DNA from: Thermogemmatispora tikiterensis
GTDB taxonomy: Bacteria > Chloroflexota > Ktedonobacteria > Ktedonobacterales > Ktedonobacteraceae
Reading direction: 5' to 3'
Length of the DNA: 64,000 nucleotides
NCBI RefSeq assembly: GCF_003268475.1
Contig: NZ_MCIF01000002.1
Location: forward strand, 3,318,478 to 3,382,477
The notes below the pieces were generated by a model, which worked only from the letters and a program-made list of their open reading frames with translations, had not been told where the DNA came from and did not search any database. Positions 1 to 64,000 of the stretch are shown one piece after another (the stretch's first letter is position 1; each line of letters begins with the position of its first letter). A program made the translations under genes and the position numbers.

Positions 1-403
1 AACCTCAAAGGCTCCTCCTGCAATTCGACCGTACTCGTGCAATATGATGAAGAGATAACAAAAGAGCGACCAGCGCTAGACATGCAGCAGCCGTCTCCTG
101 CGTCGTGCATTCTGCTCGATTCAGTATCCTCTTGGTTCTCTTCAGGTCAGGCGGATTGACGAGCGAGCGACCGAGCGAACAGACCGGTCTGGCATCCAGC
201 CTGACTTCTCTCGCCCTTTCGGATTCTCGCCTCTGCTCAGGATGGTTATTGACGCAAGCCACCAGGAGAGGAAAGAATCTTCGAAGAAGGAGGGAAGCGG
301 CGACGGTATCAGAAGACGGCAGCGAAACGTAGAAAGATCCGACGCGGATATTCGTGAAGATGCATGCCTCAGAAAGCAGCAAGGCATCATCAGAAACCAC
401 GGG
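1..403. other. Left-edge region without a supported gene
   Basis: I see no convincing gene here. The open frames are short and look like GC-rich noise. On the minus strand an AGGAGGAG-type Shine-Dalgarno sits at about 12-20, so a minus-strand gene may begin just beyond the left edge. The tRNA genes to the right read toward it. In many bacteria a Tyr/Thr tRNA cluster precedes a tuf gene, but nothing in the visible bases proves that here. Confidence 0.4.
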
Positions 404-475
404 AGCCCGTGATGGGAATCGAACCCATGACCACAGTCTTACCAAGACTGTGCGCTACCGCTGCGCCACACGGGC
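404..475 (-). tRNA. tRNA-Thr (GGT anticodon)
   Basis: Read on the minus strand, the segment folds as a cloverleaf. The acceptor stem is GCCCGTG paired with CACGGGC. The D-arm stem is GCGC/GCGC and the anticodon stem is CAGTC/GACTG around the loop TTGGTAA, giving anticodon GGT. The T-arm is ATGGG-TTCGATT-CCCAT. The discriminator reads T and CCA is not encoded (CCC follows), so CCA must be added after transcription. It lies about 186 bases downstream of tRNA-Tyr on the same strand and probably shares its promoter. Confidence 0.95.
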
Positions 476-661
476 CAGACAGATCATCAGCGCATTGACA
501 CCAGGCGGCGGGCTATCTCTCCCCTCACTCAGCCACTGTTTTACCGCTCACTCACCTTCTCCACGCGCGCCCAGGTGCACCGCTGCCCTGCAGCCGCCTC
601 TTCTCTCACGCGCTCACCTCATCTGAGCGTACGCTCTGATCGAGGCATGCCGTTGTTGCGC

Positions 662-745
662 TGGTGGGCAGTGAGGGATTCGAACCCCCGTAGGTTTCCC
701 AGCTGATTTACAGTCAGCCCCGTTTGACCGCTCCGGAAACTGCCC
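662..745 (-). tRNA. tRNA-Tyr (GTA anticodon)
   Basis: The minus strand gives an acceptor stem GGGCAGT/ACTGCCC, discriminator A and an encoded CCA end. The anticodon stem is GCTGA/TCAGC around CTGTAAA (anticodon GTA). The long variable arm is the class II feature expected of bacterial tRNA-Tyr, and the T-arm is GGGGG-TTCGAAT-CCCTC. A perfect consensus promoter lies about 50 bases upstream. Unlike the neighbouring tRNA-Thr, CCA is encoded here. Confidence 0.96.
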
Positions 746-797
746 ACGCGAAGCCACTCAGTTGTTGCCAGCCACTCGCTGTTTGGCTGACGTGACC

Positions 798-826
798 ATT
801 ATAGCTGACGGGGCAGATGATGTCAA
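798..826 (-). promoter_or_regulatory. Consensus sigma-70 promoter of the tRNA-Tyr/Thr unit
   Basis: On the minus strand TTGACA (821-826) is followed after exactly 17 bases by TATAAT (798-803), a 12/12 match to consensus. It points at tRNA-Tyr, whose 5' end is at 745. Such strength fits a stable-RNA promoter. Confidence 0.93.
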
Positions 827-887
827 GCACTTTTCTGGGAAGGTTGGCGAAGAGCATAGCGGCTTAGGAAAGTCTGGGGGCCTGCCA

Positions 888-916
888 TTGTCGCAGGCCA
901 GTTTTGCTGGTATAAT
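888..916 (+). promoter_or_regulatory. Promoter of the small acidic protein
   Basis: TTGTCG (888-893), a 17-base spacer, then TATAAT (911-916) preceded by TGG, forming an extended -10. It faces away from the tRNA promoter and would give a leader of about 150 bases before the ATG at 1071. Confidence 0.7.
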
Positions 917-1070
917 CTCCTGCGTCGAAGAAAATGCGCTTCCCCACCAGCACGGGTGTGACCCTCGCGCCAGCCTGCAGCAGCTCGGCCTGGGCCTAAC
1001 GGTGCCGGGCGCTGTCTTCTGGTCAGGACGGAACAGGACGAAGGAAGGAAGAAGGAACGAGGTATTCTCT

Positions 1071-1301
1071 ATGGCAACGAATTGCGACTTCAAGCGCTCT
1101 TCTTTGCTCGCTGAGCAGTATCAGCAGGAGATGGAGCTGATCTCTCAGGCCCTCCTGGAGGAAAGTGAGGAGGAACGCGAGGAGCGCCTGAGCCTGGTCG
1201 AGCGTTCTTGGTCCCTCACCAGCGCTTGCTTCTATGCCCAGCGCGAAAGCGGCGATACTTCCAGCCGCACCTCCGCCGTCTCCGCTCACCGCTTAGGGTA
1301 A
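1071..1301 (+). CDS. Small acidic hypothetical protein (76 aa)
   Basis: I do not recognise a family. The chosen ATG at 1071 follows a purine-rich Shine-Dalgarno stretch (AAGGAAGGAAGAAGG), and a promoter lies at 888-916. The frame stays open upstream to 762, but that extension contains the promoter and has no ribosome-binding site. The product is hydrophilic. Residues about 18-45 are rich in Glu and Gln (QQEMELISQALLEESEEERE) and probably helical; the C-terminus is Ser/Thr/Ala rich. No Cys pairs, membrane segment or signal peptide are evident apart from isolated Cys residues. It precedes a MazF-like gene by 115 bases, so an antitoxin role is conceivable, but that gene seems to have its own promoter. 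Function unknown. Confidence 0.55.
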   Translation: MATNCDFKRSSLLAEQYQQEMELISQALLEESEEEREERLSLVERSWSLTSACFYAQRESGDTSSRTSAVSAHRLG

Positions 1302-1336
1302 TGGCTCACCCGGCGCCAGATGCACGCTGGCCCTTT

Positions 1337-1348
1337 TTGTGGTATCAT
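1337..1348 (+). promoter_or_regulatory. Extended -10 element before the MazF-like gene
   Basis: TATCAT (1343-1348) is preceded by TGG, the same extended -10 style as at 911-916. No good -35 is visible. It lies about 70 bases before the ATG at 1417. Confidence 0.45.
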
Positions 1349-1416
1349 TCTCGTTACTGAGCACCATCTCAATTTATCACGTGATGTGTCAAGGTAGGGT
1401 GTCTGGATAAAACGCT

Positions 1417-1848
1417 ATGCCTCATCCACCAGAGTTGCCGCCTGAAGCATTGACGTATCATACGCCTGTGCAGTTCGGCATGGTATACTGGGTGAATTTT
1501 GGCTATCCCGCCCTTCCCCCCGGCATCGAGGAGAAGCGCATCCTGGACTGGCACCCGGCGCTGGTGGTCTCCGCTGAGCCGTTCTGCCGCCACGCCGGCG
1601 CTGTCAATGTGGTCGCGCTAACGTCCTATCGGGGTAAGCTCCGTCCCTATCACCATCTGCTCTTGAAACGCGATTATCCTCTTCTGGATACCGATAGCCT
1701 GGTGAAAACGGAGCTGCTCTATCCCGTTCTGCGCACGCTGCTCGCGGATCAATACGCGATCTGCCGCCTCCACGATGCCGATCTCTACGCGATTATGGGG
1801 AAGATCGCCAATAGCCTGGGCATTACGATGTATTATTCTCTGCATTGA
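1417..1848 (+). CDS. PemK/MazF-family protein
   Basis: A 143-residue protein resembling MazF/PemK endoribonuclease toxins. Seen: an N-terminal FGMVYWVNFGYP strand pair, a central HPALVVS strand, VVALTS, and DTDSLVKTELLYPV followed by a C-terminal helix. These correspond in order to the family's SH3-like barrel (G-x-I/V-W-V-x-F, RPALVVS, T-S, D-S-V-x-x-E). The family cleaves RNA at short sequences and is usually paired with an antitoxin. The Arg of the RP motif, an RNA-contact and catalytic residue in E. coli MazF, is His here (WHPALVV), so activity is uncertain. The gene just upstream is not a recognisable antitoxin. The protein is slightly longer than the usual 110-120 residues. Family call fairly secure; function inferred. 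Confidence 0.72.
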   Translation: MPHPPELPPEALTYHTPVQFGMVYWVNFGYPALPPGIEEKRILDWHPALVVSAEPFCRHAGAVNVVALTSYRGKLRPYHHLLLKRDYPLLDTDSLVKTELLYPVLRTLLADQYAICRLHDADLYAIMGKIANSLGITMYYSLH

Positions 1849-2029
1849 CGTCGAGGACGCAACTGCCTGTGTGCACGTGAGCAAGCGTGGAAGGGTGTGA
1901 GCAAAGCAGGTTGCGCTCAGCCTTCAGCCTGACTGAGTGCGCTCCGTCCCGTCCCTGCAAGGCTTCGCCCCGATTCGTCGCGGCACTGGATTGCTGTGCA
2001 CTCTCTTCTTCTCTGTTGAGGATGCTGCA

Positions 2030-3403
2030 ATGTTGCGTCTTCTTCCTTCGATTAGCGCTCTGTTGCAGTCACCCGAGGGGCTGCAACTAAGCGCTGAGTT
2101 CGGGCGCCCTCTGGCGACGCGCGCTCTGCGCCAGGTGGTGGCGGAGGCTCGCGCCGCGCTCCGCCAGGGCGCTTCTTGCCCTTCACCCTCCGAGCTGCTT
2201 TCGGCAGCCCGCCGCTGGCTCGCGGCGACGCTCCAGCCCTCGCTTCGCCCGGTCATTAATGCCACCGGCGTGATTATTAATACTAACCTGGGTCGTGCTC
2301 CTTTGAGCGCTGCCGCCCTCCAGGCAATACAGACCGTGGCCCACGGCTACGCTAATCTGGAGTACGATCTGGAGGCCGGCGAGCGCGGCTCTCGCTCGGT
2401 GCACGCTGCCGCTTTGCTGCGTGAGCTGACCGGCGCTGAGGCGGCGCTGGTGGTGAACAATAATGCCGCCGCGGTCTTGTTAAGCCTGTCAACGTTGGCG
2501 GCGGGCCGCGAGGTGATTATTTCTCGCGGGCAGTTAGTGGAAATCGGCGGCGGCTTCCGTGTGCCGGATGTGATGCGCCAGAGCGGCTGCCTGCTGGTAG
2601 AGGTGGGCACGACCAACCGCACCCGCTTGAGCGATTATGCGGCGGCCATCTCAGAGCGCACTGCCCTGCTGTTGGCGGTCCATCCGAGCAATTTCCGCCT
2701 GACGGGCTTCGTGGAGTCTACACCTATCGGTGATCTGGTCAGGCTGGCTCATGACCATGGGTTGCTGGTCATGGAGGATCTGGGCAGCGGCTGCCTGCTT
2801 CCAAGTGAGCGCTATGGGCTGGCGCATGAACCAATGCCACAGGAGAGTCTGGCAGCGGGCGTTGATGTGGTCTGCTTCTCGGGCGATAAGTTACTGGGCG
2901 GACCGCAGGCGGGGATCATTCTGGGGCGCGCAGCGCTGCTGGAGCGCATTGCCAGGCATCCGCTGATGCGGGCGCTGCGGGTGGATAAGCTGACGCTGGC
3001 TGCCCTGGAGGCGACGCTGCGCCACTACCAGCGCGGCGAGGCCGAGGAGGCGATTCCCATCTGGCGGATGATTGCTCTCCCGCTGGCGCGCTTGCAGGAG
3101 CGCGCGGAGCATTGGGCGCGAACCTTGCGGGCCCAGGGCTTCGCGGCAAGCGTGCGCTCTGGGGAGTCAACGATCGGCGGGGGATCGCTACCGGGGGAGA
3201 CGTTGCCCACGGCCCTGCTGGCTCTGGAGGAGGGAGAGGTGCCTTGCTCGCTGGAGGAGCTGGCGCGCCGCTTGCGCGCTCGCCCGGTGCCGATTGTGGG
3301 ACGCATCCTGCGCGATGCGCTCCTGCTTGATCCGCGGACGGTCCTGGAGGAACAGGATGAGGAGCTGCTGAGTGGGCTGATAGCCTGTCTGCGCGGGATG
3401 TGA
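2030..3403 (+). CDS. selA: L-seryl-tRNA(Sec) selenium transferase
   Basis: SelA converts Ser-tRNA(Sec) to Sec-tRNA(Sec) using selenophosphate; it is a PLP-dependent fold type I enzyme forming large rings in the cytosol. Seen: 457 residues from the ATG at 2030, matching the family length. The N-terminal region has LRPVINATGVIINTNLGRAPLS, the SelA hallmark, and ELTGAEAALVVNNNAAAVLL. The PLP lysine is in FSGDKLLGGPQAGI (about K287), and AHPSNFRLTGF is also typical. GAGG lies 9-13 bases before the ATG. The frame is open upstream to 1937, but family N-termini align with MLRLLPSISALL. No selB, selD or tRNA-Sec is visible in the window. Confidence 0.95.
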   Translation: MLRLLPSISALLQSPEGLQLSAEFGRPLATRALRQVVAEARAALRQGASCPSPSELLSAARRWLAATLQPSLRPVINATGVIINTNLGRAPLSAAALQAIQTVAHGYANLEYDLEAGERGSRSVHAAALLRELTGAEAALVVNNNAAAVLLSLSTLAAGREVIISRGQLVEIGGGFRVPDVMRQSGCLLVEVGTTNRTRLSDYAAAISERTALLLAVHPSNFRLTGFVESTPIGDLVRLAHDHGLLVMEDLGSGCLLPSERYGLAHEPMPQESLAAGVDVVCFSGDKLLGGPQAGIILGRAALLERIARHPLMRALRVDKLTLAALEATLRHYQRGEAEEAIPIWRMIALPLARLQERAEHWARTLRAQGFAASVRSGESTIGGGSLPGETLPTALLALEEGEVPCSLEELARRLRARPVPIVGRILRDALLLDPRTVLEEQDEELLSGLIACLRGM

Positions 3404-3419
3404 GTGCTCCACTTTCTTC

Positions 3420-3680
3420 ACCCTTTAGCCCGGCTGGCTGGCGCGGCGCTCGCGTGCAGGCGGAGGCGCTCGCCGCGGGCCAGGGTTCCGTCAGGTTCAG
3501 CAACCGCAGCCCGGGCAGCAGCAGATCATCCAGAGCCGCAGTAAAGCGCCCGGGGAGCGATCTGTCCGGTCACAAAGGCGATCTGCAATAGAGGGCGCGC
3601 CGGCGCTGGCAGCAGGTCGAGGCGGGCCAGCCGGCAACATCGGCGAAGAGCGCGGTCACAAGTTTGCGTTCCTCGGGCAT
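3420..3680 (-). pseudogene. Relic of a class III nucleotide cyclase-type gene
   Basis: On the minus strand an ATG at 3680 opens MPEERKLVTALFADVAG, very close to the start of class III adenylate/guanylate cyclase domains (ERKLVTVLFADVVGST). After this the frame diverges and stops about 20 residues later. Downstream, fragments in other frames, such as ARLDLLPAPARPLLQIAFVTGQ and LDDLLLPGLRLLNLTEPWP, look protein-like but are separated by frameshifts and stops. I read this as a deleted and frameshifted gene remnant wedged between selA and rsgA. Only the first 15 or so residues are a solid family match; the extent is approximate. Confidence 0.5.
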
Positions 3681-3739
3681 GCTCTCTGGCCCTCACGCCT
3701 CGGCTGCGCCTCTCGTCAGGCGCTGACTGAGGGCAGGCC

Positions 3740-4738
3740 TTAGCGCTCTTCTTCTTTCAGCATGCGGACGTAGCTCTGATAGCGCCGTTCATTGATCAGG
3801 CCATCCTTGACCGCCTGACGGATGGCGCAGTTGTCTTCATCAACGTGGAGACAGTCGGAGTAGAAGCATTCACCCAGGTAGGGTCGGAACTCAACGAAGC
3901 AGCTCGCCAGCTCCTCTTCAGGGATGTTCCAGGCGGCGAGGGCCCGAATGCCGGCGGAGTCGGCCAGCCAACCACCGCTGGAGAGCGGATAGAGCTGCGA
4001 GCTGGTTGTAGTATGACGCCCCTTGCCGGTGGCGGAGCTCACCATGCCGGTGCGTACGGCCATGCCCGGCTCCAGGGCATTGACCAGCGAAGACTTACCT
4101 ACGCCAGAAGGACCGGTGAAGAGGGTAATATGTCCTTTGAGCAGCTCGCGCAGTTGCTCGATGCCCTGCCCAGTCTCACAACTGGTCCACAGAACCGTAT
4201 AGCCGAGCTGCTGATAGAGGGCGGCAGTCTCTTCGACGCTCTTGTCATGCGGCAGATCAACCTTATTGAGGCAAATGATCGGGTGCAACTCGGCATGCTC
4301 GCAGATGGCCAGGTAGCGGTCAAGCATGCCAAAATGAGGCTCCGGCTGCGTGGTGGCAAAAACAATCACCACCTGGTCGAGATTAGCAAGCAGCGTCTGC
4401 GCCCGCGGATTGCTCTCGCGTGAACCAACATCGCGCCGCGCTAGCTCGCTCTGGCGTGGCAAGACCTCCTCAATCAGGCCAGTCTCCGCATCAAGCCGCC
4501 GCACCTTGACGCGATCGCCGACGCTCAGACGCGAAGGCAACGTCGCCACCTCTGCCTCCGCGCGCTGCTGACGCGCCAGGGGACCAGTAGCCTTGCCGCG
4601 CACGCTGCGTCCCCGGGCTGCCTCGGCGAAGGCCTTCTTCAGTTTGCCGCGGAGTGTGCAACGCAGCTTGCCCTGATCGGTATAGACCTCATAGATGCCG
4701 TGTGCTCCGCTAAGCACTATACCGGTCAGCAGTTCCAT
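3740..4738 (-). CDS. rsgA: Ribosome small-subunit-dependent GTPase A
   Basis: RsgA (YjeQ) is a circularly permuted GTPase that checks late 30S assembly. Seen in 332 residues: an N-terminal OB-fold region (1 to about 95), then the permuted GTPase order with NKVD (G4), a later TSC (G5), GPSGVGKSSLVN (G1, P-loop) and DSAGI (G3). A C-terminal zinc site follows (ECFYSDCLHVDEDNC). A linker rich in basic residues (KLKKAFAEAARGRSVRGK) separates OB-fold strands. The start follows a weak, distant purine-rich site, so it is slightly uncertain. It stands alone on its strand and converges with selA. Confidence 0.95.
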   Translation of the reverse strand: MELLTGIVLSGAHGIYEVYTDQGKLRCTLRGKLKKAFAEAARGRSVRGKATGPLARQQRAEAEVATLPSRLSVGDRVKVRRLDAETGLIEEVLPRQSELARRDVGSRESNPRAQTLLANLDQVVIVFATTQPEPHFGMLDRYLAICEHAELHPIICLNKVDLPHDKSVEETAALYQQLGYTVLWTSCETGQGIEQLRELLKGHITLFTGPSGVGKSSLVNALEPGMAVRTGMVSSATGKGRHTTTSSQLYPLSSGGWLADSAGIRALAAWNIPEEELASCFVEFRPYLGECFYSDCLHVDEDNCAIRQAVKDGLINERRYQSYVRMLKEEER

Positions 4739-5280
4739 CTTGTACTTGCTGGCTTTCTTTCCTTCAGCACCCTCAAGCGTTCAGCGCCCTCAATCTTCTA
4801 TCTATCATCGTATTGGCTGCCTTCCCGGCTCCCCAGGCCATGATATGCTGTGCCCAAGGCGGGATGAGACAGCGAAGCTCGCTGATTTCCGGCCTGCAAT
4901 GATGGTCGATGAGCACAGAAGAGACAGTCATGGCTGCTCTTCGGCTCCCCCGTTCCGCAGCGCAGGCCAGAGAAGAGAGGCCCTTTTTATCTCTCCAGAC
5001 AGATTACAGGAGAGACGGGCACTTTGTCAATGGACTGCGCTCTCAACGGCGAGCCTCCCTGCCCAAGAGCTGATCAGTTCCTACCTGCCAGATAGACAGG
5101 CGGTTTGCTTTTTCGCCCGCACTCCTCCCGCTGGCCGGCCAGGCCCCAGTGGCAGGAGACATTGACGTTCCCCACTCGCATGGGCTAGCCTGAAACAGCA
5201 TTGCTTATTGACTGGCCGGTTTGCCTGAGTAAGAGCAAGCTGTCGTTGACATAGCTCTTGCTTAGAAGAGGAGTGGTAGT
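4739..5280. other. Intergenic region between rsgA and the channel gene
   Basis: No gene is supported over 542 bases between divergently read genes. It holds a 12-bp palindrome CTGGCCGGCCAG (5131-5142), a weak plus-strand promoter-like pair TTGACG (5162-5167) with TAGCCT 18 bases later, and a 6-bp inverted repeat AAGAGC/GCTCTT (5231-5236 and 5254-5259) just before the AGAGGAG ribosome-binding site. Confidence 0.4.
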
Positions 5281-6471
5281 ATGCCCTGGATAGTTGGCCT
5301 TGGAAGTGTGACGCTTGTGCTCGTTATTCTGCAAGATGCCTTTGAGGCTATAGTATTGCCTCGACGTGTCACTCACCGCTTTCGACTGACACGTTTGATC
5401 TTTCGAGTGAGCTGGTGGCTGTGGCGTCGACCCGCTCATCTCATCCACAATGGAGCGCGGCGCGAGTATTACTTGAGCCTATACGGGCCGCTCTCGCTCT
5501 TATTCCTCCTGGTAATCTGGGCCATAGGCTTAATCAGTGGCTTCGCCCTGCTGCAATGGAGCCTGGGCACGACAGTGCATGCGCCCGAGCAGCAGGTCTC
5601 GCTGGGTACCCTTTTCTACTTTAGCGGGACCACCTTCTTCACGCTCGGGCTTGGCGATGTCGCTCCGGCGGCGGGTCTGCCGCGTCTGGTGACAGTCATT
5701 GAGGCTGGTATGGGCTTTGGCTTCCTGGCTCTGGTGCTCAGCTATCTACCGGTCATCTATCAGGCTTTCTCGCGGCGCGAGGCCAGCATCGCCCAGCTCG
5801 ATGCCCATGCCGGCTCGCCCCCCAGTGCCCTGGAGCTGCTACGCCGCCACAGCCAGGGGGAGCAGTTTCCAGAGCTGGTGCGACTGTTGCGCGAGTGGGA
5901 ACGTTGGGCTGCCGAGCTGTTGGAGAGCCATCTCTCTTACCCTGTTCTCATCTACTATCGCTCACAGCACGAACGCCAGTCATGGCTGGCTGCCTTGACC
6001 ACGCTGCTTGACACCTGCGCGTTGACCATAGCCTATCTGGATGACCTGCCAGCACAGACGGCCTGGTTTACCTTCGCCATCGCACGCCACGCCGCAGTCG
6101 ACCTGGCTCAGGTCTTCGATGTGAAGCCGCGGCCCACCGGCGAGGACCGCCTGGCCGGCGAGGAGCGCGCTCGTCTGCTGGCTGCGCTGGAGGAGCTGGG
6201 GCTGGAGGTGTCACCAGAGCGCGAACAGCGCCTAGCCGAGTTACGACAGCTTTACGAGCGGTATATCCAGAGTCTGGCACGGCGCCTGGAAATGGCCTTG
6301 CCAGCCTGGGCGCCGGCGAAGGTCATCGATGACTGGCAGACCAGCCCGTGGGAACCTCTGGCCGCCAGCCGGGACACGCTGGCCTGGCAGCGTAAGATGC
6401 TCACGCTGCAAAGGAAGTTTGAGACTATGAAGTCAGGCGTTCAATCACCAGACGAGACCAGCGCCGGGTAA
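5281..6471 (+). CDS. Potassium-channel-like membrane protein
   Basis: A 396-residue protein of the Ion_trans_2 (two-helix K+ channel pore) type. Seen: a hydrophobic segment at 1-25, TM helix at about 70-93 (LSLLFLLVIWAIGLISGFAL), a pore loop with the filter-like sequence TFFTLGLGDVAP at about 120-130, then an inner helix at about 138-160 (VIEAGMGFGFLALVLSYLPV). A roughly 220-residue cytoplasmic domain rich in helices and Arg/Glu follows. AGAGGAG lies 8 bases before the ATG. The filter reads T-L-G-L-G-D instead of T-V-G-Y-G-D, so ion selectivity is uncertain. Its last 47 bases overlap the 3' end of the opposing methyltransferase gene. Confidence 0.8.
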   Translation: MPWIVGLGSVTLVLVILQDAFEAIVLPRRVTHRFRLTRLIFRVSWWLWRRPAHLIHNGARREYYLSLYGPLSLLFLLVIWAIGLISGFALLQWSLGTTVHAPEQQVSLGTLFYFSGTTFFTLGLGDVAPAAGLPRLVTVIEAGMGFGFLALVLSYLPVIYQAFSRREASIAQLDAHAGSPPSALELLRRHSQGEQFPELVRLLREWERWAAELLESHLSYPVLIYYRSQHERQSWLAALTTLLDTCALTIAYLDDLPAQTAWFTFAIARHAAVDLAQVFDVKPRPTGEDRLAGEERARLLAALEELGLEVSPEREQRLAELRQLYERYIQSLARRLEMALPAWAPAKVIDDWQTSPWEPLAASRDTLAWQRKMLTLQRKFETMKSGVQSPDETSAG

Positions 6472-7780
6472 AGATGAGGCGCTCAGGGCCCGGCTCCTCA
6501 AAGCCAGAAACGTGCAGCGGGTAGACCCGCAGGCGCAGGTGCTCATCGCTTGGGAAAAGGAACCAGCCGGCAGGGCGGCCTGCCGTATCCCAGGTCCGCA
6601 GCAGAGAAAGCAGGCGGCGAGCCAGGTATTCGGCCCCACCGAAGCAGCGCACCATGATCTCACAGGCGGCCTGGCCGCTTTGGCCATTGCCACTGGCCGG
6701 CGGCCTCCAGCCCGGAGGCAGCGCGAGCAAGGCAATCTGATTGTCGGCCACGATTCCAATAGAGGTGCGTATCTCCAGGCCAGCGATTTTGAAGAGCCAG
6801 GGTAGCTCGGCCAGTGCTGAATGCTCGCGCTGAGCTACGAGACTACAGGCTGCCGGCTCGTGCTGGGAGAGCCAGGTGTTAAAACCGTAATGGACCTCAT
6901 GCAGGCTGGCAAACACGCCACTAGGCAGATCGTACCAGGGACCGGTTAAGGCCCGATAGAGGGCCACCACATCCACCGGCTGGTAATTATTCAGGCGCAG
7001 CTGGAGCGCAGGGCCGGCCTCGGGTCCTGGCCCGAGGGCGAAGATACCCCCGGCCTCTGCGAAGGGGCCACGCAGCATCATAAAGGCGCAGCAACGCACC
7101 GAGATGCTCTCAAGATAGTCGCCTCGCCGCTCTAGAGCAACGGAAAACTGAGTATCACGGAGGACCAGCGGGAGCAGCAGGCGCCCGTCAGGCTTAAGCT
7201 GCTCGTACCAGGGCGTGGCAATATCACCCGACGCCACGGTGAGAATGATGCGGTCATAAGGGGCAGCGGGTGGATAGCCCTGGGCGCCATCCCCACAGAT
7301 GACCCGCACCTGTCGGTAGCCGGCGGCTTCCAGATGGGCACGCGCCCCCTCCACCAGCTCCTCATCGATATCGACCGTCACAACGCTGCCGCTCTCACCC
7401 ACGATATGGGCCATGAGGGCGGCGTTGTAACCGCTGGCGGCGCCAATCTCCAGTACGTGCTGACCTGGCTCCAGGCCAAGCTGCTCCAGCATGATGGCCA
7501 TAATGGCTGGCTGCGAAGAGGAGCTGACACAGACGCCGTCGACGACTTTGAGAGGGATGACCTGGTCACGATAGACCTCTTCGGGGGGAACCCCTGGCAG
7601 GAAGAGATGCCGGGGGACAGCGCGAAAGGCCGCCTCGATACGAGCCGAGCGCAGGAAGCCACGCCCTTTCAGGTGCTCAACAAGGGCCTGCTGCAGCGTC
7701 TCCAGCTGGTCCCGAGGCAGGCGCAGGTCGCCCTGATGGACCGGATCAGGATCAGGGCCACGCACCGGACCAGCTTCCAT
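6425..7780 (-). CDS. PCMT-type (L-isoaspartyl) O-methyltransferase with C-terminal extension
   Basis: The first ~230 of 451 residues match protein-L-isoaspartate O-methyltransferase, which methylates damaged isoaspartyl residues using SAM. Seen: AFRAVPRHLFLPG, EEVYRDQVIPLK, the substrate motif SSSSQPAIMAIMLEQL, SAM motif I HVLEIGAASGYNAA and post-I VVTVDIDEEL. GRLLLPLVLRDTQFSVALER closes the domain. About 200 further residues, absent from short PCMTs, follow; their role is unknown. The start at 7780 is chosen for its GGAAAGGAGGG site; the frame is open to 7843 but would overlap the amidase gene. It follows the amidase by 38 bases, probably in one operon. It could act on another substrate. Confidence 0.85.
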   Translation of the reverse strand: MEAGPVRGPDPDPVHQGDLRLPRDQLETLQQALVEHLKGRGFLRSARIEAAFRAVPRHLFLPGVPPEEVYRDQVIPLKVVDGVCVSSSSQPAIMAIMLEQLGLEPGQHVLEIGAASGYNAALMAHIVGESGSVVTVDIDEELVEGARAHLEAAGYRQVRVICGDGAQGYPPAAPYDRIILTVASGDIATPWYEQLKPDGRLLLPLVLRDTQFSVALERRGDYLESISVRCCAFMMLRGPFAEAGGIFALGPGPEAGPALQLRLNNYQPVDVVALYRALTGPWYDLPSGVFASLHEVHYGFNTWLSQHEPAACSLVAQREHSALAELPWLFKIAGLEIRTSIGIVADNQIALLALPPGWRPPASGNGQSGQAACEIMVRCFGGAEYLARRLLSLLRTWDTAGRPAGWFLFPSDEHLRLRVYPLHVSGFEEPGPERLIFTRRWSRLVIERLTS

Positions 7781-7818
7781 AAGGCCCTCCTTTCCTTTCC
7801 TTCCTCCCTGTCTGCTGG

Positions 7819-9228
7819 TCAGGGAATATCTCGCCGATGCCAATCGGTCAGCTGCTGGTAGGCATGGGCAATTCTCAAGACGGTCGCTTCGTCGAAAGCG
7901 TTGCCCACTACCTGGAGGCCAAGCGGGAGGCCGGCCTGGCTAAAGCCACAGGGGAAAGCTACGGCGGGAAGACCAGCCAGGTTGAAGGGCAGCGTGAGGC
8001 GCAGCGAGGCAGTGGTAGCCTCCTCGCGCTGGCCTTCAATAGTAATCTCTTGATCGATCTGGGCAATGGGAATGGCCGGCATGGGTTGGGCGGGTAACAC
8101 GAGCGCATCAACTCGCTGCAGTACCGAGCGCAGCTGCGTGGAGAAGACGCGCCGCTCCTGCTGGGCGCGGAGATAGTCGACAGCCCTGATCCGCTCACCC
8201 TCTTGTAGACGACGCAGAGTGAGGGGACCATAGAGGGCTGCGCGCTCGCTGAGCCAGCCACGCTCACGATGGGCAAAGGCCGCCTCGGGCAGCTGGATAG
8301 TGCGAAAGGTCGCCAGTGAGGGCCGGCTCAGCGACACCTCGCTGATATGGGCTCCAGCCTCCTGGAAGATGAGGACAGCAGCCCGCCAGGCCGCACGTAC
8401 CTCCGGATCAAGGGGCGCGACGAAGTCCTCCGGCGGAAGACCAAGCCGCAAACCCTGCAGCGAGAGTGGCCCCCGTCCCTCGGGTCCTTCAATGAGCAGC
8501 GCCGAAGAGCGCGAGGGAGGACCAGAGACGCTCTCGGGATCACGCGGGTCGTAGCCGGCAATGGCATCGAAGATGAAGGCACAGTCTTCGGCGCTGCGCG
8601 CCAGCGGCCCAACGTGATCCAGCGAACGCGAGAGCGGTATGACTCCATGACAACTGACACGACCATAGGTCGGTTTGAGACCGGTGACGCCACAGCAGGC
8701 AGCCGGAATCCGAATTGAGCCGCCGGTATCCGTGCCAATGGCGCCGACGCACATACAAGCAGCAACCGCAACCGCTGAGCCTCCGCTTGAACCGCCAGGG
8801 ACATGGTCGCGTTTCCAGGGATTGTGCGTCGGTGGCGTGAAGACGCCAAGACCGAATTCGTGGGTGTTGGTCTTCCCGATGATGATCGCCCCGTGCCGTC
8901 GCAGATGCTCCACAACACTCGCATCTTCGGGCGCCACATAGTCAGCCAATACTCGCGAACCGGCGGTCAGGCGCTCTCCCCGCACGGCAATAAGATCCTT
9001 GACGGCAATGGGGATACCATGCAAGGGGCCGCGGAAGAAGCCACGCCGCTGCTCGCGCTCGGCCTCTTCGGCTGCCTGGAGGGCCGCAGCGCGCATCACG
9101 GTGACAAACGCTTGTAGCTCACCGTCAAGAGCTTCGATGCGCTCCAGCGCCTCGCTGACGAGTTCTCCAGGGGTAGTCATTCCAGAGCGGATGTCATCCG
9201 CCAGCTCGCGAATGGATCGATAGAGCAT
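7819..9228 (-). CDS. Amidase-signature enzyme
   Basis: A 469-residue amidase-signature hydrolase with a Ser-cisSer-Lys triad. Seen: GIPIAVKDLI carries the catalytic Lys, and the Gly/Ser loop VPGGSSGGSAVAVAA carries the Ser pair. GTDTGGSIRIPAACCGVTGLKPTYGRVS is the full signature. The family includes GatA, the glutaminase of the tRNA amidotransferase, and many stand-alone amidases. The sequence is GatA-like, but no gatB or gatC lies beside it, so I call only the family. An extended -10 (TGG-TACAAT) sits upstream at 9296-9304. The downstream PCMT-type gene is probably co-transcribed. Confidence 0.9.
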   Translation of the reverse strand: MLYRSIRELADDIRSGMTTPGELVSEALERIEALDGELQAFVTVMRAAALQAAEEAEREQRRGFFRGPLHGIPIAVKDLIAVRGERLTAGSRVLADYVAPEDASVVEHLRRHGAIIIGKTNTHEFGLGVFTPPTHNPWKRDHVPGGSSGGSAVAVAACMCVGAIGTDTGGSIRIPAACCGVTGLKPTYGRVSCHGVIPLSRSLDHVGPLARSAEDCAFIFDAIAGYDPRDPESVSGPPSRSSALLIEGPEGRGPLSLQGLRLGLPPEDFVAPLDPEVRAAWRAAVLIFQEAGAHISEVSLSRPSLATFRTIQLPEAAFAHRERGWLSERAALYGPLTLRRLQEGERIRAVDYLRAQQERRVFSTQLRSVLQRVDALVLPAQPMPAIPIAQIDQEITIEGQREEATTASLRLTLPFNLAGLPAVAFPCGFSQAGLPLGLQVVGNAFDEATVLRIAHAYQQLTDWHRRDIP

Positions 9229-9295
9229 GCTTCCCTTTCATGCTGCGCAATGCATTCTGCTTGCCCCAGGCAATGGGCGGCCACGCTTTCCTTCT

Positions 9296-9304
9296 ATTGT
9301 ACCA
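9296..9304 (-). promoter_or_regulatory. Extended -10 promoter of the amidase operon
   Basis: On the minus strand TGG-TACAAT (9296-9304) lies about 70 bases before the amidase ATG. No clear -35 is visible at 17 bases, as expected for an extended -10 promoter. Confidence 0.5.
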
Positions 9305-9379
9305 CGCGCGGATCTGCCGCCACGCTCCAATCTCCCCCTCCTCACTCACAGCTCGTCCTCCCCCCAGGCTTCCAGCCAG

Positions 9380-9400
9380 CCAGACAGACAGACAGACAGG
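9380..9400. repeat. CAGA tetranucleotide repeat
   Basis: Five tandem CAGA-type units in the gap between gcvPB and the amidase gene. A longer version occurs at 15886-15932. Confidence 0.85.
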
Positions 9401-9409
9401 ACACAGGAA

Positions 9410-9472
9410 GTCGCGCAGATAGCACTGGTCAGTAGAGCAGGCAGGCGAGGCTGACCACTCTATCCGCGCGAC
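9410..9472 (-). terminator. Long stem-loop after gcvPB
   Basis: Imperfect inverted repeat: arm 9410-9432 (GTCGCGCAGATAGCACTGGTCAG... truncated here to its outer GTCGCGC and inner TGGTCAG parts) pairs with 9451-9472 across an 18-base loop. It lies 29 bases past the gcvPB stop. The stem is long and GC-rich but is followed by pyrimidine-rich CTTCCTGTG rather than a clean U-run, so it may be a terminator or an mRNA 3'-end stabiliser. Confidence 0.55.
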
Positions 9473-9500
9473 CGCTCCGCTCGCTCCTGGCTCTGGGAGC

Positions 9501-11009
9501 CTACGGCTGCCCGAGTCCGTGGGTCGCTTCCTGCCCTGGCTTCCAGCGCAGGTTTGGACGGCGCGCCGCCAACGCCTGGTCGAGCCGCCCCACTGGTGTG
9601 GTATGCGGCGCCGTCTTGACAACCTCGGGATCGGCGCGCGCCTCGTGAGCAATCTGACGCATGACCTTGATAAAGTAATCCAGTGTCTCACGCGTCTCGG
9701 TCTCGGTCGGCTCGATCATCATCGCTTCGTGGACAATGAGCGGGAAGTAGACCGTGGGGGCATACATGCCAAAGTCGAGCAGGCGCTTGGCAATGTCGTT
9801 GGCCGTAACACCGCTCTCTTGCTTTTGGCGCTGAGCCGTGGCGACAAACTCATGCTGGCAGAGCCGCACCTGGGGGAAGGCGATTTCGTAGTCAGACGCC
9901 AGCTCGTGACGCAGATAGTTGGCATTGAGAATGGCGCTCTGGGCCACACGCAGCAGGCCATCAGGCCCGTAGGTGCGGATATAGGCGTAGGCTCGTACGA
10001 GGACCCCGAAGTTGCCAGTGTTGGCGCGCACTTTGCCAATCGAGAGCGGCCCCGGATCAGCCCAGTAATAGTTGCCTTGCTCGTCTCTGGCCGGCAATGG
10101 ACCAGGCAAGAAGGGGACAAGGTGCTCTTTGACGCCGATGGGTCCTGCGCCCGGCCCACCACCTCCGTGGGGGGTACTACAGGTCTTGTGTAAATTGAAA
10201 TGCACGACATCGAAGCCCATATCGCCCGGGCGTGTGATGCCCAGCACGGCATTGGCATTGGCCCCATCGTAATAGAGTTGCCCCCCCGCCTCATGCACCA
10301 GACGCGCGATCTCGACAGCGTTGCGGTCAAAGATGCCCAACGTATTGGGATTGGTCAACATAATAGCCGCCACCTGCCGCCCCTGGCTATCAAGTAGCGA
10401 GCGCAGACGCTCCATATCGAGGCCACCGGTCGCCGGATCGGTCTTGATCTCGACGGCACGGTAGCCAGCCAGGGTAGCGCTGGCGGGATTGGTACCGTGG
10501 GCATTATCGGGAATGAGCACCAGATTGCGATGGCCCTCGCCGCGGTGTTCATGGTAGGCTTTGATAAGCATCAGACCGGTCAGCTCACCATGCGCACCCG
10601 CCGAGGGCTGTAACGTCACACGCGCCATGCCAGCGATCTCAGCCAGATACTGCTCCAGCTCGTACTGCAGCTGGATCGCCCCTTGCACGGTGCTCTCAGG
10701 CTGCAAAGGATGGAGCAAGGCAAAGCCAGGCAGGGCGGCCATGTCCTCGTTCAGCTTGGGGTTGTACTTCATCGTGCAGGAGCCGAGCGGATAAAAGCCG
10801 GTATCGACGCCAAAGTTGCGCTGCGACAGATGGGTATAGTGGCGCACGATCTCGATCTCGCTCACCTCGGGCAGCGGGGCCGGCTCCTGGCGCAGTAGAT
10901 GGGGCGGCACCAGACTCTCCAGCGGCTCCGCAGGAACGTCGAGCGCTGGCAGCGTCGCAGCGCGTCGTCCGGGGGCGCCTTTTTCAAAAATCAGCGGCTC
11001 TACGCTCAT
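9501..11009 (-). CDS. gcvPB: Glycine dehydrogenase (decarboxylating) subunit 2
   Basis: The PLP-carrying half of split P-protein; with GcvPA it decarboxylates glycine and passes the aminomethyl group to lipoylated GcvH. Seen in 502 residues: [29 protein letters not shown] near the N-terminus (quoted in two overlapping parts in the family as [24 protein letters not shown]), [13 protein letters not shown], and the PLP lysine in [20 protein letters not shown]. The length matches subunit 2. Its ATG overlaps the gcvPA stop by 4 bases (ATGA), indicating translational coupling. It is the last gene of the gcv operon. Confidence 0.96.
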
Positions 11010-12361
11010 GCTGCCACCTCCTTGAGAGCCGCCACCAGGCGGTCGATATCATCGCGAGTGCGCATCTCAGTGACGCAGAAGAGCATATGATCAGCCAGAT
11101 CAGGATAATCGCGGCCCAGGTCATAGCCGCCGATGATGTCGTACTGCAAGAGGTGCTCCTGTAAGCGACTGGCCGAGATCGGGAGACGGATCACGAATTC
11201 ATCAAAGAAGGGACTGCTGAAGGCAGGTTCGAAGCCGGGCAGGGCACTGATCTGGCGCTGGGCGTAGTGGGCCTTGTGCAGACAGAGAGCTGCCAGCTCG
11301 CGCAGGCCCTCCTTGCCCAGGGCCGCCATATAGATGGTGGCGCCGACAGCCAGGAGCGACTGATTGGTACAGATATTGGAGGTCGCGCGCTCACGGCGAA
11401 TATGCTGCTCGCGCGCCTGCAGCGTCAGTACATAGCCGGTCTGCTTGGCACCGCCCTCCTCGACGGTCTGCCCGACCAGACGCCCTGGCATCAGGCGCAG
11501 GAAGCGCTCACGCGCGGCCAGGAAACCAAGGGCCGGCCCGCCGAAGCTCATCGGATTGCCGAAACTCATCAGCTCGCCAACAGCGATATCGGCCTGGTAC
11601 TCCGCCGGTGAGGCCAGCAGACCAAAAGAGGCAGGCTCACTGGTGACGCTGATAAAGACGGTGCGGCTCTGACGATGCACGAGCGGCTCGATAGCTTTGA
11701 CATCCTCAATACAGCCAAAGAAATTCGGTTGCTGGATGGCTACGGCCACGGTCTCCGGCCCAACGGCAGCCTCCAAAGCGGCCAGCGAGGTGACGCCGTT
11801 CTCCGTGGCTACCTCACGCACGCTGAAGCCGCGCGCATGGGCGTAGGTGCGCAGAACACGGCGATATTGAGGATCAACACCGGCAGAGACGACTACTTCT
11901 CCCTGACCACCGGGGCCAAGGGCCATGAAAACGGCCTCGACGAGAGCGGTGGCCCCATCGTAGAGGGAGGCATTGGCAATGTCGAGACCGGTGAGCTGAC
12001 AGACCATTGTTTGAAACTCGTAGATGGCCTGCAGCATCCCCTGGCTGACTTCCGGCTGATAGGGCGTGTATGAGGTCACAAACTCGGAGCGCCGCTGTAG
12101 ATGCGGGACAACGCTGGGAATGGCGTGCTCATAGGTGCCGGCACCCAGAAAGGAGATTACCCGATCAAGGCTCTTGTTCCTGGCCGCCATGCCCGTCATC
12201 AGCCGCTTGAGGTCTGGCTCGGCCAGGGCCGGCGGCAGATTGAGGGGACGGCGCAGGCGCACCTCCTCGGGCACCGGCTCTAATAAGTCCTCCAGCGATT
12301 GCAAGCCCAGGCGCTCAAGCATGGCCTGCTGCTCCTGGGGCGTGTTCGGTATGTATCCCAT
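11006..12361 (-). CDS. gcvPA: Glycine dehydrogenase (decarboxylating) subunit 1
   Basis: The non-catalytic-lysine half of split glycine decarboxylase. Seen in 451 residues: [19 protein letters not shown] at the start, the hallmark [38 protein letters not shown], and [21 protein letters not shown] precedes the ATG by about 11 bases. It overlaps gcvPB by 4 bases and follows gcvH after a 333-base gap, which is unusually wide for this operon. Confidence 0.96.
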
Positions 12362-12694
12362 CGTAACTTCATCTCCCGAACGACGAACTGGGAATCAGGG
12401 TGGTCAGACTCGATGCTCACTGGCCCGCTGAAGCATCCCCCATCGACTGCTCTGCTTTCAGGCTAAGGCTCAGGACATCCAGACATCTGACCAGTTGTGA
12501 CAAAGGTGGCCCGCCAGCGCGGGCGACGCTGCAGCTGCGCGCCCTCTCTTCGCCTCTCCCAGTGGCTGGTCTAGCAGACAGGGCTATCGAGTGGCAGGTA
12601 GGCGAGTGAGAAGCTGCAGAATAGCGGCATAGGCGGAGCGGGCCACAGCGAGCGAGCAAGTTTCAGTTAGTCAGGCAGTCTGACAGGCAGGCAG
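12362..12694. other. Gap between gcvH and gcvPA
   Basis: This 333-base stretch has no supported gene. It contains a GC-rich hairpin candidate (GCCCGC/GCGGGC around 12511-12526) and CAGG/CAGT repeats near 12672-12700. No clear promoter for gcvPAB could be read, so continued transcription from gcvT is likely but unproven. Confidence 0.4.
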
Positions 12695-13090
12695 TCAGCG
12701 CCCTTCGAGATAGGCAATGTACTGCTCAGCGGTCATGAGATCATCCAGTTCTGCCGGGTTGCTCAGCTTCACCACCAACATCCAGCCATCTCCGTAAGGC
12801 TGTTCATTGACCAGCTCAGGATGATCCTTCAGCAGCTCATTGATCTGCAGGACCTCGCCACTGATCGGTGCTACCAGCTCTGAGGTGGCCTTCACGGACT
12901 CGATGTCGCCGAACTTCTGATCGCGGCCTATCTGTTGGCCGGGTGTCAGAGGGATTTCGACATAGACAACGTCGCCGAGTTGGTCCTGGGCGTAGTCCGT
13001 GATGCCGATGGTCGCCTGGTCGCCCTGGACGCGGACCCACTCATCGGTTTTGCTGTACTTGAGGTCAGCCGGATGGTTCAGGCTCGCCAT
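12695..13090 (-). CDS. gcvH: Glycine cleavage system H protein
   Basis: The lipoyl carrier shuttling the aminomethyl group between GcvP, GcvT and Lpd. Seen in 131 residues, the typical length: KYSKTDEWVRVQGDQATIGITDYAQDQLGDVVYVEIP (family start, quoted by its TDEWV and GITDYAQ motifs) and the lipoylation site ESVKA within FGDIESVKATSELVAPISGEV. AAGGAG precedes the ATG by 10 bases. It lies 117 bases after gcvT. Confidence 0.96.
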   Translation of the reverse strand: MASLNHPADLKYSKTDEWVRVQGDQATIGITDYAQDQLGDVVYVEIPLTPGQQIGRDQKFGDIESVKATSELVAPISGEVLQINELLKDHPELVNEQPYGDGWMLVVKLSNPAELDDLMTAEQYIAYLEGR

Positions 13091-13207
13091 ATCCTCTGTC
13101 TCCTTCTGCTCTGATCAGCGTTTCACTCCTGGTCAGCTCGCAGCGCAGGCCAGGGCCTTCTTGCTTGTCCAGTCCCTGACGATGGTGTTGCCTGCGCGCC
13201 CAGCTCC

Positions 13208-14365
13208 TTACTTGCGGCGCTTGTAAAACGGCAGAGTCACGAGGCGCGCGGCCAGGCGCCGATCGCCAATCTCGACCTGCACGAGGCGCTCGGGGATCGC
13301 GCGAGCTGCCTCGACATAGCCCATGCCGATGCTCTTGTTGAGCGTTGGACTGGGGGCGCCGCTGGTGACCACACCGATGGCCCGCCCGTTAGCTCCACTG
13401 CTTCCGCTTTCGCCGCCAGTGTCGCTGTCATAAATAGTATAGCCGCCACGGGGCACCCGGCGCTCCACCATCTCCAGCCCCATGAGCTTGCGCGCCGGCC
13501 CCTGCTCGCGGACCTGCAGCAGGGCCTCACGGCCAATGAAGTCACCTTTTTCAAATTTTACCGTCCAGGCCAGGCCGGCTTCCAGAGGATTGGTCTGCTC
13601 TGTCAGCTCATGGCCGTAGAGACAATAGCCAGCCTCTAGACGAAGGGTATCGCGCGCACCCAACCCGGCGGGCACCAGGCCACGCTCTTTCCCCGCCGCG
13701 AGCAAGCGCTCCCAGAGCACAGGGGCCTGCTCCGCCTCGCAATAGAGTTCAAAACCGTCCTCGCCTGTATAACCGGTGCGCGAGATCAGGCAGGCCAGCC
13801 CCGCCACACTGCCCGGCAGGCAGCGATAGTAGCGAATCGTCGCCAGGTCAACGGATGCCAGGGGCTGGAGAATGGCCTGGGCCTCCGGTCCCTGCAGGGC
13901 CAGCAGGGCTGTTGCTTGTGAGCGATCTGCGATCTGGAGAGCGCTGAAGCGCTGGGCCTGCTCCTGGAACCAGGCCAGGTCTTTGGCAATGTTGGCCGCG
14001 TTGACGACGACCATGTAGCGCTCGGCCTCCAGACGGTAGACAAGCAGGTCATCGATGACGCCCCCCGTAGGCAGGCAGAGCGTCGTATAGAGCGCCTGGT
14101 TGATGGCGAGTCGCCCGACATCATTCGGGACCAAATACTGGAGAAACGGCAGCGCCTCCGGGCCTTCAACCTGGAATTCACCCATGTGGCTGACGTCGAA
14201 GAGGCCAGCCCGCGTGCGCACGGCTCGATGTTCCTCGAGGATGCTGCTGTATTGCAGCGGCATCTCCCAGCCTCCAAATTCGACCATGCGCGCCCCCAGG
14301 GCCTGATGCTGCTCATAGAGCGGTGTGCGTTTGAGAGGAGCTGCTGCGGCTTGCTCTGCTGTCAT
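13208..14365 (-). CDS. gcvT: Glycine cleavage system T protein (aminomethyltransferase)
   Basis: Transfers the methylene group from aminomethyl-GcvH to tetrahydrofolate, releasing ammonia. Seen in 385 residues: TPLYEQHQALGARMVEFGGW at the N-terminus, FDVSHMGEF, ISRTGYTGEDGFELY and GLGARDTLRLEAGYCLYGHE, all GcvT hallmarks. AAGGAG lies 8 bases before the ATG. It is the first gene of the gcv operon and has a plausible promoter at 14426-14454. No glycine riboswitch could be recognised in the short leader. lpd is not in the window. Confidence 0.96.
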   Translation of the reverse strand: MTAEQAAAAPLKRTPLYEQHQALGARMVEFGGWEMPLQYSSILEEHRAVRTRAGLFDVSHMGEFQVEGPEALPFLQYLVPNDVGRLAINQALYTTLCLPTGGVIDDLLVYRLEAERYMVVVNAANIAKDLAWFQEQAQRFSALQIADRSQATALLALQGPEAQAILQPLASVDLATIRYYRCLPGSVAGLACLISRTGYTGEDGFELYCEAEQAPVLWERLLAAGKERGLVPAGLGARDTLRLEAGYCLYGHELTEQTNPLEAGLAWTVKFEKGDFIGREALLQVREQGPARKLMGLEMVERRVPRGGYTIYDSDTGGESGSSGANGRAIGVVTSGAPSPTLNKSIGMGYVEAARAIPERLVQVEIGDRRLAARLVTLPFYKRRK

Positions 14366-14425
14366 CGTTGACTCCTTGGCAAGGTTCGAGGCTTGGCTTG
14401 GTGTGCCTGCCCGATTGACGCTTCC

Positions 14426-14454
14426 ACTATAACAGATTTTGCCGACAGCGTCGA
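14426..14454 (-). promoter_or_regulatory. Promoter of the gcv operon
   Basis: On the minus strand TCGACG (14449-14454), 17 bases, TATAGT (14426-14431), about 60 bases before the gcvT ATG. The -35 is 4/6 and the -10 is 5/6 against consensus. Confidence 0.55.
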
Positions 14455-14537
14455 ATCGCCTTCTTCCTTCTACAGGGCAGGGCTGGCTCCAGGCACAGAC
14501 CAGCTCGCTCGACCCCGGACCGGAAACCGCACCTCCG

Positions 14538-15578
14538 TTAGTAGTCGAGCAGATTCTGCAGCTCTTTTTCTGACTGTTTGCTCAAGGGGATCATTGTCTC
14601 CTGGGGATCGTCGAGCTGGAGCGTGTAGCTGTTGCGCGTGAACTGGATAACGGCCTTGATATGCTGCAGGTTGACCAGGTAGGCGCGATGGGCTTTGAAG
14701 AAGCCTCGCCCGCTCAGGCGCTGCTCCAGCTCCTGCAGCGTGAGATTAGTGGTGGCTTCTTCACCGGAAACGGTGCGCAGAATGGTGCGACCATCGCGGC
14801 TGGTGGCATAGAGGACCTCAGCGGGATCGTAGAGCATGATGCGATCCTCACGACGCGCTGTGACCTTGTAGGGGACATAGCGCGTCGGCGCCGCCGTCCC
14901 CTCTTCCCCTCCCTTGCTTTCGCTCCCGCCAGAGCGCGCCGCATAGCTATAGTCTCCACTGATGCGCCCGGCCTCCAGCTCAATGACGCGCGTACAGAAC
15001 TTGCCCGCCCAGGCAAGGTCTCTGACACCGATCAGCACGGCGCTACCCTGGGCGGCCAGATTCTGGATGAGATGAGCGAAGAGCTGGGCAGTATCCCAAT
15101 CGACGCGCTCCACCGGCTCGTCAAGCAGCGCCAGGGCCGGCTGCAGCAGCTGTAGGTGAGCGAAGGAGAGACGACGCCTGGCCGAGAGTGAGAGCTTGCT
15201 GATCGGTTGCCGTACCTGATCGCCCAGGCCGACCGCCGTCAACACCTCATCGATGCGTCGAGAGGGGAGAGCATGGAGCGTGCAGAAGAAAGCCAGAAAC
15301 TGCCGCGGGTTCAAGCGCTCATAGAGCAGATCCTCCGCAAAGAGCAAGGCGACACGAGTCCGCGCCCGGCGGTCACGCGAGAGATCGCGCCCGTCCAGGA
15401 TGATACTTCCTCCGCTGGGCTTGAGCTGGCCGGTCAGCATGCGCAGCAAGAGGGTCTTGCCACAGCCCGAAGGACCAACCAGGGCCACGATTTCCCCCGC
15501 GCCTATCTGGAGATGGGGAATGGAAAGCACGGTTCGCCCCTCAAGCGTCTTCTCCAGCCGACAGATCTCTAACAGCAT
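14538..15578 (-). CDS. Degenerate ABC-type ATPase fused to LytTR DNA-binding domain
   Basis: A 346-residue two-domain protein. Residues 1 to about 210 resemble an ABC ATPase: Walker A VGPSGCGKTLLLRM, Walker B ALALLDEP. The Q-loop glutamine (FAEDLLYERL), the LSGGQ signature (LSLSARRRL) and the switch histidine (GVRDLAWAG where TTH is expected) are not conserved. Residues about 240-346 form a LytTR domain (YATSRDGRTILRT, FFKAHRAYLVNLQHIKAV, MIPLSKQSEKELQNLL), which binds direct repeats in promoters. The start at 15578 has GGAAGGAG five bases upstream; the frame is open 18 bases further. It lies divergent to an ABC-2 exporter operon, whose regulator it probably is. ATP binding without normal transport-coupled hydrolysis is inferred. 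Confidence 0.85.
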   Translation of the reverse strand: MLLEICRLEKTLEGRTVLSIPHLQIGAGEIVALVGPSGCGKTLLLRMLTGQLKPSGGSIILDGRDLSRDRRARTRVALLFAEDLLYERLNPRQFLAFFCTLHALPSRRIDEVLTAVGLGDQVRQPISKLSLSARRRLSFAHLQLLQPALALLDEPVERVDWDTAQLFAHLIQNLAAQGSAVLIGVRDLAWAGKFCTRVIELEAGRISGDYSYAARSGGSESKGGEEGTAAPTRYVPYKVTARREDRIMLYDPAEVLYATSRDGRTILRTVSGEEATTNLTLQELEQRLSGRGFFKAHRAYLVNLQHIKAVIQFTRNSYTLQLDDPQETMIPLSKQSEKELQNLLDY

Positions 15579-15643
15579 AACGCTCCTTCCTCTCACGACG
15601 CGGCAGCCGGGTCTGAATCGAGCGATGACGATTCTCGCAGATC

Positions 15644-15652
15644 ATTATACAG
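15644..15652 (-). promoter_or_regulatory. -10 element of the ABC/LytTR gene
   Basis: A minus-strand TATAAT (15644-15649) preceded by CTG lies about 65 bases before the ATG at 15578. The best -35 at 17 bases (TTCTGC) is poor. Confidence 0.5.
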
Positions 15653-15885
15653 GAGAGCCGGCCCGGGCAGAAAGAGCAGATCCAGGCCTCTGGTAGACCC
15701 CTGTCGTCAGCCAGAGCTGCGCCATTCATGTCAGCCTGTGCTCCACTCAGCCTCAATCAGCGACCATTCACCCCCGCAGAACAGCCTCTTAGGACTCCTA
15801 TGACGCCAGCCAGCCCTTTTTTGTGGCGTTGCGCGGCAGCAGATGGTACAGTCAGCTCAGAGCCATCCGCCGGGTGGCAAAGATC

Positions 15886-15932
15886 CAGGCAGACAGACAG
15901 GCAGACAGACAGGCAGACAGACAGACAGAGAG
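15886..15932. repeat. Tandem CAGGCAGACAGA repeat in the exporter leader
   Basis: A 12-base unit (CAGGCAGACAGA) repeated about three times, ending in further CAGA units. It sits 60-100 bases upstream of the GTG at 15990, between the divergent LytTR-fusion and exporter genes. Read in frame it would give repeated GRQT residues, but that belongs to untranslated leader under the chosen start. Confidence 0.85.
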
Positions 15933-15989
15933 GCCGTTAACAATCTAGCGATAAGAGTGAAGAGTGAAGAGAAGAAAGGAGATCCCAGC

Positions 15990-16877
15990 GTGGAGCACCA
16001 GTTTGAGCCGGAGCTGATGATCGAAGCCCATCAGCTGCGGCGCACCTTCGGCCAACGCCAGGCCGTCGCCGACCTGAGCTTGAGCGTCAGACGCGGCGAA
16101 ATCTTCGGTCTGCTCGGCCCCAATGGGGCCGGCAAGACCACTACCATCCGCCTCCTCAGCGGGCAGATTATCCCTGATAGCGGTTGGGCGCGCGTAGCCG
16201 GCTGCGACGTGGCCCGAGATCGCCTGCGTCTGAAGCAGCGCATCGGCGTCGTCTTTGAGGAGCAAAACCTCTACGAACGGCTCTCGGCGCGCGCCAATTT
16301 GCGCTTCTCCTGCTGGCTCTACGGCCTGCCAGAGAAGCGCATTGACGAAGTACTGACCTTAGTCGACCTGCGCGACCGCGCGCGCGAGCCAGTGGGGAAG
16401 TTCTCCCAGGGCCTCAAGCAGCGCCTGCTCATTGCCCGTGCCCTGCTTCATCAGCCATCCGTCCTCTTCCTTGATGAGCCAGGCCGTGGTCTCGACCCCA
16501 TCTCGGCGCATACCGTGCGCCAGGTCATTCGGCAGCTGAGCGAAGCCGGCACCACGATCCTGCTGACCACCCACCTCATGGAAGAGGCCGACCAGCTCTG
16601 TCAGCGTGTCGCTTTCATCGTCAACGGGCGCCTGGTCGCTAACGATACCCCGCGGCATCTGAAATTGCAGCACGGCAAACGCCTGCTGCAGGTCACTCTG
16701 GAAGAGCAGCAGGACCACAGCCGGCGCCTGTGCGACATCACCCTCAAGCTAGATGATGTTGGCGATCAGCAGCGGCTGACGCGCTGGCTCAGCGAGGGAC
16801 GGGTCCGTGCTCTCCACACGCAGGAGGCCAGCCTGGAAGAGGTCTTTTTCCGCGTCGCCGGCGTGCCGCTATCCTAG
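15990..16877 (+). CDS. ABC transporter ATP-binding protein (ABC-2 / Nat type)
   Basis: A 295-residue ATPase of the drug/Na+-export type. Seen: Walker A GPNGAGKTTTIRLL, Q-loop VVFEEQNLYERL, signature GKFSQGLKQRLLIARAL (FSQG in place of LSGG, usual in this subgroup), Walker B VLFLDEPGRGLDP and switch TTHLMEEAD. The C-terminal LHTQEASLEEVFFRVAG is typical. The start GTG at 15990 has AAAGGAG eight bases upstream. The frame is open to 15843, but that stretch encodes the tandem repeat. The permease gene follows after 83 bases. Intact motifs contrast with the degenerate ATPase domain encoded divergently. Confidence 0.93.
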   Translation: MEHQFEPELMIEAHQLRRTFGQRQAVADLSLSVRRGEIFGLLGPNGAGKTTTIRLLSGQIIPDSGWARVAGCDVARDRLRLKQRIGVVFEEQNLYERLSARANLRFSCWLYGLPEKRIDEVLTLVDLRDRAREPVGKFSQGLKQRLLIARALLHQPSVLFLDEPGRGLDPISAHTVRQVIRQLSEAGTTILLTTHLMEEADQLCQRVAFIVNGRLVANDTPRHLKLQHGKRLLQVTLEEQQDHSRRLCDITLKLDDVGDQQRLTRWLSEGRVRALHTQEASLEEVFFRVAGVPLS

Positions 16878-16960
16878 CTGTCATCTTCTTCGTTATCGTC
16901 CAGTCAGCCTGGCAGAAGACAAGAGCAATGCACAAATTTGCTTCAGGGAGGGTTATCACT

Positions 16961-18079
16961 ATGCACCTGCGCAGCATGCTGGCCATTGCCCGCAAGGATC
17001 TCATCGATATCGTCCAGAACAAGGCGACGCTCGTCGGGCTGCTTATACCTATCTTCATGGCCGTGCTCTTCAGCCTCATTAATAGCCTCATTGGTGGAAC
17101 ACCAACGCGCCTGCTCATCTACAACCCAGGCCAATCGCCGATTGAGCATATCGTCAGCGCCGCTTTCTCGACGCCCACCATCACGCACGCGGCCAGCGCT
17201 GCCGAGGTCGAAGCGGCCTTTGGTCCTGACGGAGTCCACAAGCAGTCTTCCTACGCGCTCGGTCTGATCGTTCCCCCCACCTTAGAGAGCGACCTGCGCG
17301 CGGGCCGCCATCCGCAGCTACAGCTCTTTATCAACGGCGATAGCATTGGGATCACCCAGCGCACCCTACTGGCTCAAGCCCTGACCGATTACGGGCGCCA
17401 GGTCGTCGCGCCCGAGCCGCCGCTGGCCGTCGTCACCAGCACGATTAATCCGCCTCAGCCGAGTACCTTCAGCGAAAACAGTAAAGCCTTCTTCGTCATG
17501 TACGTGCTCGTCATGACCATCATGAATGCCACCGGTATCGTACCGGGCCTGATCATCGAAGAGAAAGAAAAGAAGACCCTGCGGATGCTGCTGGCCTCGC
17601 CGGTCTCTTTCGGCGACATCATTGCCGGCAAACTGCTGGTCAGTCTGGTTTACCAGGTGCTACTGCTGGCACTGGTCTTTCTTATCATGCAGGGATTAAC
17701 CGGCAACCTGCCCTGGCTGCTGCTTTTCCTGCTCATCGGGGCCTGCCTGACCAACGCCATCGGTCTGCTGATCGGCTGCCTCTTTAACACCGTCTCGGCC
17801 TCGGGAGCGGTTGGGGGTATCCTCATCTTCTTTTTCATCGTGCCAGCACTTTTCGTCGGTCCATTAGGGCAGTTTATTCAGAACCAGTCTTTCATGACGA
17901 TCATCAAGGCCATTCCGGTCTACTACCTGGCCGAGGGTATCTACAACGCCTTGACCGGCCAGACGCCAGCCACGACAATGTTAACCGATCTGGCAGTCAT
18001 CGCCGGAACGACTCTGCTGCTCTTCATGCTGGCCGCCTGGAGCCTGCGTCAGCAGGCGGCAGTCGCAAGCAGCATCTAG
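16961..18079 (+). CDS. ABC-2 type permease
   Basis: The membrane partner of the preceding ATPase, 372 residues. Seen: an N-terminal cytoplasmic stretch MLAIARKDLIDIVQNKATL, TM1 at about 25-45, a large extracytoplasmic loop (about 50-180, ABC2_membrane_3/NatB style), then five or more TM helices from about 180 (FFVMYVLVMTIMNATGIVPG) to the C-terminus. GGGAGGG precedes the ATG at 16961 by 9 bases; the frame is open to 16928. The substrate is unknown; NatAB-like pairs export Na+ or drugs. Control by the divergent LytTR fusion is inferred. Confidence 0.88.
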   Translation: MHLRSMLAIARKDLIDIVQNKATLVGLLIPIFMAVLFSLINSLIGGTPTRLLIYNPGQSPIEHIVSAAFSTPTITHAASAAEVEAAFGPDGVHKQSSYALGLIVPPTLESDLRAGRHPQLQLFINGDSIGITQRTLLAQALTDYGRQVVAPEPPLAVVTSTINPPQPSTFSENSKAFFVMYVLVMTIMNATGIVPGLIIEEKEKKTLRMLLASPVSFGDIIAGKLLVSLVYQVLLLALVFLIMQGLTGNLPWLLLFLLIGACLTNAIGLLIGCLFNTVSASGAVGGILIFFFIVPALFVGPLGQFIQNQSFMTIIKAIPVYYLAEGIYNALTGQTPATTMLTDLAVIAGTTLLLFMLAAWSLRQQAAVASSI

Positions 18080-18179
18080 CCTCAAGGAAGGGAGAGATTC
18101 GGGCTGATCACCGGTCACGGTCCAGCACGGCCCCGCTCAGCTGGCCCACAATCTGGCCCCTACCACAGGCACCAGGCTA

Positions 18180-18222
18180 ATGACAACAGACACAGCTTGT
18201 GATATCCTGTCTTCGCGACAGG
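18180..18222 (+). promoter_or_regulatory. Promoter and hairpin/operator of the kinase operon
   Basis: ATGACA (18180-18185), 17 bases, TATCCT (18203-18208). A perfect inverted repeat CCTGTC-TTCGC-GACAGG (18206-18222) overlaps the -10 and the start region, in the right place for a repressor or as the first hairpin of the mRNA. Confidence 0.5.
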
Positions 18223-18336
18223 AAGAGCGCGAGCACAGCAGACGCTACCAGCGGCGGCGAGCCAGCAGGCCGCCTCAGCAGCCTGCACGCCCCTGCCGCT
18301 TGCGCGCTTCTGCAGTGGAAACAGGAGAACAGACCG

Positions 18337-21039
18337 ATGCCGACAGCAATCTGGGGGGAGCCGGAGCCAGAGCGCAATGAGGCTTATCCGCTAGCAACCC
18401 TGAAGCAGCTGGTGCACCAGATGATGGGGCATTTCGCGGCACAGGGAGCGTGTCTAGCGCTGTATGATACCCTGCTAGGGCAGATGGTTATCAGGCTCCA
18501 CGTGCGTCTGCGCAACGGAGGCGCAGGGGGCCAGCCCAGTCTGAGTCTGAGCACAGGCCAGAGCGGCGCGGAGAGCGTTCATCGCGTCGGCAGGCGAACA
18601 ACTATCAATCTGCAAGATCCTTCTTCCTCAGCGGTCGGACGTCTGAAGCGGACACCCGGGCTTCAGGAGGAGCTGGAAGATGTACCGCCGCTGCCAGGGA
18701 GCCTCTTCCCGGTCGGCAGTCGCTATGCACCAGGCCAGGACCTGATCGGCTATACCTGGCGTGAGAATCGCTCCTGCATCATGGAGCATGAAAGCTACGT
18801 TTATGCCTTTCATGGGCAGCACAAGACGCCATTAAACCTTGACATCCGACCCTACTGGTATTTTGCCGCCCCCATTCAGGAGCCGCCACTTGCTCAGGAA
18901 GAGAGCGGCCAGCGCGCGGCGCCTCAGCCGCAGGTTCTGGGGGTTGTGGTTCTCTACAAGCTGGTGCCCTCGCCCGGCTTTGATCTCAAGCAGCGCCAGG
19001 AGGTCCACACCTTCACCGAGCGCATGGCCCTTTATCTGGAAAACCATCGTCTGCGTCAGATCCAGCGCCGCACCAGCGAGCACCTGCAATCGCTGCAGCA
19101 GCTCAGCGCCATTTTTCCGTCGACCGTCAATCTCGCCTACCTGCTGGAGCAGGTCTATCAGTTCACACGGCGTATCGTCGACGTCTCGGCCATGCTGGTC
19201 ACCCTCTACGATCGCGATACGCGCATGATCTATGATGTTTACGCGGTCTGCGATGGCCGGCCTGTCGAGGGTTTGCCGACCGAATCCGTGGAGCCGCGCA
19301 CCCGGCGGCAGTGGTGGCGCGTCACCCAAGAAGAGAAGCGCACACTGCTGCTTAGCCCGGCCCATCTGCGCCAGCATGAATACGACGAGCTGCTGCAAGG
19401 CGTCTGGGGCGACCAGCGTCAGGCCGAGTCGTTCCTCCTGCTGCCTATGAAAATGTTCAACCGCGTCATCGGCTCAGTCAGCCTGGCCAGCCAACGGCCC
19501 AACGCCTACCGACACGAGGACATCCAGGTGCTGGAGACGATGGTCCAGATCATCACCGTCGGGATCGAGAACGCGCGGCTCTACGAGCGCTCTCGACGCC
19601 TGCTGCGCAAGGCCCGGCAGCGCGAGGAGTCGCTGGCCGCCATGAACAGCGCCCTGCAGTCCATCAGCCTCGTGCTCAATGTACGTGAGATGCTCGACAA
19701 CTTCGTGCGGGCCGTCGCCAACCTTGTTGAGGCAGAGATCGGCGTCTTCTTTCAGCTGTCACCCGATGGGCAAGAGTTGATTGCTCAGGCCATCTACGCC
19801 CGCAGTAACAAAGGGGCCAGCAATGAAGCGCTCTCCTTCATGCACGCCGATAGCGAGAAGGAGCGCGAGCTGATCGAAATGATTCGCCTGCCCTTCAAGG
19901 GGTCCCTCCTGGAGCGCATGGCGAGCGAAGGAGCCTTCTTCTATCTCGATGGCACTCTGGCCGAAGAGCTGGCACAAATGGCTAGCGAGGGAGGGGCCAT
20001 CTTCCTGCGCGAGACCCAGATTCAGCGCATGATCATGATTCCGGTCCAGTACCAGACCGAACTGATGGGTCTGCTCTCCCTCCACACGCCGCACCAGGAC
20101 CGCGTCTTTCAGCCCGAAGAGATCGGCATGCTGCTGGCTCTCTGCAGTCAGGCCGCCAGCGCCATCCGTAACGCCCAGCTCTTCGAGCAGATTCAGGAGG
20201 CCAATGCCGAGCTGCAGCGCATGAACACGCTCAAGGATGAGTTTATCGTGACCGCCTCCCACGAGCTGCGCACCCCGCTGAGCGCCATCAGTGGCTATGC
20301 CTCCTTGCTCAAGCGTCAGAGCGCGCGCGCCACGCCGCAGCAGATTCTCCGCTTTGCCAGCAAGATTGCGGCCTCCGCTCAGCAGCTCAGTGCCCTGGTA
20401 GCCAACATGACCGAGGCTGCCAATATGGATGCCCTGGGGCGCAAGCTGGAGCTGCATCCCAGCCCAGTCGAGCTGCGCACCGCTGTACAGATGGCGGTCA
20501 GCATTCTGAGCATCAATATCGAGCAGGAGATCCAGGTCAACGTGCCCGAGGACATCTGGCTCTACTGCGATCCGCAATTGCTGCGCCAGGTGCTGACGAA
20601 CCTGCTTGATAACGCCGCCAAATATTCGCCGCCGGATAGCCAGATCGAGATCCGCGTGCGCGAGATGACGCTGGGCGAGGTGCCGCTCCCCGAGGAACAG
20701 GTCGATCATGAGGCCCTGATCGAGAAAGGGGCCGACCTGCCGGTGGCCGTGGTGAGCGTCTGCGATCAGGGCGAGGGCATCCTTCCCGAGGAACAGCACA
20801 AGATCTTTGAGAAGTTCGTCCGCGCCTCTCGGACGTTGACAACGCCCGTACGTGGCTCCGGCCTGGGCCTCTATATCTGCCGCCGCTTTATCGAGGCCAT
20901 GGGAGGCAAGCTCTGGCTGGAGCGCAGCGTGCCCGGCGAGGGATCAATCTTCAGCTTCTATCTGCCACGCACCAGTCCACCCCCAGAAGTCCGCGAACAG
21001 GAGGAAGAGTCGGCCAGCGACCATGACGAGCCAGCTTAA
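18337..21039 (+). CDS. GAF-domain sensor histidine kinase
   Basis: A 900-residue soluble kinase with no TM segment. Seen: an N-terminal GAF-like region (about 15-230), second GAF (about 265-430, containing FTRRIVDVSAMLVTLYDRDTR as LVTLYDRDTR), third GAF (about 445-625), HisKA with DEFIVTASHELRTPLSAISG (His about 642), and HATPase_c with N-box LTNLLDNAAKYSPP, G1 CDQGEGI and G2 GSGLGLYICRR. GAF domains bind small ligands or cofactors. The ATG at 18337 has CAGGAG nine bases upstream; the frame is open to 18199 but that part overlaps the promoter. Its stop overlaps the response regulator start by 17 bases, so the two form a two-component pair. The signal is unknown. Confidence 0.94.
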   Translation: MPTAIWGEPEPERNEAYPLATLKQLVHQMMGHFAAQGACLALYDTLLGQMVIRLHVRLRNGGAGGQPSLSLSTGQSGAESVHRVGRRTTINLQDPSSSAVGRLKRTPGLQEELEDVPPLPGSLFPVGSRYAPGQDLIGYTWRENRSCIMEHESYVYAFHGQHKTPLNLDIRPYWYFAAPIQEPPLAQEESGQRAAPQPQVLGVVVLYKLVPSPGFDLKQRQEVHTFTERMALYLENHRLRQIQRRTSEHLQSLQQLSAIFPSTVNLAYLLEQVYQFTRRIVDVSAMLVTLYDRDTRMIYDVYAVCDGRPVEGLPTESVEPRTRRQWWRVTQEEKRTLLLSPAHLRQHEYDELLQGVWGDQRQAESFLLLPMKMFNRVIGSVSLASQRPNAYRHEDIQVLETMVQIITVGIENARLYERSRRLLRKARQREESLAAMNSALQSISLVLNVREMLDNFVRAVANLVEAEIGVFFQLSPDGQELIAQAIYARSNKGASNEALSFMHADSEKERELIEMIRLPFKGSLLERMASEGAFFYLDGTLAEELAQMASEGGAIFLRETQIQRMIMIPVQYQTELMGLLSLHTPHQDRVFQPEEIGMLLALCSQAASAIRNAQLFEQIQEANAELQRMNTLKDEFIVTASHELRTPLSAISGYASLLKRQSARATPQQILRFASKIAASAQQLSALVANMTEAANMDALGRKLELHPSPVELRTAVQMAVSILSINIEQEIQVNVPEDIWLYCDPQLLRQVLTNLLDNAAKYSPPDSQIEIRVREMTLGEVPLPEEQVDHEALIEKGADLPVAVVSVCDQGEGILPEEQHKIFEKFVRASRTLTTPVRGSGLGLYICRRFIEAMGGKLWLERSVPGEGSIFSFYLPRTSPPPEVREQEEESASDHDEPA

Positions 21040-21397
21040 CGTGCTGATTGTCGATGATGATCCGCTCATCCGCGAGATGATGATCGATATTCTTGAATTC
21101 GAGGGCTACCGCCTGCGCACAGCCCGCAACGGCGAGGAGGCGCTGCAGGTGCTGCTGGGCGAGGAGCGCTACGTGGTCTTTCTGGACCTGATGATGCCAG
21201 TGATGGATGGCAGCACGCTCTGCCGCAGACTGGCCGCTCAGCCAGAGCTGCGCCGCCGCCACCGCATTATTCTGATGTCGGCGATGGACCGCCTGGCCGG
21301 CGCCTCTCCCCTGCAGGCCGACGGCCTGATGCCAAAGCCCTTCTCGGTCGAGGATGTCTTGCAGGCCCTCGCCCCTTTCCACTCACTCTCCCCATGA
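21023..21397 (+). CDS. Single-domain response regulator
   Basis: A 124-residue receiver domain without an output domain. Seen: LNVLIVDDDPLIREMM (acidic pocket), the phospho-acceptor Asp in YVVFLDLMMPVMDG, ILMSAMD (switch Ser) and LMPKPFSVEDV (conserved Lys). The ATG at 21023 lies inside the last codons of the kinase gene, so translation is coupled. With no DNA-binding domain, it probably acts by protein contact or as a phosphorelay link. The frame extends upstream inside the kinase gene; that part is an artefact. Confidence 0.93.
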   Translation: MTSQLNVLIVDDDPLIREMMIDILEFEGYRLRTARNGEEALQVLLGEERYVVFLDLMMPVMDGSTLCRRLAAQPELRRRHRIILMSAMDRLAGASPLQADGLMPKPFSVEDVLQALAPFHSLSP

Positions 21398-21507
21398 GCG
21401 TTGCACCCTCCTATTGCTGTCCGTCTCCCCCTGTCCTCTGTTGCTCTATTGCCTACAATAATATATGAAAGACAACAGAGAGCCAATGTTGACCGGGAGC
21501 GGCCTGC

Positions 21508-22692
21508 ATGAATCCATCCAGCATGTTTACTGCCTTGAGCATCTTTACAACGTTTGCCAGCATCATTCCCGTTTATCACTTTATTTATCGCTTCCTGCAT
21601 ATTGCTCCCTGTCTCCAGGGAGAGGGGCCTGGCCTGCTGATCTACCCCCGGCGTCCAGCCAAAGAGGAGCAAGGCTATCAGGCAGAAGCTGCGGCGCTAG
21701 CGCGACGGGGAAGCATGTACTTCCGCCGGGGCCAGCCTCAACGAGCCATCGAGCTGTACAGCCGCGCCCTCGCTATGGCAGGCGACGAGGCTGTGCTCTA
21801 TCTGCGCCGTGGGGAAGCCTGCTATCAGGCTGGCCAATATCAACAGGCCCTGAGTGACTGTGAACAAGCCCTGCGTCTTCAACCGGCACTGGCCGAGGCC
21901 CATTATCTGCGCGGGCGCATTTGCACCCGCCTGGCTGCCTATCAGCAGGCCCTGAGCAGCTATACACGGGCCCTGGAGCTTGATGCGGGTCTGGCCACTC
22001 TCATCTACCCGGAGCGGGCGGCTCTCTATCAACGGCTCAAAGATCCCCATGCAGCCCTCCACGACTACTGTCGCGCCCTGGAGTACAGTCCGCACGAGGC
22101 CTCGCTGATCTTTCAACGGGCCTTGGTCTATCTGCAGCTACGGGAGCCGCGTCAGGCCATCGTCGATCTGAATAGCGTGCTGCAGGCCCGTCCAAACTTT
22201 GCCTGTGCCTACCATTACCGCGCTCTGGCCTCTCTCTACTTGCAAGATCTTGCTGGGGCACGCCAGGACTGCCAGCGGGCCACAACCCTCAATCCAATGC
22301 ATATCGATCACGGCTGGCTGGCCTGCTGGGTGACCCTGTGCGAAGAGCGTCCCAATGAGCGACTTGCAGAGCGCCTGCAAGCCCTGGCTCGCACCGCTCC
22401 CGAGCAGTACGTGGCTCTGCTCTGCCAGGCAGCCAGTGCCTGGATACGGGGAGAGCAGGCCGAGGCCCAGGCGGCCATCAGCCGGGCCCAGACCGCCGCT
22501 GGCGCCGATGAGCACTGGGGGGCGCCCTTCTGGCAGGCCGTTATCTGGGTAACATCGGGACACGAGGCCGAGGCCCACCAGGCACTTCGCGAGGCCCTCA
22601 TCCGCGGGCTGCCCCTGCCGCTGCTCTCCCCGTTGCGCTGGGCCAATCCAGGCTTCTATGGCCATTACGCCCGCGCTCTGCTGGAAGCCTGA
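21508..22692 (+). CDS. Membrane-anchored TPR protein
   Basis: A 394-residue protein with an N-terminal hydrophobic segment (about 8-32, FTALSIFTTFASIIPVYHFI) and then about seven tetratricopeptide repeats from residue 60 to about 270 (for example YFRRGQPQRAIELYSRALAM and YQAGQYQQALSDCEQALRLQ), with two more degenerate ones toward the C-terminus. TPRs mediate protein contacts. AT-rich sequence at 21451-21470 (TACAAT, ATATATGA) could hold its promoter. It lies 110 bases after the response regulator. No enzymatic motif is visible; the partner is unknown. Confidence 0.8.
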   Translation: MNPSSMFTALSIFTTFASIIPVYHFIYRFLHIAPCLQGEGPGLLIYPRRPAKEEQGYQAEAAALARRGSMYFRRGQPQRAIELYSRALAMAGDEAVLYLRRGEACYQAGQYQQALSDCEQALRLQPALAEAHYLRGRICTRLAAYQQALSSYTRALELDAGLATLIYPERAALYQRLKDPHAALHDYCRALEYSPHEASLIFQRALVYLQLREPRQAIVDLNSVLQARPNFACAYHYRALASLYLQDLAGARQDCQRATTLNPMHIDHGWLACWVTLCEERPNERLAERLQALARTAPEQYVALLCQAASAWIRGEQAEAQAAISRAQTAAGADEHWGAPFWQAVIWVTSGHEAEAHQALREALIRGLPLPLLSPLRWANPGFYGHYARALLEA

Positions 22693-22713
22693 GCCAGGCC
22701 AGAGAGCGAAAAA

Positions 22714-23889
22714 TTAAAGCAGCAACATCGCGTCGCCAAAGCTGTAGAAGCGGTAGCGCTGGCGAATGGCCTCTTGATAGGCTTTCTCGATCAGCGCCTT
22801 GCCTGCGAAGGCACTGACCAGGAGGATCAGCGTCGAGCGTGGCAGGTGGAAATTAGTGATCAGGGCATCGACCACCTTGAAGCGATAGCCAGGGGTAATA
22901 AAGAGGTTAGTGTGGCCATGATAGGCACGCACCTGACCGTTGAAGAGACTGGCAACACTCTCCAACACCCGTACCGAGGTCGTGCCCACAGCGACGACGC
23001 GCCCTCCAGCCCGCCGCGTCTCATTGACCAGTGCAGCCGTGGTCTCGTCGATGTCAATTTCCTCGCTGTGCATCTTGTGATCGCGCACATCTTCGACATC
23101 GACCGGGCGGAAGGTATCGAGGCCAACGTGGAGGGTCACAAAGCCCACGCGCACCCCCTGGGCACGCAGACGATCGAGCAGCTCCGGCGTGAAGTGCAGT
23201 CCAGCTGTGGGGGCCGCCGCCGAGCCAGCGATACGCGCGTAGACGGTCTGATAACGTTCAGGATTGGCCAGCGGCTCACGAATGTAGGGCGGTAAGGGCA
23301 TGCGCCCAATCTCTTCGATCACCTGTGCAACTGCCGGTGGCCTGGTCTGAGCCTGGTTGTGAACGGCCAGATACTCGGGCGTCAGCGCAAAACGAATGAA
23401 ACGTCCGCCCGCTTCGGTACGCCCCAGGATCTCCCCCTGCAAGCGTGCCGGTAGACCCGCCTCCCGATCCTCACCAAAGAGAATGCGCGCGCCTTCGCGC
23501 AGACGCCGACCAGGACGAACCAGCGCTTCCCAGGTGTCCGCTCCCAGATCGGCCCGATGGGCCAGCAGCAGGACTTCGACCGCTCCCCCAGTGCCCTCGC
23601 GCTTGCCAAGCAGCCTGGCAGGAATAACGCGACTCTGGTTAGCGATCAGCAGGTCGCCCGCGCGCAGATAGTCGCCGATGTCGCGAAAGTGGCGGTGCTC
23701 TAAGGCGCCCGTGGTGCGATGGACCACCAGTAAGCGCGAGGCATCGCGCGGCTCGATCGGCTGCTGAGCGATCAGTTCGGGCGGCAGCTCGTAGTCATAG
23801 TCGCTGATCCGGTAGGAAAGTCCTTCTTGTCCCTGAGTTCCCTGAATCGGCAGCTGTTGCCTCTGGAACTCTGATGGATTGTCTTGCAT
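22714..23889 (-). CDS. queA: tRNA preQ1(34) S-adenosylmethionine ribosyltransferase-isomerase
   Basis: QueA adds the epoxycyclopentanediol part of queuosine to tRNA wobble base 34. Seen in 391 residues: YDYELPPELIAQQPIEPRDASRLLVV at the start (core ELPxELIAQxPxxxRdxSRLL), NQSRVIPARL, GRMPLPPYIR, YQTVYARIAGSAAAPTAGLHFT and NFHLPRSTLILLVSAFAG, all QueA signatures. A roughly 25-residue N-terminal extension precedes the family start. AAAGGA lies upstream of the ATG. It converges with the TPR gene. Confidence 0.96.
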   Translation of the reverse strand: MQDNPSEFQRQQLPIQGTQGQEGLSYRISDYDYELPPELIAQQPIEPRDASRLLVVHRTTGALEHRHFRDIGDYLRAGDLLIANQSRVIPARLLGKREGTGGAVEVLLLAHRADLGADTWEALVRPGRRLREGARILFGEDREAGLPARLQGEILGRTEAGGRFIRFALTPEYLAVHNQAQTRPPAVAQVIEEIGRMPLPPYIREPLANPERYQTVYARIAGSAAAPTAGLHFTPELLDRLRAQGVRVGFVTLHVGLDTFRPVDVEDVRDHKMHSEEIDIDETTAALVNETRRAGGRVVAVGTTSVRVLESVASLFNGQVRAYHGHTNLFITPGYRFKVVDALITNFHLPRSTLILLVSAFAGKALIEKAYQEAIRQRYRFYSFGDAMLLL

Positions 23890-24435
23890 CGTCCATCAAT
23901 CCTTTTTCTATCTTTCTCTCTCTAATTTAATATAAGGAAGAGCACTTTTCGATGTCGCACTGTGGCAAACCGGACAGCATAAAAGAGCACATCCCTTCAT
24001 AGCTCTCAGAACCGTGATGTATGATAGCATGCCCACGTTACAGAGGAAAGCCGAACGATGACGAGGGTATGAGGCGGACAATCAGGACGCGAGAGCAGAT
24101 CTGGTAGATCTGATAGAACAACCTGTCCAAAAGGACAGTTTTTGGTGCTCCGACTTGGCGATATGTCGGTATGAGGAATGTCCTTTCTCTCAGAGTTGTT
24201 TTATGTAAAGAGAATATGAAGAGAGTGTCTCGCTACCACAGCGCCCCATAGTCTATGGAACCAGCCAAAATATATCTTCTGTGGATGCGAGCGCCTTGCC
24301 ATACACCCTCTTCTTTGAGACGATCTACACTATCGCAGATGAGCAGCGCAGATAGCACTTCAGTGCTTCTATCCAAAGCATATACATAGACTCCAATTTT
24401 TGTATCTATTGGGAGTGAGTGGAACAGGAAGGATA
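23890..24435. other. Leader region between queA and the MFS exporter gene
   Basis: This 546-base divergent region has no supported gene and is more AT-rich than its surroundings. It contains TATGAT (24020-24025), the hairpin with T-run at 24123-24143, a 5-bp inverted repeat CCGAC/GTCGG (24150-24154 and 24165-24169), and the AGGAAGGA ribosome-binding site of the MFS gene. Confidence 0.45.
24123..24143 (+). terminator. Hairpin plus T-run (attenuator or terminator candidate)
   Basis: CTGTCC-AAAA-GGACAG (24123-24138) followed directly by TTTTT. It looks like a short intrinsic terminator on the plus strand, yet no plus-strand gene ends nearby; the next gene is the MFS exporter starting at 24436. 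It may be an attenuator in that gene's leader, or the palindrome could be a repressor operator. Confidence 0.5.
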
Positions 24436-26106
24436 ATGCAGCAACAAGATCCCCAACTGTCAGAACTGCGCCTATTCCAGGAGGAGAAGACGAGCCAGCC
24501 CTGCGAGCAGGTAGAGCGCAACGGTCACAGCCATAAGCAGGAGCGGCGGACAGGAGAGACAGTTACCCTCCCGGTGATTGAGCCGCGCTTACCGCGTGCT
24601 GCAGCTCACAGCGAGCAGCAGGGGGGCCAGTCGGCAACGGTCATTGAGACCAACAAATGGCTCGTTTTTGGCATTCTTGCCATTGGTGTCTTCATGGCCA
24701 CCCTTGACGGCTCGATCGTCAATATCAGTCTGCCTGCTATAGCGAATTATTTTCATGTGCCGCTCAATGGGGCAGTTGAGTGGGTGACCATCGCCTACCT
24801 TGTGACCACAGCCTCTATGCTGCTAACAGCCGGGCGGTTGGCCGATATGGTGGGGCAAAAGCCTGTCTGGTTGCTGGGGCTGGTCATTTTCACCTTTGGC
24901 TCGGCCATCTGTGGGGCGGCACCCTCGCTGCTCTTTCTCGTCATTGCTCGTGGCTTCCAGGGTATTGGTGGCGCCTTGATGATGGCCATCTCGCCGGCCA
25001 TGTTGACCAGCGCCTTCCCTCCCTTCGAGCGGGGGAGAGCTTTGGGCCTCAACGCCATTAACGTGGCCCTTGGCGTCAGCGTTGGCCCAACGGTAGGCGG
25101 CCTGATCACCACCTCTCTCTCCTGGCGCTGGATCTTCTACGTCAATGTCCCAGTTGGCATCATCGGCCTCCTCGCCACCTGGTTCCTGCTCAAGGAGCGC
25201 CATGCTCAGCGTCAGGGGCGGTTCGATCCATTGGGAGCGCTGACCCTGGGTCTGGGCCTGGCCGGCATTACCCTTGCTCTTTCCTTTGGGCAGGAGTTGG
25301 GTTGGTTCTCGCCGTTTGTCCTGGTCAGCTTACTGGGTGGTCTGGCGGCCCTGATCGCGCTCTACTTCATCGAGCAGCGCGTGGCTTACCCGGTCATCGA
25401 CTTTTCGCTGCTGCGGCGACGCGTCTTCCTTTCGGCCAACATCAGTCTGATTCTCTGCTTCATGTCGCTCTTCGCGGTCAGCTTCCTGATGCCGTTCTAC
25501 CTGGAGCAGCTGCACGGCTTCCCGACGGAGGTCGCTGGTCTCTTGCTTACGCCCCTGCCTATCACGCTCGCCTGTGTAGCGCCGCTCAGCGGAAGCCTGG
25601 CGGATCGCATTGGCTCGCGCTGGCTGGCGGCCACCGGGCTGGCGATCTCGTGTCTGGGATTGATTTTGCTGGGCCAGCTGAATGCTCACAGCTCTATCTG
25701 GGATATTATCTGGCGCCTGGTGGTCACAGGGATGGGGCAGGCGATCTTCCAATCGCCCAACAGCAGCGCGCTGATGGGCGATGCTCCGCGTGAGCAGCAG
25801 GGCAGCGCTTCAGGCTTCCTGGCCACGGGCCGCACGATGGGCCAGAGCATCAGCGTAGCCCTCGCCGGCGCGGTCTTTACCAGTCTGGGCGGCGCCGACG
25901 CTGGCCTCCAGCTTGTAATGTTGCGCGCCCACGGCGCCCTCTCTCTGGCCAGGGCCGGCGCGCTTGAACAGACCTTCAGCCATGCTTTCCAGAGCGCCTT
26001 TCTGGTTTGCGCTCTGATCGCCGCCATCGGCGTAGGGACTTCGCTGGTACGTGGCAAGGAGGAGCGGCGCAGACATCAGGCCGGGATGGCCGAGCTAAGC
26101 CACTAG
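24436..26106 (+). CDS. MFS drug exporter, DHA2 (14-TM) family
   Basis: A 556-residue proton-coupled exporter of the EmrB/QacA group. Seen: FMATLDGSIVNISLPAIA (motif D1), GRLADMVGQKPVWLLGLVIF (motif A), GFQGIGGALMMAISPAML (motif B), GVSVGPTVGGLITTSLSWRW (motif C with the WRWIFYVNVP ending), and about 14 hydrophobic segments to the C-terminus. An unusual hydrophilic N-terminal tail of about 75 residues, Gln/Glu/Arg-rich, precedes TM1. The ATG at 24436 has AGGAAGGA three bases upstream; a TTG 36 bases earlier lacks a site. The leader hairpin at 24123 suggests regulated expression. The substrate is unknown. Confidence 0.93.
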   Translation: MQQQDPQLSELRLFQEEKTSQPCEQVERNGHSHKQERRTGETVTLPVIEPRLPRAAAHSEQQGGQSATVIETNKWLVFGILAIGVFMATLDGSIVNISLPAIANYFHVPLNGAVEWVTIAYLVTTASMLLTAGRLADMVGQKPVWLLGLVIFTFGSAICGAAPSLLFLVIARGFQGIGGALMMAISPAMLTSAFPPFERGRALGLNAINVALGVSVGPTVGGLITTSLSWRWIFYVNVPVGIIGLLATWFLLKERHAQRQGRFDPLGALTLGLGLAGITLALSFGQELGWFSPFVLVSLLGGLAALIALYFIEQRVAYPVIDFSLLRRRVFLSANISLILCFMSLFAVSFLMPFYLEQLHGFPTEVAGLLLTPLPITLACVAPLSGSLADRIGSRWLAATGLAISCLGLILLGQLNAHSSIWDIIWRLVVTGMGQAIFQSPNSSALMGDAPREQQGSASGFLATGRTMGQSISVALAGAVFTSLGGADAGLQLVMLRAHGALSLARAGALEQTFSHAFQSAFLVCALIAAIGVGTSLVRGKEERRRHQAGMAELSH

Positions 26107-26151
26107 GTCGGCAGCCTGCCGTCGCTCTTCTGATCTCAGTCTCAGTCAGGC

Positions 26152-26254
26152 AGAGGCTCTCACTCCTGGCGCTCTTCCGCCTGCCCGGCATCCCGGTCCC
26201 GATAGAACCGGTCTCCGAGGCCTCTGCAAGCCGGGAGAGTGAGTGAGAGCCTCT
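26152..26254 (+). ncRNA. Nested stem-loop element before the TauE/SafE gene
   Basis: A perfect 14-bp outer stem joins AGAGGCTCTCACTC (26152-26165) and GAGTGAGAGCCTCT (26241-26254). Inside are GGCG-CTCTTC-CGCC (about 26168-26181), CCCGGC with GCCGGG (about 26183 and 26230), and CCGGT with ACCGG (26193-26197 and 26207-26211). T-rich sequence (CCTTTTCCCACTTTTTTT) follows. This could be the MFS gene's terminator or a structured regulatory leader of the permease gene. I could not match it to a riboswitch class I know. Confidence 0.5.
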
Positions 26255-26325
26255 CCTTTTCCCACTTTTTTTGCTGCTATGATTACAGGAGGATCATTCT
26301 CACAAAGGAAAGTTGGAATACGTCT

Positions 26326-27213
26326 ATGACCCTTGGACAGGCCATTCTGCTCTTTCTGGCCGCGGTGCTCGGCGGCATGCTGAACTCGGTTGCCGGTGGA
26401 GGCAGCTTTATCGGATTTCCAGCGCTGATCTTTACTGGCGTGCCTTCCATCAATGCCAACGCGACCAACACGGTCGCACTCTGGCCGGGCGTGGTGGCCA
26501 GTGCTGGTGCCTATCGCCACGAGCTGGCCCGGCAGCCACGGGCATTGATGCTAGTGCTGGGCGGCACCAGTCTCATTGGCGGCATCCTGGGCGCATTGTT
26601 GTTGCTGCGCACACCTCAGCAGACCTTCACCTTGCTGATTCCGCCTTTGCTCCTGATCGCTACGGTCCTCTTCGCCGTTAGCCCACGGTTGACAGCCCTC
26701 TTGCGCAAGCGACGCGCAGCAGCGGCTCTCTCAGCGGCTACCGCCAGTACGACTGCGACTGAGGAGGCCACGCTCTCCTCAGAAGCCCTGACGGCGGGAA
26801 CCCTGGCCTGGAGCGCAGAGAAGCTCTCCCCTCTCAAGTTGGTCAGCGTCTCTTTTTTTCAACTGCTGATCGCCACCTATGGGGGCTACTTCGGCGGCGG
26901 TATCGGCATCTTGATGTTGGCCACGCTGGGCATGATGGGTATGGAAAATATCCATGAGATGAATGGCCTCAAGACCCTGCTGGCGGGCCTGATCAACGGG
27001 GTGGCAGTGATTACCTTTGCGCTGGCCGGCGCGGTCTTCTGGCCCCAGGCCCTGCTGATGGTGGTGGGAGCCGTGATCGGCGGCTACGGCGGTGCCTACT
27101 ACGCGCGCAAAATCGACCAGCGCTGGGTACGCCTCTTTGTGACGCTGGTCGGCGTGACTATGACCCTCTACTTCTTTATCAATATCTATATCCTGGGACA
27201 CAGCGGCAAATAA
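26326..27213 (+). CDS. TauE/SafE-family permease
   Basis: A 295-residue membrane protein of the sulfite/organosulfur anion exporter family (TauE/SafE, formerly DUF81). Seen: LGGMLNSVAGGGSFIGFPALI, the N-terminal family repeat, and its second copy ATYGGYFGGGIGILMLATLG, each followed by hydrophobic helices, about eight in all. A polar Ala/Thr-rich loop sits in the middle (about 135-170). The ATG at 26326 is chosen because earlier codons overlap promoter-like TATGAT (26278-26283); AAAGGAAAG lies upstream. The real substrate cannot be told from sequence. Confidence 0.88.
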   Translation: MTLGQAILLFLAAVLGGMLNSVAGGGSFIGFPALIFTGVPSINANATNTVALWPGVVASAGAYRHELARQPRALMLVLGGTSLIGGILGALLLLRTPQQTFTLLIPPLLLIATVLFAVSPRLTALLRKRRAAAALSAATASTTATEEATLSSEALTAGTLAWSAEKLSPLKLVSVSFFQLLIATYGGYFGGGIGILMLATLGMMGMENIHEMNGLKTLLAGLINGVAVITFALAGAVFWPQALLMVVGAVIGGYGGAYYARKIDQRWVRLFVTLVGVTMTLYFFINIYILGHSGK

Positions 27214-27284
27214 CCGCTGCTGAGCCGAGACCGCCCGTTAACTAAAGAGGCGAGCGGTCCCAAACAGAAGGGGAACTTTTAGGA

Positions 27285-27329
27285 CGAAGGCGCCGTCCTT
27301 CGGATGGGGTCATCCATCGACGAAGGAGG
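27285..27329 (+). promoter_or_regulatory. Mutually exclusive hairpins covering the DUF2330 ribosome-binding site
   Basis: CGAAGG occurs twice (27285-27290 and 27321-27326) around one CCTTCG (27297-27302). Pairing with the first copy gives a small hairpin. Pairing with the second gives a stem CCTTCGGATGG (27297-27307) with CCATC-GA-CGAAGG (27314-27326), which buries AAGGAGG (27323-27329), the Shine-Dalgarno of the ATG at 27337. Confidence 0.55.
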
Positions 27330-27336
27330 TGTCCAG

Positions 27337-28479
27337 ATGTCGATCATATACCGCCTCTGGAAGGGGCCGCTTGCGGCTTTGTTGTTGCTGCTCCTGACCT
27401 TGCTGCAGGCGGAGCCTGCTCTGGCCTGCGGGGGACTGCTGGCCCCCAACGGCAGCGTACGCCTGCAACGCGCAACTACGCTGGTGGCCTGGCACGCCGG
27501 CATCGAGTATTATTTGACCAGCTTCACCTACCAGGGGGATGCCAGCCGTCTCGGCTGGATCGTGCCACTACCAACGGCTCCGCTGCGCATTCAGGAGGGA
27601 GGCGCCTGGACCCTGCAACGCTTGAGCCTGGAGGTTCAGCAGCGCCTGCTGGCACACGAGGCAGTGCCAGCAGCGGTGCAGCTGAGTGCGGCCAGCGTCC
27701 AGGTAGTGCAGCGCGTGCAGATTGCAGCGCTGAATATCACGGTGGTCAAAGGCAAGGGGGCGGCTGTTCTTGACTGGGCCACCCAACATGGCTTTCTGCT
27801 CGATGAGGAAACACGGGATCACCTGCTGGTCTACGGTCAGGCGAGTCCTTTTTTCATGGCTGTGCAGTTCGACGCTGCACAGGCCCGCCAGCGCGGCCTG
27901 ACCCAGGGGGATGGAACGCCGCTGCTGATCACGATGCGCTTGCCTCAACTCTGGGTGCCGCTGGAGGTGCTGGCTATCGGCACTGATACGGTGAATGCCG
28001 ATCTATTCCTGCTGACTGATCAGCCTCTCTATACCAGCGACTGGGCTTATCACCTGGGACTATCGCCAGTGGGCAGCCAGGTGCCCGGGGCGCCGGGTCT
28101 ACAGATTCGTCTCCAGGAGCCGCTGAACGAGACCCTCTATCACGATCTGGTGAGTGACCGCAATATGAGCTGGGTCTGGCCAGGAAGCTGGCTTACTTAT
28201 CTCAGTTTGACAGCGCCGGCACCCCAGGTCACTTATGATTTGCAGGTTAGCCCACAGCCAGGGCTGATGCATGCTGTCAGCTTTGGTACTCCTCCCCAGC
28301 AACTGCGGCAGCCCTCAGGCTTCTATCTGCCAGAATGGGTACCCGCTCTGCCCCAGGGAACTTTGCCTATTCTGCTAGAAACGGCCGGCCTCCTGCTGCT
28401 CGTTGCTGGCCTGGCGCTCTGGCATTACCGGAGTCGCGGGGGCAATATGCCTGGAAGGGTCTCTTCCCACCACGGATGA
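27337..28479 (+). CDS. DUF2330-family exported membrane-anchored protein
   Basis: A 380-residue protein with a signal peptide (LAALLLLLLTLLQAEPALA, cleavage near residue 30). The mature part begins CGGLLAPNG, as in DUF2330 proteins, and a C-terminal TM helix (about 340-362, ILLETAGLLLLVAGLALWHY) is followed by a short basic tail. The central domain has LTSFTYQGDASRLGWIVPLPTAP, a DUF2330 hallmark. The function of the family is unknown. AAGGAGG lies 7 bases before the ATG and can be trapped in a hairpin. It follows the TauE/SafE gene by 123 bases on the same strand, so linked expression is possible. Confidence 0.85.
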   Translation: MSIIYRLWKGPLAALLLLLLTLLQAEPALACGGLLAPNGSVRLQRATTLVAWHAGIEYYLTSFTYQGDASRLGWIVPLPTAPLRIQEGGAWTLQRLSLEVQQRLLAHEAVPAAVQLSAASVQVVQRVQIAALNITVVKGKGAAVLDWATQHGFLLDEETRDHLLVYGQASPFFMAVQFDAAQARQRGLTQGDGTPLLITMRLPQLWVPLEVLAIGTDTVNADLFLLTDQPLYTSDWAYHLGLSPVGSQVPGAPGLQIRLQEPLNETLYHDLVSDRNMSWVWPGSWLTYLSLTAPAPQVTYDLQVSPQPGLMHAVSFGTPPQQLRQPSGFYLPEWVPALPQGTLPILLETAGLLLLVAGLALWHYRSRGGNMPGRVSSHHG

Positions 28480-29155
28480 ACGCTTCCTTTACGCCTGAGG
28501 CGAGCGTAGTTGTCCTCCAGCAGAACTGACCAGGCGGCTGCGCTCGCTCTGCTCTCTGCTGCCCTAGCGATCTGACAGAAATACCATCACCAGTACAAAG
28601 ACCTTTCCAGCCTCTCCATCTATATCCCCCCTTAAATTTAATTAGAGCACGTTTCGTGATCCTTGCTTCAAAATCAATCCCTTCTTCGCCCCCTGACGGC
28701 CTCTTCACCCGGGAATTACATTTCTTATCGAGGTAAAAATCGATATTACTGCTCGCTTGTCTTGAAGCATGCAGGCAGTAATATCGATGATAATTGCGAT
28801 GGAAATCTCAGGGATCTTCGATAGTCATTCTTACACAAGAAATCTGACCCAAAATAGGAAATAGGTCTAAAAACTCCCATCATCACCTTGAAAAATAGAT
28901 CCATAAGAACGTACAACAATAAAGAAGCACTTACAATCGTCTTGCGTATAGCGCATCCAGCAAGCCCCCACGCAGATCGGGAGCTGGCGAGAATCTAATC
29001 TAGCGAAGAGCCAAGGAGGTCGCAACGTAGCGCCGCGCCGCGCCAGGGCCAGTCAACGGACGGGGGGGGAAGGAGAGCGCTCTGTTACTGGACAAGAGAG
29101 GATCTAAATGAAGCTCATGAGGAGCGACAAAACATCGTAGGGAGCGGTTGTGTCT
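28480..29155. other. AT-rich intergenic island
   Basis: No gene is supported over about 675 bases. From about 28620 to 28960 the sequence is clearly more AT-rich than its surroundings. It contains the 14-bp inverted repeat at 28739-28788 and a TTACAA...TATAGC promoter-like pair near 28925-28950 directed at the methyltransferase gene. Confidence 0.5.
28739..28788. repeat. Perfect 14-bp inverted repeat
   Basis: ATCGATATTACTGC (28739-28752) and GCAGTAATATCGAT (28775-28788) with a 22-base spacer. AT-rich arms without a following T-run argue against a plain terminator. It may be a protein-binding site or an extruding hairpin. Confidence 0.85.
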
Positions 29156-30382
29156 ATGAATATCTTGCATTGGCTGAAACAGTTGTGGCGAGGAAGAGCT
29201 AAAAGACGCGGGCAGCTGAGAGCGGCCCCACAGCAGGCGGTTGCCGGGGTTGGCGTAGCAAGGCAAAGGTCGGAGCAGGCTCATCCGCAGCAGGTTTTGC
29301 GGGTTGGGCAGGACAGAGAGACAGTTACCTGCACTTCGTGTGGGTCAGCAGTCGTCGGGATGTTGGATAGTGCAGGAGGCCTGGCCAGAGCAGCGGTCGA
29401 CAGCTGGCCAGGCTATACAGTACATAATCCGGGTAGTGGAGGCAAGGAGCAGGCCCGAAGGCAGGAGACTACAGATCAGATGGAACCGGTGGGAGTTGGT
29501 AGTGTACTCGTCCAGCCACAGGCCCTGGAGCAGCATCCGACTGTCCGGCTTCCTCAGCCTCCCCAGGTGGCGGCTTTCGCCAGGCGCTACTTGATAGATA
29601 CAGATTACCTGCTGCCGAAGGATCTCATTGAAGCCAATCGGCTCGATTTCCAGCACTTCTACCTCAAGCATGTCCTCAAAAGCAACTATCTGGCGCCGCT
29701 CGACAAGGAGCGCGTGCGCTCTATCCTCGACGTCGGCTGCGGTACCGGGCGCTGGGTCATCGAGATGGCGCGGGCTTTTCCCCAGGCGCGCGTCTATGGC
29801 ATCGATCTGGAATGGTCGACGCCGTCGCAGAAACTCCCCCCAAATGTGAGCTTTTTACAAGGCGACGTTCTCCAGGGTCTGCCCTTCTCCGAGCATACTT
29901 TTGACTATGTCCATCAGCGTCTGCTCGCTATGGGTATTCCAGCGAAGAGATGGCCGTTCCTGTTGCAAGAGCTGCAGCGAGTAACAGCGCCAGGTGGCTG
30001 GATTGAGCTGTTCGAGGGAGGAGATACTTTTGTGAACGCTGGTCCCGCTCTCAGGCTGTTCATAGAGTGGTATCGCCAGGCCAGCAAGCGGGCAGGCTAC
30101 GATCCGGCCATCGCGGATCGTCTTGGCAACCTTTTCCAGGGCCTTGGGCTGCACCATGTCCGCCTGGAAACGTTGAGTGTGCCGGTCGGCCCCTGGGGTC
30201 GCCACGAGGGGGTGATGCTGCAGAAGAACCTGATGGCCACCTTTCCGGGTCTCTTCCCCCTCTTGCAGCAACAACTTAACATTGAGGAAGGACAATTTAA
30301 TACCGTACTGAGAGAGATCAATCGAGAAATAGAAATGTTACAAATCGAGTATCAGTATTACGTAGTTTATGGACAGAAATGA
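29156..30382 (+). CDS. Class I SAM-dependent methyltransferase with long N-terminal extension
   Basis: A 408-residue protein. The methyltransferase domain covers about 175-290: motif I VRSILDVGCGTGRWVIEMA, post-I VYGIDLEW, motif II SFLQGDVLQGLPFSEHTFDYVHQR (core GDVLQGLPF) and APGGWIELFE. The first ~130 residues are low-complexity, Gln/Arg/Gly-rich, with one CTSC pair, and are not part of the family. The C-terminal tail (about 350-408) is helical and may bind substrate. GGGAG lies 11 bases before the ATG at 29156; a GTG at 29150 in frame is an equally possible start. The substrate is unknown. Confidence 0.85.
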   Translation: MNILHWLKQLWRGRAKRRGQLRAAPQQAVAGVGVARQRSEQAHPQQVLRVGQDRETVTCTSCGSAVVGMLDSAGGLARAAVDSWPGYTVHNPGSGGKEQARRQETTDQMEPVGVGSVLVQPQALEQHPTVRLPQPPQVAAFARRYLIDTDYLLPKDLIEANRLDFQHFYLKHVLKSNYLAPLDKERVRSILDVGCGTGRWVIEMARAFPQARVYGIDLEWSTPSQKLPPNVSFLQGDVLQGLPFSEHTFDYVHQRLLAMGIPAKRWPFLLQELQRVTAPGGWIELFEGGDTFVNAGPALRLFIEWYRQASKRAGYDPAIADRLGNLFQGLGLHHVRLETLSVPVGPWGRHEGVMLQKNLMATFPGLFPLLQQQLNIEEGQFNTVLREINREIEMLQIEYQYYVVYGQK

Positions 30383-31145
30383 CAGACAGCTCCTTTTGCT
30401 TGACCTTTTACGCCTGGGCCATGCGCTGCCTGCCTCTGATGTCGCGGCCTGCTGGGGAGCGGCCTCGTGAGGCGGCTACTGCGCGGCGGGCGTTGTCAAG
30501 GGGAAAACAGGCTGCTCGATGTTGCTCAGCGTGGGGCCAGGGAAGGCCCAGCTACTGTCACTGGGGTCAGGCTCGGTGCATGACCGTTCCCGTCCTGAGG
30601 CAGTTGATTTTGCCAGACCAGCGAGTGACTGCGCTCACGCCTCCTTTTCCAGCTGTCACCGAGCAGCCCGCGATAGAGGCGACCCACCGAGGGGAAGCTG
30701 GAGCCAAACAGGTTTTTCCTGCTAGCCCAGATCACCCTCGCAGGCATTTTCTTCGTCGCTTGTAGACTCTCTTCGCCTCCCTGCTGGGAGTCCCAAAGCT
30801 GGCTCTTTTTGGGCAGGGACGGGCCTCACCTGGCTCTCACCCTGCGGTGGCGAGTCAGAGTTTGCTGCCGTCTGACGTGAGGCACAGCGCGGACAAACCA
30901 GCCGCGGCAGTTTCTCTTTCAGCCAGATCGGCGGTGCGGTTGCTGCAAACACCCCTGAACCCCTCCTTGCTGCCTGCCAGTCTCAGGCTATGTCAGGCTT
31001 GTCATGGATGTAGACAGGGCAAGCCCCAGCACTGTACTGATCTTGCCCCTATGAAGAGGACACGCGCCACCACTGGCAAGCTGACAGATTTTTACAAAAG
31101 TACCGTCCCTTCTGTTCCATCCCCAGAGATCGGCGGGCGTGGCGC
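30383..31145. other. Intergenic region without a supported gene
   Basis: About 760 bases separate two convergent genes. Several overlapping short frames are open on both strands. The minus frame at 30722-30952 contains LPRLVCPRCASRQ, one half of a zinc-ribbon-like CxxC, and the adjoining minus frame 30526-30747 continues in another register. A decayed gene is possible, but I cannot support a coding call. Confidence 0.35.
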
Positions 31146-32348
31146 TCAGTGCGGCTCACTGTGAATCTCGGCCGGGCGTGGCTCCGGCGGCAGCTCCTGC
31201 TGGCGGAAGTAGGGCATGACTTCGCGGGCCATCATCTCCTGATGCTTGAGCACCAGGTAATCGGGCATGCCGTCAGTGCAGCCGCCGGTGACCAGCATGC
31301 CAGCATGCAGCACCTCGGTGTAGTAGCTGAGCTTCTCAATGACCGTCGCCGGGCTGCCAGCTATGACCACACCCTGCTCAACCAGTTCCTTGAAGGTGGT
31401 ATTGGCGAAGCCAAAACTGGCGCGGTTCTCAATGGCCGCTCGAATGCTGCGCAGGCTCATGTAGCCCGGCGGCATGAAGAACTCAGTCGGAACTTTCATG
31501 GCCTTCTGAAAGAGCCACATCATGTAGCGCTCTCCCTCTTTCATGGCCAGATCATCAGTCTCAGCGATGGCGATCGGCACGCAGAAGGCAAGCTGTTCAG
31601 GCTGAGCTTCGTAGCCATATTTCTCCTCAGCCAGGCGGCGATACAGTTCATAGGCCCGCTTGCGCTGCTCCATTGGCATGAAGACGGTCATGTAGGGATA
31701 GCGATGGGCGGCGGCGAAGTCGATGGTTTCCAGACTGGCAGTGCCCGGCATCCAGATCGGCGGATGCGGCTTCTGCAAAGGTCGCGGCCAGATGTTGACG
31801 TAGCGATAGTTGTAGTGCTCTCCCTCGAAGCTGAAGGGACCGGGCCGCGTCCAGGCCTGGATAATGAGATCGTGGGCCTCGTTCATGCGCTCACGGCTCA
31901 GCGTCGGATTGATATTGTAGCTGAAGTATTCCATGCCAGTGCCGCGCACAAAGCCGGAGATGATGCGTCCGCCGCTGATGACATCGAGCATGGCGATCTC
32001 CTCTGCGACGCGCAGAGGATCGTCGTGGAGCGGCAGGGCGTTGCCGATGATGCCGATCCTGGCCCGCTTGATGCGCTGGGTAAGCACGGCGGCCATGATG
32101 TTGGGCGAGGGCATCGTACCATAGGCATTCTGATGATGCTCGTTGACGCAAACGCTGTCCCAGCCCAGTTTGTCAGCACGCTCCAGCTCGTCGAAGTAGC
32201 GGTTATAGAGGGCGTGACCCTTCTCGGGGTCGTAAATGCTGTTGGGTAACGTCACCCAGGCCGAGTCGTATTTTTCATCGAAGTCGGGCGGCAGATCAGG
32301 CCAGGGCATGAGATGGAAGTAGTGAAAAGTCAGTCGAGGGCGGCTCAT
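31146..32348 (-). CDS. LLM-class flavin-dependent oxidoreductase
   Basis: A 400-residue luciferase-like monooxygenase (bacterial luciferase TIM barrel using reduced flavin). Seen: FDELERADKLGWDSVCVNEHHQNA (core VNEHH), ARIGIIGNALPLHDDPLRVAEE, MLDVISGGRIISGFVRG (the family's LD-LS-GGR-GxG signature), PRPLQKPHPPIWMPG and FGFANTTFKELVEQG with GSPATVIEKL. GGAGGTG lies 9 bases before the ATG at 32348. That ATG overlaps the stop of the preceding hydrolase gene by 4 bases, so the two are coupled. Together they could oxidise and then hydrolyse a shared substrate, unknown. Confidence 0.92.
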   Translation of the reverse strand: MSRPRLTFHYFHLMPWPDLPPDFDEKYDSAWVTLPNSIYDPEKGHALYNRYFDELERADKLGWDSVCVNEHHQNAYGTMPSPNIMAAVLTQRIKRARIGIIGNALPLHDDPLRVAEEIAMLDVISGGRIISGFVRGTGMEYFSYNINPTLSRERMNEAHDLIIQAWTRPGPFSFEGEHYNYRYVNIWPRPLQKPHPPIWMPGTASLETIDFAAAHRYPYMTVFMPMEQRKRAYELYRRLAEEKYGYEAQPEQLAFCVPIAIAETDDLAMKEGERYMMWLFQKAMKVPTEFFMPPGYMSLRSIRAAIENRASFGFANTTFKELVEQGVVIAGSPATVIEKLSYYTEVLHAGMLVTGGCTDGMPDYLVLKHQEMMAREVMPYFRQQELPPEPRPAEIHSEPH

Positions 32349-33169
32349 GAGGGCTTCACCTCCTGCGGCTGCGACTCCTGAAGAAAGGCGGAGACGTGGG
32401 CAACCCACTGCTCACAGACTTCAAACATGGGCATATGACCGGTCCCTTCAAGCATGACGAGCTGCGCACCGGGAATGAGGCGCTGCCACTCTTCACCATA
32501 GGCAGCCGGAATGAGGCGATCACGCGCGCCCCAGATGATCAGCGTGGGGCAGTTCAGTCGCTGGAGACGCCGCGCCAGCCTGGGATCATAGTGCGGGTTC
32601 CAGGCCAGAGCGGCCAGCGTGGTGCGCTCGGCATAGAGGCGGACAAAGTAGTCGGTGTTGATCTCACGCGGGATCAAGGGTGCGGCGGCCATCAGATTCT
32701 CAAAGCAGGTCTCTAGCAGTCGCTGAGGACTGAGAGCGAAAATGTCAGCCATCGGGACCCCTTTGACCCGTAAGCCCGCAGCGTTGGAGAGGACGAGCCG
32801 GCTGACACGCTCGGGGTACCAGACAGCGATTTCGGCAGCCATCCAGCCCCCAAGCGAGTGCCCGACCAGGGCGACACGCTCAAGGCTCAGGGCCGCCATG
32901 AGATCGCGGAAGTAAAGCACGTAATCGCTCATATCGTGCATCCAGTCTGGCCGCTCGCTGAGGCCAAAACCTGGGATATCAGGAGCAAAGAGGTGGAATC
33001 GCTGGGCCAGGAGACGGTGGTAGTCGAGCCAGAGATTGCCAAGATGGGTGCCGTGCAGGTAGAGCAGCGGCGGCGCTGTGGGAGGACCGGCCTCAAAGAG
33101 ATGGGTGGCTATCCCTTGCACTTCAATGGTGCGTTCAATCCGGCCGCCAGCGCGATCGGCTTCGGTCAT
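32345..33169 (-). CDS. Alpha/beta-fold hydrolase
   Basis: A 274-residue alpha/beta hydrolase. Seen: oxyanion region LLYLHGTHLGNLW, LFAPDIPGFGLSERP, nucleophile elbow ALVGHSLGGWMAAE (catalytic Ser), the acid after LIIWGARDRLIP and the His in EGTGHMPMFE. The ATG at 33169 has AAAGGAG eight bases upstream; a GTG nine bases earlier is less likely. A TGG-TATCCT extended -10 lies at 33374-33382 on this strand. It is translationally coupled to the flavin oxidoreductase. The arrangement resembles meta-cleavage or Baeyer-Villiger pathways, but the substrate is not known. Confidence 0.9.
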   Translation of the reverse strand: MTEADRAGGRIERTIEVQGIATHLFEAGPPTAPPLLYLHGTHLGNLWLDYHRLLAQRFHLFAPDIPGFGLSERPDWMHDMSDYVLYFRDLMAALSLERVALVGHSLGGWMAAEIAVWYPERVSRLVLSNAAGLRVKGVPMADIFALSPQRLLETCFENLMAAAPLIPREINTDYFVRLYAERTTLAALAWNPHYDPRLARRLQRLNCPTLIIWGARDRLIPAAYGEEWQRLIPGAQLVMLEGTGHMPMFEVCEQWVAHVSAFLQESQPQEVKPS

Positions 33170-33484
33170 CGCTGACACTCCTTTCCCTCCAGATGCAGAG
33201 CATGACTTCGCTCAAACGCAGGTGAATGTCTGGTCCATCCGTCGGCCCTGATGGCTCCTCTCTTCTTGCTCTCGATAGAAGATAGAAAGGGGAACGCCCG
33301 GTGAGTGTGCGTTTGCCTCACGGCGACCAGGAGCAGGAGAGGGAACACAGACAAGACACCGCCCATGGAGAGAAGGATACCATATGCAGCTGTCTCCTCC
33401 GCGCTTGCCGGTAAAGAGAGAAGGTGAGAATAGCGGATAACAGGAGGCGGGACGAGTCAATTCGGCAAGATAATCGATCCGGAC
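33170..33484. other. Promoter region of the hydrolase/oxidoreductase pair
   Basis: This 315-base stretch lies between tcmP and the hydrolase gene, both on the minus strand. It holds an extended -10 (TGG-TATCCT, 33374-33382 on the minus strand), giving a leader of about 200 bases. No gene and no clear tcmP terminator are visible. Confidence 0.4.
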
Positions 33485-34579
33485 CTAGCTAAACAGGACA
33501 GGCATGGTCAGGTCACTGTAGGTGCCTTTCCTCCGCCCTTCCGGCCCATAGACCACAATCTGCCCTTTTTCTTCCAGCAGGCTCAGGCTCGACTTATACT
33601 TGAAAAATTCAGTGTCGGCCAGAACGAATTCTTCAATATCATCAACGGTAACTTTTTGTCCTCTAAAATGGTTATAAATCTTCTGAGCGAGAATCGCTGG
33701 ATCATCATTCTGGAGCAAGAATCCCTGTTCCAGACCAGTGCAGTCGGAGAACACAAAGTTACCCGTCGGGTCAACCTTCCACATCGCGCGCTTCATCTCC
33801 TTCATCCCCCGGCGATGCTTCGTGGCAAAGAAGAGAAAATAATGGGTCGTGTTCTTCCTATCACGCATACAGAATGAGCGCACGTAGCGAGCGCCTGCGA
33901 CAGTTAAAAGCTGCTGACGATAGAGGTCGTGCAGGCGCCGCTGGCGCGTCTGCGCATCGGGGGTGTCAAGGGTGATTGTCCGCCATGCAGTGGTGCCAAA
34001 GAGGGAGTCATAATGCTGCTGCTTGGTCCTGTAATCAAGATCCAGAAAACGATTGGTTCCCTGGTACATGAAGGTGATCAAGACCTCACAGCGAGGGCAA
34101 GCCATCAGGTCGCGAATAATAGACATGGGTGCGTGGGAATAGCCAAATGGATCAACAAAGACAAACATGGCATCATATTGCTCGCACCCGTTGGCCAGAA
34201 GGCTGGTCATCGCCTCTACAAATCTTCCCGTATATACCTGATAGGTCGCCGTGGGTGGCAGCGGCTGGCTCTGGAGATGGGTCCGGAGCTTCCGCTGCAG
34301 ATGAGCAGAGCGCTCGGGGTCCAGCTCCACGAAGAGAAACTTCACCCGGCCTCGCCGCAAGGAGTCGGCGCGATGCTGCTGATAGGCATCGATCATAATC
34401 AACGGCGAGCCGATTTCCCCGCCTACGTACTCCCCTGGACCAGCAAAACCATCGACCAGTAACCCTCTTCTCCCTTCGCGGATGAGGATGGGGAGCCAGG
34501 CATCCAGGTACTTGCGCAGAATGATATGCTTCGCACGCGTATGATCCTCCAGTTTCCAGATCACTGACTGCGGAGCCAT
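33485..34579 (-). CDS. tcmP: Three-Cys-motif partner protein TcmP
   Basis: A 364-residue member of the TcmP family (TIGR04474). Known: these proteins regularly neighbour a protein with a CxxxCxxC, radical-SAM-like motif; biochemical function is undefined. Seen: WKLEDHTRAKHIILRKYLDAW, LLVDGFAGPGEYVGGEIGSP (methyltransferase-like glycine-rich loop), FLFVELDPERSAHL, and FVFVDPFGYSHAPM, the family hallmarks. The C-terminal third has an HTH-like stretch. The upstream gene on the same strand is a radical SAM protein with CPVECGFC, so the partner is probably present. It has its own strong promoter at 34774-34802 and a ~190-base leader with an inverted repeat. Confidence 0.92.
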   Translation of the reverse strand: MAPQSVIWKLEDHTRAKHIILRKYLDAWLPILIREGRRGLLVDGFAGPGEYVGGEIGSPLIMIDAYQQHRADSLRRGRVKFLFVELDPERSAHLQRKLRTHLQSQPLPPTATYQVYTGRFVEAMTSLLANGCEQYDAMFVFVDPFGYSHAPMSIIRDLMACPRCEVLITFMYQGTNRFLDLDYRTKQQHYDSLFGTTAWRTITLDTPDAQTRQRRLHDLYRQQLLTVAGARYVRSFCMRDRKNTTHYFLFFATKHRRGMKEMKRAMWKVDPTGNFVFSDCTGLEQGFLLQNDDPAILAQKIYNHFRGQKVTVDDIEEFVLADTEFFKYKSSLSLLEEKGQIVVYGPEGRRKGTYSDLTMPVLFS

Positions 34580-34642
34580 TGCGCGCTCCTTTCCAGCTCG
34601 CCGTTCCTAAGCCGTCACTCGGGCCAGCCCAGTCCAGCCAGG

Positions 34643-34683
34643 CCGTTCTTCTTACCGCGCTTCCGGGACAGCGAGAAGAACGG
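34643..34683 (-). repeat. 10-bp inverted repeat in the tcmP leader
   Basis: CCGTTCTTCT (34643-34652) and AGAAGAACGG (34674-34683) with a 21-base spacer, between the tcmP promoter and its ATG. No T-run follows, so it is more likely an operator or a leader hairpin than a terminator. Confidence 0.6.
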
Positions 34684-34773
34684 TCGGCGCGGAGGTGGAA
34701 CCTTGCACCATTGGCCGCATCTTCAATTGTTCAATGAAAAAGGACGTTATTAGCCTACATCTATCTCTCTTAG

Positions 34774-34802
34774 AGTATACTCAATAACAGGTTCTTTGAC
34801 AA
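34774..34802 (-). promoter_or_regulatory. Promoter of tcmP
   Basis: On the minus strand TTGTCA (34797-34802), 17 bases, TATACT (34774-34779), each 5/6 to consensus, just after the radical SAM gene's stop at 34841. Confidence 0.75.
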
Positions 34803-34840
34803 GCGAAATCTCGCCAAATAATCAAGCAAGCACTAAAAAG

Positions 34841-36322
34841 CTACTGCTGGAGAGTGTGATTGATTACAGGCAGCGGGCTGCGCTGGAGCTGAGCACGGAG
34901 TCGATAGCTGATATGACAGGCGCAGGGCATGCTGCTGATCACTCCCGCCTTCAGAAACTGCAGGGCCTCGCGCGGGTCCGCCTTGCAGGGGGTGGTTTGC
35001 ACCTGCCCCAGGCCATAGCGCTCCAAGAGCAGCCGCACCCAGCGATAGAGCCGCTGTTGCCGCACCGCCGACGGACGATACTTGTGGGCCACCACCTCTG
35101 GCTCCAACTGACTGAGCAGGGGCCCCACCTGCTCCTCGGGCAAGCTCGCCCTGAGCACCCGCGGCATCTGCGGCGAGAAGCGCAGGATGTCCACGGTCAT
35201 CCGCTTGAGCCGCGGCCCCAGGATGTCGCGGATCTGGGCAAACAGCTCGTGGTAGGCCGCGCGGTAGCCTGCCACGGGAATGATCGGCCCCAGCCGGATC
35301 GTATGGTCCAGGGCCCCGTGGTCAATGGCCCAGGCCAGCCCACGCAGGCGCGCCTCCGGCGGGGCCCCGCCCGGTTCAAACTGCGCCGAGATCGCTGCCG
35401 GGTTCAGGCTGATCGCCACGAGCGCCAGCCGGCCAGCGAGCTGCAGGTAGGGTTCATAGACCCCCTTGGTCAGGAAGAACGAGACAATTCCACGCTCACT
35501 GGCCAGATCCAAGATGGTCTGTACCAGCGAGCCGCGCCCCTGCTCATCGACAAACCAGGGATCTTCCTCGACAGGGCCACCCAGTTCCGCCCAGTTGACC
35601 ACACTGCCCCGAGGCAGACGGTCCAGCTCGGGAATGACGTCTTCCAGATTGAGCGCCACGCTTTTCAGGCCCATGCCCTGCAGGCCGCGCAGATAACAAA
35701 AGCCGCATTCGACTGGACAGACGCCCTGCGCATAGTTGCCCCGCAGGAAGCCACGGATCGGCTCGGCCACGCGCTCCTCTTCTGGTGAGCGCGTGCCAGC
35801 GATCCAGGTCTGGCGCCCCCGGCGGTAAGCCACAATCGGGGTCCAGGCCCCGCAGGTGGTGCCAGCCCCGCCGACAAAGGGGGCAATGAATTGCGGGCGA
35901 CTCGCGCCGCCGCGACGGATCAGCAGCAGGAGACGGGCTTTGCGCTGGGCTTCGTCCTGCGCTGGCCAGAGCTGCCGATGCAGTGTCAGCACCTCGCGGG
36001 CCACCTCGCTTCGACTGCCGAGGCGCCGCAGATGGACGGCAGCGACTAGCGGAGCCAGCCGGGCCGCGGCAGCGCTCGCTTGCTCCTCTTCGTGCGGACT
36101 GTGGGCATGGAGGAGCAGGTGCGCCGGTCGCTGGGGGGCCAGCCGCTGGCGGTTGGAGAGCAGGCGCAGGGCCCGCTCACCCGCCACGCCCGTTGCGACT
36201 GCAGCATCCAGCGCCACCAGATCGATCTTAGCAAGTTGCCCCAGCATGGACGGCTCCCGGCCCCCATCCTTCTCCATAAACTTCGGCTGCATCTCACTCT
36301 TTTCCCAAGAAGGCTTCATCAT
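34841..36322 (-). CDS. Radical SAM enzyme, probable TcmP partner
   Basis: A 493-residue protein with the radical SAM cluster motif GVCPVECGFCYLRG (Cys about 202, 206 and 209 from the chosen start). It has a ~190-residue N-terminal region rich in Arg/Ala/Leu and a TIM-barrel-like remainder (SVVNWAELGGPVEEDPWFVD, IVSFFLTKGVYEP, LVAISLNPAAIS), resembling spore-photoproduct-lyase-like radical SAM proteins. These enzymes generate a 5'-deoxyadenosyl radical for difficult reactions. The start ATG at 36322 follows GAGGGA; a GTG 21 bases upstream is possible. A plausible promoter is TCGACT-18-TAGAAT (36432-36461). Adjacency to tcmP suggests joint action; the substrate is unknown, and DNA or RNA repair is only a guess. 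Confidence 0.85.
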   Translation of the reverse strand: MMKPSWEKSEMQPKFMEKDGGREPSMLGQLAKIDLVALDAAVATGVAGERALRLLSNRQRLAPQRPAHLLLHAHSPHEEEQASAAAARLAPLVAAVHLRRLGSRSEVAREVLTLHRQLWPAQDEAQRKARLLLLIRRGGASRPQFIAPFVGGAGTTCGAWTPIVAYRRGRQTWIAGTRSPEEERVAEPIRGFLRGNYAQGVCPVECGFCYLRGLQGMGLKSVALNLEDVIPELDRLPRGSVVNWAELGGPVEEDPWFVDEQGRGSLVQTILDLASERGIVSFFLTKGVYEPYLQLAGRLALVAISLNPAAISAQFEPGGAPPEARLRGLAWAIDHGALDHTIRLGPIIPVAGYRAAYHELFAQIRDILGPRLKRMTVDILRFSPQMPRVLRASLPEEQVGPLLSQLEPEVVAHKYRPSAVRQQRLYRWVRLLLERYGLGQVQTTPCKADPREALQFLKAGVISSMPCACHISYRLRAQLQRSPLPVINHTLQQ

Positions 36323-36431
36323 AGTTCCCTCTGTGGAACTCACACTTCATCGCTGTTCCCTTGATGGCTCCATACGACCAGGTACGCAGAGTGGCGCCAC
36401 AATGGAATTTTTGTTCGAGACTTATGCTTTA

Positions 36432-36461
36432 ATTCTATCCCTAGAAAATAAACGAAGTCGA
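36432..36461 (-). promoter_or_regulatory. Promoter candidate of the radical SAM gene
   Basis: Minus strand TCGACT (36456-36461), 18 bases, TAGAAT (36432-36437), about 110 bases before the ATG, in AT-rich sequence. Confidence 0.4.
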
Positions 36462-36546
36462 GAGAACAGAGACAACGGGCTAAAAAAGCACTTGCTGGCA
36501 CCCATCTGGCCCCCTGAACGCCCCCAGTTTCATCCCGGTTTCCATC

Positions 36547-36604
36547 TTGACAGACAGCCGCTCCATATGGTATCTAATCAATAAGCTAACGCAACCGGTT
36601 GCGT
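36547..36604 (+). promoter_or_regulatory. Promoter and LacI-type operator of the sugar locus
   Basis: TTGACA (36547-36552), 18 bases, TATCTA (36571-36576). The perfect 16-bp palindrome ACGCAACCGGTTGCGT follows at 36589-36604, over the expected start region. CGCAACCGGTTGCG is a classic LacI/GalR-family operator, so the adjacent regulator very probably represses its own promoter. Confidence 0.85.
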
Positions 36605-36700
36605 AGACAAAGTAACCGGAGAGAAGCAGTCAGGGCGGCGGATCGCAGTGCAGCGATCGGCCAGACGAGCGATGAGGAGACTGCGGTCAGGGGGTCTCTG

Positions 36701-37840
36701 ATGACCACACAGGAGCAGCACAAGGCAAGCGCCGGCCCGAACGAGCCGCAACAGTCAGGGGAGCAGCTCAGGCAGATGCTTCCCGAGCTGAACACTGCGC
36801 GGCCCACGATTGCAGAGATTGCCCGGCGGGCGGGCGTCAACAAATCCACGGTCTCGCGTGCCCTGCGAGATGATCCCTCGATTCCGCAGGCCACACGCCA
36901 GCGCATTCAGGACCTGGCCGCGCAGCTCAACTACGTGCCCAACGCCAGCGCGCGCCACCTCAACCACGCGCGCACTGACACCATCGCCCTGGTCTCACGT
37001 GCCCTTAACCTCGACACCGGTGCTGGCAGCGCCGACCCCTTTCTGGTCGAGCTGCTCGCCGGCATTGCCGATGAGGCTGCCAGTCATCACTTCGACGTTC
37101 TCCTGGTGCGAGCTGAAGAGGGGGAGCGGGAACTAGGTGTCTATCAGCGCATTCTGGGAGGACGGCACGCCGACGGCGTGATTCTTACTGACCTGCGCCC
37201 GAACGACCATCGCCTCGCCTATCTGTGCCGTCACCGCTATCCCCACGTGCTTTTCGGTCGCTCCGCTGAAGATCTGGCTGAGGCCCGCCTCTATCCCTAT
37301 CCCTGGGCCGAAGTCGACAACCGCAGTGGGGCCAGAATCGGCACCGAGCATCTCATCGGTTTAGGTCATCGGCGCATCGCCTTCATCGGCGGAGGCGATA
37401 CCTATCACTGGGAGCGCGATCGACGTGCCGGCTACCGCGAGGCCCTGGCGCGGGCCAATCTGCCCTACGACCCACGCCTGTGTATTCCAAGCGGCATCTC
37501 CCAGAAAGACGGCTACCTTCTCACCCAGCAACTACTCTCCTGGGAAGAGCCACCAACAGCCATCTTTGCCATTAGCGATGTGCTCGCCGTCGGTGTAATG
37601 CGGGCCGCCCTTGATGCCGGAGTCCAGGTCGGACCCGCTTTCTCAGTGATTGGCTTTGACGGTCTCGGGCTTGGCTCCTACTTAACCCCCCCGCTCACGA
37701 CCTTACGCCAGCCCATCAACGAGGTAGGGCGCATCCTGGTGCAACTACTGTGCGCCGTCCTGCGCGGTACCCCGCCGGAAGAGCCACACGTCTTTCTACA
37801 ACCAGAGCTGATAGTGCGCGCCTCGACGCGCGGTTACTAA
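36701..37840 (+). CDS. LacI-family transcriptional regulator
   Basis: A 379-residue repressor. Seen: HTH at about 33-55 (TIAEIARRAGVNKSTVSRALRD), hinge helix region NYVPNASARHLNHART, and a periplasmic-binding-protein-like sugar sensor (TDTIALVSR, ADGVILTDLR, HLIGLGHRRIAFIGGG, TAIFAISDVLAVGVMRA, FDGLGLGSYLTPPLTTLRQP), complete to the C-terminus. The start ATG at 36701 follows AGGGGG; the frame extends to 36599 through the operator and is rejected. A ~30-residue polar tail precedes the HTH. It is the first gene of a sugar locus and probably controls it through the palindrome at 36589. Confidence 0.95.
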   Translation: MTTQEQHKASAGPNEPQQSGEQLRQMLPELNTARPTIAEIARRAGVNKSTVSRALRDDPSIPQATRQRIQDLAAQLNYVPNASARHLNHARTDTIALVSRALNLDTGAGSADPFLVELLAGIADEAASHHFDVLLVRAEEGERELGVYQRILGGRHADGVILTDLRPNDHRLAYLCRHRYPHVLFGRSAEDLAEARLYPYPWAEVDNRSGARIGTEHLIGLGHRRIAFIGGGDTYHWERDRRAGYREALARANLPYDPRLCIPSGISQKDGYLLTQQLLSWEEPPTAIFAISDVLAVGVMRAALDAGVQVGPAFSVIGFDGLGLGSYLTPPLTTLRQPINEVGRILVQLLCAVLRGTPPEEPHVFLQPELIVRASTRGY

Positions 37841-37934
37841 CCAATAATAGCCGCAGCGCTAGAGCGCAGCTGTCTTCCTTGCATTTGGAAGTCAGAGCAG
37901 CCAGACCAGTATTGCCGAAGAGGAGAAAGGAACC

Positions 37935-40454
37935 GTGTACGAAGAGCAGCAAGATGGTCCAGCCCTGCAGACGCATCCCGACGGGAAGCGTTACTATGCC
38001 CTCAGCGGCAGGCGCCTCTATACCATCGCCACCTTAGAGGGTCGCTTTCCCGACGTGGGCTGGCACCAGCCAGGCGAGATGGGTGGTTTGTGGGCCCCGC
38101 CGATCAAACTACTCGACGGCTACTGGTTTGCGCTGCGCCTGCCTGGAAGCGAGGAAGCGCTCTGGCTCACCGCGCCCGAGCGCTGGCAATGGAGCGCCGC
38201 GGGTGTAACCTTCAGCTATACTCTCCCGGCGCTAAGCCTCGCCGTCGAGCGACGCGAATGGATTGTGCCCGATGAAAGTGCCCTGGTCATCCAATTGACC
38301 TTGAGAGCACTACCTGGTTCAGATCATCCGAGCCAGCAACAGGCCCGGCCCCGAGAGGCCAGGGCCAGCAAGGCGGAGCCAGACCTGAGAGAGGCTGCGG
38401 TCAGCGAAGTGCTCTGTGGCCTGGTGGTACGCAGCGATTTACACGGCGCCTGGATGGCCGAGGAACGCCTCGGCTGGCACGACGGAGAAGACCTGGCCGA
38501 GTATGATGAGAAGCTGGCCGCCGTCGTGCTGCGCGACGCGCTCCACCCTACGTGGACGGCCTGCGTGGGAGCCACAGTCGCTCCCGTTGCCTGGCAGGTA
38601 GGCAACTCCATCTGGGGGCCGGAGCGCACCGGCGGACGCGGCACCGGCGCCGCGCTCTGGTATCGCTGCCAGATCTCCTCCGCCGGCGCCGCGCAGCTCA
38701 GCTTTCTCATCACCGGCCCCGCGCGCAGCGCGGGGTCGGCTGCCGACCTCTTCGCCCGCCTGACGCGTGGGGGACTCGTCTTAGGCGGCCTGACGCCTGT
38801 GCTCGTCGAAGCTCAGCACCGCGCCCAGGCTGAGTCTCGCTCCCCCTTCGAGCACTGCGTTCTTTCCTCGCCCGATCTGGCTTTCAATGAGGTCTTCGCC
38901 TGGTCTAAGGCCAATACCGCCCGCCTCCTGCTGGAGGTGCCAGGCATCGGCGCCGGTCTGATGGCCGGCCTGCCCGACTTCCCCTGGTGGTTTGGCTGCG
39001 ATACGGCCTATGGAGTGTTGCCACTGCTCCCCATCGGGCAGACCAAGGCTGCCGTGCTTAGCCTGCGCACCCTGGCCGCCTTCGGTGAACGCTGCGACCC
39101 TCACGGCGCCGTGCCTCATGAAGTGCTCCCCTATGGCCAGCTCTGGGCAAGCGGCAACCTGGTGGAGCTGCCGCTCTTCGTGCGCGCACTCTACCATACC
39201 TACTGCTGGACTGGGGACCAGGGCCTGCTGAGAGAGCTGTTCCCCTTCTGTCTACAGGCCCTGCGCGCCTGGCCGCTGGCCGACTGCGACCGGCGCGCTA
39301 CCCCGGTCCCCCACGGCAAAAGCATCGTAGAGACGCCGGAGATGGCCAGCGAGGAGGTGCAGGCGCTGGATGTGGCCGCCTACCTGGCCGAGGCTCTGGA
39401 TTGCCTCGCTACCCTGGCCACTGAACTGGACGACCCCGGGTTGGCCACCGACCTGCGCCAGCGCGCCGCGCAGACTCGCGCCCATGTGCGCGACGCCTGG
39501 TGGGTGCCACACGAGGGCCTCTTCGGCGATCTCTACGCCTCCCCCCACAGTCTGCGCCAGCACCAGATCCTGTTGCAGACCCGTGCCGAGGAGGCCTCCC
39601 GCGCCTCAGAGGAGGGTGAGGCCCAGGCCCTTCAGGAAGCGGCAGCCGCTCTGGAAGAGGCTCTCCAGGAACAGCTCGCCTCCTCCGGTTCCAGCCGCGC
39701 CCAGGCCGAGGAGGCTCCTCGCCCCTGGCTGCTGTACCACATGGTCCAGGCGCTGGCTCTAGACGCCGGCCTGCCCTCGCTGACTCAGGCAAGCTCACTG
39801 CTGGCCCGCCTCCAGACACCCGAGTGGCAGGAAGCCTGCGGCCTGGTCCTCAATGCCCGGCGCAACCGAGCGGTCATGACTTTACCGTCAGGCGCCCTGG
39901 CAGTCGGCGCGGCTCGCTACGGTCACGCTGATCAGGCCCTGGCCTGGATGCAGCGCATGAGTACCGCCTTCGGCCTGGCCTCACCTGGGACGCTGAGCGA
40001 GTACGCTCCCGACGGGGGCTGCTTCTTGCAACTCTGGTCAAGTTACGGCATCGTCTGGCCCGTCGTACACTATTTCTTCGGCCTCCGCCCCGAGGTGGCC
40101 AAACGCCGTCTACTCTGTATCCCCCAGCCCCCCAGTAGCTGGCCCCGGGCTGCCCTGCGCCGCATCCCTCTGGCTTCGGCATCTCTCGATGTCGAGCTGA
40201 CCGTAGAACAGGATAGCCTGCAGGTGCAGCTCACGATTAGTGAACCGGACTGGGAGCTGCTGCCCGGCCTGGCACTGCTTCCCAACCAGCGTATCTGCGA
40301 GGCTCGTCTGAACGGCAGACCGGTAACACTCCACCCGGTCCAGCTCACCGGGTTCGAGGAGCGCACTATCTGGCTCGCTCCGGCCTTGCAGCAGACCACT
40401 GCCTATGAGCTGCTGGTGCGCTGGTCCCCTTCCGCCATCACGGCTGGTCCATAG
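37935..40454 (+). CDS. Large glycoside hydrolase-like protein, six-hairpin type
   Basis: An 839-residue protein. The N-terminal ~280 residues are beta-rich (FPDVGWHQPGEMGGLWAPPIKLLDGYWF as GEMGGLWAPPIKLLDGYWF). The middle is helical, with GLPDFPWWFGCDTAYGVLPLLPIGQ, resembling the FGRDT region of amylo-alpha-1,6-glucosidase-type (alpha/alpha)6 enzymes, and LVELPLFVRALYHTYCWTGD. LWSSYGIVWPVVHYFFGLRP precedes a C-terminal beta domain (about 720-839). The start is a GTG with AAAGGA seven bases upstream. I cannot assign a GH family number or substrate. An insert of Glu/Ala-rich sequence at about 550-600 looks like a linker. It follows the LacI gene by 94 bases in the same locus. Confidence 0.72.
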   Translation: MYEEQQDGPALQTHPDGKRYYALSGRRLYTIATLEGRFPDVGWHQPGEMGGLWAPPIKLLDGYWFALRLPGSEEALWLTAPERWQWSAAGVTFSYTLPALSLAVERREWIVPDESALVIQLTLRALPGSDHPSQQQARPREARASKAEPDLREAAVSEVLCGLVVRSDLHGAWMAEERLGWHDGEDLAEYDEKLAAVVLRDALHPTWTACVGATVAPVAWQVGNSIWGPERTGGRGTGAALWYRCQISSAGAAQLSFLITGPARSAGSAADLFARLTRGGLVLGGLTPVLVEAQHRAQAESRSPFEHCVLSSPDLAFNEVFAWSKANTARLLLEVPGIGAGLMAGLPDFPWWFGCDTAYGVLPLLPIGQTKAAVLSLRTLAAFGERCDPHGAVPHEVLPYGQLWASGNLVELPLFVRALYHTYCWTGDQGLLRELFPFCLQALRAWPLADCDRRATPVPHGKSIVETPEMASEEVQALDVAAYLAEALDCLATLATELDDPGLATDLRQRAAQTRAHVRDAWWVPHEGLFGDLYASPHSLRQHQILLQTRAEEASRASEEGEAQALQEAAAALEEALQEQLASSGSSRAQAEEAPRPWLLYHMVQALALDAGLPSLTQASSLLARLQTPEWQEACGLVLNARRNRAVMTLPSGALAVGAARYGHADQALAWMQRMSTAFGLASPGTLSEYAPDGGCFLQLWSSYGIVWPVVHYFFGLRPEVAKRRLLCIPQPPSSWPRAALRRIPLASASLDVELTVEQDSLQVQLTISEPDWELLPGLALLPNQRICEARLNGRPVTLHPVQLTGFEERTIWLAPALQQTTAYELLVRWSPSAITAGP

Positions 40455-40522
40455 GAGGTGAGCCTGAGCTAGTCTGTGTCTCAATTACTCGTTGTTTCTA
40501 ATCAATTATCTTTACTCGATCT

Positions 40523-40570
40523 TTCTTGCAATGATGCAAGAATTACAAGAGGAGTAACGACGGCACTCCT
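40523..40570 (+). promoter_or_regulatory. Inverted repeats upstream of the sugar-binding gene
   Basis: TTCTTGCA-ATGA-TGCAAGAA (40523-40542) is a perfect 8-bp inverted repeat of operator size. A second one, AGGAGT-ACTCCT (40550-40555 and 40565-40570), follows. They lie about 200 bases before the lipoprotein ATG, in an AT-rich patch (40480-40545) that may hold a second promoter. The first differs from the CGCAACCGGTTGCG site. Confidence 0.55.
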
Positions 40571-40743
40571 ACTTGACTTGTCGCTCTGTCCATACCCAGC
40601 CCCGTCAGATGCAGCCGGGCAGGCCGTGGCACGGCTGGCAGGCGCTCACCCAGCCCCCTGCGCCCACAGAACCGCGCCGCCCACGCTGGTCTGGCAGAGG
40701 GATCGGTAGAGTAGCCGATAAGAGCAAACAAAGGAGTTCAATC

Positions 40744-42132
40744 ATGTCAGGTACGACAAGAAAGAGGAGCTTCTGGAGTATTTTGATGGCCCTCACCCTC
40801 GTGGCCCTCCTTACTGCCTGCGGTGGCAGCAGCAGCAGTAGCGGAGGCACGACCAGTGGGGCCAGCCCCAGCGCTACGGGGCCGAAAAACGCTCTTGTGC
40901 GCTGTCCGAGCAACACCAATACCACCGCGGCCAGCCCTGAGACCGGTCAGATTCATCTGGTGGTCGCTGGCTGGGCCTCCACGCCAGCGGAGGATGCCCT
41001 TGTCAAGCAGGGTCTGCAGAATTTTGAGAAGCTGCATCCCAACGTGACCGTGACCTGGACGCCCATCCCTGGCGACTACGCCACCAAGATGCGCGCCAAC
41101 GTTGCCAGCGGCAACGTGCCTGATGTCTTCTATCTACAGCCGCCGATGGCCCAGGAGTATATCCCCGCCGGCAAGCTGCTCAATCTCAGCCCCTATATGG
41201 CACGCGACCATGTCTCGCCTTCGACCTACTATCCGTCGCTGATGCAGGACTTCGACTGCGCCGACGGCACGGTCTTTGGCATTCCCAAGGACTGGAACTC
41301 GCTTGGCCTGTTCTATAACAAGACGCTCTTCCAGCAGGCCGGACTTGGCGATCCCTCCAACTGGACCTGGGATGACCTGAAGAATGCCGCCCAGAAGCTG
41401 ACGAAGCGCGGCAGCAGCCCGGCCAATAGCGTCTATGGTATCGCCCTGCCCGCCGATGCCTCGCGCTGGGGAGCCTTCCTCTTCGCCAACGGCGGTCAGA
41501 TGGTCTCTGCTGACGGAAAGCAAGCCCTCTTTAACAGTCAGGCCGGCATCCAGGCGGCGGAGTTCTACACCTCCTTCGAGCTGAACCATACCGGAGTCAT
41601 GCCCGGCGACGTTGGTGCCAGCTGGGACGGCGATGCCTTCGGCAAGCAGCAGGTGGCGATGACGCTGGAAGGCGGCTGGATGATCCCCTTCCTGGCCCAA
41701 AACTATCCCAAGGTCCAATACGGCATCGCGCCGCTTCCCATCGGACCGAGCGGCAAGCGGGGCAACCTGCTCTACACCAACGCCTGGGCCGCCTACTCTG
41801 GCACAAAGTACCCTGGCATGGCCTGGGAGCTGATCAAGTATATGACCGGCGCCGACTATCAGACGCAGGTGCTGCATGACGGTTTCGCCCTCCCAACCCT
41901 GACCTCGCTGGCCAACGACTCCTACTTCCAGCAGAATCCAGGGGTCAAGGTGTTGCAGGATGGGGCTGCCTATGGTCAGCCTGACTTCTACGGCGTGGCC
42001 GATACCGAGATCCACAACGATGTGAGCAACGCCCTGCAGTCCATCATGCTCGGCAAGCAGTCGGCTACCGACGCTCTCAATGCGGCAGCCCAGAAGGTCA
42101 ATACCTGGATACAGCAAAACGTCGCACCCTAG
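40744..42132 (+). CDS. Sugar ABC transporter substrate-binding lipoprotein
   Basis: A 462-residue family 1 extracellular solute-binding protein (MalE-like). Seen: signal peptide with lipobox LLTAC (lipidated Cys about 23), a Ser/Gly/Thr linker, then HLVVAGWASTPAEDALVKQGLQNFEKLHPNVTVTW (start of domain), VPDVFYLQPPMAQEY, VFGIPKDWNSLGLFYNKTLFQQAGL, the hallmark ligand-cleft region, and EGGWMIPFLAQNYP. AAAGGAG lies 8 bases before the ATG. It is followed by a GC-rich hairpin and two permeases. The substrate is an oligosaccharide by context (two glycosidases). Confidence 0.95.
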   Translation: MSGTTRKRSFWSILMALTLVALLTACGGSSSSSGGTTSGASPSATGPKNALVRCPSNTNTTAASPETGQIHLVVAGWASTPAEDALVKQGLQNFEKLHPNVTVTWTPIPGDYATKMRANVASGNVPDVFYLQPPMAQEYIPAGKLLNLSPYMARDHVSPSTYYPSLMQDFDCADGTVFGIPKDWNSLGLFYNKTLFQQAGLGDPSNWTWDDLKNAAQKLTKRGSSPANSVYGIALPADASRWGAFLFANGGQMVSADGKQALFNSQAGIQAAEFYTSFELNHTGVMPGDVGASWDGDAFGKQQVAMTLEGGWMIPFLAQNYPKVQYGIAPLPIGPSGKRGNLLYTNAWAAYSGTKYPGMAWELIKYMTGADYQTQVLHDGFALPTLTSLANDSYFQQNPGVKVLQDGAAYGQPDFYGVADTEIHNDVSNALQSIMLGKQSATDALNAAAQKVNTWIQQNVAP

Positions 42133-42139
42133 CCCTGGC

Positions 42140-42167
42140 CGCTCGCGCCTGCACCCGAGCGCGAGCG
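42140..42167 (+). terminator. GC-rich hairpin after the binding-protein gene
   Basis: CGCTCGCG (42140-42147) and CGCGAGCG (42160-42167) with a 12-base loop, 8 bases after the stop codon, no T-run. In binding-protein operons such intercistronic hairpins protect the upstream message and lower permease expression. Confidence 0.65.
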
Positions 42168-42336
42168 CTCTGATCCTGTAGAGAAACAGGAGAGCGGGGG
42201 CAGCCAGGGAGGGTCGGTCAGACGAGAGCCACCTCGCTCTCGCTCGCTCTGGCCATACCCTGGTCCTTCGCTCTCCTGGCTCCTGCTTGAGAGCCACGTC
42301 CATTTATCTGGTCTGCAAGATAAAGGAGCCTTGACT

Positions 42337-43299
42337 ATGCAACTGGCAGCAAGCAAAGCTCGTCCGGGCGGCCCTCCCGGGACGCGCCGCGGTCTGCCTT
42401 TCAAGATCAATCGGCGCAGGCTGACAGAGACCCTGACAGCCTACACCTTCCTGGCCCCCTACCTCTTTGTTCTGATCGTCTTCACGCTGATCGCCGTCGT
42501 GACGGCGCTCACTCTGAGCTTCTTCTACGTCGACTTTGGCTTTACCACTCCGATCTTCTACGGCTTCCGCAATTACCTGAATATCTGGTACGACCTGACT
42601 CACGATGGCGACTTCGCTGTTGGTCTACGCAACTGCGTCGAGTACACGATTGGCGTCGTAACTCTTCAGACGATTCTGGCACTCTTTCTGGCCCTTCTGC
42701 TCAACCAGAAAGTGCGCGGACGGGGCTTCTTCCGTACCGTCTTCTACCTGCCGGCCATGACCTCGTCAGTGGCCATCTCATTGATCTTCTACTGGCTCTA
42801 CCAACCCCAGGGGGGCATCAACTATGTGCTCTCGCTGCTGCACATCCAGGGGCCGGCCTGGCTGGAAAATCCCTCTACAGCCCTGCTCGCCATTATGCTG
42901 CTCAACATCTGGACCACAGCCCCAACTTTCATGTTGATGTATCTGGCAGCCCTGCAGGATATCCCTTCAACACTCTACGAGGCCGCCCGCGTCGATGGGG
43001 CCAATAGCTGGCAGATGCTCTGGAAGATCACTGTGCCCCTCCTGCGTCCGACCACTTTCGCTGTGGTAGCCCTTGGCTCCATTGGGGCCTTCCAGATGTT
43101 CGACCAGGCCTTCGTGATGGAGGGCGCCAGCGGGGCCCCGCTACGCTCAACCCTGACGGCGGCAATGGTCATTTATGATACGGCCTTCCAAAAGTCGCTG
43201 ATGGGCCTGGCCTGCGCTCAAGCCTTTGTGCTCTTCATCATTATCTTCGCAGTGACACTGCTCCAGAAGCGTTACATCGACGTCAACATCCAATACTAA
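42337..43299 (+). CDS. Sugar ABC transporter permease, MalF type
   Basis: A 320-residue BPD_transp_1 permease with six TM helices. Seen: TM1 AYTFLAPYLFVLIVFTLIAV, and the cytoplasmic EAA loop YEAARVDGANSWQMLWKITVPLLRP (EAA---G--------I-LP pattern) that contacts the ATPase. A basic N-terminal tail of about 35 residues precedes TM1. AAGGAG lies 8 bases before the ATG. It forms a heterodimer with the next gene's product. No ATP-binding gene lies in this locus, so a shared MsmK/MalK-type ATPase must come from elsewhere. Confidence 0.94.
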   Translation: MQLAASKARPGGPPGTRRGLPFKINRRRLTETLTAYTFLAPYLFVLIVFTLIAVVTALTLSFFYVDFGFTTPIFYGFRNYLNIWYDLTHDGDFAVGLRNCVEYTIGVVTLQTILALFLALLLNQKVRGRGFFRTVFYLPAMTSSVAISLIFYWLYQPQGGINYVLSLLHIQGPAWLENPSTALLAIMLLNIWTTAPTFMLMYLAALQDIPSTLYEAARVDGANSWQMLWKITVPLLRPTTFAVVALGSIGAFQMFDQAFVMEGASGAPLRSTLTAAMVIYDTAFQKSLMGLACAQAFVLFIIIFAVTLLQKRYIDVNIQY

Positions 43300-43407
43300 T
43301 GGGCAGTGGCCAGATTGTCAGGTGAGCAGAAACATAGACAGGTAGAGAGGTAAACGAGGCAGACCGCGCCTGGTCTGTCTATCAAGCAAGAGAGAGGAGT
43401 ACGAGCT

Positions 43408-44316
43408 ATGAGCACAATTGGAGGCGTAGCCCGAGTGGAAAAGGCGCATCTGCCGTCAGTTGCCGTCTCCATGCGGCGTCGGCCCCCACTGCCATTGTCG
43501 CCGAGTCGTATATTGCTCTATGTTGTGCTGGCCGGCTATGGGCTATTCTCGCTGGCCCCCTTCCTGTTCGCCTTCTCATCTTCATTCAAGACCTACGCAC
43601 AGGTGCTCTCGTGGCCACCGAGCCTTTTGCCCAACCCGGCCACCCTTGACAACTACCGCTTCATCCTGAGCGGGGCCCAGCTCTTCCCGCGCTATATTCT
43701 GAACTCGATCATCTACGCCGGCGCAGTGACGGTCCTCAATGTCTTGCTGGCCTCAATGGCCGGCTACGCCTTTGGGCGTATGGAATTTCCCGGGAAAAAC
43801 TTCTTTTACCTGCTGACGCTGGCGGTCCTGATGATCCCCTCACAGCTCATTCTGATCCCGAAGTTTCTGGTGGCCTATACGTTGCACTTGACCGATAACT
43901 ATGGCGGATTGATTGTGCCAGCGATGGTCACGCCCACTTCGGTCTTCCTGATGACGCAGTTTCTCAAGACGCTGCCACGCGAGTTAGAGGAGGCGGCGCT
44001 GATCGACGGCTGTTCTCGTTTTCGTGCCTTTTGGCAGATCATTTTCCCCCTGGTCCGACCAGCAGTCACAGTAGTCGCGCTATTATCGTTCCAGGGGGCC
44101 TGGAATGAGTTCCTCTGGCCACTGATCGTAATGTCCCACCAGGAGAACTATACGTTGACGGTGGGCCTGGCCTTCTTCAAAGGCAACTATGTGACCCAGT
44201 ACAATCTGGTGCTGGCGGGCGCGATGATCTCGATTGCCCCGCTGGTGATCATTTTCTTCATTTTCCAGCGCTACTTTATCCAGGGTCTGTCTACGTCGGG
44301 CCTGGCCGGCAGATAG
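43408..44316 (+). CDS. Sugar ABC transporter permease, MalG type
   Basis: A 302-residue partner permease. Seen: TM1 (ILLYVVLAGYGLFSLAPFLFAF), the substituted ASxKT-like region FSSSFKTYAQVL after TM1, and the EAA loop EEAALIDGCSRFRAFWQIIFPLVRP. The C-terminus IFQRYFIQGLSTSGLAG is typical of MalG-type subunits. GAGAGGAG lies 8 bases upstream of the ATG. It follows the first permease by 108 bases and precedes a glycosidase by 41. Confidence 0.94.
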   Translation: MSTIGGVARVEKAHLPSVAVSMRRRPPLPLSPSRILLYVVLAGYGLFSLAPFLFAFSSSFKTYAQVLSWPPSLLPNPATLDNYRFILSGAQLFPRYILNSIIYAGAVTVLNVLLASMAGYAFGRMEFPGKNFFYLLTLAVLMIPSQLILIPKFLVAYTLHLTDNYGGLIVPAMVTPTSVFLMTQFLKTLPRELEEAALIDGCSRFRAFWQIIFPLVRPAVTVVALLSFQGAWNEFLWPLIVMSHQENYTLTVGLAFFKGNYVTQYNLVLAGAMISIAPLVIIFFIFQRYFIQGLSTSGLAGR

Positions 44317-44357
44317 AGGTCCGGCTGGCACGACCAAACGATATTCGTAGAGCATTT

Positions 44358-45659
44358 GTGGTGAAGTTTATGCATGAGTCGGAACAGACTGCTCTTCTCG
44401 TCCGCTGGCTAGAGCGAGGACGTGCCTGGTTGGATGAGTTACAGACGCCCACCGGCCTGCACGCAAGCAGCGCGGCTGATCACTATCACGCCCTATTTGG
44501 GCGTGATACCCTCTGGTCGGTGTTGCTGGTGCTAGAGGCCGCGCGGCTGCGTCCGACTGATCGGGTGCTGGCCTCTTGGGTTGGAGAGTTCTCCGCTCGT
44601 GGTCTGCGGGCACTGGCAGCCACACAGGGCACGAGCGAGCGTGACGAGAATGAGGAGCAGCCGGGCAAGATCATCCATGAGTACTGGCCAGAACCGCGCC
44701 GCTGGCCCGAGGGCGAATGGCCATTGTGGGAGGGCCGCTACTATGGCTCAGTGGATGCCACCTACCTCTTTCTGATCGCCGCCGCGACGGTCTGGCAGCA
44801 GGTCGAGGGCGGGCGGCAACTGGTCGAGCAGCTCTGGCCCCATGTCCTGGCAGCACTCGATTGGGCCTTGAAGTACGGCGATGTCGATAATGATGGGCTG
44901 ATTGAGGTAATGCCGCGCCAGCCTCGCGGCCTGGGACTGCGCAACCAGGTCTGGAAGGACAGTAATGACGCTTTGCTGCTCGAAGATGGCGCTCCCCCCA
45001 AGCCACCAGTGGCCTGGATCGAGCTGCAGGGCTACGCCCTGGCCGCTTTCCGCGAGATGCGCCCCCTGCTCCAGGCCGCAGGAGCTGAGGCCGCTCTCCT
45101 GCGCGAGTTAGAGGAGCGCATAGAGCGCCTGCGCAAGGGCCTACCGCGCTTCTGGCTGCCCAGGGAACACTGTCCTGCTATGGCTCTCTCTCCAGAGAAG
45201 CAAGCCATTCCCCTGGTGGCCTCCAATATGGGGCATCTGCTCTGGTGCGCGGCTCTGGAGGAACCCTACGCCTCCCAGACGGCAGAGCGCCTGCTCCAGC
45301 CCGACCTGCTCACCCCCTGGGGCATCCGCACGCTCTCACGCACCTCGTACGCTTTCGACCCGTATTCCTACCACCGCGGCACTGTCTGGCCATTCGATAA
45401 TGCCATCATCGCTTCCGCTCTCTGGCGCATGGGCCGCCGTCGCCAGGCCCTCATGATCAGCCGGCGCCTGCTGGAGGCTCTGGCCCTCTTCGATTCGCCG
45501 GTGGAACTCTACTGTGTTCTGCCTCCGGAATGGATTCTGACCCCCACTACGGGCGGAGCCGAGGTGCTGGCGGTCTATACGCGCGCCTGCAAGGTCCAGG
45601 CCTGGACCGCCGCCGCTCTGATGCTGGCCGCGTCTCAATTGCTGGCTGAGGCCGGCTGA
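44358..45659 (+). CDS. Amylo-alpha-1,6-glucosidase-like glycoside hydrolase
   Basis: A 433-residue (alpha/alpha)6-barrel glycosidase like the catalytic part of glycogen-debranching enzymes (GDE_C) and GH63 relatives. Seen: HALFGRDTLWSVLLVLEAAR (FGRD motif), YYGSVDATYLFLIAA, DVDNDGLIEVMPRQPRGLGLRNQVWKDSNDALL (NQxWKDS motif), ASNMGHLLWCAAL, GIRTLSRTSYAFDPYSYHRGTVWPFDNAI (YHRGTVWPWDN-type signature; likely catalytic Glu/Asp nearby). The start is GTG at 44358 or ATG at 44370; neither has a strong site. No signal peptide, so intracellular action on imported sugar is inferred. Last gene of the locus. Confidence 0.85.
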   Translation: MVKFMHESEQTALLVRWLERGRAWLDELQTPTGLHASSAADHYHALFGRDTLWSVLLVLEAARLRPTDRVLASWVGEFSARGLRALAATQGTSERDENEEQPGKIIHEYWPEPRRWPEGEWPLWEGRYYGSVDATYLFLIAAATVWQQVEGGRQLVEQLWPHVLAALDWALKYGDVDNDGLIEVMPRQPRGLGLRNQVWKDSNDALLLEDGAPPKPPVAWIELQGYALAAFREMRPLLQAAGAEAALLRELEERIERLRKGLPRFWLPREHCPAMALSPEKQAIPLVASNMGHLLWCAALEEPYASQTAERLLQPDLLTPWGIRTLSRTSYAFDPYSYHRGTVWPFDNAIIASALWRMGRRRQALMISRRLLEALALFDSPVELYCVLPPEWILTPTTGGAEVLAVYTRACKVQAWTAAALMLAASQLLAEAG

Positions 45660-45812
45660 TGAGCAGATGGCTGCCTGGCAGCCCCGTCAGCCTGCAGGCA
45701 GAGACACGGGCGAAGGCGAGAGAGGCCAGAGAGGCACAGGGTCGCTGGCGACAGCGCGGGATAGACCGGCCAGGGCCGTGACCCACCTCCGCTTTCTCCC
45801 GTAGTTAGCTCC

Positions 45813-47504
45813 CTATCCAGTTTGGGCCAGTCCAGTAGCCAGAGGTGCCAGGCCCCCCTGAGCCAGCACATGCAGGGTAAAGCGAGCTGCATTGCTGGCA
45901 GCCTTGCGCTGCCGCCGCTCCTTGTTCACATGCTTGAAGCCATCGGCCCAGTCGGCAATGGCCTTGACGAGAATCCAGTCGACTTTGTGGTGCTGGGCCG
46001 CCGCGCACAGTCCAGCCCCTTCCATCTCGCCGCCGATGGCTTCCGGCTCCAGGGCCTGCAGCTGATCACGATACTCCTTGTCGTTAATCAGCTTCTCGCC
46101 AGAGAGCAGCAGGCCAAACTGGACCCGCTGCCCCGACCAGCTCTTGACACCACTCTTGAAGCGATCCAGCAGCAACGGCGAGGCGGTCACCCGGTCGCCA
46201 CGCAGGCGCACGCTGCGCTGGCCCTCGCGGGCAACTACAGCCTGTAGTTCATAGGCCAGGATCTGGCGCGCCACCAGAATGTCGCCAATGTGCTGCTCAT
46301 CAGGCTTGAGGCCAAAGGCGATGCCTACCATGATGACGGCCCGCGGCTGCAGATGACGGATGCCCTCGCTGACTGTAAGAAGGGAGCCAGCAACGCCACC
46401 TTGCCCCATTTCAGACTGCACCATGACCAGGCTGGTACCACTGACCTCACCCAGAAGATAGTAGGTCTTCTGGTCAATATAATATCGCTCTACCTGTGAG
46501 AAGAGCGCTAACACCGCCTGAGCTTCTATTTCGGTGACCGTCACCAGCAGTACATCGGCGTGCAGCCCGGGCTGCAAGGCACGTGCACCGCCAGTGAGCA
46601 GAGCCGCCGGCGGGGAGACCACACGCTGCTCGATAGCCTGCTGTGCCGCTTCGGCAGGAAAAGCGGCGCTCTGTGTTTCCTGCTCGGTCACAGTGACCGT
46701 CAACGCCTGTTGGGAGCGAAGCAGAGCTTCCAATTCAGCAAAGAAGTGTGTAGGCTGCCCGTAAGTTCCCCAGATCAGAAATGGGGCGCTTTCTCGATGT
46801 CGCGCTTCGATGATTCTGAGCAGCCGATCATCTTCAGCCGGGGGCTGGGGTGAAACATAATAAATGCTGCTGCGACTGGTCGTGCTCAGAAGCCGAAGAA
46901 TCGCTTCTTCCTGCGTAGGAGATCCGATGATGATGAGGTCCTCGTTAAGCTCGTGCTCCAGGATCTCACGCAGCGGAGAGGGAAATTCTAGCAAGTCAGG
47001 AAAGTCGGGAGCGAGAAGACCGGCCTCCAGGCTGCCAAAGAGCTTGAGGAGCAGGATCTCACGCCTACGCGCATGATCTCTCAGCTTTTCTTGAAGATAG
47101 ATTTCGCTCTCACGACCAAGGACGAGCTGACAGAGCTGCTCTAACCCTACGTTTTCGCTCACAAAGGCGCGTTCCAGCGAGGCATCGATGCCGCCTGTCA
47201 AGATCGTCGTAAAGTAGCCTTGCTTGCAGAGGCGAGCCAGAGCGCGATAGCCGATCAGGTTCTGAGATGCTTCCTGCAGAGCCAGGCCATACGCCAGCAC
47301 TCCGAGGCGATCATGCAGGCCAAGCTGCTGGAGATAAGCCCGCAAGTCGCTCCAGCTCTCGCTGTGACAGATCGCTTTGCGTACCTCGGCGTTCAGGCTG
47401 GCGGCGAGGGTGATTACAACGCGATAGGGCTGATCTCCCTGCCGTTTGCGCAGGTCGAGCAGCCGGGCCAGGTGCTTCAGAGCTTGTGGCACATCTGTTT
47501 CCAT
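45813..47504 (-). CDS. SIR2-like domain fused to nucleoside phosphorylase
   Basis: A 563-residue two-domain protein. Residues 1 to about 290 resemble, part by part, the SIR2-like protein at 53465-54529: LARLLDLRKR, GYFTTILTGGIDASLERAF, LLKLFGSL, LNEDLIIIGSP and YYVSPQ. The SIR2 TTNxD motif reads LTGGID, so the catalytic Asn is gone. Residues about 305-550 are a PNP/UDP phosphorylase-type domain: DVLLVTVTEIEAQAVL, QSEMGQGGVAGS, VIMVGIAFGLKP, IGGEMEGAGLCAAA (ribose-contact Glu) and ILVKAIADWADG. Such domains cleave nucleosides or nucleotides and serve as effectors in NLR-like conflict systems. AGAGAGGAGAAAG precedes the ATG. Last gene of the conflict operon. Confidence 0.85.
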   Translation of the reverse strand: METDVPQALKHLARLLDLRKRQGDQPYRVVITLAASLNAEVRKAICHSESWSDLRAYLQQLGLHDRLGVLAYGLALQEASQNLIGYRALARLCKQGYFTTILTGGIDASLERAFVSENVGLEQLCQLVLGRESEIYLQEKLRDHARRREILLLKLFGSLEAGLLAPDFPDLLEFPSPLREILEHELNEDLIIIGSPTQEEAILRLLSTTSRSSIYYVSPQPPAEDDRLLRIIEARHRESAPFLIWGTYGQPTHFFAELEALLRSQQALTVTVTEQETQSAAFPAEAAQQAIEQRVVSPPAALLTGGARALQPGLHADVLLVTVTEIEAQAVLALFSQVERYYIDQKTYYLLGEVSGTSLVMVQSEMGQGGVAGSLLTVSEGIRHLQPRAVIMVGIAFGLKPDEQHIGDILVARQILAYELQAVVAREGQRSVRLRGDRVTASPLLLDRFKSGVKSWSGQRVQFGLLLSGEKLINDKEYRDQLQALEPEAIGGEMEGAGLCAAAQHHKVDWILVKAIADWADGFKHVNKERRQRKAASNAARFTLHVLAQGGLAPLATGLAQTG

Positions 47505-47634
47505 CGCTTTCTCCTCTCTAGCGGCTCAACTGCCGAGCAGCCGCGTCTCACGCCGGCGTAAACAGATGGCCAGAGCAGAGCAGAGACGAGCGTGGAGCAA
47601 GGTGGCCTGCCCTCTCTGCGCTTCCTCTCTCAGG

Positions 47635-49194
47635 CTAGAATGTAAACAGCGTCCCATACTTGAGCACACGTAAAGCCTCCAGGCGCAGCACGTCAGGGAA
47701 GAGGGTTTGATAAATGGCACAATTTGGCGATCGGACATCGAGTCGTCCAGTCAGACGATAGGTCAGCAAAGGACAACCACCCGCACACCAATAACGCCAG
47801 CGGCAGGTCTGACAGCCCTCCTTCTCCTCAACAGGCAGGGCACGCAGCTCGCCAGAGCCAGAGGAGCGACGCACCGCCTCCAGCGGGTCCTCAGCTGCAA
47901 TGGTCGTAATCGTCTGCCCGAGCGCAGCATGACAGCCTGCCACCCCTCCGCGCTGATCGATCACCAGATAGTTGCGCCCCATGCCACAGGCGTAGCGAGA
48001 GGCCAGACCGGGATGGGTCCGATCGAGCAGCGAGCTGAACAAGCGACGACGCGGCAGACGCCTCTCGATCACCGCAAAGGCAGCTCGCATGCCCGCAATC
48101 ATCTCCTCTTCCTCAAATCGAAGATCATCAATATTAGCAGAACAATCGTGTTCGCGGTAGTAGCTCAAAGCAAAAGGAAGATCGCGCTCGAGCAAATAGT
48201 CCAGCAGGGCAGGCAGGCCAGCAAGGTTGCGCCGTGAGACGGTCACATTCACAGACGGAGGCCAACCTGCGGCCAGCAAGCGATTGAGAGCGCGCTCAAC
48301 GTAGGCGAACGAGCCTTGACCATGCCCAAAGGGGCGCTGCAGATCATGCTGCCGACCGAGGCCATCGAGCGACAGCATGACCCTGATATGGTGGTCCTTC
48401 AGGGCGGCCACCGCTCGCTCGCTGAGGGCCACTCCATTGGTGAGCAAGGAGGCGCTTACCTTGATCTGGGCCTCTGCCCCCAGAGCAAGAGCATAGTCGT
48501 GCAGAGCCAGCACCTGGCGGAGGCGCAATGTTGGCTCGCCACCGGCGTACTTCAGATGCACTGCTCGATAGCTGTGGCGCCGTGCGGACCGAAAGATGGC
48601 CTCGACGGCCCGTCTGGCGGTCTCCTCAGCCAGATGCTCGGAACTTTTGTGGACATAGCAATACTGGCAAGCCAGATTGCAAGCATTCGTGATGTGCAGC
48701 CAGGCGGAGAGGATCATGCCCTCCTCTTTCGGCCAGGAAGAGCCGTGCTGAGTCGGATCAGCCTGCACAGGTAGCAGAAAGCCCAGCCCGACCAATAAGC
48801 GCAGCAGCGAGAGCAGGCTTTCAGGGGGCACCCGAGAAAAGGCCAGGGCGGCTTCAGCGGGCGAGGCGGGCTGCTCAAAGGAGTGGAGCAGAGCCAGCGC
48901 CTCGCCATCCAGCACAGCCAGGTGCCCTGTTATCAGCTGCTCGGGATTGCAGATCAGCCAGCGCCCAGCAGTGCACTCGCTCTGATAGAGGGAAGCTGGT
49001 AGGCACAACTGCCCTTGCCCTACCTTAGAGCTGAGGCACTCCTCAGGCTGGTCCCGGCAGGAGAGCAGCGCCTCTAACTCTCTCCACCCCTGTGGGTCGC
49101 CAAGGCCACATTCACCGGTTTCGCTGCAATCGTCAGAGGTCCACGCCTCCGGAGAGTCTTTCCACACCGGATCAAGATCAACCCAGACATTCAT
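47635..49194 (-). CDS. Radical SAM/SPASM peptide maturase
   Basis: A 519-residue radical SAM enzyme. Seen: an N-terminal acidic extension (1 to about 65) with Cys 23, 29, 46, 53 and 64; a PqqD/RRE-like winged-helix region (about 65-145, GHLAVLDGEALALLHSFEQP); cluster motif NACNLACQYCYVH (about 173-180); AGGEPTL; and a SPASM tail with YACGMGRNYLVIDQRGGVAGC, then CQTCRWRYWCAGGC and a final Cys in SPNCAIY, enough for two auxiliary 4Fe-4S clusters. SPASM enzymes typically modify ribosomal peptides. No clear precursor gene is adjacent, though a 24-codon frame lies just upstream. AGGAGG precedes the ATG by 12 bases. Its place between STAND and phosphorylase genes is unusual. Confidence 0.92.
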   Translation of the reverse strand: MNVWVDLDPVWKDSPEAWTSDDCSETGECGLGDPQGWRELEALLSCRDQPEECLSSKVGQGQLCLPASLYQSECTAGRWLICNPEQLITGHLAVLDGEALALLHSFEQPASPAEAALAFSRVPPESLLSLLRLLVGLGFLLPVQADPTQHGSSWPKEEGMILSAWLHITNACNLACQYCYVHKSSEHLAEETARRAVEAIFRSARRHSYRAVHLKYAGGEPTLRLRQVLALHDYALALGAEAQIKVSASLLTNGVALSERAVAALKDHHIRVMLSLDGLGRQHDLQRPFGHGQGSFAYVERALNRLLAAGWPPSVNVTVSRRNLAGLPALLDYLLERDLPFALSYYREHDCSANIDDLRFEEEEMIAGMRAAFAVIERRLPRRRLFSSLLDRTHPGLASRYACGMGRNYLVIDQRGGVAGCHAALGQTITTIAAEDPLEAVRRSSGSGELRALPVEEKEGCQTCRWRYWCAGGCPLLTYRLTGRLDVRSPNCAIYQTLFPDVLRLEALRVLKYGTLFTF

Positions 49195-49203
49195 TCGTGC
49201 GTG

Positions 49204-49278
49204 TCACCTCCTGAAGAACTGAGTGATAACAACTATCACCAGCAGGATCGCACTACCAGATTTGCAGCGACAACTCAT
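49204..49278 (-). CDS. Possible 24-residue peptide upstream of the radical SAM gene
   Basis: A minus-strand ATG at 49278 opens MSCRCKSGSAILLVIVVITQ, then four more residues (FFRR) and a TGA inside the ribosome-binding site of the maturase gene. It has two Cys near the N-terminus and a hydrophobic core. No Shine-Dalgarno is visible. It could be a peptide substrate, a coupling leader peptide or chance. Low confidence. Confidence 0.2.
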   Translation of the reverse strand: MSCRCKSGSAILLVIVVITQFFRR

Positions 49279-49282
49279 GATG

Positions 49283-49331
49283 TCTGTGGGCCAGTAGAGA
49301 TCAGGACGGCAGAGGATCTTTGGCCCACAGA
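49283..49331 (-). repeat. 11-bp inverted repeat inside the conflict operon
   Basis: TCTGTGGGCCA (49283-49293) and TGGCCCACAGA (49321-49331) with a 27-base spacer, just after the STAND-TPR stop codon and 90 bases before the maturase ATG. No U-run follows on the transcribed strand. It probably forms an intercistronic hairpin affecting read-through or stability. Confidence 0.75.
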
Positions 49332-49340
49332 GCGCACCGG

Positions 49341-52082
49341 CTAGCCCGGGACACGCAACAGTCGAGCAACCTCCTCACAGGCCTGGTCTAATTCGGGATA
49401 GCGTTCTGCCAGACCCCGCTGTCGCCAGCCCTCGCGCACGCACTGGGCCACCTCGGGGACGCTTGCCAGCGGCAGAGCCAGCAGGTGCTCCAGCAAGCGG
49501 CGCTGCGCTTTTTGGTACTCCAAGAAATTATGGCGCGTCATCCAGGCACAGCTCTCGACATAGTGCGCGATCGCCTCCTCCCAACGGCCCTCCGTATAGG
49601 CCAGGTTCCCCAGGACCTCCTCGCCACGCCCCAGCAGCAAGCGGTAGCCCTCTTCCTCGGCGATGGTGCGCGCCTCCTGCCAGGCGGCCTGCGCCTCCTG
49701 GTGCCGACCCAGGTGGGAAAGCGCCTCCATCAGGTCGACCAGGCTGGTCGCCAGCTGGGCGCGATCCTGCACGTGGCGCGCATGCTCACAGGCGCATTGC
49801 AAGTGGGTCACCGCCTCCTCCCACCGCTCCTGCGCTGCGGCCACCCGCCCCTGATAGTACTGGCTGTTGATGAAGACCTCCTCATCAAAGCCGGTCACCA
49901 GCGCCTCAGCCTGGCGAAACAAGGCCGTGGCCTCCTCGAACTGTCCCTTCAGCAGAGCCACCTGCCCCAGGCGGTTATAGGTGGCTGCCAGGCCACTGCG
50001 ATAGCCCACATGGGCATAGCATTCGAAGGCCCGGCGGAAATGCTGCTCCGCCTGCACCAATTCCTCATGCTCCAGGTAAATCAGGGCCAGCGTGCTATGC
50101 GAGAGGCCGACCGCGCGCTCATCGAGCTGGCCCTGCTTCCAGAGTTCCTCCCGCACGCGCAGGCCCAGCAGACAGAGGCGCAGCGCCTCCTCGACCCGCC
50201 CCTGCAACCGATAGACATGCCCGATGCTATTGAGCAGATTGGCATACCAGGCCAGGCTGCCCCGCTGCTGATGATAGGCCAGCGAGGCATAGTAATAGTG
50301 GAGCGCCTCCTCCCACTGGCCCAGCCGGCGATAGAGATAACCGAGCTGGCCCTGTAACATACTGGCCCGTTCCTCATCCCCACGGCGCTGGGCCAGCTGG
50401 AGACACTGCTCATAGGCCTCGATCGCCTCCCGAAAGCGGTACAGCTGCAGCGCGCAGCGGGCCTGCTCATAGAGCAGTTCCCCTTGCTGGGCCTCCTGCC
50501 AGGCCGGATCGGCCTCCTCCTGCAAAGCCTGGAGCAGCAAGCGCGCCTGAGCGGGCTGTTCCTCAATGCGGAGCAAGCGCGCCTCCCACACCCGCAGTCG
50601 CCAGCGTTGCGGCGGCGTCAGCAGGGAGTCGAACTCGCGTACGGTCTCCAGCAGCGTGCGCGCGAAGCCGCTGCGCCAGCTGAGAAAGGCAGGCGAGAAG
50701 AGACGTTCAAACCACTGCAAGCCCTCCTCCAGGTCCAGCGTCAGCCGATGATAGAGCAGCTCCACCCGACTGGCCTGCCATTCTGCTTCCGCGAGCGACT
50801 GCTCTGCCTGCTGCTCATAGTAGCTAATCACAGCCCGGCTGAGCTCGCGGCGAAAGCGCCGATCGGGGTCCTGACGCTCCCAGCAATAGTGCACCACCAG
50901 CCGGCGCATCTCATCATGCAGTGCCAGCTCATCCCCCTCGCCGGCGGCGCGCACGAACGAGAGCTGCCGCAGGGTTGCCAGCCACTCCTCAACAGTAACC
51001 TGCTCGCCGGCCTCCGTGAGCCTGACCTGGGTCAGCAACCAGGAGAGAAGTGGAACCGACAACCGATGGTAGACATGAGCCAGCACCAGAATCAGCCAGT
51101 TGAGCGGGCGCTCCAAATCGTTAATGCGGACCACAAGCTGCTCCTCAAAGCGCCCTTGCGGGAAGGCCACCAATTCATCCAGCGTGAGCAGGCGCCTTGC
51201 CAGCAGATCACAGGCCAGTCCGACCAAAATAGGACGACCCGCCGTCAGCTCATAGAGACGCTCCATAGAATGAGCCTGGCGCTCTGCCGCCAGAATAGAC
51301 GCTTCTGAGTCGGCAGCGGCCCCGTTGGCCTCACCTGCGCCTGCCGAATCGGGCAGCTCAGCCAGCTCACGCGCCAGATAGAGGCGCACCTCAGCAGGCG
51401 AAAAAGGAGGTAGCGCCAGATCCAGCACCTCTTTCTCACGTCCATGCCATGTTGGATGCTGCCAATCCAGCGGATTGCGCCCCGCCAGGAGCACTTTGAC
51501 TTGAGGCAGGCCATAGCGCTCGGGGAAGAGCTGTCCCAGGCCCAAGACCGCTACCTGGGGACTGCGCTCGACCAGCTCAAAGGTATCAAAGACGAGCAAG
51601 AGCTGCGGCTCCTTCTCAGGCAAGTGTGGCAGCAATTCCTGCGTATCGCGCGCCAAAGCCTCCGAGAGGCTATCACGAATGCGGATATCGGCCACATCTT
51701 TCTCCGGGTAGAGGCTACTGAGATAGCCCTGGGAGGCAAAGCTTTCCAGAGTCTCAGCGAAAGCTCGCGCCTGCCAGCGCGGATAGGCTGCCTGGAGCCG
51801 CTCAACAACTCGCCGTGCGATCACCAGGCGATCACGATCGGCGACACGGAAGAAATCCACCTGGACAACGGCCAGATGGGGAAAGCGCTGTCGCGCCAGC
51901 GAAACACAGGCACGCAGAAACCAGGTCTTCCCAATGCCGCCCCGACGAGCAGGGTCCGGCTCGGAATCATGAACAGAGAGAATCCAGGGAGCGTCGGACT
52001 GGACGTTCGCCAGCCAGTCCAGAAAAAGAGAAAGCTCACGATCTCGTCCGAGAAACGTTGCGGGTACCCCTAGGCGTTCCAT
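49341..52082 (-). CDS. STAND-type NTPase with TPR array
   Basis: A 913-residue NLR-like protein. Seen: FLGRDRELSLFLDWL (family entry), P-loop RRGGIGKTWFLRA (about 48-58), Walker B QLLLVFDTFELVE, sensor VLLAGRNPLDW, GRPILVGLACDLL (GxP-like), and a winged-helix region (about 320-400). From about 500 to 890 follow roughly ten TPR-like helical pairs (for example LGYLYRRLGQWEEALHYYYA and LGQVALLKGQFEEATALFRQ). In STAND proteins TPRs sense a trigger and the NTPase oligomerises to activate an effector. No fused effector is visible, so separate effectors in the operon are inferred. GAGGGAAG precedes the ATG; 17 bases separate it from the upstream ATPase gene. Confidence 0.9.
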   Translation of the reverse strand: MERLGVPATFLGRDRELSLFLDWLANVQSDAPWILSVHDSEPDPARRGGIGKTWFLRACVSLARQRFPHLAVVQVDFFRVADRDRLVIARRVVERLQAAYPRWQARAFAETLESFASQGYLSSLYPEKDVADIRIRDSLSEALARDTQELLPHLPEKEPQLLLVFDTFELVERSPQVAVLGLGQLFPERYGLPQVKVLLAGRNPLDWQHPTWHGREKEVLDLALPPFSPAEVRLYLARELAELPDSAGAGEANGAAADSEASILAAERQAHSMERLYELTAGRPILVGLACDLLARRLLTLDELVAFPQGRFEEQLVVRINDLERPLNWLILVLAHVYHRLSVPLLSWLLTQVRLTEAGEQVTVEEWLATLRQLSFVRAAGEGDELALHDEMRRLVVHYCWERQDPDRRFRRELSRAVISYYEQQAEQSLAEAEWQASRVELLYHRLTLDLEEGLQWFERLFSPAFLSWRSGFARTLLETVREFDSLLTPPQRWRLRVWEARLLRIEEQPAQARLLLQALQEEADPAWQEAQQGELLYEQARCALQLYRFREAIEAYEQCLQLAQRRGDEERASMLQGQLGYLYRRLGQWEEALHYYYASLAYHQQRGSLAWYANLLNSIGHVYRLQGRVEEALRLCLLGLRVREELWKQGQLDERAVGLSHSTLALIYLEHEELVQAEQHFRRAFECYAHVGYRSGLAATYNRLGQVALLKGQFEEATALFRQAEALVTGFDEEVFINSQYYQGRVAAAQERWEEAVTHLQCACEHARHVQDRAQLATSLVDLMEALSHLGRHQEAQAAWQEARTIAEEEGYRLLLGRGEEVLGNLAYTEGRWEEAIAHYVESCAWMTRHNFLEYQKAQRRLLEHLLALPLASVPEVAQCVREGWRQRGLAERYPELDQACEEVARLLRVPG

Positions 52083-52099
52083 AGTACGCTTCCCTCACC

Positions 52100-53425
52100 C
52101 TAGTGTTCGAGGGCTTGCAGCCCTGTAAGCATGTCCTGGGCATGTTGCCCCAGGGCCTCTAGCAGCTCTTGGTCTTGACGAACTTCTTCCACAAATTGCA
52201 CGCGAGCCTCAGCGGTCTCCCAAGACAGAGTCGCCAGTAGCTCCCGGATTCCCTCAGCCAGCGCCGCAGATTCCAGGCTGAAAGCACTATGATAGAGCCA
52301 TTCGCGCAAATAACGGATACGGTCGGAGCCATTGACGCGCCCAGCCAGGCGCTGGTTAAAGGTAGCCAGCCAGCGGTGGAGCAAGGCAAACTGCTCAGGC
52401 TGCTCAATCTGCAAGGCCAGCAAGAAGAGCCAGCGCACCGGCCCCTCAACCGCGTAGCCGGCACGGTCCAGGTGCCAGCGCACGACCTCTGTCCTGTCGT
52501 TCAGCTCACGAGGCAAAAAGAAATAGGCCAAAGGGCTTTCACGCGCCCACTCAGGAGCAAACTGCTCAATCAGTTCTTGCAACATGAGAAGATTGAAACG
52601 GCGAGGCACCGAGAGTAGACGTAAGAGCCTCTCATAGGCGGAACGCTCCTCCGCCGGCAGCTTGTGCAGAACTCCCTGACGAACGACTCGCTCAATCAAG
52701 AGCTGGAGCAACTGGAGGCGATCAGCGGGCTGACGAGGATCAAGACCGCCACGGATGGCCTCGGTGAGAACCTCCATCGCCAGAGGATAGCCCCGCGTCC
52801 AGGAGAAAATCAGCTCCCGCACCTCGGCATCCAGTGGCAGCCCCACCTTCTGCAGATAAACATCACAGCTCGGACGATCAAGGGGACCGAGCTCCAGCAC
52901 CGTTACCTTCCGTGCGACGGAACGCTCCCGCTCGAAGGAAACCAGACGCGGAGACGCCAGGACCACAAAGAGCGTATACTCCTTCAACAGCTCACGCAGC
53001 AGAGTTTCCAGCCAGCGCACCTGGCGCTCATTACCGGCATCCACCGCATCAACTAGCAAGACCGCCCGCCCTCGCTGGGCAAGGAGACGCAATGCCTCCA
53101 CCGCCCGCTGCAGCCCAGGACCAAGCATCTCCGAGCTGTCCATTTCTGCCCTGCTCAGGTTAACCCGATAGCGCTGCACCTGCTCGACGATTTGGCGCTC
53201 CAGCAGACTCTCCCCCCGCCCGGCTTCAGCCCAAATAAACGGCACATCCGTCGCTTGACAGCGTTGTTGAACCTGACGGAGCAGCGCCGTCTTACCGATG
53301 CCACGCACTCCGCACAGCTCCACAACAGGCGTCCGCAAGAGCCGCTGCCGGTCCTGCAATGTCTGCAGCGCCTCATCAATGAGATGTAACTCGAATTCTC
53401 GGTTCACAAACAGTTCGCCTTCCAT
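52100..53425 (-). CDS. STAND-type ATPase without repeat domain
   Basis: A 441-residue P-loop NTPase. Seen: FVNREFELHLIDEAL at the start, P-loop ELCGVRGIGKTALLRQV, Walker B AVLLVDAVDAG (second acid replaced by Ala at the usual DD position), sensor FVVLASPRLV, VLELGPLDRPSCDVYLQKVGL and TRGYPLAMEVL (the GxP motif of STAND proteins), then a helical winged-helix-like tail to the end. No TPR or WD repeats follow, unlike the next gene product. GGGAG lies 8 bases upstream of the ATG. It sits 39 bases after the SIR2-like gene. Probably works together with the STAND-TPR protein. Confidence 0.88.
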   Translation of the reverse strand: MEGELFVNREFELHLIDEALQTLQDRQRLLRTPVVELCGVRGIGKTALLRQVQQRCQATDVPFIWAEAGRGESLLERQIVEQVQRYRVNLSRAEMDSSEMLGPGLQRAVEALRLLAQRGRAVLLVDAVDAGNERQVRWLETLLRELLKEYTLFVVLASPRLVSFERERSVARKVTVLELGPLDRPSCDVYLQKVGLPLDAEVRELIFSWTRGYPLAMEVLTEAIRGGLDPRQPADRLQLLQLLIERVVRQGVLHKLPAEERSAYERLLRLLSVPRRFNLLMLQELIEQFAPEWARESPLAYFFLPRELNDRTEVVRWHLDRAGYAVEGPVRWLFLLALQIEQPEQFALLHRWLATFNQRLAGRVNGSDRIRYLREWLYHSAFSLESAALAEGIRELLATLSWETAEARVQFVEEVRQDQELLEALGQHAQDMLTGLQALEH

Positions 53426-53464
53426 GCCAGATCTCCCGAATCACTATGCGCTACAGTGAAAAGA

Positions 53465-54529
53465 CTAGTCTTCCCGAAGAAGCAGCCGCTGCAATGAGCC
53501 TAACTGCTCCCTTAGCATGGACAGCTCAGAGGTGACTAGCTGAAAACACTGCTCTGTTTGCTGCTGAAGCGAGCTGAGTTGCATCAGGGTAGTCTGAAGC
53601 ATTTCTTGTGTCTCACGTCTCTCTCTCTGCGAAATTTTATATTCACTATTTATTTTACGCAATTCGCTAAGAATATCAACGAAGTTTCTTATATTGGTTG
53701 GCATCGATGATTTCAGATGCCAGAAGAGCGCCTTCAGAAAGTTATCATAGTGCCCATCCCAGCCAGTGAGATAGAGCGCCTGGCGAGCGTTGAAGACACG
53801 GGCAAGGCGCGACTCTGCAGGCGGCACATCTTCATTGACAAACCAGGTTGAGCTATGTCCCCCATCAAGAGGGATCAGATCGATCAGCTCGGCATCCCAG
53901 ACAGGATCAAGGCCGATGACGAGGATGTCGCTCCCCAGCACCTGCTGGAGATGCTCCTTGAGCCTGGCCTGCCGATCGAGATAGGAACGCTGACGCCTGG
54001 CATCATAGACGCGAGCCACCAGATCCCCGAATACCTTGATCACGCGGCAGAGCCGTCGCTCAGGATGCTGCAAACGCTGCTCATAGCTCCGCCCCGGGAT
54101 GAAGACCTCATAGTGCTGCCCCTCCCTGATCCCTGCCTGGTTGAAGGCTTGCTCAAGAAGATCGTCGATATTCGTGGTGATAATTTCGCTAAAATACTCC
54201 TCCTTGACCAGATCTGCCAGGCAAAGGTCAGCATCAGTGACTGTAACATCACGCAAGGCTGCCTGGAAGATAGAATCAAGATCGCGTTCGCTAAAAGAGT
54301 GCTCGTTCAAGACGCGGTAGCATTCGTCAAAGGCAGCGGGCCTGCTCAGGCCTTGCAGACTGCGCTCGCTGAAGCCCATGATCATCTCTTGAAAGGTCGA
54401 ACTCAGGCGGTAAAAGGCACCAGCCCGCGCCCCTAGCACAAGCACAATCCCGGAGCCACCTTGCTTGCGAATGTCTAGCAGCTTGGCGATCTCAGGGATG
54501 CTAGACTCACTGGAATCTCGTCGGGGCAT
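53465..54529 (-). CDS. SIR2-like domain protein (degenerate active site)
   Basis: A 354-residue protein with a SIR2_2-like NAD-binding fold. Seen: IVLVLGARAGAFYRLSS in place of the usual GAG-S loop, EYFSEIITTNIDDLLEQAF (TTNxD motif with the Asn present), RVIKVFGDL where catalytic SIR2 proteins have a His (K-x-HG), SDILVIGLDPVWDAEL and TWFVNED. The last ~80 residues are a predicted coiled coil (YKISQRERRETQEMLQTTLM and onward, Gln-rich). Loss of the catalytic His and altered loop suggest ligand sensing rather than NAD hydrolysis, though a variant active site is possible. First gene of the operon; promoter at 54850-54878. Paralogous to the N-terminal domain of 45813-47504. Confidence 0.82.
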   Translation of the reverse strand: MPRRDSSESSIPEIAKLLDIRKQGGSGIVLVLGARAGAFYRLSSTFQEMIMGFSERSLQGLSRPAAFDECYRVLNEHSFSERDLDSIFQAALRDVTVTDADLCLADLVKEEYFSEIITTNIDDLLEQAFNQAGIREGQHYEVFIPGRSYEQRLQHPERRLCRVIKVFGDLVARVYDARRQRSYLDRQARLKEHLQQVLGSDILVIGLDPVWDAELIDLIPLDGGHSSTWFVNEDVPPAESRLARVFNARQALYLTGWDGHYDNFLKALFWHLKSSMPTNIRNFVDILSELRKINSEYKISQRERRETQEMLQTTLMQLSSLQQQTEQCFQLVTSELSMLREQLGSLQRLLLRED

Positions 54530-54849
54530 GATCTTCTTTCTCCCTCTGCCTTCTCAGAGTACCTGCTTGCCAATATACGGACCGATCCAGTCCTTTCCAG
54601 CACCACATGTGCTCAGGAGCAGGACTGCCCCAACCTCAACTAGATACCCTGTAGATCCCCCGCCCTTCGCTTCGTCCACTCAGCACCGCTCTAGCAGGCT
54701 TTCTCCTCCAGCTCAGCAGATCGGCGTTGCTCGGCATCTGTCAGGCGCACCAGATTCACCTTGAGCAGGCAGGATTGTTCAGATTGGCTCGCTTAATGTC
54801 TGTCTCACTCTCTGTCGTTTCAGTCTAAAGACAGAGGATATCTGCTTAT

Positions 54850-54878
54850 ATTGTGTTAGAAACCAGCAATTATGTCAA
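54850..54878 (-). promoter_or_regulatory. Promoter of the conflict operon
   Basis: Minus strand TTGACA (54873-54878), 17 bases, CACAAT (54850-54855), about 320 bases before the SIR2-like ATG, in AT-rich sequence. The -35 is perfect and the -10 is 4/6. Confidence 0.55.
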
Positions 54879-55252
54879 CCATTAGCGTATCAACTACATT
54901 AGATATCTTTGCCAATTGATTTCCTCTCTCTATACAGCCATCCCGACAGGCGTTGGTTCTATAGTGAAAAACCATCTCGGGTCCCAGGCGAAGAAAGGCA
55001 CTTCGCTCCTCAAGCGAGCTGCTAAGAACACCGTCCTTCTGTTATCACCTATCTACGGCAAATAGCTACTGCAATTAGCAGACGCCCAAGAGAGGCCTCG
55101 CCAGACTTTCCAGTCGGCGGTCCGAGTTTGTCAGCCAACGCGCAGGAATACGTCCGGTGAGAAATGTATAAGAGAGGCGGTTTTTGAGGAGATGTATCAG
55201 AGAAGTGAGAGGAAAGATATTTCTTGAGGATAAAAGGTGAAACAAGGCAAGG

Positions 55253-55276
55253 CGGGAGCAGCTGCAGCTGCTCCCG
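55253..55276 (-). terminator. 24-base perfect palindrome after ftsZ
   Basis: CGGGAGCAGC (55253-55262), TGCA loop, GCTGCTCCCG (55267-55276), 46 bases past the ftsZ stop. A very stable stem, followed on the transcribed strand by CCTTGCCTTGTTTCACCTTTT, only moderately U-rich. Probably ends or protects the ftsZ message. Confidence 0.65.
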
Positions 55277-55321
55277 TCACAGGCTGTGGTGGCTCCGCCT
55301 GGGAGTGGCAGCCAGGCCTGG

Positions 55322-56785
55322 TCAGCGTTTCCGCAGGAAAGCCGGAATATCGATTACATCGCTCGCCGGCCCCCGATTGCCGCGTGGCAGGTCGGAGATC
55401 TTTGGATCGAGGCGTCGAATCTGGCGCTGCGGTCGCTGCTCGGGACGCTGCAGCGGTCGAGCTTCCGGCTCGGGGACCGGCAGGTGGCCATGAGCAGGCG
55501 TCTCCAGCTCCTCATCCTCGCCATCGAAGCCCTCGCCGTAGGCATCTCCGTGCAGCTCCGCGGCCAGCTCGCGGCTTCGCTGGGAGCGTGCATGTTCCGC
55601 GGCCAGCGGTCCGGGACCGGTTGGGGCGTTGGCGATATTGAGTGGTGGCGTGGCCGGCAGCGGTGTGTAGCCCGTATAGCCCTGAGATGCGCTGTGTGAA
55701 GCCGCCGGCGCTGGCTGGCGCAAAGGGGAGCCTCCTCCCGAGACCCCATTGCTCCCGAGGCCTGCGGGCTGGTAGAAAATGCTCCGATTGTACTCCAGGC
55801 GGCCTGTGCCAGCAGGCGACTGACTGCGCACCGTATCAAAGCCAGTAGCAATCACCGTAATCTTGATGCGCCCATCGTAGGCTGGATCTTGCACCGCTCC
55901 GAAGATAATATTGGCCTCGGGATGAGCCGCGCGGCTGATCACATCGGCGGCCTCCTGTACCTCGAAGAGCGTCAGATCGGTGCCCCCGGTGATATTGAAG
56001 AGCACGCCGCGTGCGCCACTGATGTCGATGTCGAGCAGCGGGCTGGCGATCGCCATCTGAGCGGCATCGATCGCGCGTGTTTCGCCGCTTGCCTCGCCGA
56101 TGGCCATCAAAGCCGAGCCAGCGGCGGACATAATCGTCTTCACATCGGCAAAATCCAGATTAATCAGTCCGGGCACCGTAATCAGGTCGCTGATTCCCTG
56201 AATACCCTGGCGCAGCACATCATCGGCCAGGCGGAACGCTTCCGAGAGCGGCGTGCGCTTGTCAGCGATCTGCAACAGGCGGTCGTTGGGCACCGTAATC
56301 AGTGTATCCACATGCTGTTTCAGATTGGCAATGCCCTCCTCAGCCGTCTGCTGGCGCTTCTTACCTTCGAAGCTAAAAGGACGGGTCACCACGCCCACGG
56401 TGAGCGCCCCGACCTCGCGGGCGATCTGTGCCACAATGGGGCTGGCGCCGGTGCCGGTACCGCCGCCCATGCCGGCGGTAATGAAGACCATGTCGGAGCC
56501 TTTCAGCGCCTCATACAGCTCTTCGGCGCTCTCCTCTGCCGCCTTGGCCCCCACGCTAGGATTTCCTCCTGCACCGAGGCCACGGGTCAGCTTATCGCCG
56601 ATACGGATATGCTTCGGGGCTTGCGTCAACAGCAGGGCCTGAGCATCGGTATTGACAGCGATGAACTCGATACCCACCATATTGGCCTGAATCATGCGAT
56701 TGACCGCGTTGCTGCCGCCGCCTCCCACCCCGATCACACGGATCTGGGCGAAGCCTTCAACCTGATGTTGTCCCATTGATCCCAT
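55322..56785 (-). CDS. ftsZ: Cell division protein FtsZ
   Basis: Tubulin-like GTPase forming the Z ring. Seen in 487 residues: [18 protein letters not shown], the tubulin signature [29 protein letters not shown]7-loop region [11 protein letters not shown] (synergy loop), and a C-terminal peptide [12 protein letters not shown] that binds FtsA. Between globular domain (ends about 325) and that peptide is a ~150-residue Pro/Ala/Glu-rich linker, longer than usual. The ATG at 56785 follows AAAGGGGG; the frame is open to 56956, which would overlap the ftsA spacing. It is the last gene of the division cluster. Confidence 0.96.
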
Positions 56786-56969
56786 ATATTCGTGGCCCCC
56801 TTTCGAGCCTGTCACAAGTTCTCTCGCTCCGCTCACCGCGCATTTCCTCCCTCTCTCTCCACTTGCGCCCCAGCCTTCGCCCCAGTGCCCGACCGTCCCT
56901 GACCAGAGCCAGGCCGGTCGGGCCGGATGCGCGGCCCGGGTCTCGTCTCCTTTCACAGGCTCCCAAGAC

Positions 56970-58205
56970 TTACGGAATAAACGAACGTAGCCAGCGCCCG
57001 ATGCGCGACAGCATAGTGCCGCGATCAGCCTGCTGCCCCTCCTCCTCGTCGTAGGTCAGCGACGAGTGAGTCAGGCCCCAGAGCAGCAAACCGACAGCGG
57101 TCGCATAGGCTGGGCGACAGATCGAGTCGGCCAGGCCATGCAGGCCAAGAGGGACGCCGATGCGCGCCGGCAGATCAAGGATCTGCCCGGCCAGCTCCAG
57201 GATACCCGGAAGCTCGGCAGTGCCACCCGTCAGCACCAGGCCGGCGGGCAGCAGCCCATCGTAGCCCGACTTCTTAATCTCATCATGCACCATCTCGAAG
57301 AGTTCTTCAACACGCGCCTGGATGATCTCGGCCAGCAGCTTGCGCGGCACAAGATCGTTACAATCTGGCATGAATTGCGCGAGATCGATCATATCATCAT
57401 CGTCGATAGCCGAAGGATCACAGTGCCCGTAGGTTACCTTCAGCTCTTCGGCGACGGCGAAAGGCAGGCGCAGGCCGATCGCGATATCGCTTGTAATCAG
57501 GTTGCCGCCGATGGGCAAGACGACGGTATGCCAGATGGCGCCGTCGGTGTAGATGGCAATATCGGTGGTGCCACCGCCCACATCCACGAGCACTACCCCC
57601 AGATCAGTTTCGCCATCGGCCAGAACCGCCTCCCCCGAGGCCAACGGCTCCAGCACCAGATCCTCAATCTCCACATGAGCCTTTTGGACGCATTTGATCA
57701 GATTATGGATTGAAGAGACGGAGCCCGTGACGATATGCGTCTCCACCTCCAGGCGGAAGCCAGACATGCCGATGGGATTTTTAATACCCTCCTGCCCATC
57801 AACAACATAACCGCGCGGAATGACGTGAATGATCTCGCGATTGGCCGGAATGGCAATCGCCCGCGCCACTTCAATCGCCCGGCAAATATCATTCTGAACG
57901 ATATCGCGATGGCTCGGAGTGATAGCGACGAAGCCTTTGCTGTTCTCCGATTCGATATGGCTACCGGCAATGCCCACGTAGGCCGTGGTGATATGCTTGC
58001 CGGAGAGGCGCTCGGCACGGTCGATTGCTGCAGCGATCGAGGTGACTGTCTCCTCTATATTGACCACCACCCCACGCCGCAAGCCCTGTGAAGGGCAGGT
58101 GCCAACGCCAACAATGTTCAGCTTCCCGTCACGATCAAGTTCGCCAACGAGAACACAGACCTTTGTTGTTCCAACGTCGATTCCGACGATCACCCGCTCT
58201 TGCAC
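56970..58205 (-). CDS. ftsA: Cell division protein FtsA
   Basis: Actin-like protein tethering FtsZ to the membrane. Seen in 411 residues: [18 protein letters not shown] (phosphate 1), [32 protein letters not shown] (phosphate 2), [16 protein letters not shown] (adenosine motif), and a C-terminal amphipathic helix [14 protein letters not shown] for membrane binding. The start is a GTG with GAGGAG seven bases upstream. It lies 184 bases before the ftsZ ATG. A 335-base purine-rich (on the sense strand) gap separates it from ftsQ. Confidence 0.96.
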
Positions 58206-58540
58206 GATCTAGCTCCTCATCGGGCGGCATTGCTAGCTAGGGACACGCATCTGCGCTCACTTTCCTGTCTGCCTGCTATCTTCCTCGCCTGCCCCGGCTC
58301 TCTCTTCCTTTGCTCTCTCCCCATTTCCACGCTCGCTTAGCTCATTATTCACCGCGCTACCACCTCGCTGCTCCCTCTCCTCCTTGCTACCTGCCTCCTT
58401 CCTCCTTTGCGCACCACGTGTCCATCAGAGACGCACTACAGACGTTGTCAGTTTTACATGATCATGCTTCCGCAGGATCAGGGGCGCCTACGCGGTGAGG
58501 CCGGACCCGTCCGGTCCCGCTAGTTTCCTGCTGTCTCTGT
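58206..58540. other. Purine-rich leader between ftsQ and ftsA
   Basis: No gene is supported. The sense (minus) strand is strongly purine-rich around 58260-58420. A short GC hairpin CCGGAC-CC-GTCCGG lies at about 58502-58515. No convincing separate ftsA promoter could be read. Confidence 0.4.
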
Positions 58541-59689
58541 CTATGGCTGTAGAGTGTAGGCCACATTCAGGCCAAAGCGCAGGTCGATCGTTGCCAGGTG
58601 AAGCCCCTTCTGCTGCGCCATGACGAGGATCTGCTGCAACTCGCGCAACCGGTTGGCCAGCGGGTTGACATCATCCGGCCCTCCAAGATAGGCTACCCAG
58701 CCGGCGGGGCTGACGATGACGAAGGTGGTGTGGCTCACCGTCTGCAGCTGCTGCACGGAAGGGCCGGCATTGCTTACATATATTTTACTCTCATAGCGTA
58801 GTGTAAAATTGCTAATCCCCGTCAATACGGGTACCTCTTTAAAGACCTCCACAGCAAAGGAGACTTCTGCGGCCTCCAGGTGTGCGCCAGGTCGAATGCC
58901 CGCGGTGACCTTCTGCGCACGCGCATCGATCACCGTCTGGAGCTGGCCGGCCTGGGGGGTGCTGCTGGCCGCTGCCAGGACCATGCCGCTGCGGTCCACG
59001 CTATAGCTTCCCTGCGCGGTCTTCCAGAGCAGCACCGGCTGCCGCTCGCTCACTATCACCTGCAGTCGATCGGGCCAGTCGCGCTCGACGCTGGCAGTGG
59101 CCACCAATGGCAAGGCGGCAATGCGCTTGCTCAGGGCCTCCGTATCGACCAGGAAGAGGTTCTGGCCCTGCAGGCCCAGTTGTTGAATCTGAGCAATGAG
59201 GGCCTGGTTGTGAGTGCCAACCACGGTAATCTGTTGGATGCGAAAGGCGGGTCCCAGCAAGGCGAAGAGCAGCCCCGCCGGTACGAGCACCAACCCAAGC
59301 AGAGCCGCCAGGAGCCTGCGCCAGCGCCGACGTTGGCGAGCCTGCAGGCGGCTGCTCCTGCGGGGAATCTCGACCGTCGGCCCGGGACCGGGCCGGGGCC
59401 GAGCCACAGGTGAGCGTATGGCCCGCATCTGTCCACTTGAGGCCCGCACGGCTGTCTGAGCGAGAGCGCGCGCTACGAGAGGGGAACCGGCCTGGCGCTG
59501 GCGCTGGCGCATCCGCCGCTGCTGGGCGCGTCGCTCCGCCATCGCCGTCCAGCCCGCCGGGTGCACGATCTTTTGAGGCGTCGTCACCACTCGCTGTCGC
59601 GGCTGCTCCCCTCCGCCCTTCGCTGGCTCAGCGCGCCTGGCTTCCCAAAAAGCTATTTGCTCTCGTATCTCTCCTCTATGCTCGGTCAT
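58541..59689 (-). CDS. ftsQ: Cell division protein FtsQ/DivIB
   Basis: A 382-residue bitopic division protein. Seen: a long basic cytoplasmic tail (1 to about 125, many Arg/Gln, RRAQQRRMRQRQRQAG), one TM helix (about 128-150, LLAALLGLVLVPAGLLFALLG), and the POTRA domain just after it (FRIQQITVVGTHNQALIAQI, QNLFLVDTEALSKRIAALPLVATASVERDWPDRLQVIVSER quoted in part), then the beta domain. The start ATG at 59689 overlaps the murB stop by 4 bases; the frame is open to 60022 but that part overlaps murB and is rejected. GGGAG lies 6 bases before the ATG. Confidence 0.92.
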   Translation of the reverse strand: MTEHRGEIREQIAFWEARRAEPAKGGGEQPRQRVVTTPQKIVHPAGWTAMAERRAQQRRMRQRQRQAGSPLVARALAQTAVRASSGQMRAIRSPVARPRPGPGPTVEIPRRSSRLQARQRRRWRRLLAALLGLVLVPAGLLFALLGPAFRIQQITVVGTHNQALIAQIQQLGLQGQNLFLVDTEALSKRIAALPLVATASVERDWPDRLQVIVSERQPVLLWKTAQGSYSVDRSGMVLAAASSTPQAGQLQTVIDARAQKVTAGIRPGAHLEAAEVSFAVEVFKEVPVLTGISNFTLRYESKIYVSNAGPSVQQLQTVSHTTFVIVSPAGWVAYLGGPDDVNPLANRLRELQQILVMAQQKGLHLATIDLRFGLNVAYTLQP

Positions 59690-60738
59690 GCTATCTCCCA
59701 CTCGCCGCGCAGTTCGACCTCCAGCTCCAGCTCCACGCCGAACCGCTCTCGTACACGATGGCGCGCCTCCCTGATCAGGGTTGCAATATCTGCTGCGCGC
59801 GCACCTCCCAGGTTGACGATAAAGTTGGCATGCCGCTCGGAGATACAGGCGCGACCACAGCAGAGACCTTTGGCGCCAGCTTGCTCGATAAGCCGCCCGG
59901 CATAGTCGCCAGGGGGATTCTTGAAGATCGAGCCAGCACTCGGCTGCGGTGGCTGTGTCCGCTTGCGGTGCTGTCTGTACTCCTCGATCAGGGCACGCAG
60001 TTTGCCTGGATCGTCGCGCCACAGGCGAATGGCCAGCAGCAGGACGATCTCGGCTGGCTCGATGAGCGCGCGTGGAGCTGGTTGTGGATAGCCACGCTCA
60101 TCGAAGGTGACTTGGCGCCCCGCACGGAAGCGACTATGACGATAGCTTAGCTCCAGCTCAGCACGCTCGTAGCGCCGGAGCTGCGGCGCCCTCTCCTCAG
60201 CGCTCTCCCCTTCCTCCAGGGCCAGGGCAGGGCGCACATCGAGCACCTCCACCCACTCGAGCACCTGCGACAGATCTCGCTGATGGGCCCCGGCATTGCT
60301 GACCACTCCCCCTCCCAGTGTCCCGGGAATACCAGGGCCAAACTCCAGTCCTCCCCACCCCTGAGCCGCCAGCTCGTTGAGCAGCTTCGGCCAGCTGACG
60401 CCGGCTTCCGCGTAGAGGAGGGCCGAACCGTCCTCTCGCTCCGTCAGCCGGTAATCGCTGAGGGCAATACGCGCCACAATGCCGCGCACACCTGCATCTC
60501 CAAAGAGGACGTTGGTGCCGTTGCCAACCAGCAGCAGAGGCCAGCGCTCCGCCAGACAGCGGCGTACGAGCCACAGCAGCTCGTCGCGCGTCTCTAGCGA
60601 GAGCCAGAGATCTGCCAGGCCTCCAACCCCAAAGGTGCAGTGACGTGCCAGCGGCTCATGCAAGCGTAGCCGCCTACCGAAGCGCGGCAGGAGCGTGGCG
60701 TAGGCGCTCTCCGCATCAAATGTCATTGTCGCTTCCAT
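59686..60738 (-). CDS. murB: UDP-N-acetylmuramate dehydrogenase
   Basis: Reduces UDP-GlcNAc-enolpyruvate to UDP-MurNAc with FAD and NADPH. Seen in about 350 residues: HCTFGVGGLADLWL, LLVGNGTNVLFGD, GLEFGPGIPGTLGGGVVSNAGAHQ (FAD-binding), YRHSRF (YxxSxF), and SAGSIFKNPPGDYAGRLIEQAGAKG (catalytic Ser region). The start is ATG 60738 or 60726; both lie in a run of overlapping GGAG/GGAAG sites. Its stop overlaps the ftsQ start by 4 bases. It follows murC by 159 bases. Confidence 0.95.
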   Translation of the reverse strand: MEATMTFDAESAYATLLPRFGRRLRLHEPLARHCTFGVGGLADLWLSLETRDELLWLVRRCLAERWPLLLVGNGTNVLFGDAGVRGIVARIALSDYRLTEREDGSALLYAEAGVSWPKLLNELAAQGWGGLEFGPGIPGTLGGGVVSNAGAHQRDLSQVLEWVEVLDVRPALALEEGESAEERAPQLRRYERAELELSYRHSRFRAGRQVTFDERGYPQPAPRALIEPAEIVLLLAIRLWRDDPGKLRALIEEYRQHRKRTQPPQPSAGSIFKNPPGDYAGRLIEQAGAKGLCCGRACISERHANFIVNLGGARAADIATLIREARHRVRERFGVELELEVELRGEWEIA

Positions 60739-60897
60739 TCTCCATTCTTTTGCCAGGTTTTGAATCAATTTGCCAGGAAGGTGACCCCACACCCGCCTCA
60801 CCCCGTTCTCCAGGGTTTGCCCGGGTCCTGTCCCTCCGTGTCTGGGCTTGCTCCAGGCTGTCCCGTTCTGTCTCCCGACGCTATCTACGCCAGACCC

Positions 60898-62502
60898 TTA
60901 TCCCTGGTGGTGACTCTGGCCACCTTCTCCTAGCAGCTGTTCGGTCACAAGATAGATGTCGCCGGCCCCCATGATGAGCACAAGGTCGCCGTCGTCTAAG
61001 AGGGCGCGCAGCTCGGCCTCCGTTTGCGTTCGATCGCCTCCATAGAGAACCTGGCGCCCTTCTCCGCTGAAGTGCGGGCGCTGGGCCAGGGCTGCGACCA
61101 GATCGCGGGCATGAACGAGGCCCGTATCACGCTCACGTGCCGGAAAGATGTCACTGATGACGACGACATCAGCCTCATCAAAGGCCTCAACAAATTGTTC
61201 AAAGAAGACTTTCGTCCGGCTATACATATGGGGTTGATAGACAGCGATAAGGCGCCGCTGCGGATAGCGCTGGCGCGCCGCTGCCAGTGTCGCTGCGATG
61301 GCCGTGGGATGATGGGCGTAGTCATCGATGAGAATGACATCACCTGTCCGTCCGGCAAGCGGCAGCGGCCCCTGATGGCGTATCTCAAAACGGCGTCTGC
61401 TGCCACGGAAGCCCTCCAGCGCTCGTTTGATGGCCTCTTCAGAGACGCCTAGACTCTGAGCTGCCGCGATGGCTCCCAGGGCATTCTGCACATTATGCAG
61501 GCCAGGTACGTGCAAGGCGATCTTCTCTCCCCCAAAGAGGGAGCGCGCCTGACTGGCAGCGCCTCGGCTTCCTTCGGCATGCAAGCGCACTCGAAAGCTG
61601 GTTTCTCCTTCCAGCTTCAGATCGTGGGCTTCGAAAAGTAGGGGGCTTTCTCCTTTAACTGTAATAGACGTTAGTTGTTCAGTCTTTTCTTGTATGGCTT
61701 CGGGGGCCACAGTATAGAAGACGGTGCGACCCACCCAGTGGCCCAGGCGCGCGCGCAGCTCCAGGCAGCCAGGGCTATCGGCGTTCATGACCAGCGTAGG
61801 AGGCAGCGGCCAGCGCTCGCTCAGATCCATGCCCTGGATGAAGCGCGTAAAAGCCTGCAGAAAGGCCTCGTAGTCAGCAAAGAATTCAGGATGCTCATAT
61901 TCAATCGAGGTCACGACGGTCAGGCGCGGATGGTAGTGCCAGAAGTTATGGTTAAACTCGTCGGCCTCGTTGACGAAAAAGCGGCTCTGGCCAAGGCGAT
62001 AGTTGGCCCCCAAGGCCGGCACCACCGCCCCGATGACGCAGGTAGGATCAAACCCGCCCTCGACCAGCATCAGGGCCAGCAGGGAGGTGGTCGTCCCCTT
62101 ACCGTGGACGCCACAGACCGAGAGCAGGCAGTAATCGCGGGTGAGAGCACCTAGCAGTTCCTGCCAGGTCACCACCGGCAGGCCCTGCTGCCGGGCAGCG
62201 ACCAGCTCCTGGTGATCCGGCTCCAGAGCGAGCACAGCGGGCGTAATGATGAGTGCCTCCTGCCCCTGCAGATGCTGTGCGCTGTGGCCGATGGTCACGT
62301 TGATCCCTGCAGCGGCCAGCTCGCGCGTGGTCGCCGATGGGGCCCGATCGCAGCCGCTGACCGTGGCCCCAGTGGTCTGCGCCAGGCGCGCCAGCGCCGA
62401 AATGCCCTGACCCCCAATACCCATGAAGTGTAAGCGCCTGCTCAGCAGAGCACGTAGCTCGGCCTGCTGGTCTTGCCTGCTTGCTTCGGACTCGGTATTC
62501 AT
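60898..62502 (-). CDS. murC: UDP-N-acetylmuramate-L-alanine ligase
   Basis: Adds L-Ala to UDP-MurNAc, the first peptide-stem step. Seen in 534 residues: LHFMGIGGQGISALARLA (nucleotide-sugar loop), P-loop VCGVHGKGTTTSLLALML, NEADEFNHNFWHYHPRLTVVTSIEYEHPEFF (Mur ligase central region, in part), GSRRRFEI, DDYAHHPTAIAATLAA and VYQPHMYSRTKVFFEQF (C-terminal domain). It is longer than the usual ~460 residues, with a ~25-residue N-terminal tail and an insert near 300. The ATG at 62502 has a modest AGAGAGAAAG site. Confidence 0.94.
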   Translation of the reverse strand: MNTESEASRQDQQAELRALLSRRLHFMGIGGQGISALARLAQTTGATVSGCDRAPSATTRELAAAGINVTIGHSAQHLQGQEALIITPAVLALEPDHQELVAARQQGLPVVTWQELLGALTRDYCLLSVCGVHGKGTTTSLLALMLVEGGFDPTCVIGAVVPALGANYRLGQSRFFVNEADEFNHNFWHYHPRLTVVTSIEYEHPEFFADYEAFLQAFTRFIQGMDLSERWPLPPTLVMNADSPGCLELRARLGHWVGRTVFYTVAPEAIQEKTEQLTSITVKGESPLLFEAHDLKLEGETSFRVRLHAEGSRGAASQARSLFGGEKIALHVPGLHNVQNALGAIAAAQSLGVSEEAIKRALEGFRGSRRRFEIRHQGPLPLAGRTGDVILIDDYAHHPTAIAATLAAARQRYPQRRLIAVYQPHMYSRTKVFFEQFVEAFDEADVVVISDIFPARERDTGLVHARDLVAALAQRPHFSGEGRQVLYGGDRTQTEAELRALLDDGDLVLIMGAGDIYLVTEQLLGEGGQSHHQG

Positions 62503-62660
62503 CGTCAGCTTTCTCTCTGCTCTCTCCATCGCAGCCTGTCTCTTTAGACGGTAGCTTGTCGATAAGTGTCACAGCGGGGCGGGCGGATGGCGCCGCAGGC
62601 TGGTTGGCGTTTCGCCAGCTTGCCCGCCCTGGCTGGCTCAATCAGCCCCAGCTTCGGGCC

Positions 62661-63815
62661 TTAACAGAGACTGGCCTGCTCCTCGCGCGTGGGGGCCACA
62701 CCCGCCAAGCGGGCCACTGCCTCGGCGATGGCCTCAGTCGCATCCGGTCGTGCCAGGGCGCTGAGCGCTCGCACCATCGCCTCGCGATAGGTCGGGCTGG
62801 TCAGCAAAGTCTCGACGTGGCCGGCCAGCACCTGGGGGGTGAGATCGTCGTTGCGCACAACCAGTGCCGCCCGACGGCGTCCGAACATCGCCGCATTGGC
62901 TTCCTGGGGCGAGGAACCGATCGCCGGGGGCAGCGGCACCAGGATGCTCGGCTTACCCAAGACCGCCAGCTCGCTGAGGGTAGCCGCTCCGGCGCGGCAG
63001 ACCACCACGTCTGCCGCTTGCAGAGCCAGCGCCATTTCTGCATCCAGATAGGGTACCAGACGGTAGCGTCCCCGCAGTTCCTCGGTCAGCGCTGCCAGTG
63101 TGCGCCGGGCCAGGGTCTCCGTCTCCTGGAAGAGCTTTTTTCCACTGATATGCAAGACCTGGCAGCGCTCCAGGAGGGCAGGCAAGGCCCGACAGGTTAC
63201 CTGATTCAGGTGGCGCGCCCCCTGACTGCCGCCAGTCACCAATAGCAGTGGACAGCGTGGGTCCAGGCCCAGCTGTTGACGAGCCTGCTCGACCGATACC
63301 TGGCGCACATCCAGGATCGCCTGGCGCACCGGATTGCCCACATGCAGGGTCTTGCGCGCCGGGAAATAGACCCGCGAATCTTCAAAGGCCAGCGAGATAC
63401 ATGTCGCCAGCGGCGCTAATAAGCGATTTGACAGGTTCGCAGGTACGTCTTGCTGATGCATCAGCAAAGGTACACGATGCAACCAGGCAGCCAGGCCAGC
63501 CGGTACGGCCACATAGCCGCCGCTGGTAAAGACCACCTGCGGGCGAAAGCGACGCACCACGCCGATCGCCTGCACAATACCCACGGGAACACGTGCCAGC
63601 CCCGTGACTGTGCGCCAGGAGACATAGCGCGCCAGCTTGCCCGCCTTGACGGTCACGAAAGGCAAACCGGCAGCTGGGGCCAGTTCGGCCTCCAGTCCAT
63701 CATCGCTTCCCAAATAAAGAATCTCCGCCTGAAAAGTCCGCTGTAGCTGCGTCGCCACCGCCAGTGCAGGATAGATATGCCCGCCGGTGCCGCCGCCCGA
63801 TACCAGTATCCTCAT
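62661..63815 (-). CDS. murG: UDP-GlcNAc:lipid I N-acetylglucosaminyltransferase
   Basis: Converts lipid I to lipid II at the inner membrane face. Seen in 384 residues: MRILVSGGGTGGHIYPALAVA (GGGTGGH loop 1), PQVVFTSGGYVAVPAGLAAW, VPLLMHQQDVPANLSNRLLA, LLLVTGGSQGARHLN, VCRAGAATLSELAVLGKPSILVPLPPAIGSSPQEANA (donor-binding region, in part). The usual HQNN/E is HQQD here. The ATG at 63815 fits family N-termini; the frame extends to 63953 without support. It lies 158 bases upstream of murC. Confidence 0.95.
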   Translation of the reverse strand: MRILVSGGGTGGHIYPALAVATQLQRTFQAEILYLGSDDGLEAELAPAAGLPFVTVKAGKLARYVSWRTVTGLARVPVGIVQAIGVVRRFRPQVVFTSGGYVAVPAGLAAWLHRVPLLMHQQDVPANLSNRLLAPLATCISLAFEDSRVYFPARKTLHVGNPVRQAILDVRQVSVEQARQQLGLDPRCPLLLVTGGSQGARHLNQVTCRALPALLERCQVLHISGKKLFQETETLARRTLAALTEELRGRYRLVPYLDAEMALALQAADVVVCRAGAATLSELAVLGKPSILVPLPPAIGSSPQEANAAMFGRRRAALVVRNDDLTPQVLAGHVETLLTSPTYREAMVRALSALARPDATEAIAEAVARLAGVAPTREEQASLC

Positions 63816-63822
63816 ACACTGC

Positions 63823-64000
63823 CTACCAGAAGCGCAAAAGGTTCTCGCCGGAGAAGCCAGTCGCCAGCAGGCCGGCCTGGCCCCAGGCTCCATGCGGGCC
63901 AGGCACCTGGCAGACTGCTGGTTCCCCCGGCGGCATCGTTTTGATAGAGTCACGCGAGAGTATCCTCGCTTTTTCTTTCATCAACAAAAAGAGCATGATC
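63823..64000 (-). CDS. C-terminal end of an upstream gene, probably ftsW
   Basis: A minus-strand frame runs open from the window edge to a TAG at 63823, just 8 bases before the murG ATG. Its last residues are LMKEKARILSRDSIKTMPPG and onward, ending ENLLRFW. A hydrophobic stretch (IMLFLLM) at the very edge could be the end of a last TM helix. In division clusters ftsW normally precedes murG, so FtsW is the natural guess, by position rather than motif. Confidence 0.45.
   Translation of the reverse strand, partial: IMLFLLMKEKARILSRDSIKTMPPGEPAVCQVPGPHGAWGQAGLLATGFSGENLLRFW

What the first reader, a model, noticed from the sequence alone, without database searches (positions are those of the whole stretch)
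33485..36322. TcmP beside a spore-photoproduct-lyase-like radical SAM gene
TcmP proteins are known for partners with a CxxxCxxC motif but no assigned function. Here the neighbour has CPVECGFC and a full-length radical SAM-like barrel, larger than phage Gp37/Gp68-type partners. tcmP has a separate strong promoter (34774-34802), so the two need not be produced in equal amounts.
Basis: partly seen in the sequence, partly recalled or inferred. Interest (0 to 1): 0.58.

Follow-up and report, generated by a model that had tools for sequence, protein, structure and literature searches.

The report
TcmP with a swapped radical-SAM partner
A heat-loving soil bacterium carries a two-gene cassette in which a methylase-like protein found in many phage-defence gene clusters has exchanged its usual radical-enzyme partner for one related to a DNA-repair enzyme, which makes the unknown job of this pair easier to test.

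Summary
34841-36319(-) encodes a 492-aa radical SAM protein (CPVECGFC); 33485-34579(-) encodes TcmP (TIGR04474, E 5e-60). Its core is a remote relative of spore photoproduct lyase (SPL), but SPL's hydrogen-donor Cys is Val in 8 of 8 sequences, and four further invariant Cys (156, 445, 466, 468) suggest a second metal site. The family is rare: 8 of 400 Chloroflexota genomes, all Ktedonobacteria, 10 copies. Six copies have an intact tcmP directly downstream, one a truncated tcmP, two run off contigs, one (on an integrase-bearing element) has none.

PADLOC lists that pair as candidate defence system PDC-M30; some copies adjoin restriction-modification genes. So this is PDC-M30A with its B subunit replaced. 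TcmP models as an RlmJ-like base methyltransferase keeping RlmJ's K18, H19, S100 and D164, plus a C-terminal winged helix. Most likely the pair modifies nucleic acid: TcmP methylates, the radical enzyme acts on the same target. Target, product and anti-phage activity are untested. The radical SAM model is poor (pLDDT 51).

The parts
34841..36319 (-). SPL-like radical SAM gene, 492 aa (ATG start at 36319; an upstream GTG at 36343 keeps the frame open)
35126..35743 (-). SPL-homologous core, residues 193-398
   Evidence: hhalign 98.7%, E 2.5e-16
35696..35719 (-). radical SAM cysteine motif CPVECGFC, C201/C205/C208, invariant in 8 of 8 homologues
35852..35854 (-). invariant C156, possible ligand of a second metal site
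   Evidence: role is inference
34916..34987 (-). C-terminal stretch with invariant C445, C466, C468 outside the SPL-like core
   Evidence: role is inference
34774..34802 (-). promoter-like TTGTCA-17-TATACT in the 261-base gap upstream of tcmP
33485..34579 (-). tcmP, 364 aa: RlmJ-like methyltransferase domain plus C-terminal winged helix
34526..34531 (-). TcmP K17-H18, matching RlmJ K18-H19 (motif X)
34427..34453 (-). TcmP motif I, DGFAGPGEY, matching RlmJ DTHAGAGRY
34403..34411 (-). TcmP G57-S58-P59, matching RlmJ G99-S100-P101
34142..34153 (-). TcmP motif IV D143-P-F-G, in place of RlmJ D164-P-P-Y
33536..33715 (-). C-terminal winged helix, residues 289-348 (Pfam GMT-wHTH, below the curated cut-off here)
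   Evidence: E 3.3e-4; model secondary structure

Best explanation
A partner-swapped form of the two-gene TcmP/DUF5131 system (PADLOC candidate PDC-M30). Shown: the pair and its conservation; TcmP's membership of TIGR04474/PDC-M30A; the swap of the DUF5131 slot for another SPL-like radical SAM protein. Supported by models and motifs: TcmP is an RlmJ-fold AdoMet methyltransferase with a complete cofactor and catalytic residue set and a winged helix that may bind nucleic acid. Inferred: both proteins act on the same nucleic acid. TcmP methylates a base amino group, with D143 positioned by K17 as in RlmJ. The radical SAM protein makes a 5'-deoxyadenosyl radical that abstracts hydrogen from that base or from the new methyl group and converts it. 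It is not spore-photoproduct repair. The most likely benefit, also inferred, is in conflict with phages or other mobile DNA.
For: Linkage in three unrelated chromosomal settings: one conserved site in the genus and unrelated flanks in Ktedonosporobacter and Ktedonospora, at 63-65% protein identity. Co-occurrence over 47 class genomes: TcmP over cut-off in 7 of 8 with and 6 of 39 without this radical SAM gene, Fisher p 2e-4, not corrected for kinship. Low dN/dS for both genes in Thermogemmatispora (rSAM 0.08-0.11, TcmP 0.14-0.31). The usual partner is DUF5131: 7 of 8 viral-contig loci, 4 of 7 other TcmP places over cut-off in the class, 3 of 3 annotated records opened. PADLOC names TcmP PDC-M30A and DUF5131 PDC-M30B/M41B. 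DUF5131 proteins match NCBIfam radical SAM mobile pair A (E 5e-16 and 5e-20), and the DUF5131 model matches a classical SPL-like radical SAM protein, so one radical SAM lineage has replaced another. TcmP tree: the rSAM-linked set lies beside DUF5131-linked Ktedonobacterial TcmPs. TcmP model pLDDT 83.7; best PDB matches are RlmJ/DUF519 chains, Z 15.6-17.6, about 210 residues at about 3 A. TIGR04474 itself matches E. coli RlmJ weakly (E 0.0012). RlmJ K18, H19, S100, D164 (PMC3814359, passages) correspond to TcmP K17, H18, S58, D143, each invariant in 12 of 12. Setting: beside type I and type III restriction-modification genes (L097, L099), between repressor and integrase of a Gordonia phage, listed next to Hna in S. 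meliloti (PMC12445080, passages).
Against: No activity, substrate, complex or anti-phage effect has been shown for either protein here. The rSAM model is poor. The rSAM alignment has about three independent lineages, so 'invariant' is weak. TcmP motif IV is DPFG, not DPPY, so an adenine-N6 target does not follow. One rSAM copy has no tcmP, and T. aurantia has lost the TcmP methylase motifs but kept the rSAM frame, so the two are separable. In Thermogemmatispora the locus sits between metabolic genes, not in a defence island. The winged-helix match is below the cut-off for this TcmP. Profile comparison of TcmP with RlmJ alone gives only 12%; the rSAM against DUF5131 gives 2.5% and 0.4%.
Confidence: 0.6

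Rival explanations
1. A housekeeping RNA-modification pair: TcmP and the radical SAM protein modify rRNA or tRNA, with no role in conflict.
For: RlmJ is an rRNA methylase (PMC3814359, passages); tRNA methylases Trm1 and Trm5 are also among the matches. The locus is at one chromosomal site in the genus.
Against: Absent from 39 of 47 class genomes; portable between unrelated sites; TcmP elsewhere is on plasmids, phages and beside restriction genes; T. aurantia lost the TcmP methylase part.
Confidence: 0.2
2. A toxin-antidote arrangement in which TcmP makes a harmful modification and the radical SAM partner (DUF5131 or this one) reverses it.
For: The partner is found alone: an element-borne rSAM copy without tcmP, T. 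aurantia with rSAM but broken tcmP, DUF5131 over cut-off in 6 of 47 class genomes that lack TcmP over cut-off.
Against: The 437-aa TcmP forms in L089 and L091 have no such partner in view. No toxicity data.
Confidence: 0.15
3. The radical SAM protein is a DNA-lesion repair enzyme like spore photoproduct lyase, and TcmP helps or regulates it.
For: SPL is the closest solved relative; Ktedonobacteria sporulate (recalled).
Against: The SPL H-donor Cys (C141 in B. subtilis, PMC5368176, passages) aligns to V250 in 8 of 8; about 190 N-terminal and 95 C-terminal residues lie outside the SPL-like core; scores are far below the SPL family cut-offs.
Confidence: 0.1
4. Neighbours by chance.
For: Six of the eight genomes are one genus with one ancestral site, so adjacency there counts once.
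Against: Same order and strand at two further unrelated sites in other genera.
Confidence: 0.04

Closest known systems
TcmP/DUF5131 (phage Gp37/Gp68) pair; PADLOC candidate PDC-M30 (PDC-M41B also matches DUF5131)
   Same: TcmP of the same family; a radical SAM-type partner next to it; portable cassette.
   Different: Partner is 492 aa, CX3CX2C, SPL-like, with extra N- and C-terminal regions and four extra invariant Cys; DUF5131 is about 245 aa with CX6CX2C.
Spore photoproduct lyase and SPL family (TIGR04070, TIGR03886, PF20903)
   Same: Core homology (residues 193-398), CX3CX2C followed by Y, and a TK motif.
   Different: No H-donor Cys, scores far below the NCBIfam cut-offs, extra regions, partnered with TcmP.
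RlmJ, 23S rRNA m6A2030 methyltransferase (DUF519)
   Same: Predicted fold; K-H, DxxAGxGxY, GSP and D-P motifs in the same order.
   Different: Motif IV DPFG instead of DPPY; added winged helix; two-gene setting, often on mobile DNA.
Radical SAM mobile pair proteins (TIGR04471/TIGR04470)
   Same: DUF5131 proteins match pair A; radical SAM proteins of mobile DNA by name.
   Different: That pair is two radical SAM proteins, not radical SAM plus methyltransferase (from the family names; not examined here).

Membership tests
TcmP (TIGR04474) | whole-protein score over the curated cut-off (53 bits) | tested here: met
   203.6 bits
TcmP (TIGR04474) | neighbouring three-Cys-motif gene | tested here: met
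   CPVECGFC gene directly upstream, same strand
PDC-M30 (PADLOC) | component A (TcmP) | tested here: met
   PDLC04567 E 8.4e-64
PDC-M30 (PADLOC) | component B (DUF5131) | tested here: not met
   the neighbour matches no PADLOC model at E 0.1; own genome has no DUF5131 over the cut-off
PDC-M30 (PADLOC) | protects against phage | not testable with these tools
   a computational candidate in PADLOC; no experiment seen
Spore photoproduct lyase | score over family cut-off (TIGR04070 400 bits; TIGR03886 437.55; PF20903 27) | tested here: not met
   23.0 and 14.6 bits; window protein has no Pfam match; relative L016 26.7 against 27
Spore photoproduct lyase | radical SAM CX3CX2C motif | tested here: met
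Spore photoproduct lyase | H-donor cysteine (C141 in B. subtilis) | tested here: not met
   V250 in 8 of 8 by alignment to PDB SPL
Radical SAM superfamily | CX3CX2C motif and homology to a known radical SAM enzyme | tested here: met
   the barrel itself is not modelled with confidence
DUF5131 (PF07505) | score over the curated cut-off (28.9) | tested here: not met
   no Pfam match at E 0.1
RlmJ / DUF519 | motif IV DPP[YF] | tested here: not met
   DPFG, D143-P-F-G invariant in 12 of 12
RlmJ / DUF519 | cofactor and catalytic residues K18, H19, S100, D164 | tested here: met
   K17, H18, S58, D143 by alignment; residues from PMC3814359

The most novel reading that the evidence does not exclude
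A writer-plus-radical-tailor immunity module: TcmP installs a methyl group on a nucleic-acid base and the radical SAM partner converts it to a new hypermodified base, as TYW1 acts on m1G made by a methylase in wyosine synthesis. The mark either protects the host or disables invading nucleic acid. The interchange of two radical SAM lineages beside one methylase would mean that the radical step is the fixed logic of a widespread, unstudied system.
Probability: 0.2. Interest if true: 0.78.

Novelty: new variant of a known kind. Interest (0 to 1): 0.52.

Why it matters
TcmP and DUF5131 are found on plasmids, phages and chromosomes, and I found no paper that studies their function. A natural swap of the partner for a relative of a mechanistically known DNA-acting radical enzyme, beside a TcmP that looks like an RlmJ-type methyltransferase, gives direct hypotheses: TcmP methylates nucleic acid, DUF5131 is a radical SAM enzyme, and both touch the same substrate. 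A genus with the pair and one member with a natural tcmP truncation give ready comparisons.

Tried and rejected
Partner swap to a DNA methylase: the second own copy (L017 8110-9504) is followed by an N4/N6 DNA methylase gene and an integrase. I considered that the methylase replaces TcmP, but close homologues of it (three loci, 83-84% identity) lie without the rSAM gene, so I do not claim a second swap.

Viral and wider homologues of the rSAM: none in viral contigs or phage records; in plasmids only four SPL-family matches at 28-34%. Of these I opened three, and none has an annotated tcmP within about 3 kb. The genome-contig scan used patterns from one protein, so distant relatives outside Ktedonobacteria may be missed.

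rSAM model: pLDDT 51; its fold matches (mostly triosephosphate isomerases, Z under 8) are not used. Direct homology of this rSAM with DUF5131: not detectable by profile comparison; the link rests on both matching SPL-like radical SAM families. Similar Cys-to-TK spacing (77 residues in 8 of 8 rSAM; 80 to 95 in 14 DUF5131) is noted only as suggestive. Mutual exclusion of rSAM and DUF5131 among TcmP-bearing genomes is not significant (2 of 7 against 5 of 6, p 0.10); one of those two (G009) is a classical radical SAM gene that scores just below the DUF5131 cut-off as a whole protein. RsmJ as a TcmP relative: rejected. Relaxed selection on the T. aurantia tcmP remnant: not seen (dN/dS 0.24). PDB sequence search with the TcmP profile gave only unrelated weak matches.

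L100 (viral tcmP) has no partner in my ORF list, which kept only non-overlapping ORFs, so one may have been missed. It was left out of the TcmP alignment because its translation held a stop.
Full report
What is there. The window is part of a Thermogemmatispora-type genome (Ktedonobacteria, Chloroflexota): homologous loci of the named species T. aurantia and T. carboxidivorans are among the nearest. On the minus strand a 492-aa gene (34841-36319) is followed, after 261 bases, by tcmP (33485-34579). TcmP scores 203.6 bits against TIGR04474, cut-off 53. The upstream protein has CPVECGFC and matches no Pfam model at E 0.1 and no PADLOC or PHROGs model.

The radical SAM protein. Profile-profile comparison with three SPL-family proteins gives 98.7%, E 2.5e-16 over residues 193-398, and a profile search of the PDB returns only five SPL sequences (E 2.8e-4 to 1.3e-3). 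It is not an SPL: its scores are far below the NCBIfam cut-offs, and the Cys that donates hydrogen in SPL (C141 in B. subtilis; PMC5368176, passages) aligns to V250 in all eight homologues. Seven Cys are invariant in the eight: 201, 205, 208 (the motif) and 156, 445, 466, 468. The last four could hold a second cluster; this is inference, from about three independent lineages. The structure model failed (pLDDT 51.2), so the barrel itself is not shown.

How widespread, and is it linked to TcmP? The profile finds the family in 8 of 47 genomes of the class and in 8 of 400 of the phylum, plus one fragment: all six Thermogemmatispora and two other Ktedonobacteria. There are ten copies. Six have an intact tcmP directly downstream: G000 (window), G002, G003, G009, G012 and G001, where contig ends divide the locus. 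G005 (T. aurantia) has only TcmP residues 163-363, through a deletion that removed the gap and the first 162 residues. G004 and the second G001 copy run off their contigs. The second copy of this genome (L017) has no tcmP; it lies between a helicase-loader gene and a DNA methylase and integrase, so probably on a mobile element, and the G001 fragment belongs to the same element (98.7% over 4.3 kb). Ktedonospora has two tandem tcmP genes. In Thermogemmatispora the locus has one conserved site; in the other two genera the flanks differ. TcmP over cut-off is in 7 of 8 genomes with and 6 of 39 without the rSAM gene (Fisher p 2e-4, not corrected for kinship). dN/dS between the window locus and its Thermogemmatispora counterparts is 0.08-0.11 for the rSAM and 0.14-0.31 for TcmP, the last value from a very close pair.

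The usual partner. In the annotated plasmids and the phage that I opened (3 of the 59 records with TcmP matches) the neighbour is a Gp37/Gp68 (DUF5131) gene. In viral contigs 7 of 8 TcmP loci have an adjacent CX6CX2C gene. In the class, of seven other TcmP places over cut-off, four have DUF5131 adjacent, one is at a contig end and two (437-aa forms) have none in view. All 14 DUF5131 proteins aligned have C-x6-C-x2-C. Two that I scanned match radical SAM mobile pair protein A, and the DUF5131 model matches SPL-like radical SAM proteins. So DUF5131 is most likely an SPL-like radical SAM protein too, and here one such lineage stands in for another. In the TcmP tree, six of the seven rSAM-linked TcmPs group together (86/97) beside DUF5131-linked TcmPs of the same class; the second tandem TcmP of Ktedonospora groups with a DUF5131-linked one.

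TcmP itself. The model (pLDDT 83.7, pTM 0.84) matches RlmJ/DUF519 chains best: ten of the first ten rows, Z 15.6 to 17.6, about 210 residues at 2.9-3.5 A; the next methylase has Z 14.5 and Trm1 14.4. TIGR04474 also matches E. coli RlmJ weakly (E 0.0012). Aligned to RlmJ, TcmP keeps K18-H19, the DxxAGxGxY loop, G-S100-P and D164-P; in RlmJ K18, H19, S100 and D164 bind AdoMet or act in catalysis (PMC3814359, passages). All four residues are invariant in 12 of 12 TcmPs. Motif IV ends in FG rather than PY, so the target atom may differ; that Trm1, an N2-guanine methylase, carries DPFG is recalled and not tested. A C-terminal winged helix is predicted.

Setting and likely role. PADLOC lists TcmP and DUF5131 as candidate defence proteins. 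Pairs lie beside a type I system (L097), a type III system (L099) and a HEC-05 gene (L090), and between repressor and integrase in a Gordonia phage. In S. meliloti TcmP is listed next to the defence gene hna among genes up-regulated with it (PMC12445080, passages). From these I infer a nucleic-acid modification module used in conflicts, with TcmP as methylase and the radical SAM protein as second step. The analogy of a radical SAM enzyme acting after a methylase is wyosine synthesis (TYW1 on m1G; mechanism recalled, only listings and abstract starts seen). None of this activity is shown.

Regulation. TTG[TC]CA-17-TATA[CA]T is conserved upstream of tcmP in four Thermogemmatispora loci, and no terminator-like site lies in the gap. 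TcmP can therefore plausibly be transcribed both with and without the rSAM gene. Amounts are unknown.

Verdict. A real, conserved, partner-swapped variant of a known candidate system. No paper found here studies TcmP's function: searches found the family only in single mentions (passages of PMC12445080 and PMC12429752 read; PMC7387457 and PMC5463345 seen as listings only).

Noticed in passing
window 45813-54529 (-): A run of genes resembling a conflict cluster: SIR2-like protein (53465-54529), NTPase (52100-53425), NTPase-TPR protein (49341-52082), a second radical SAM protein (47635-49194) and a protein with a phosphorylase-superfamily (PNP_UDP_1) domain (45813-47504).
   Followed up: partly
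L017 3972-12942 (own genome, C2:4588971-4597941): Integrase-bearing stretch with helicase loader, an orphan copy of the same radical SAM gene (92% identical) and an N4/N6 DNA methylase; part of it is in G001 at 98.7%.
   Followed up: partly
L012 7391-7993: T. aurantia: a deletion leaves only TcmP residues 163-363 while the rSAM frame stays open, a natural loss of the TcmP methylase part.
   Followed up: yes
L016 7587-9835: Ktedonospora formicarum has two tandem tcmP genes downstream of one rSAM gene (the second about 34% identical to the window TcmP).
   Followed up: partly
G007 (10 DUF5131 matches, 8 of them long): One Ktedonobacterial genome has at least eight DUF5131 genes and no TcmP match.
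   Followed up: no
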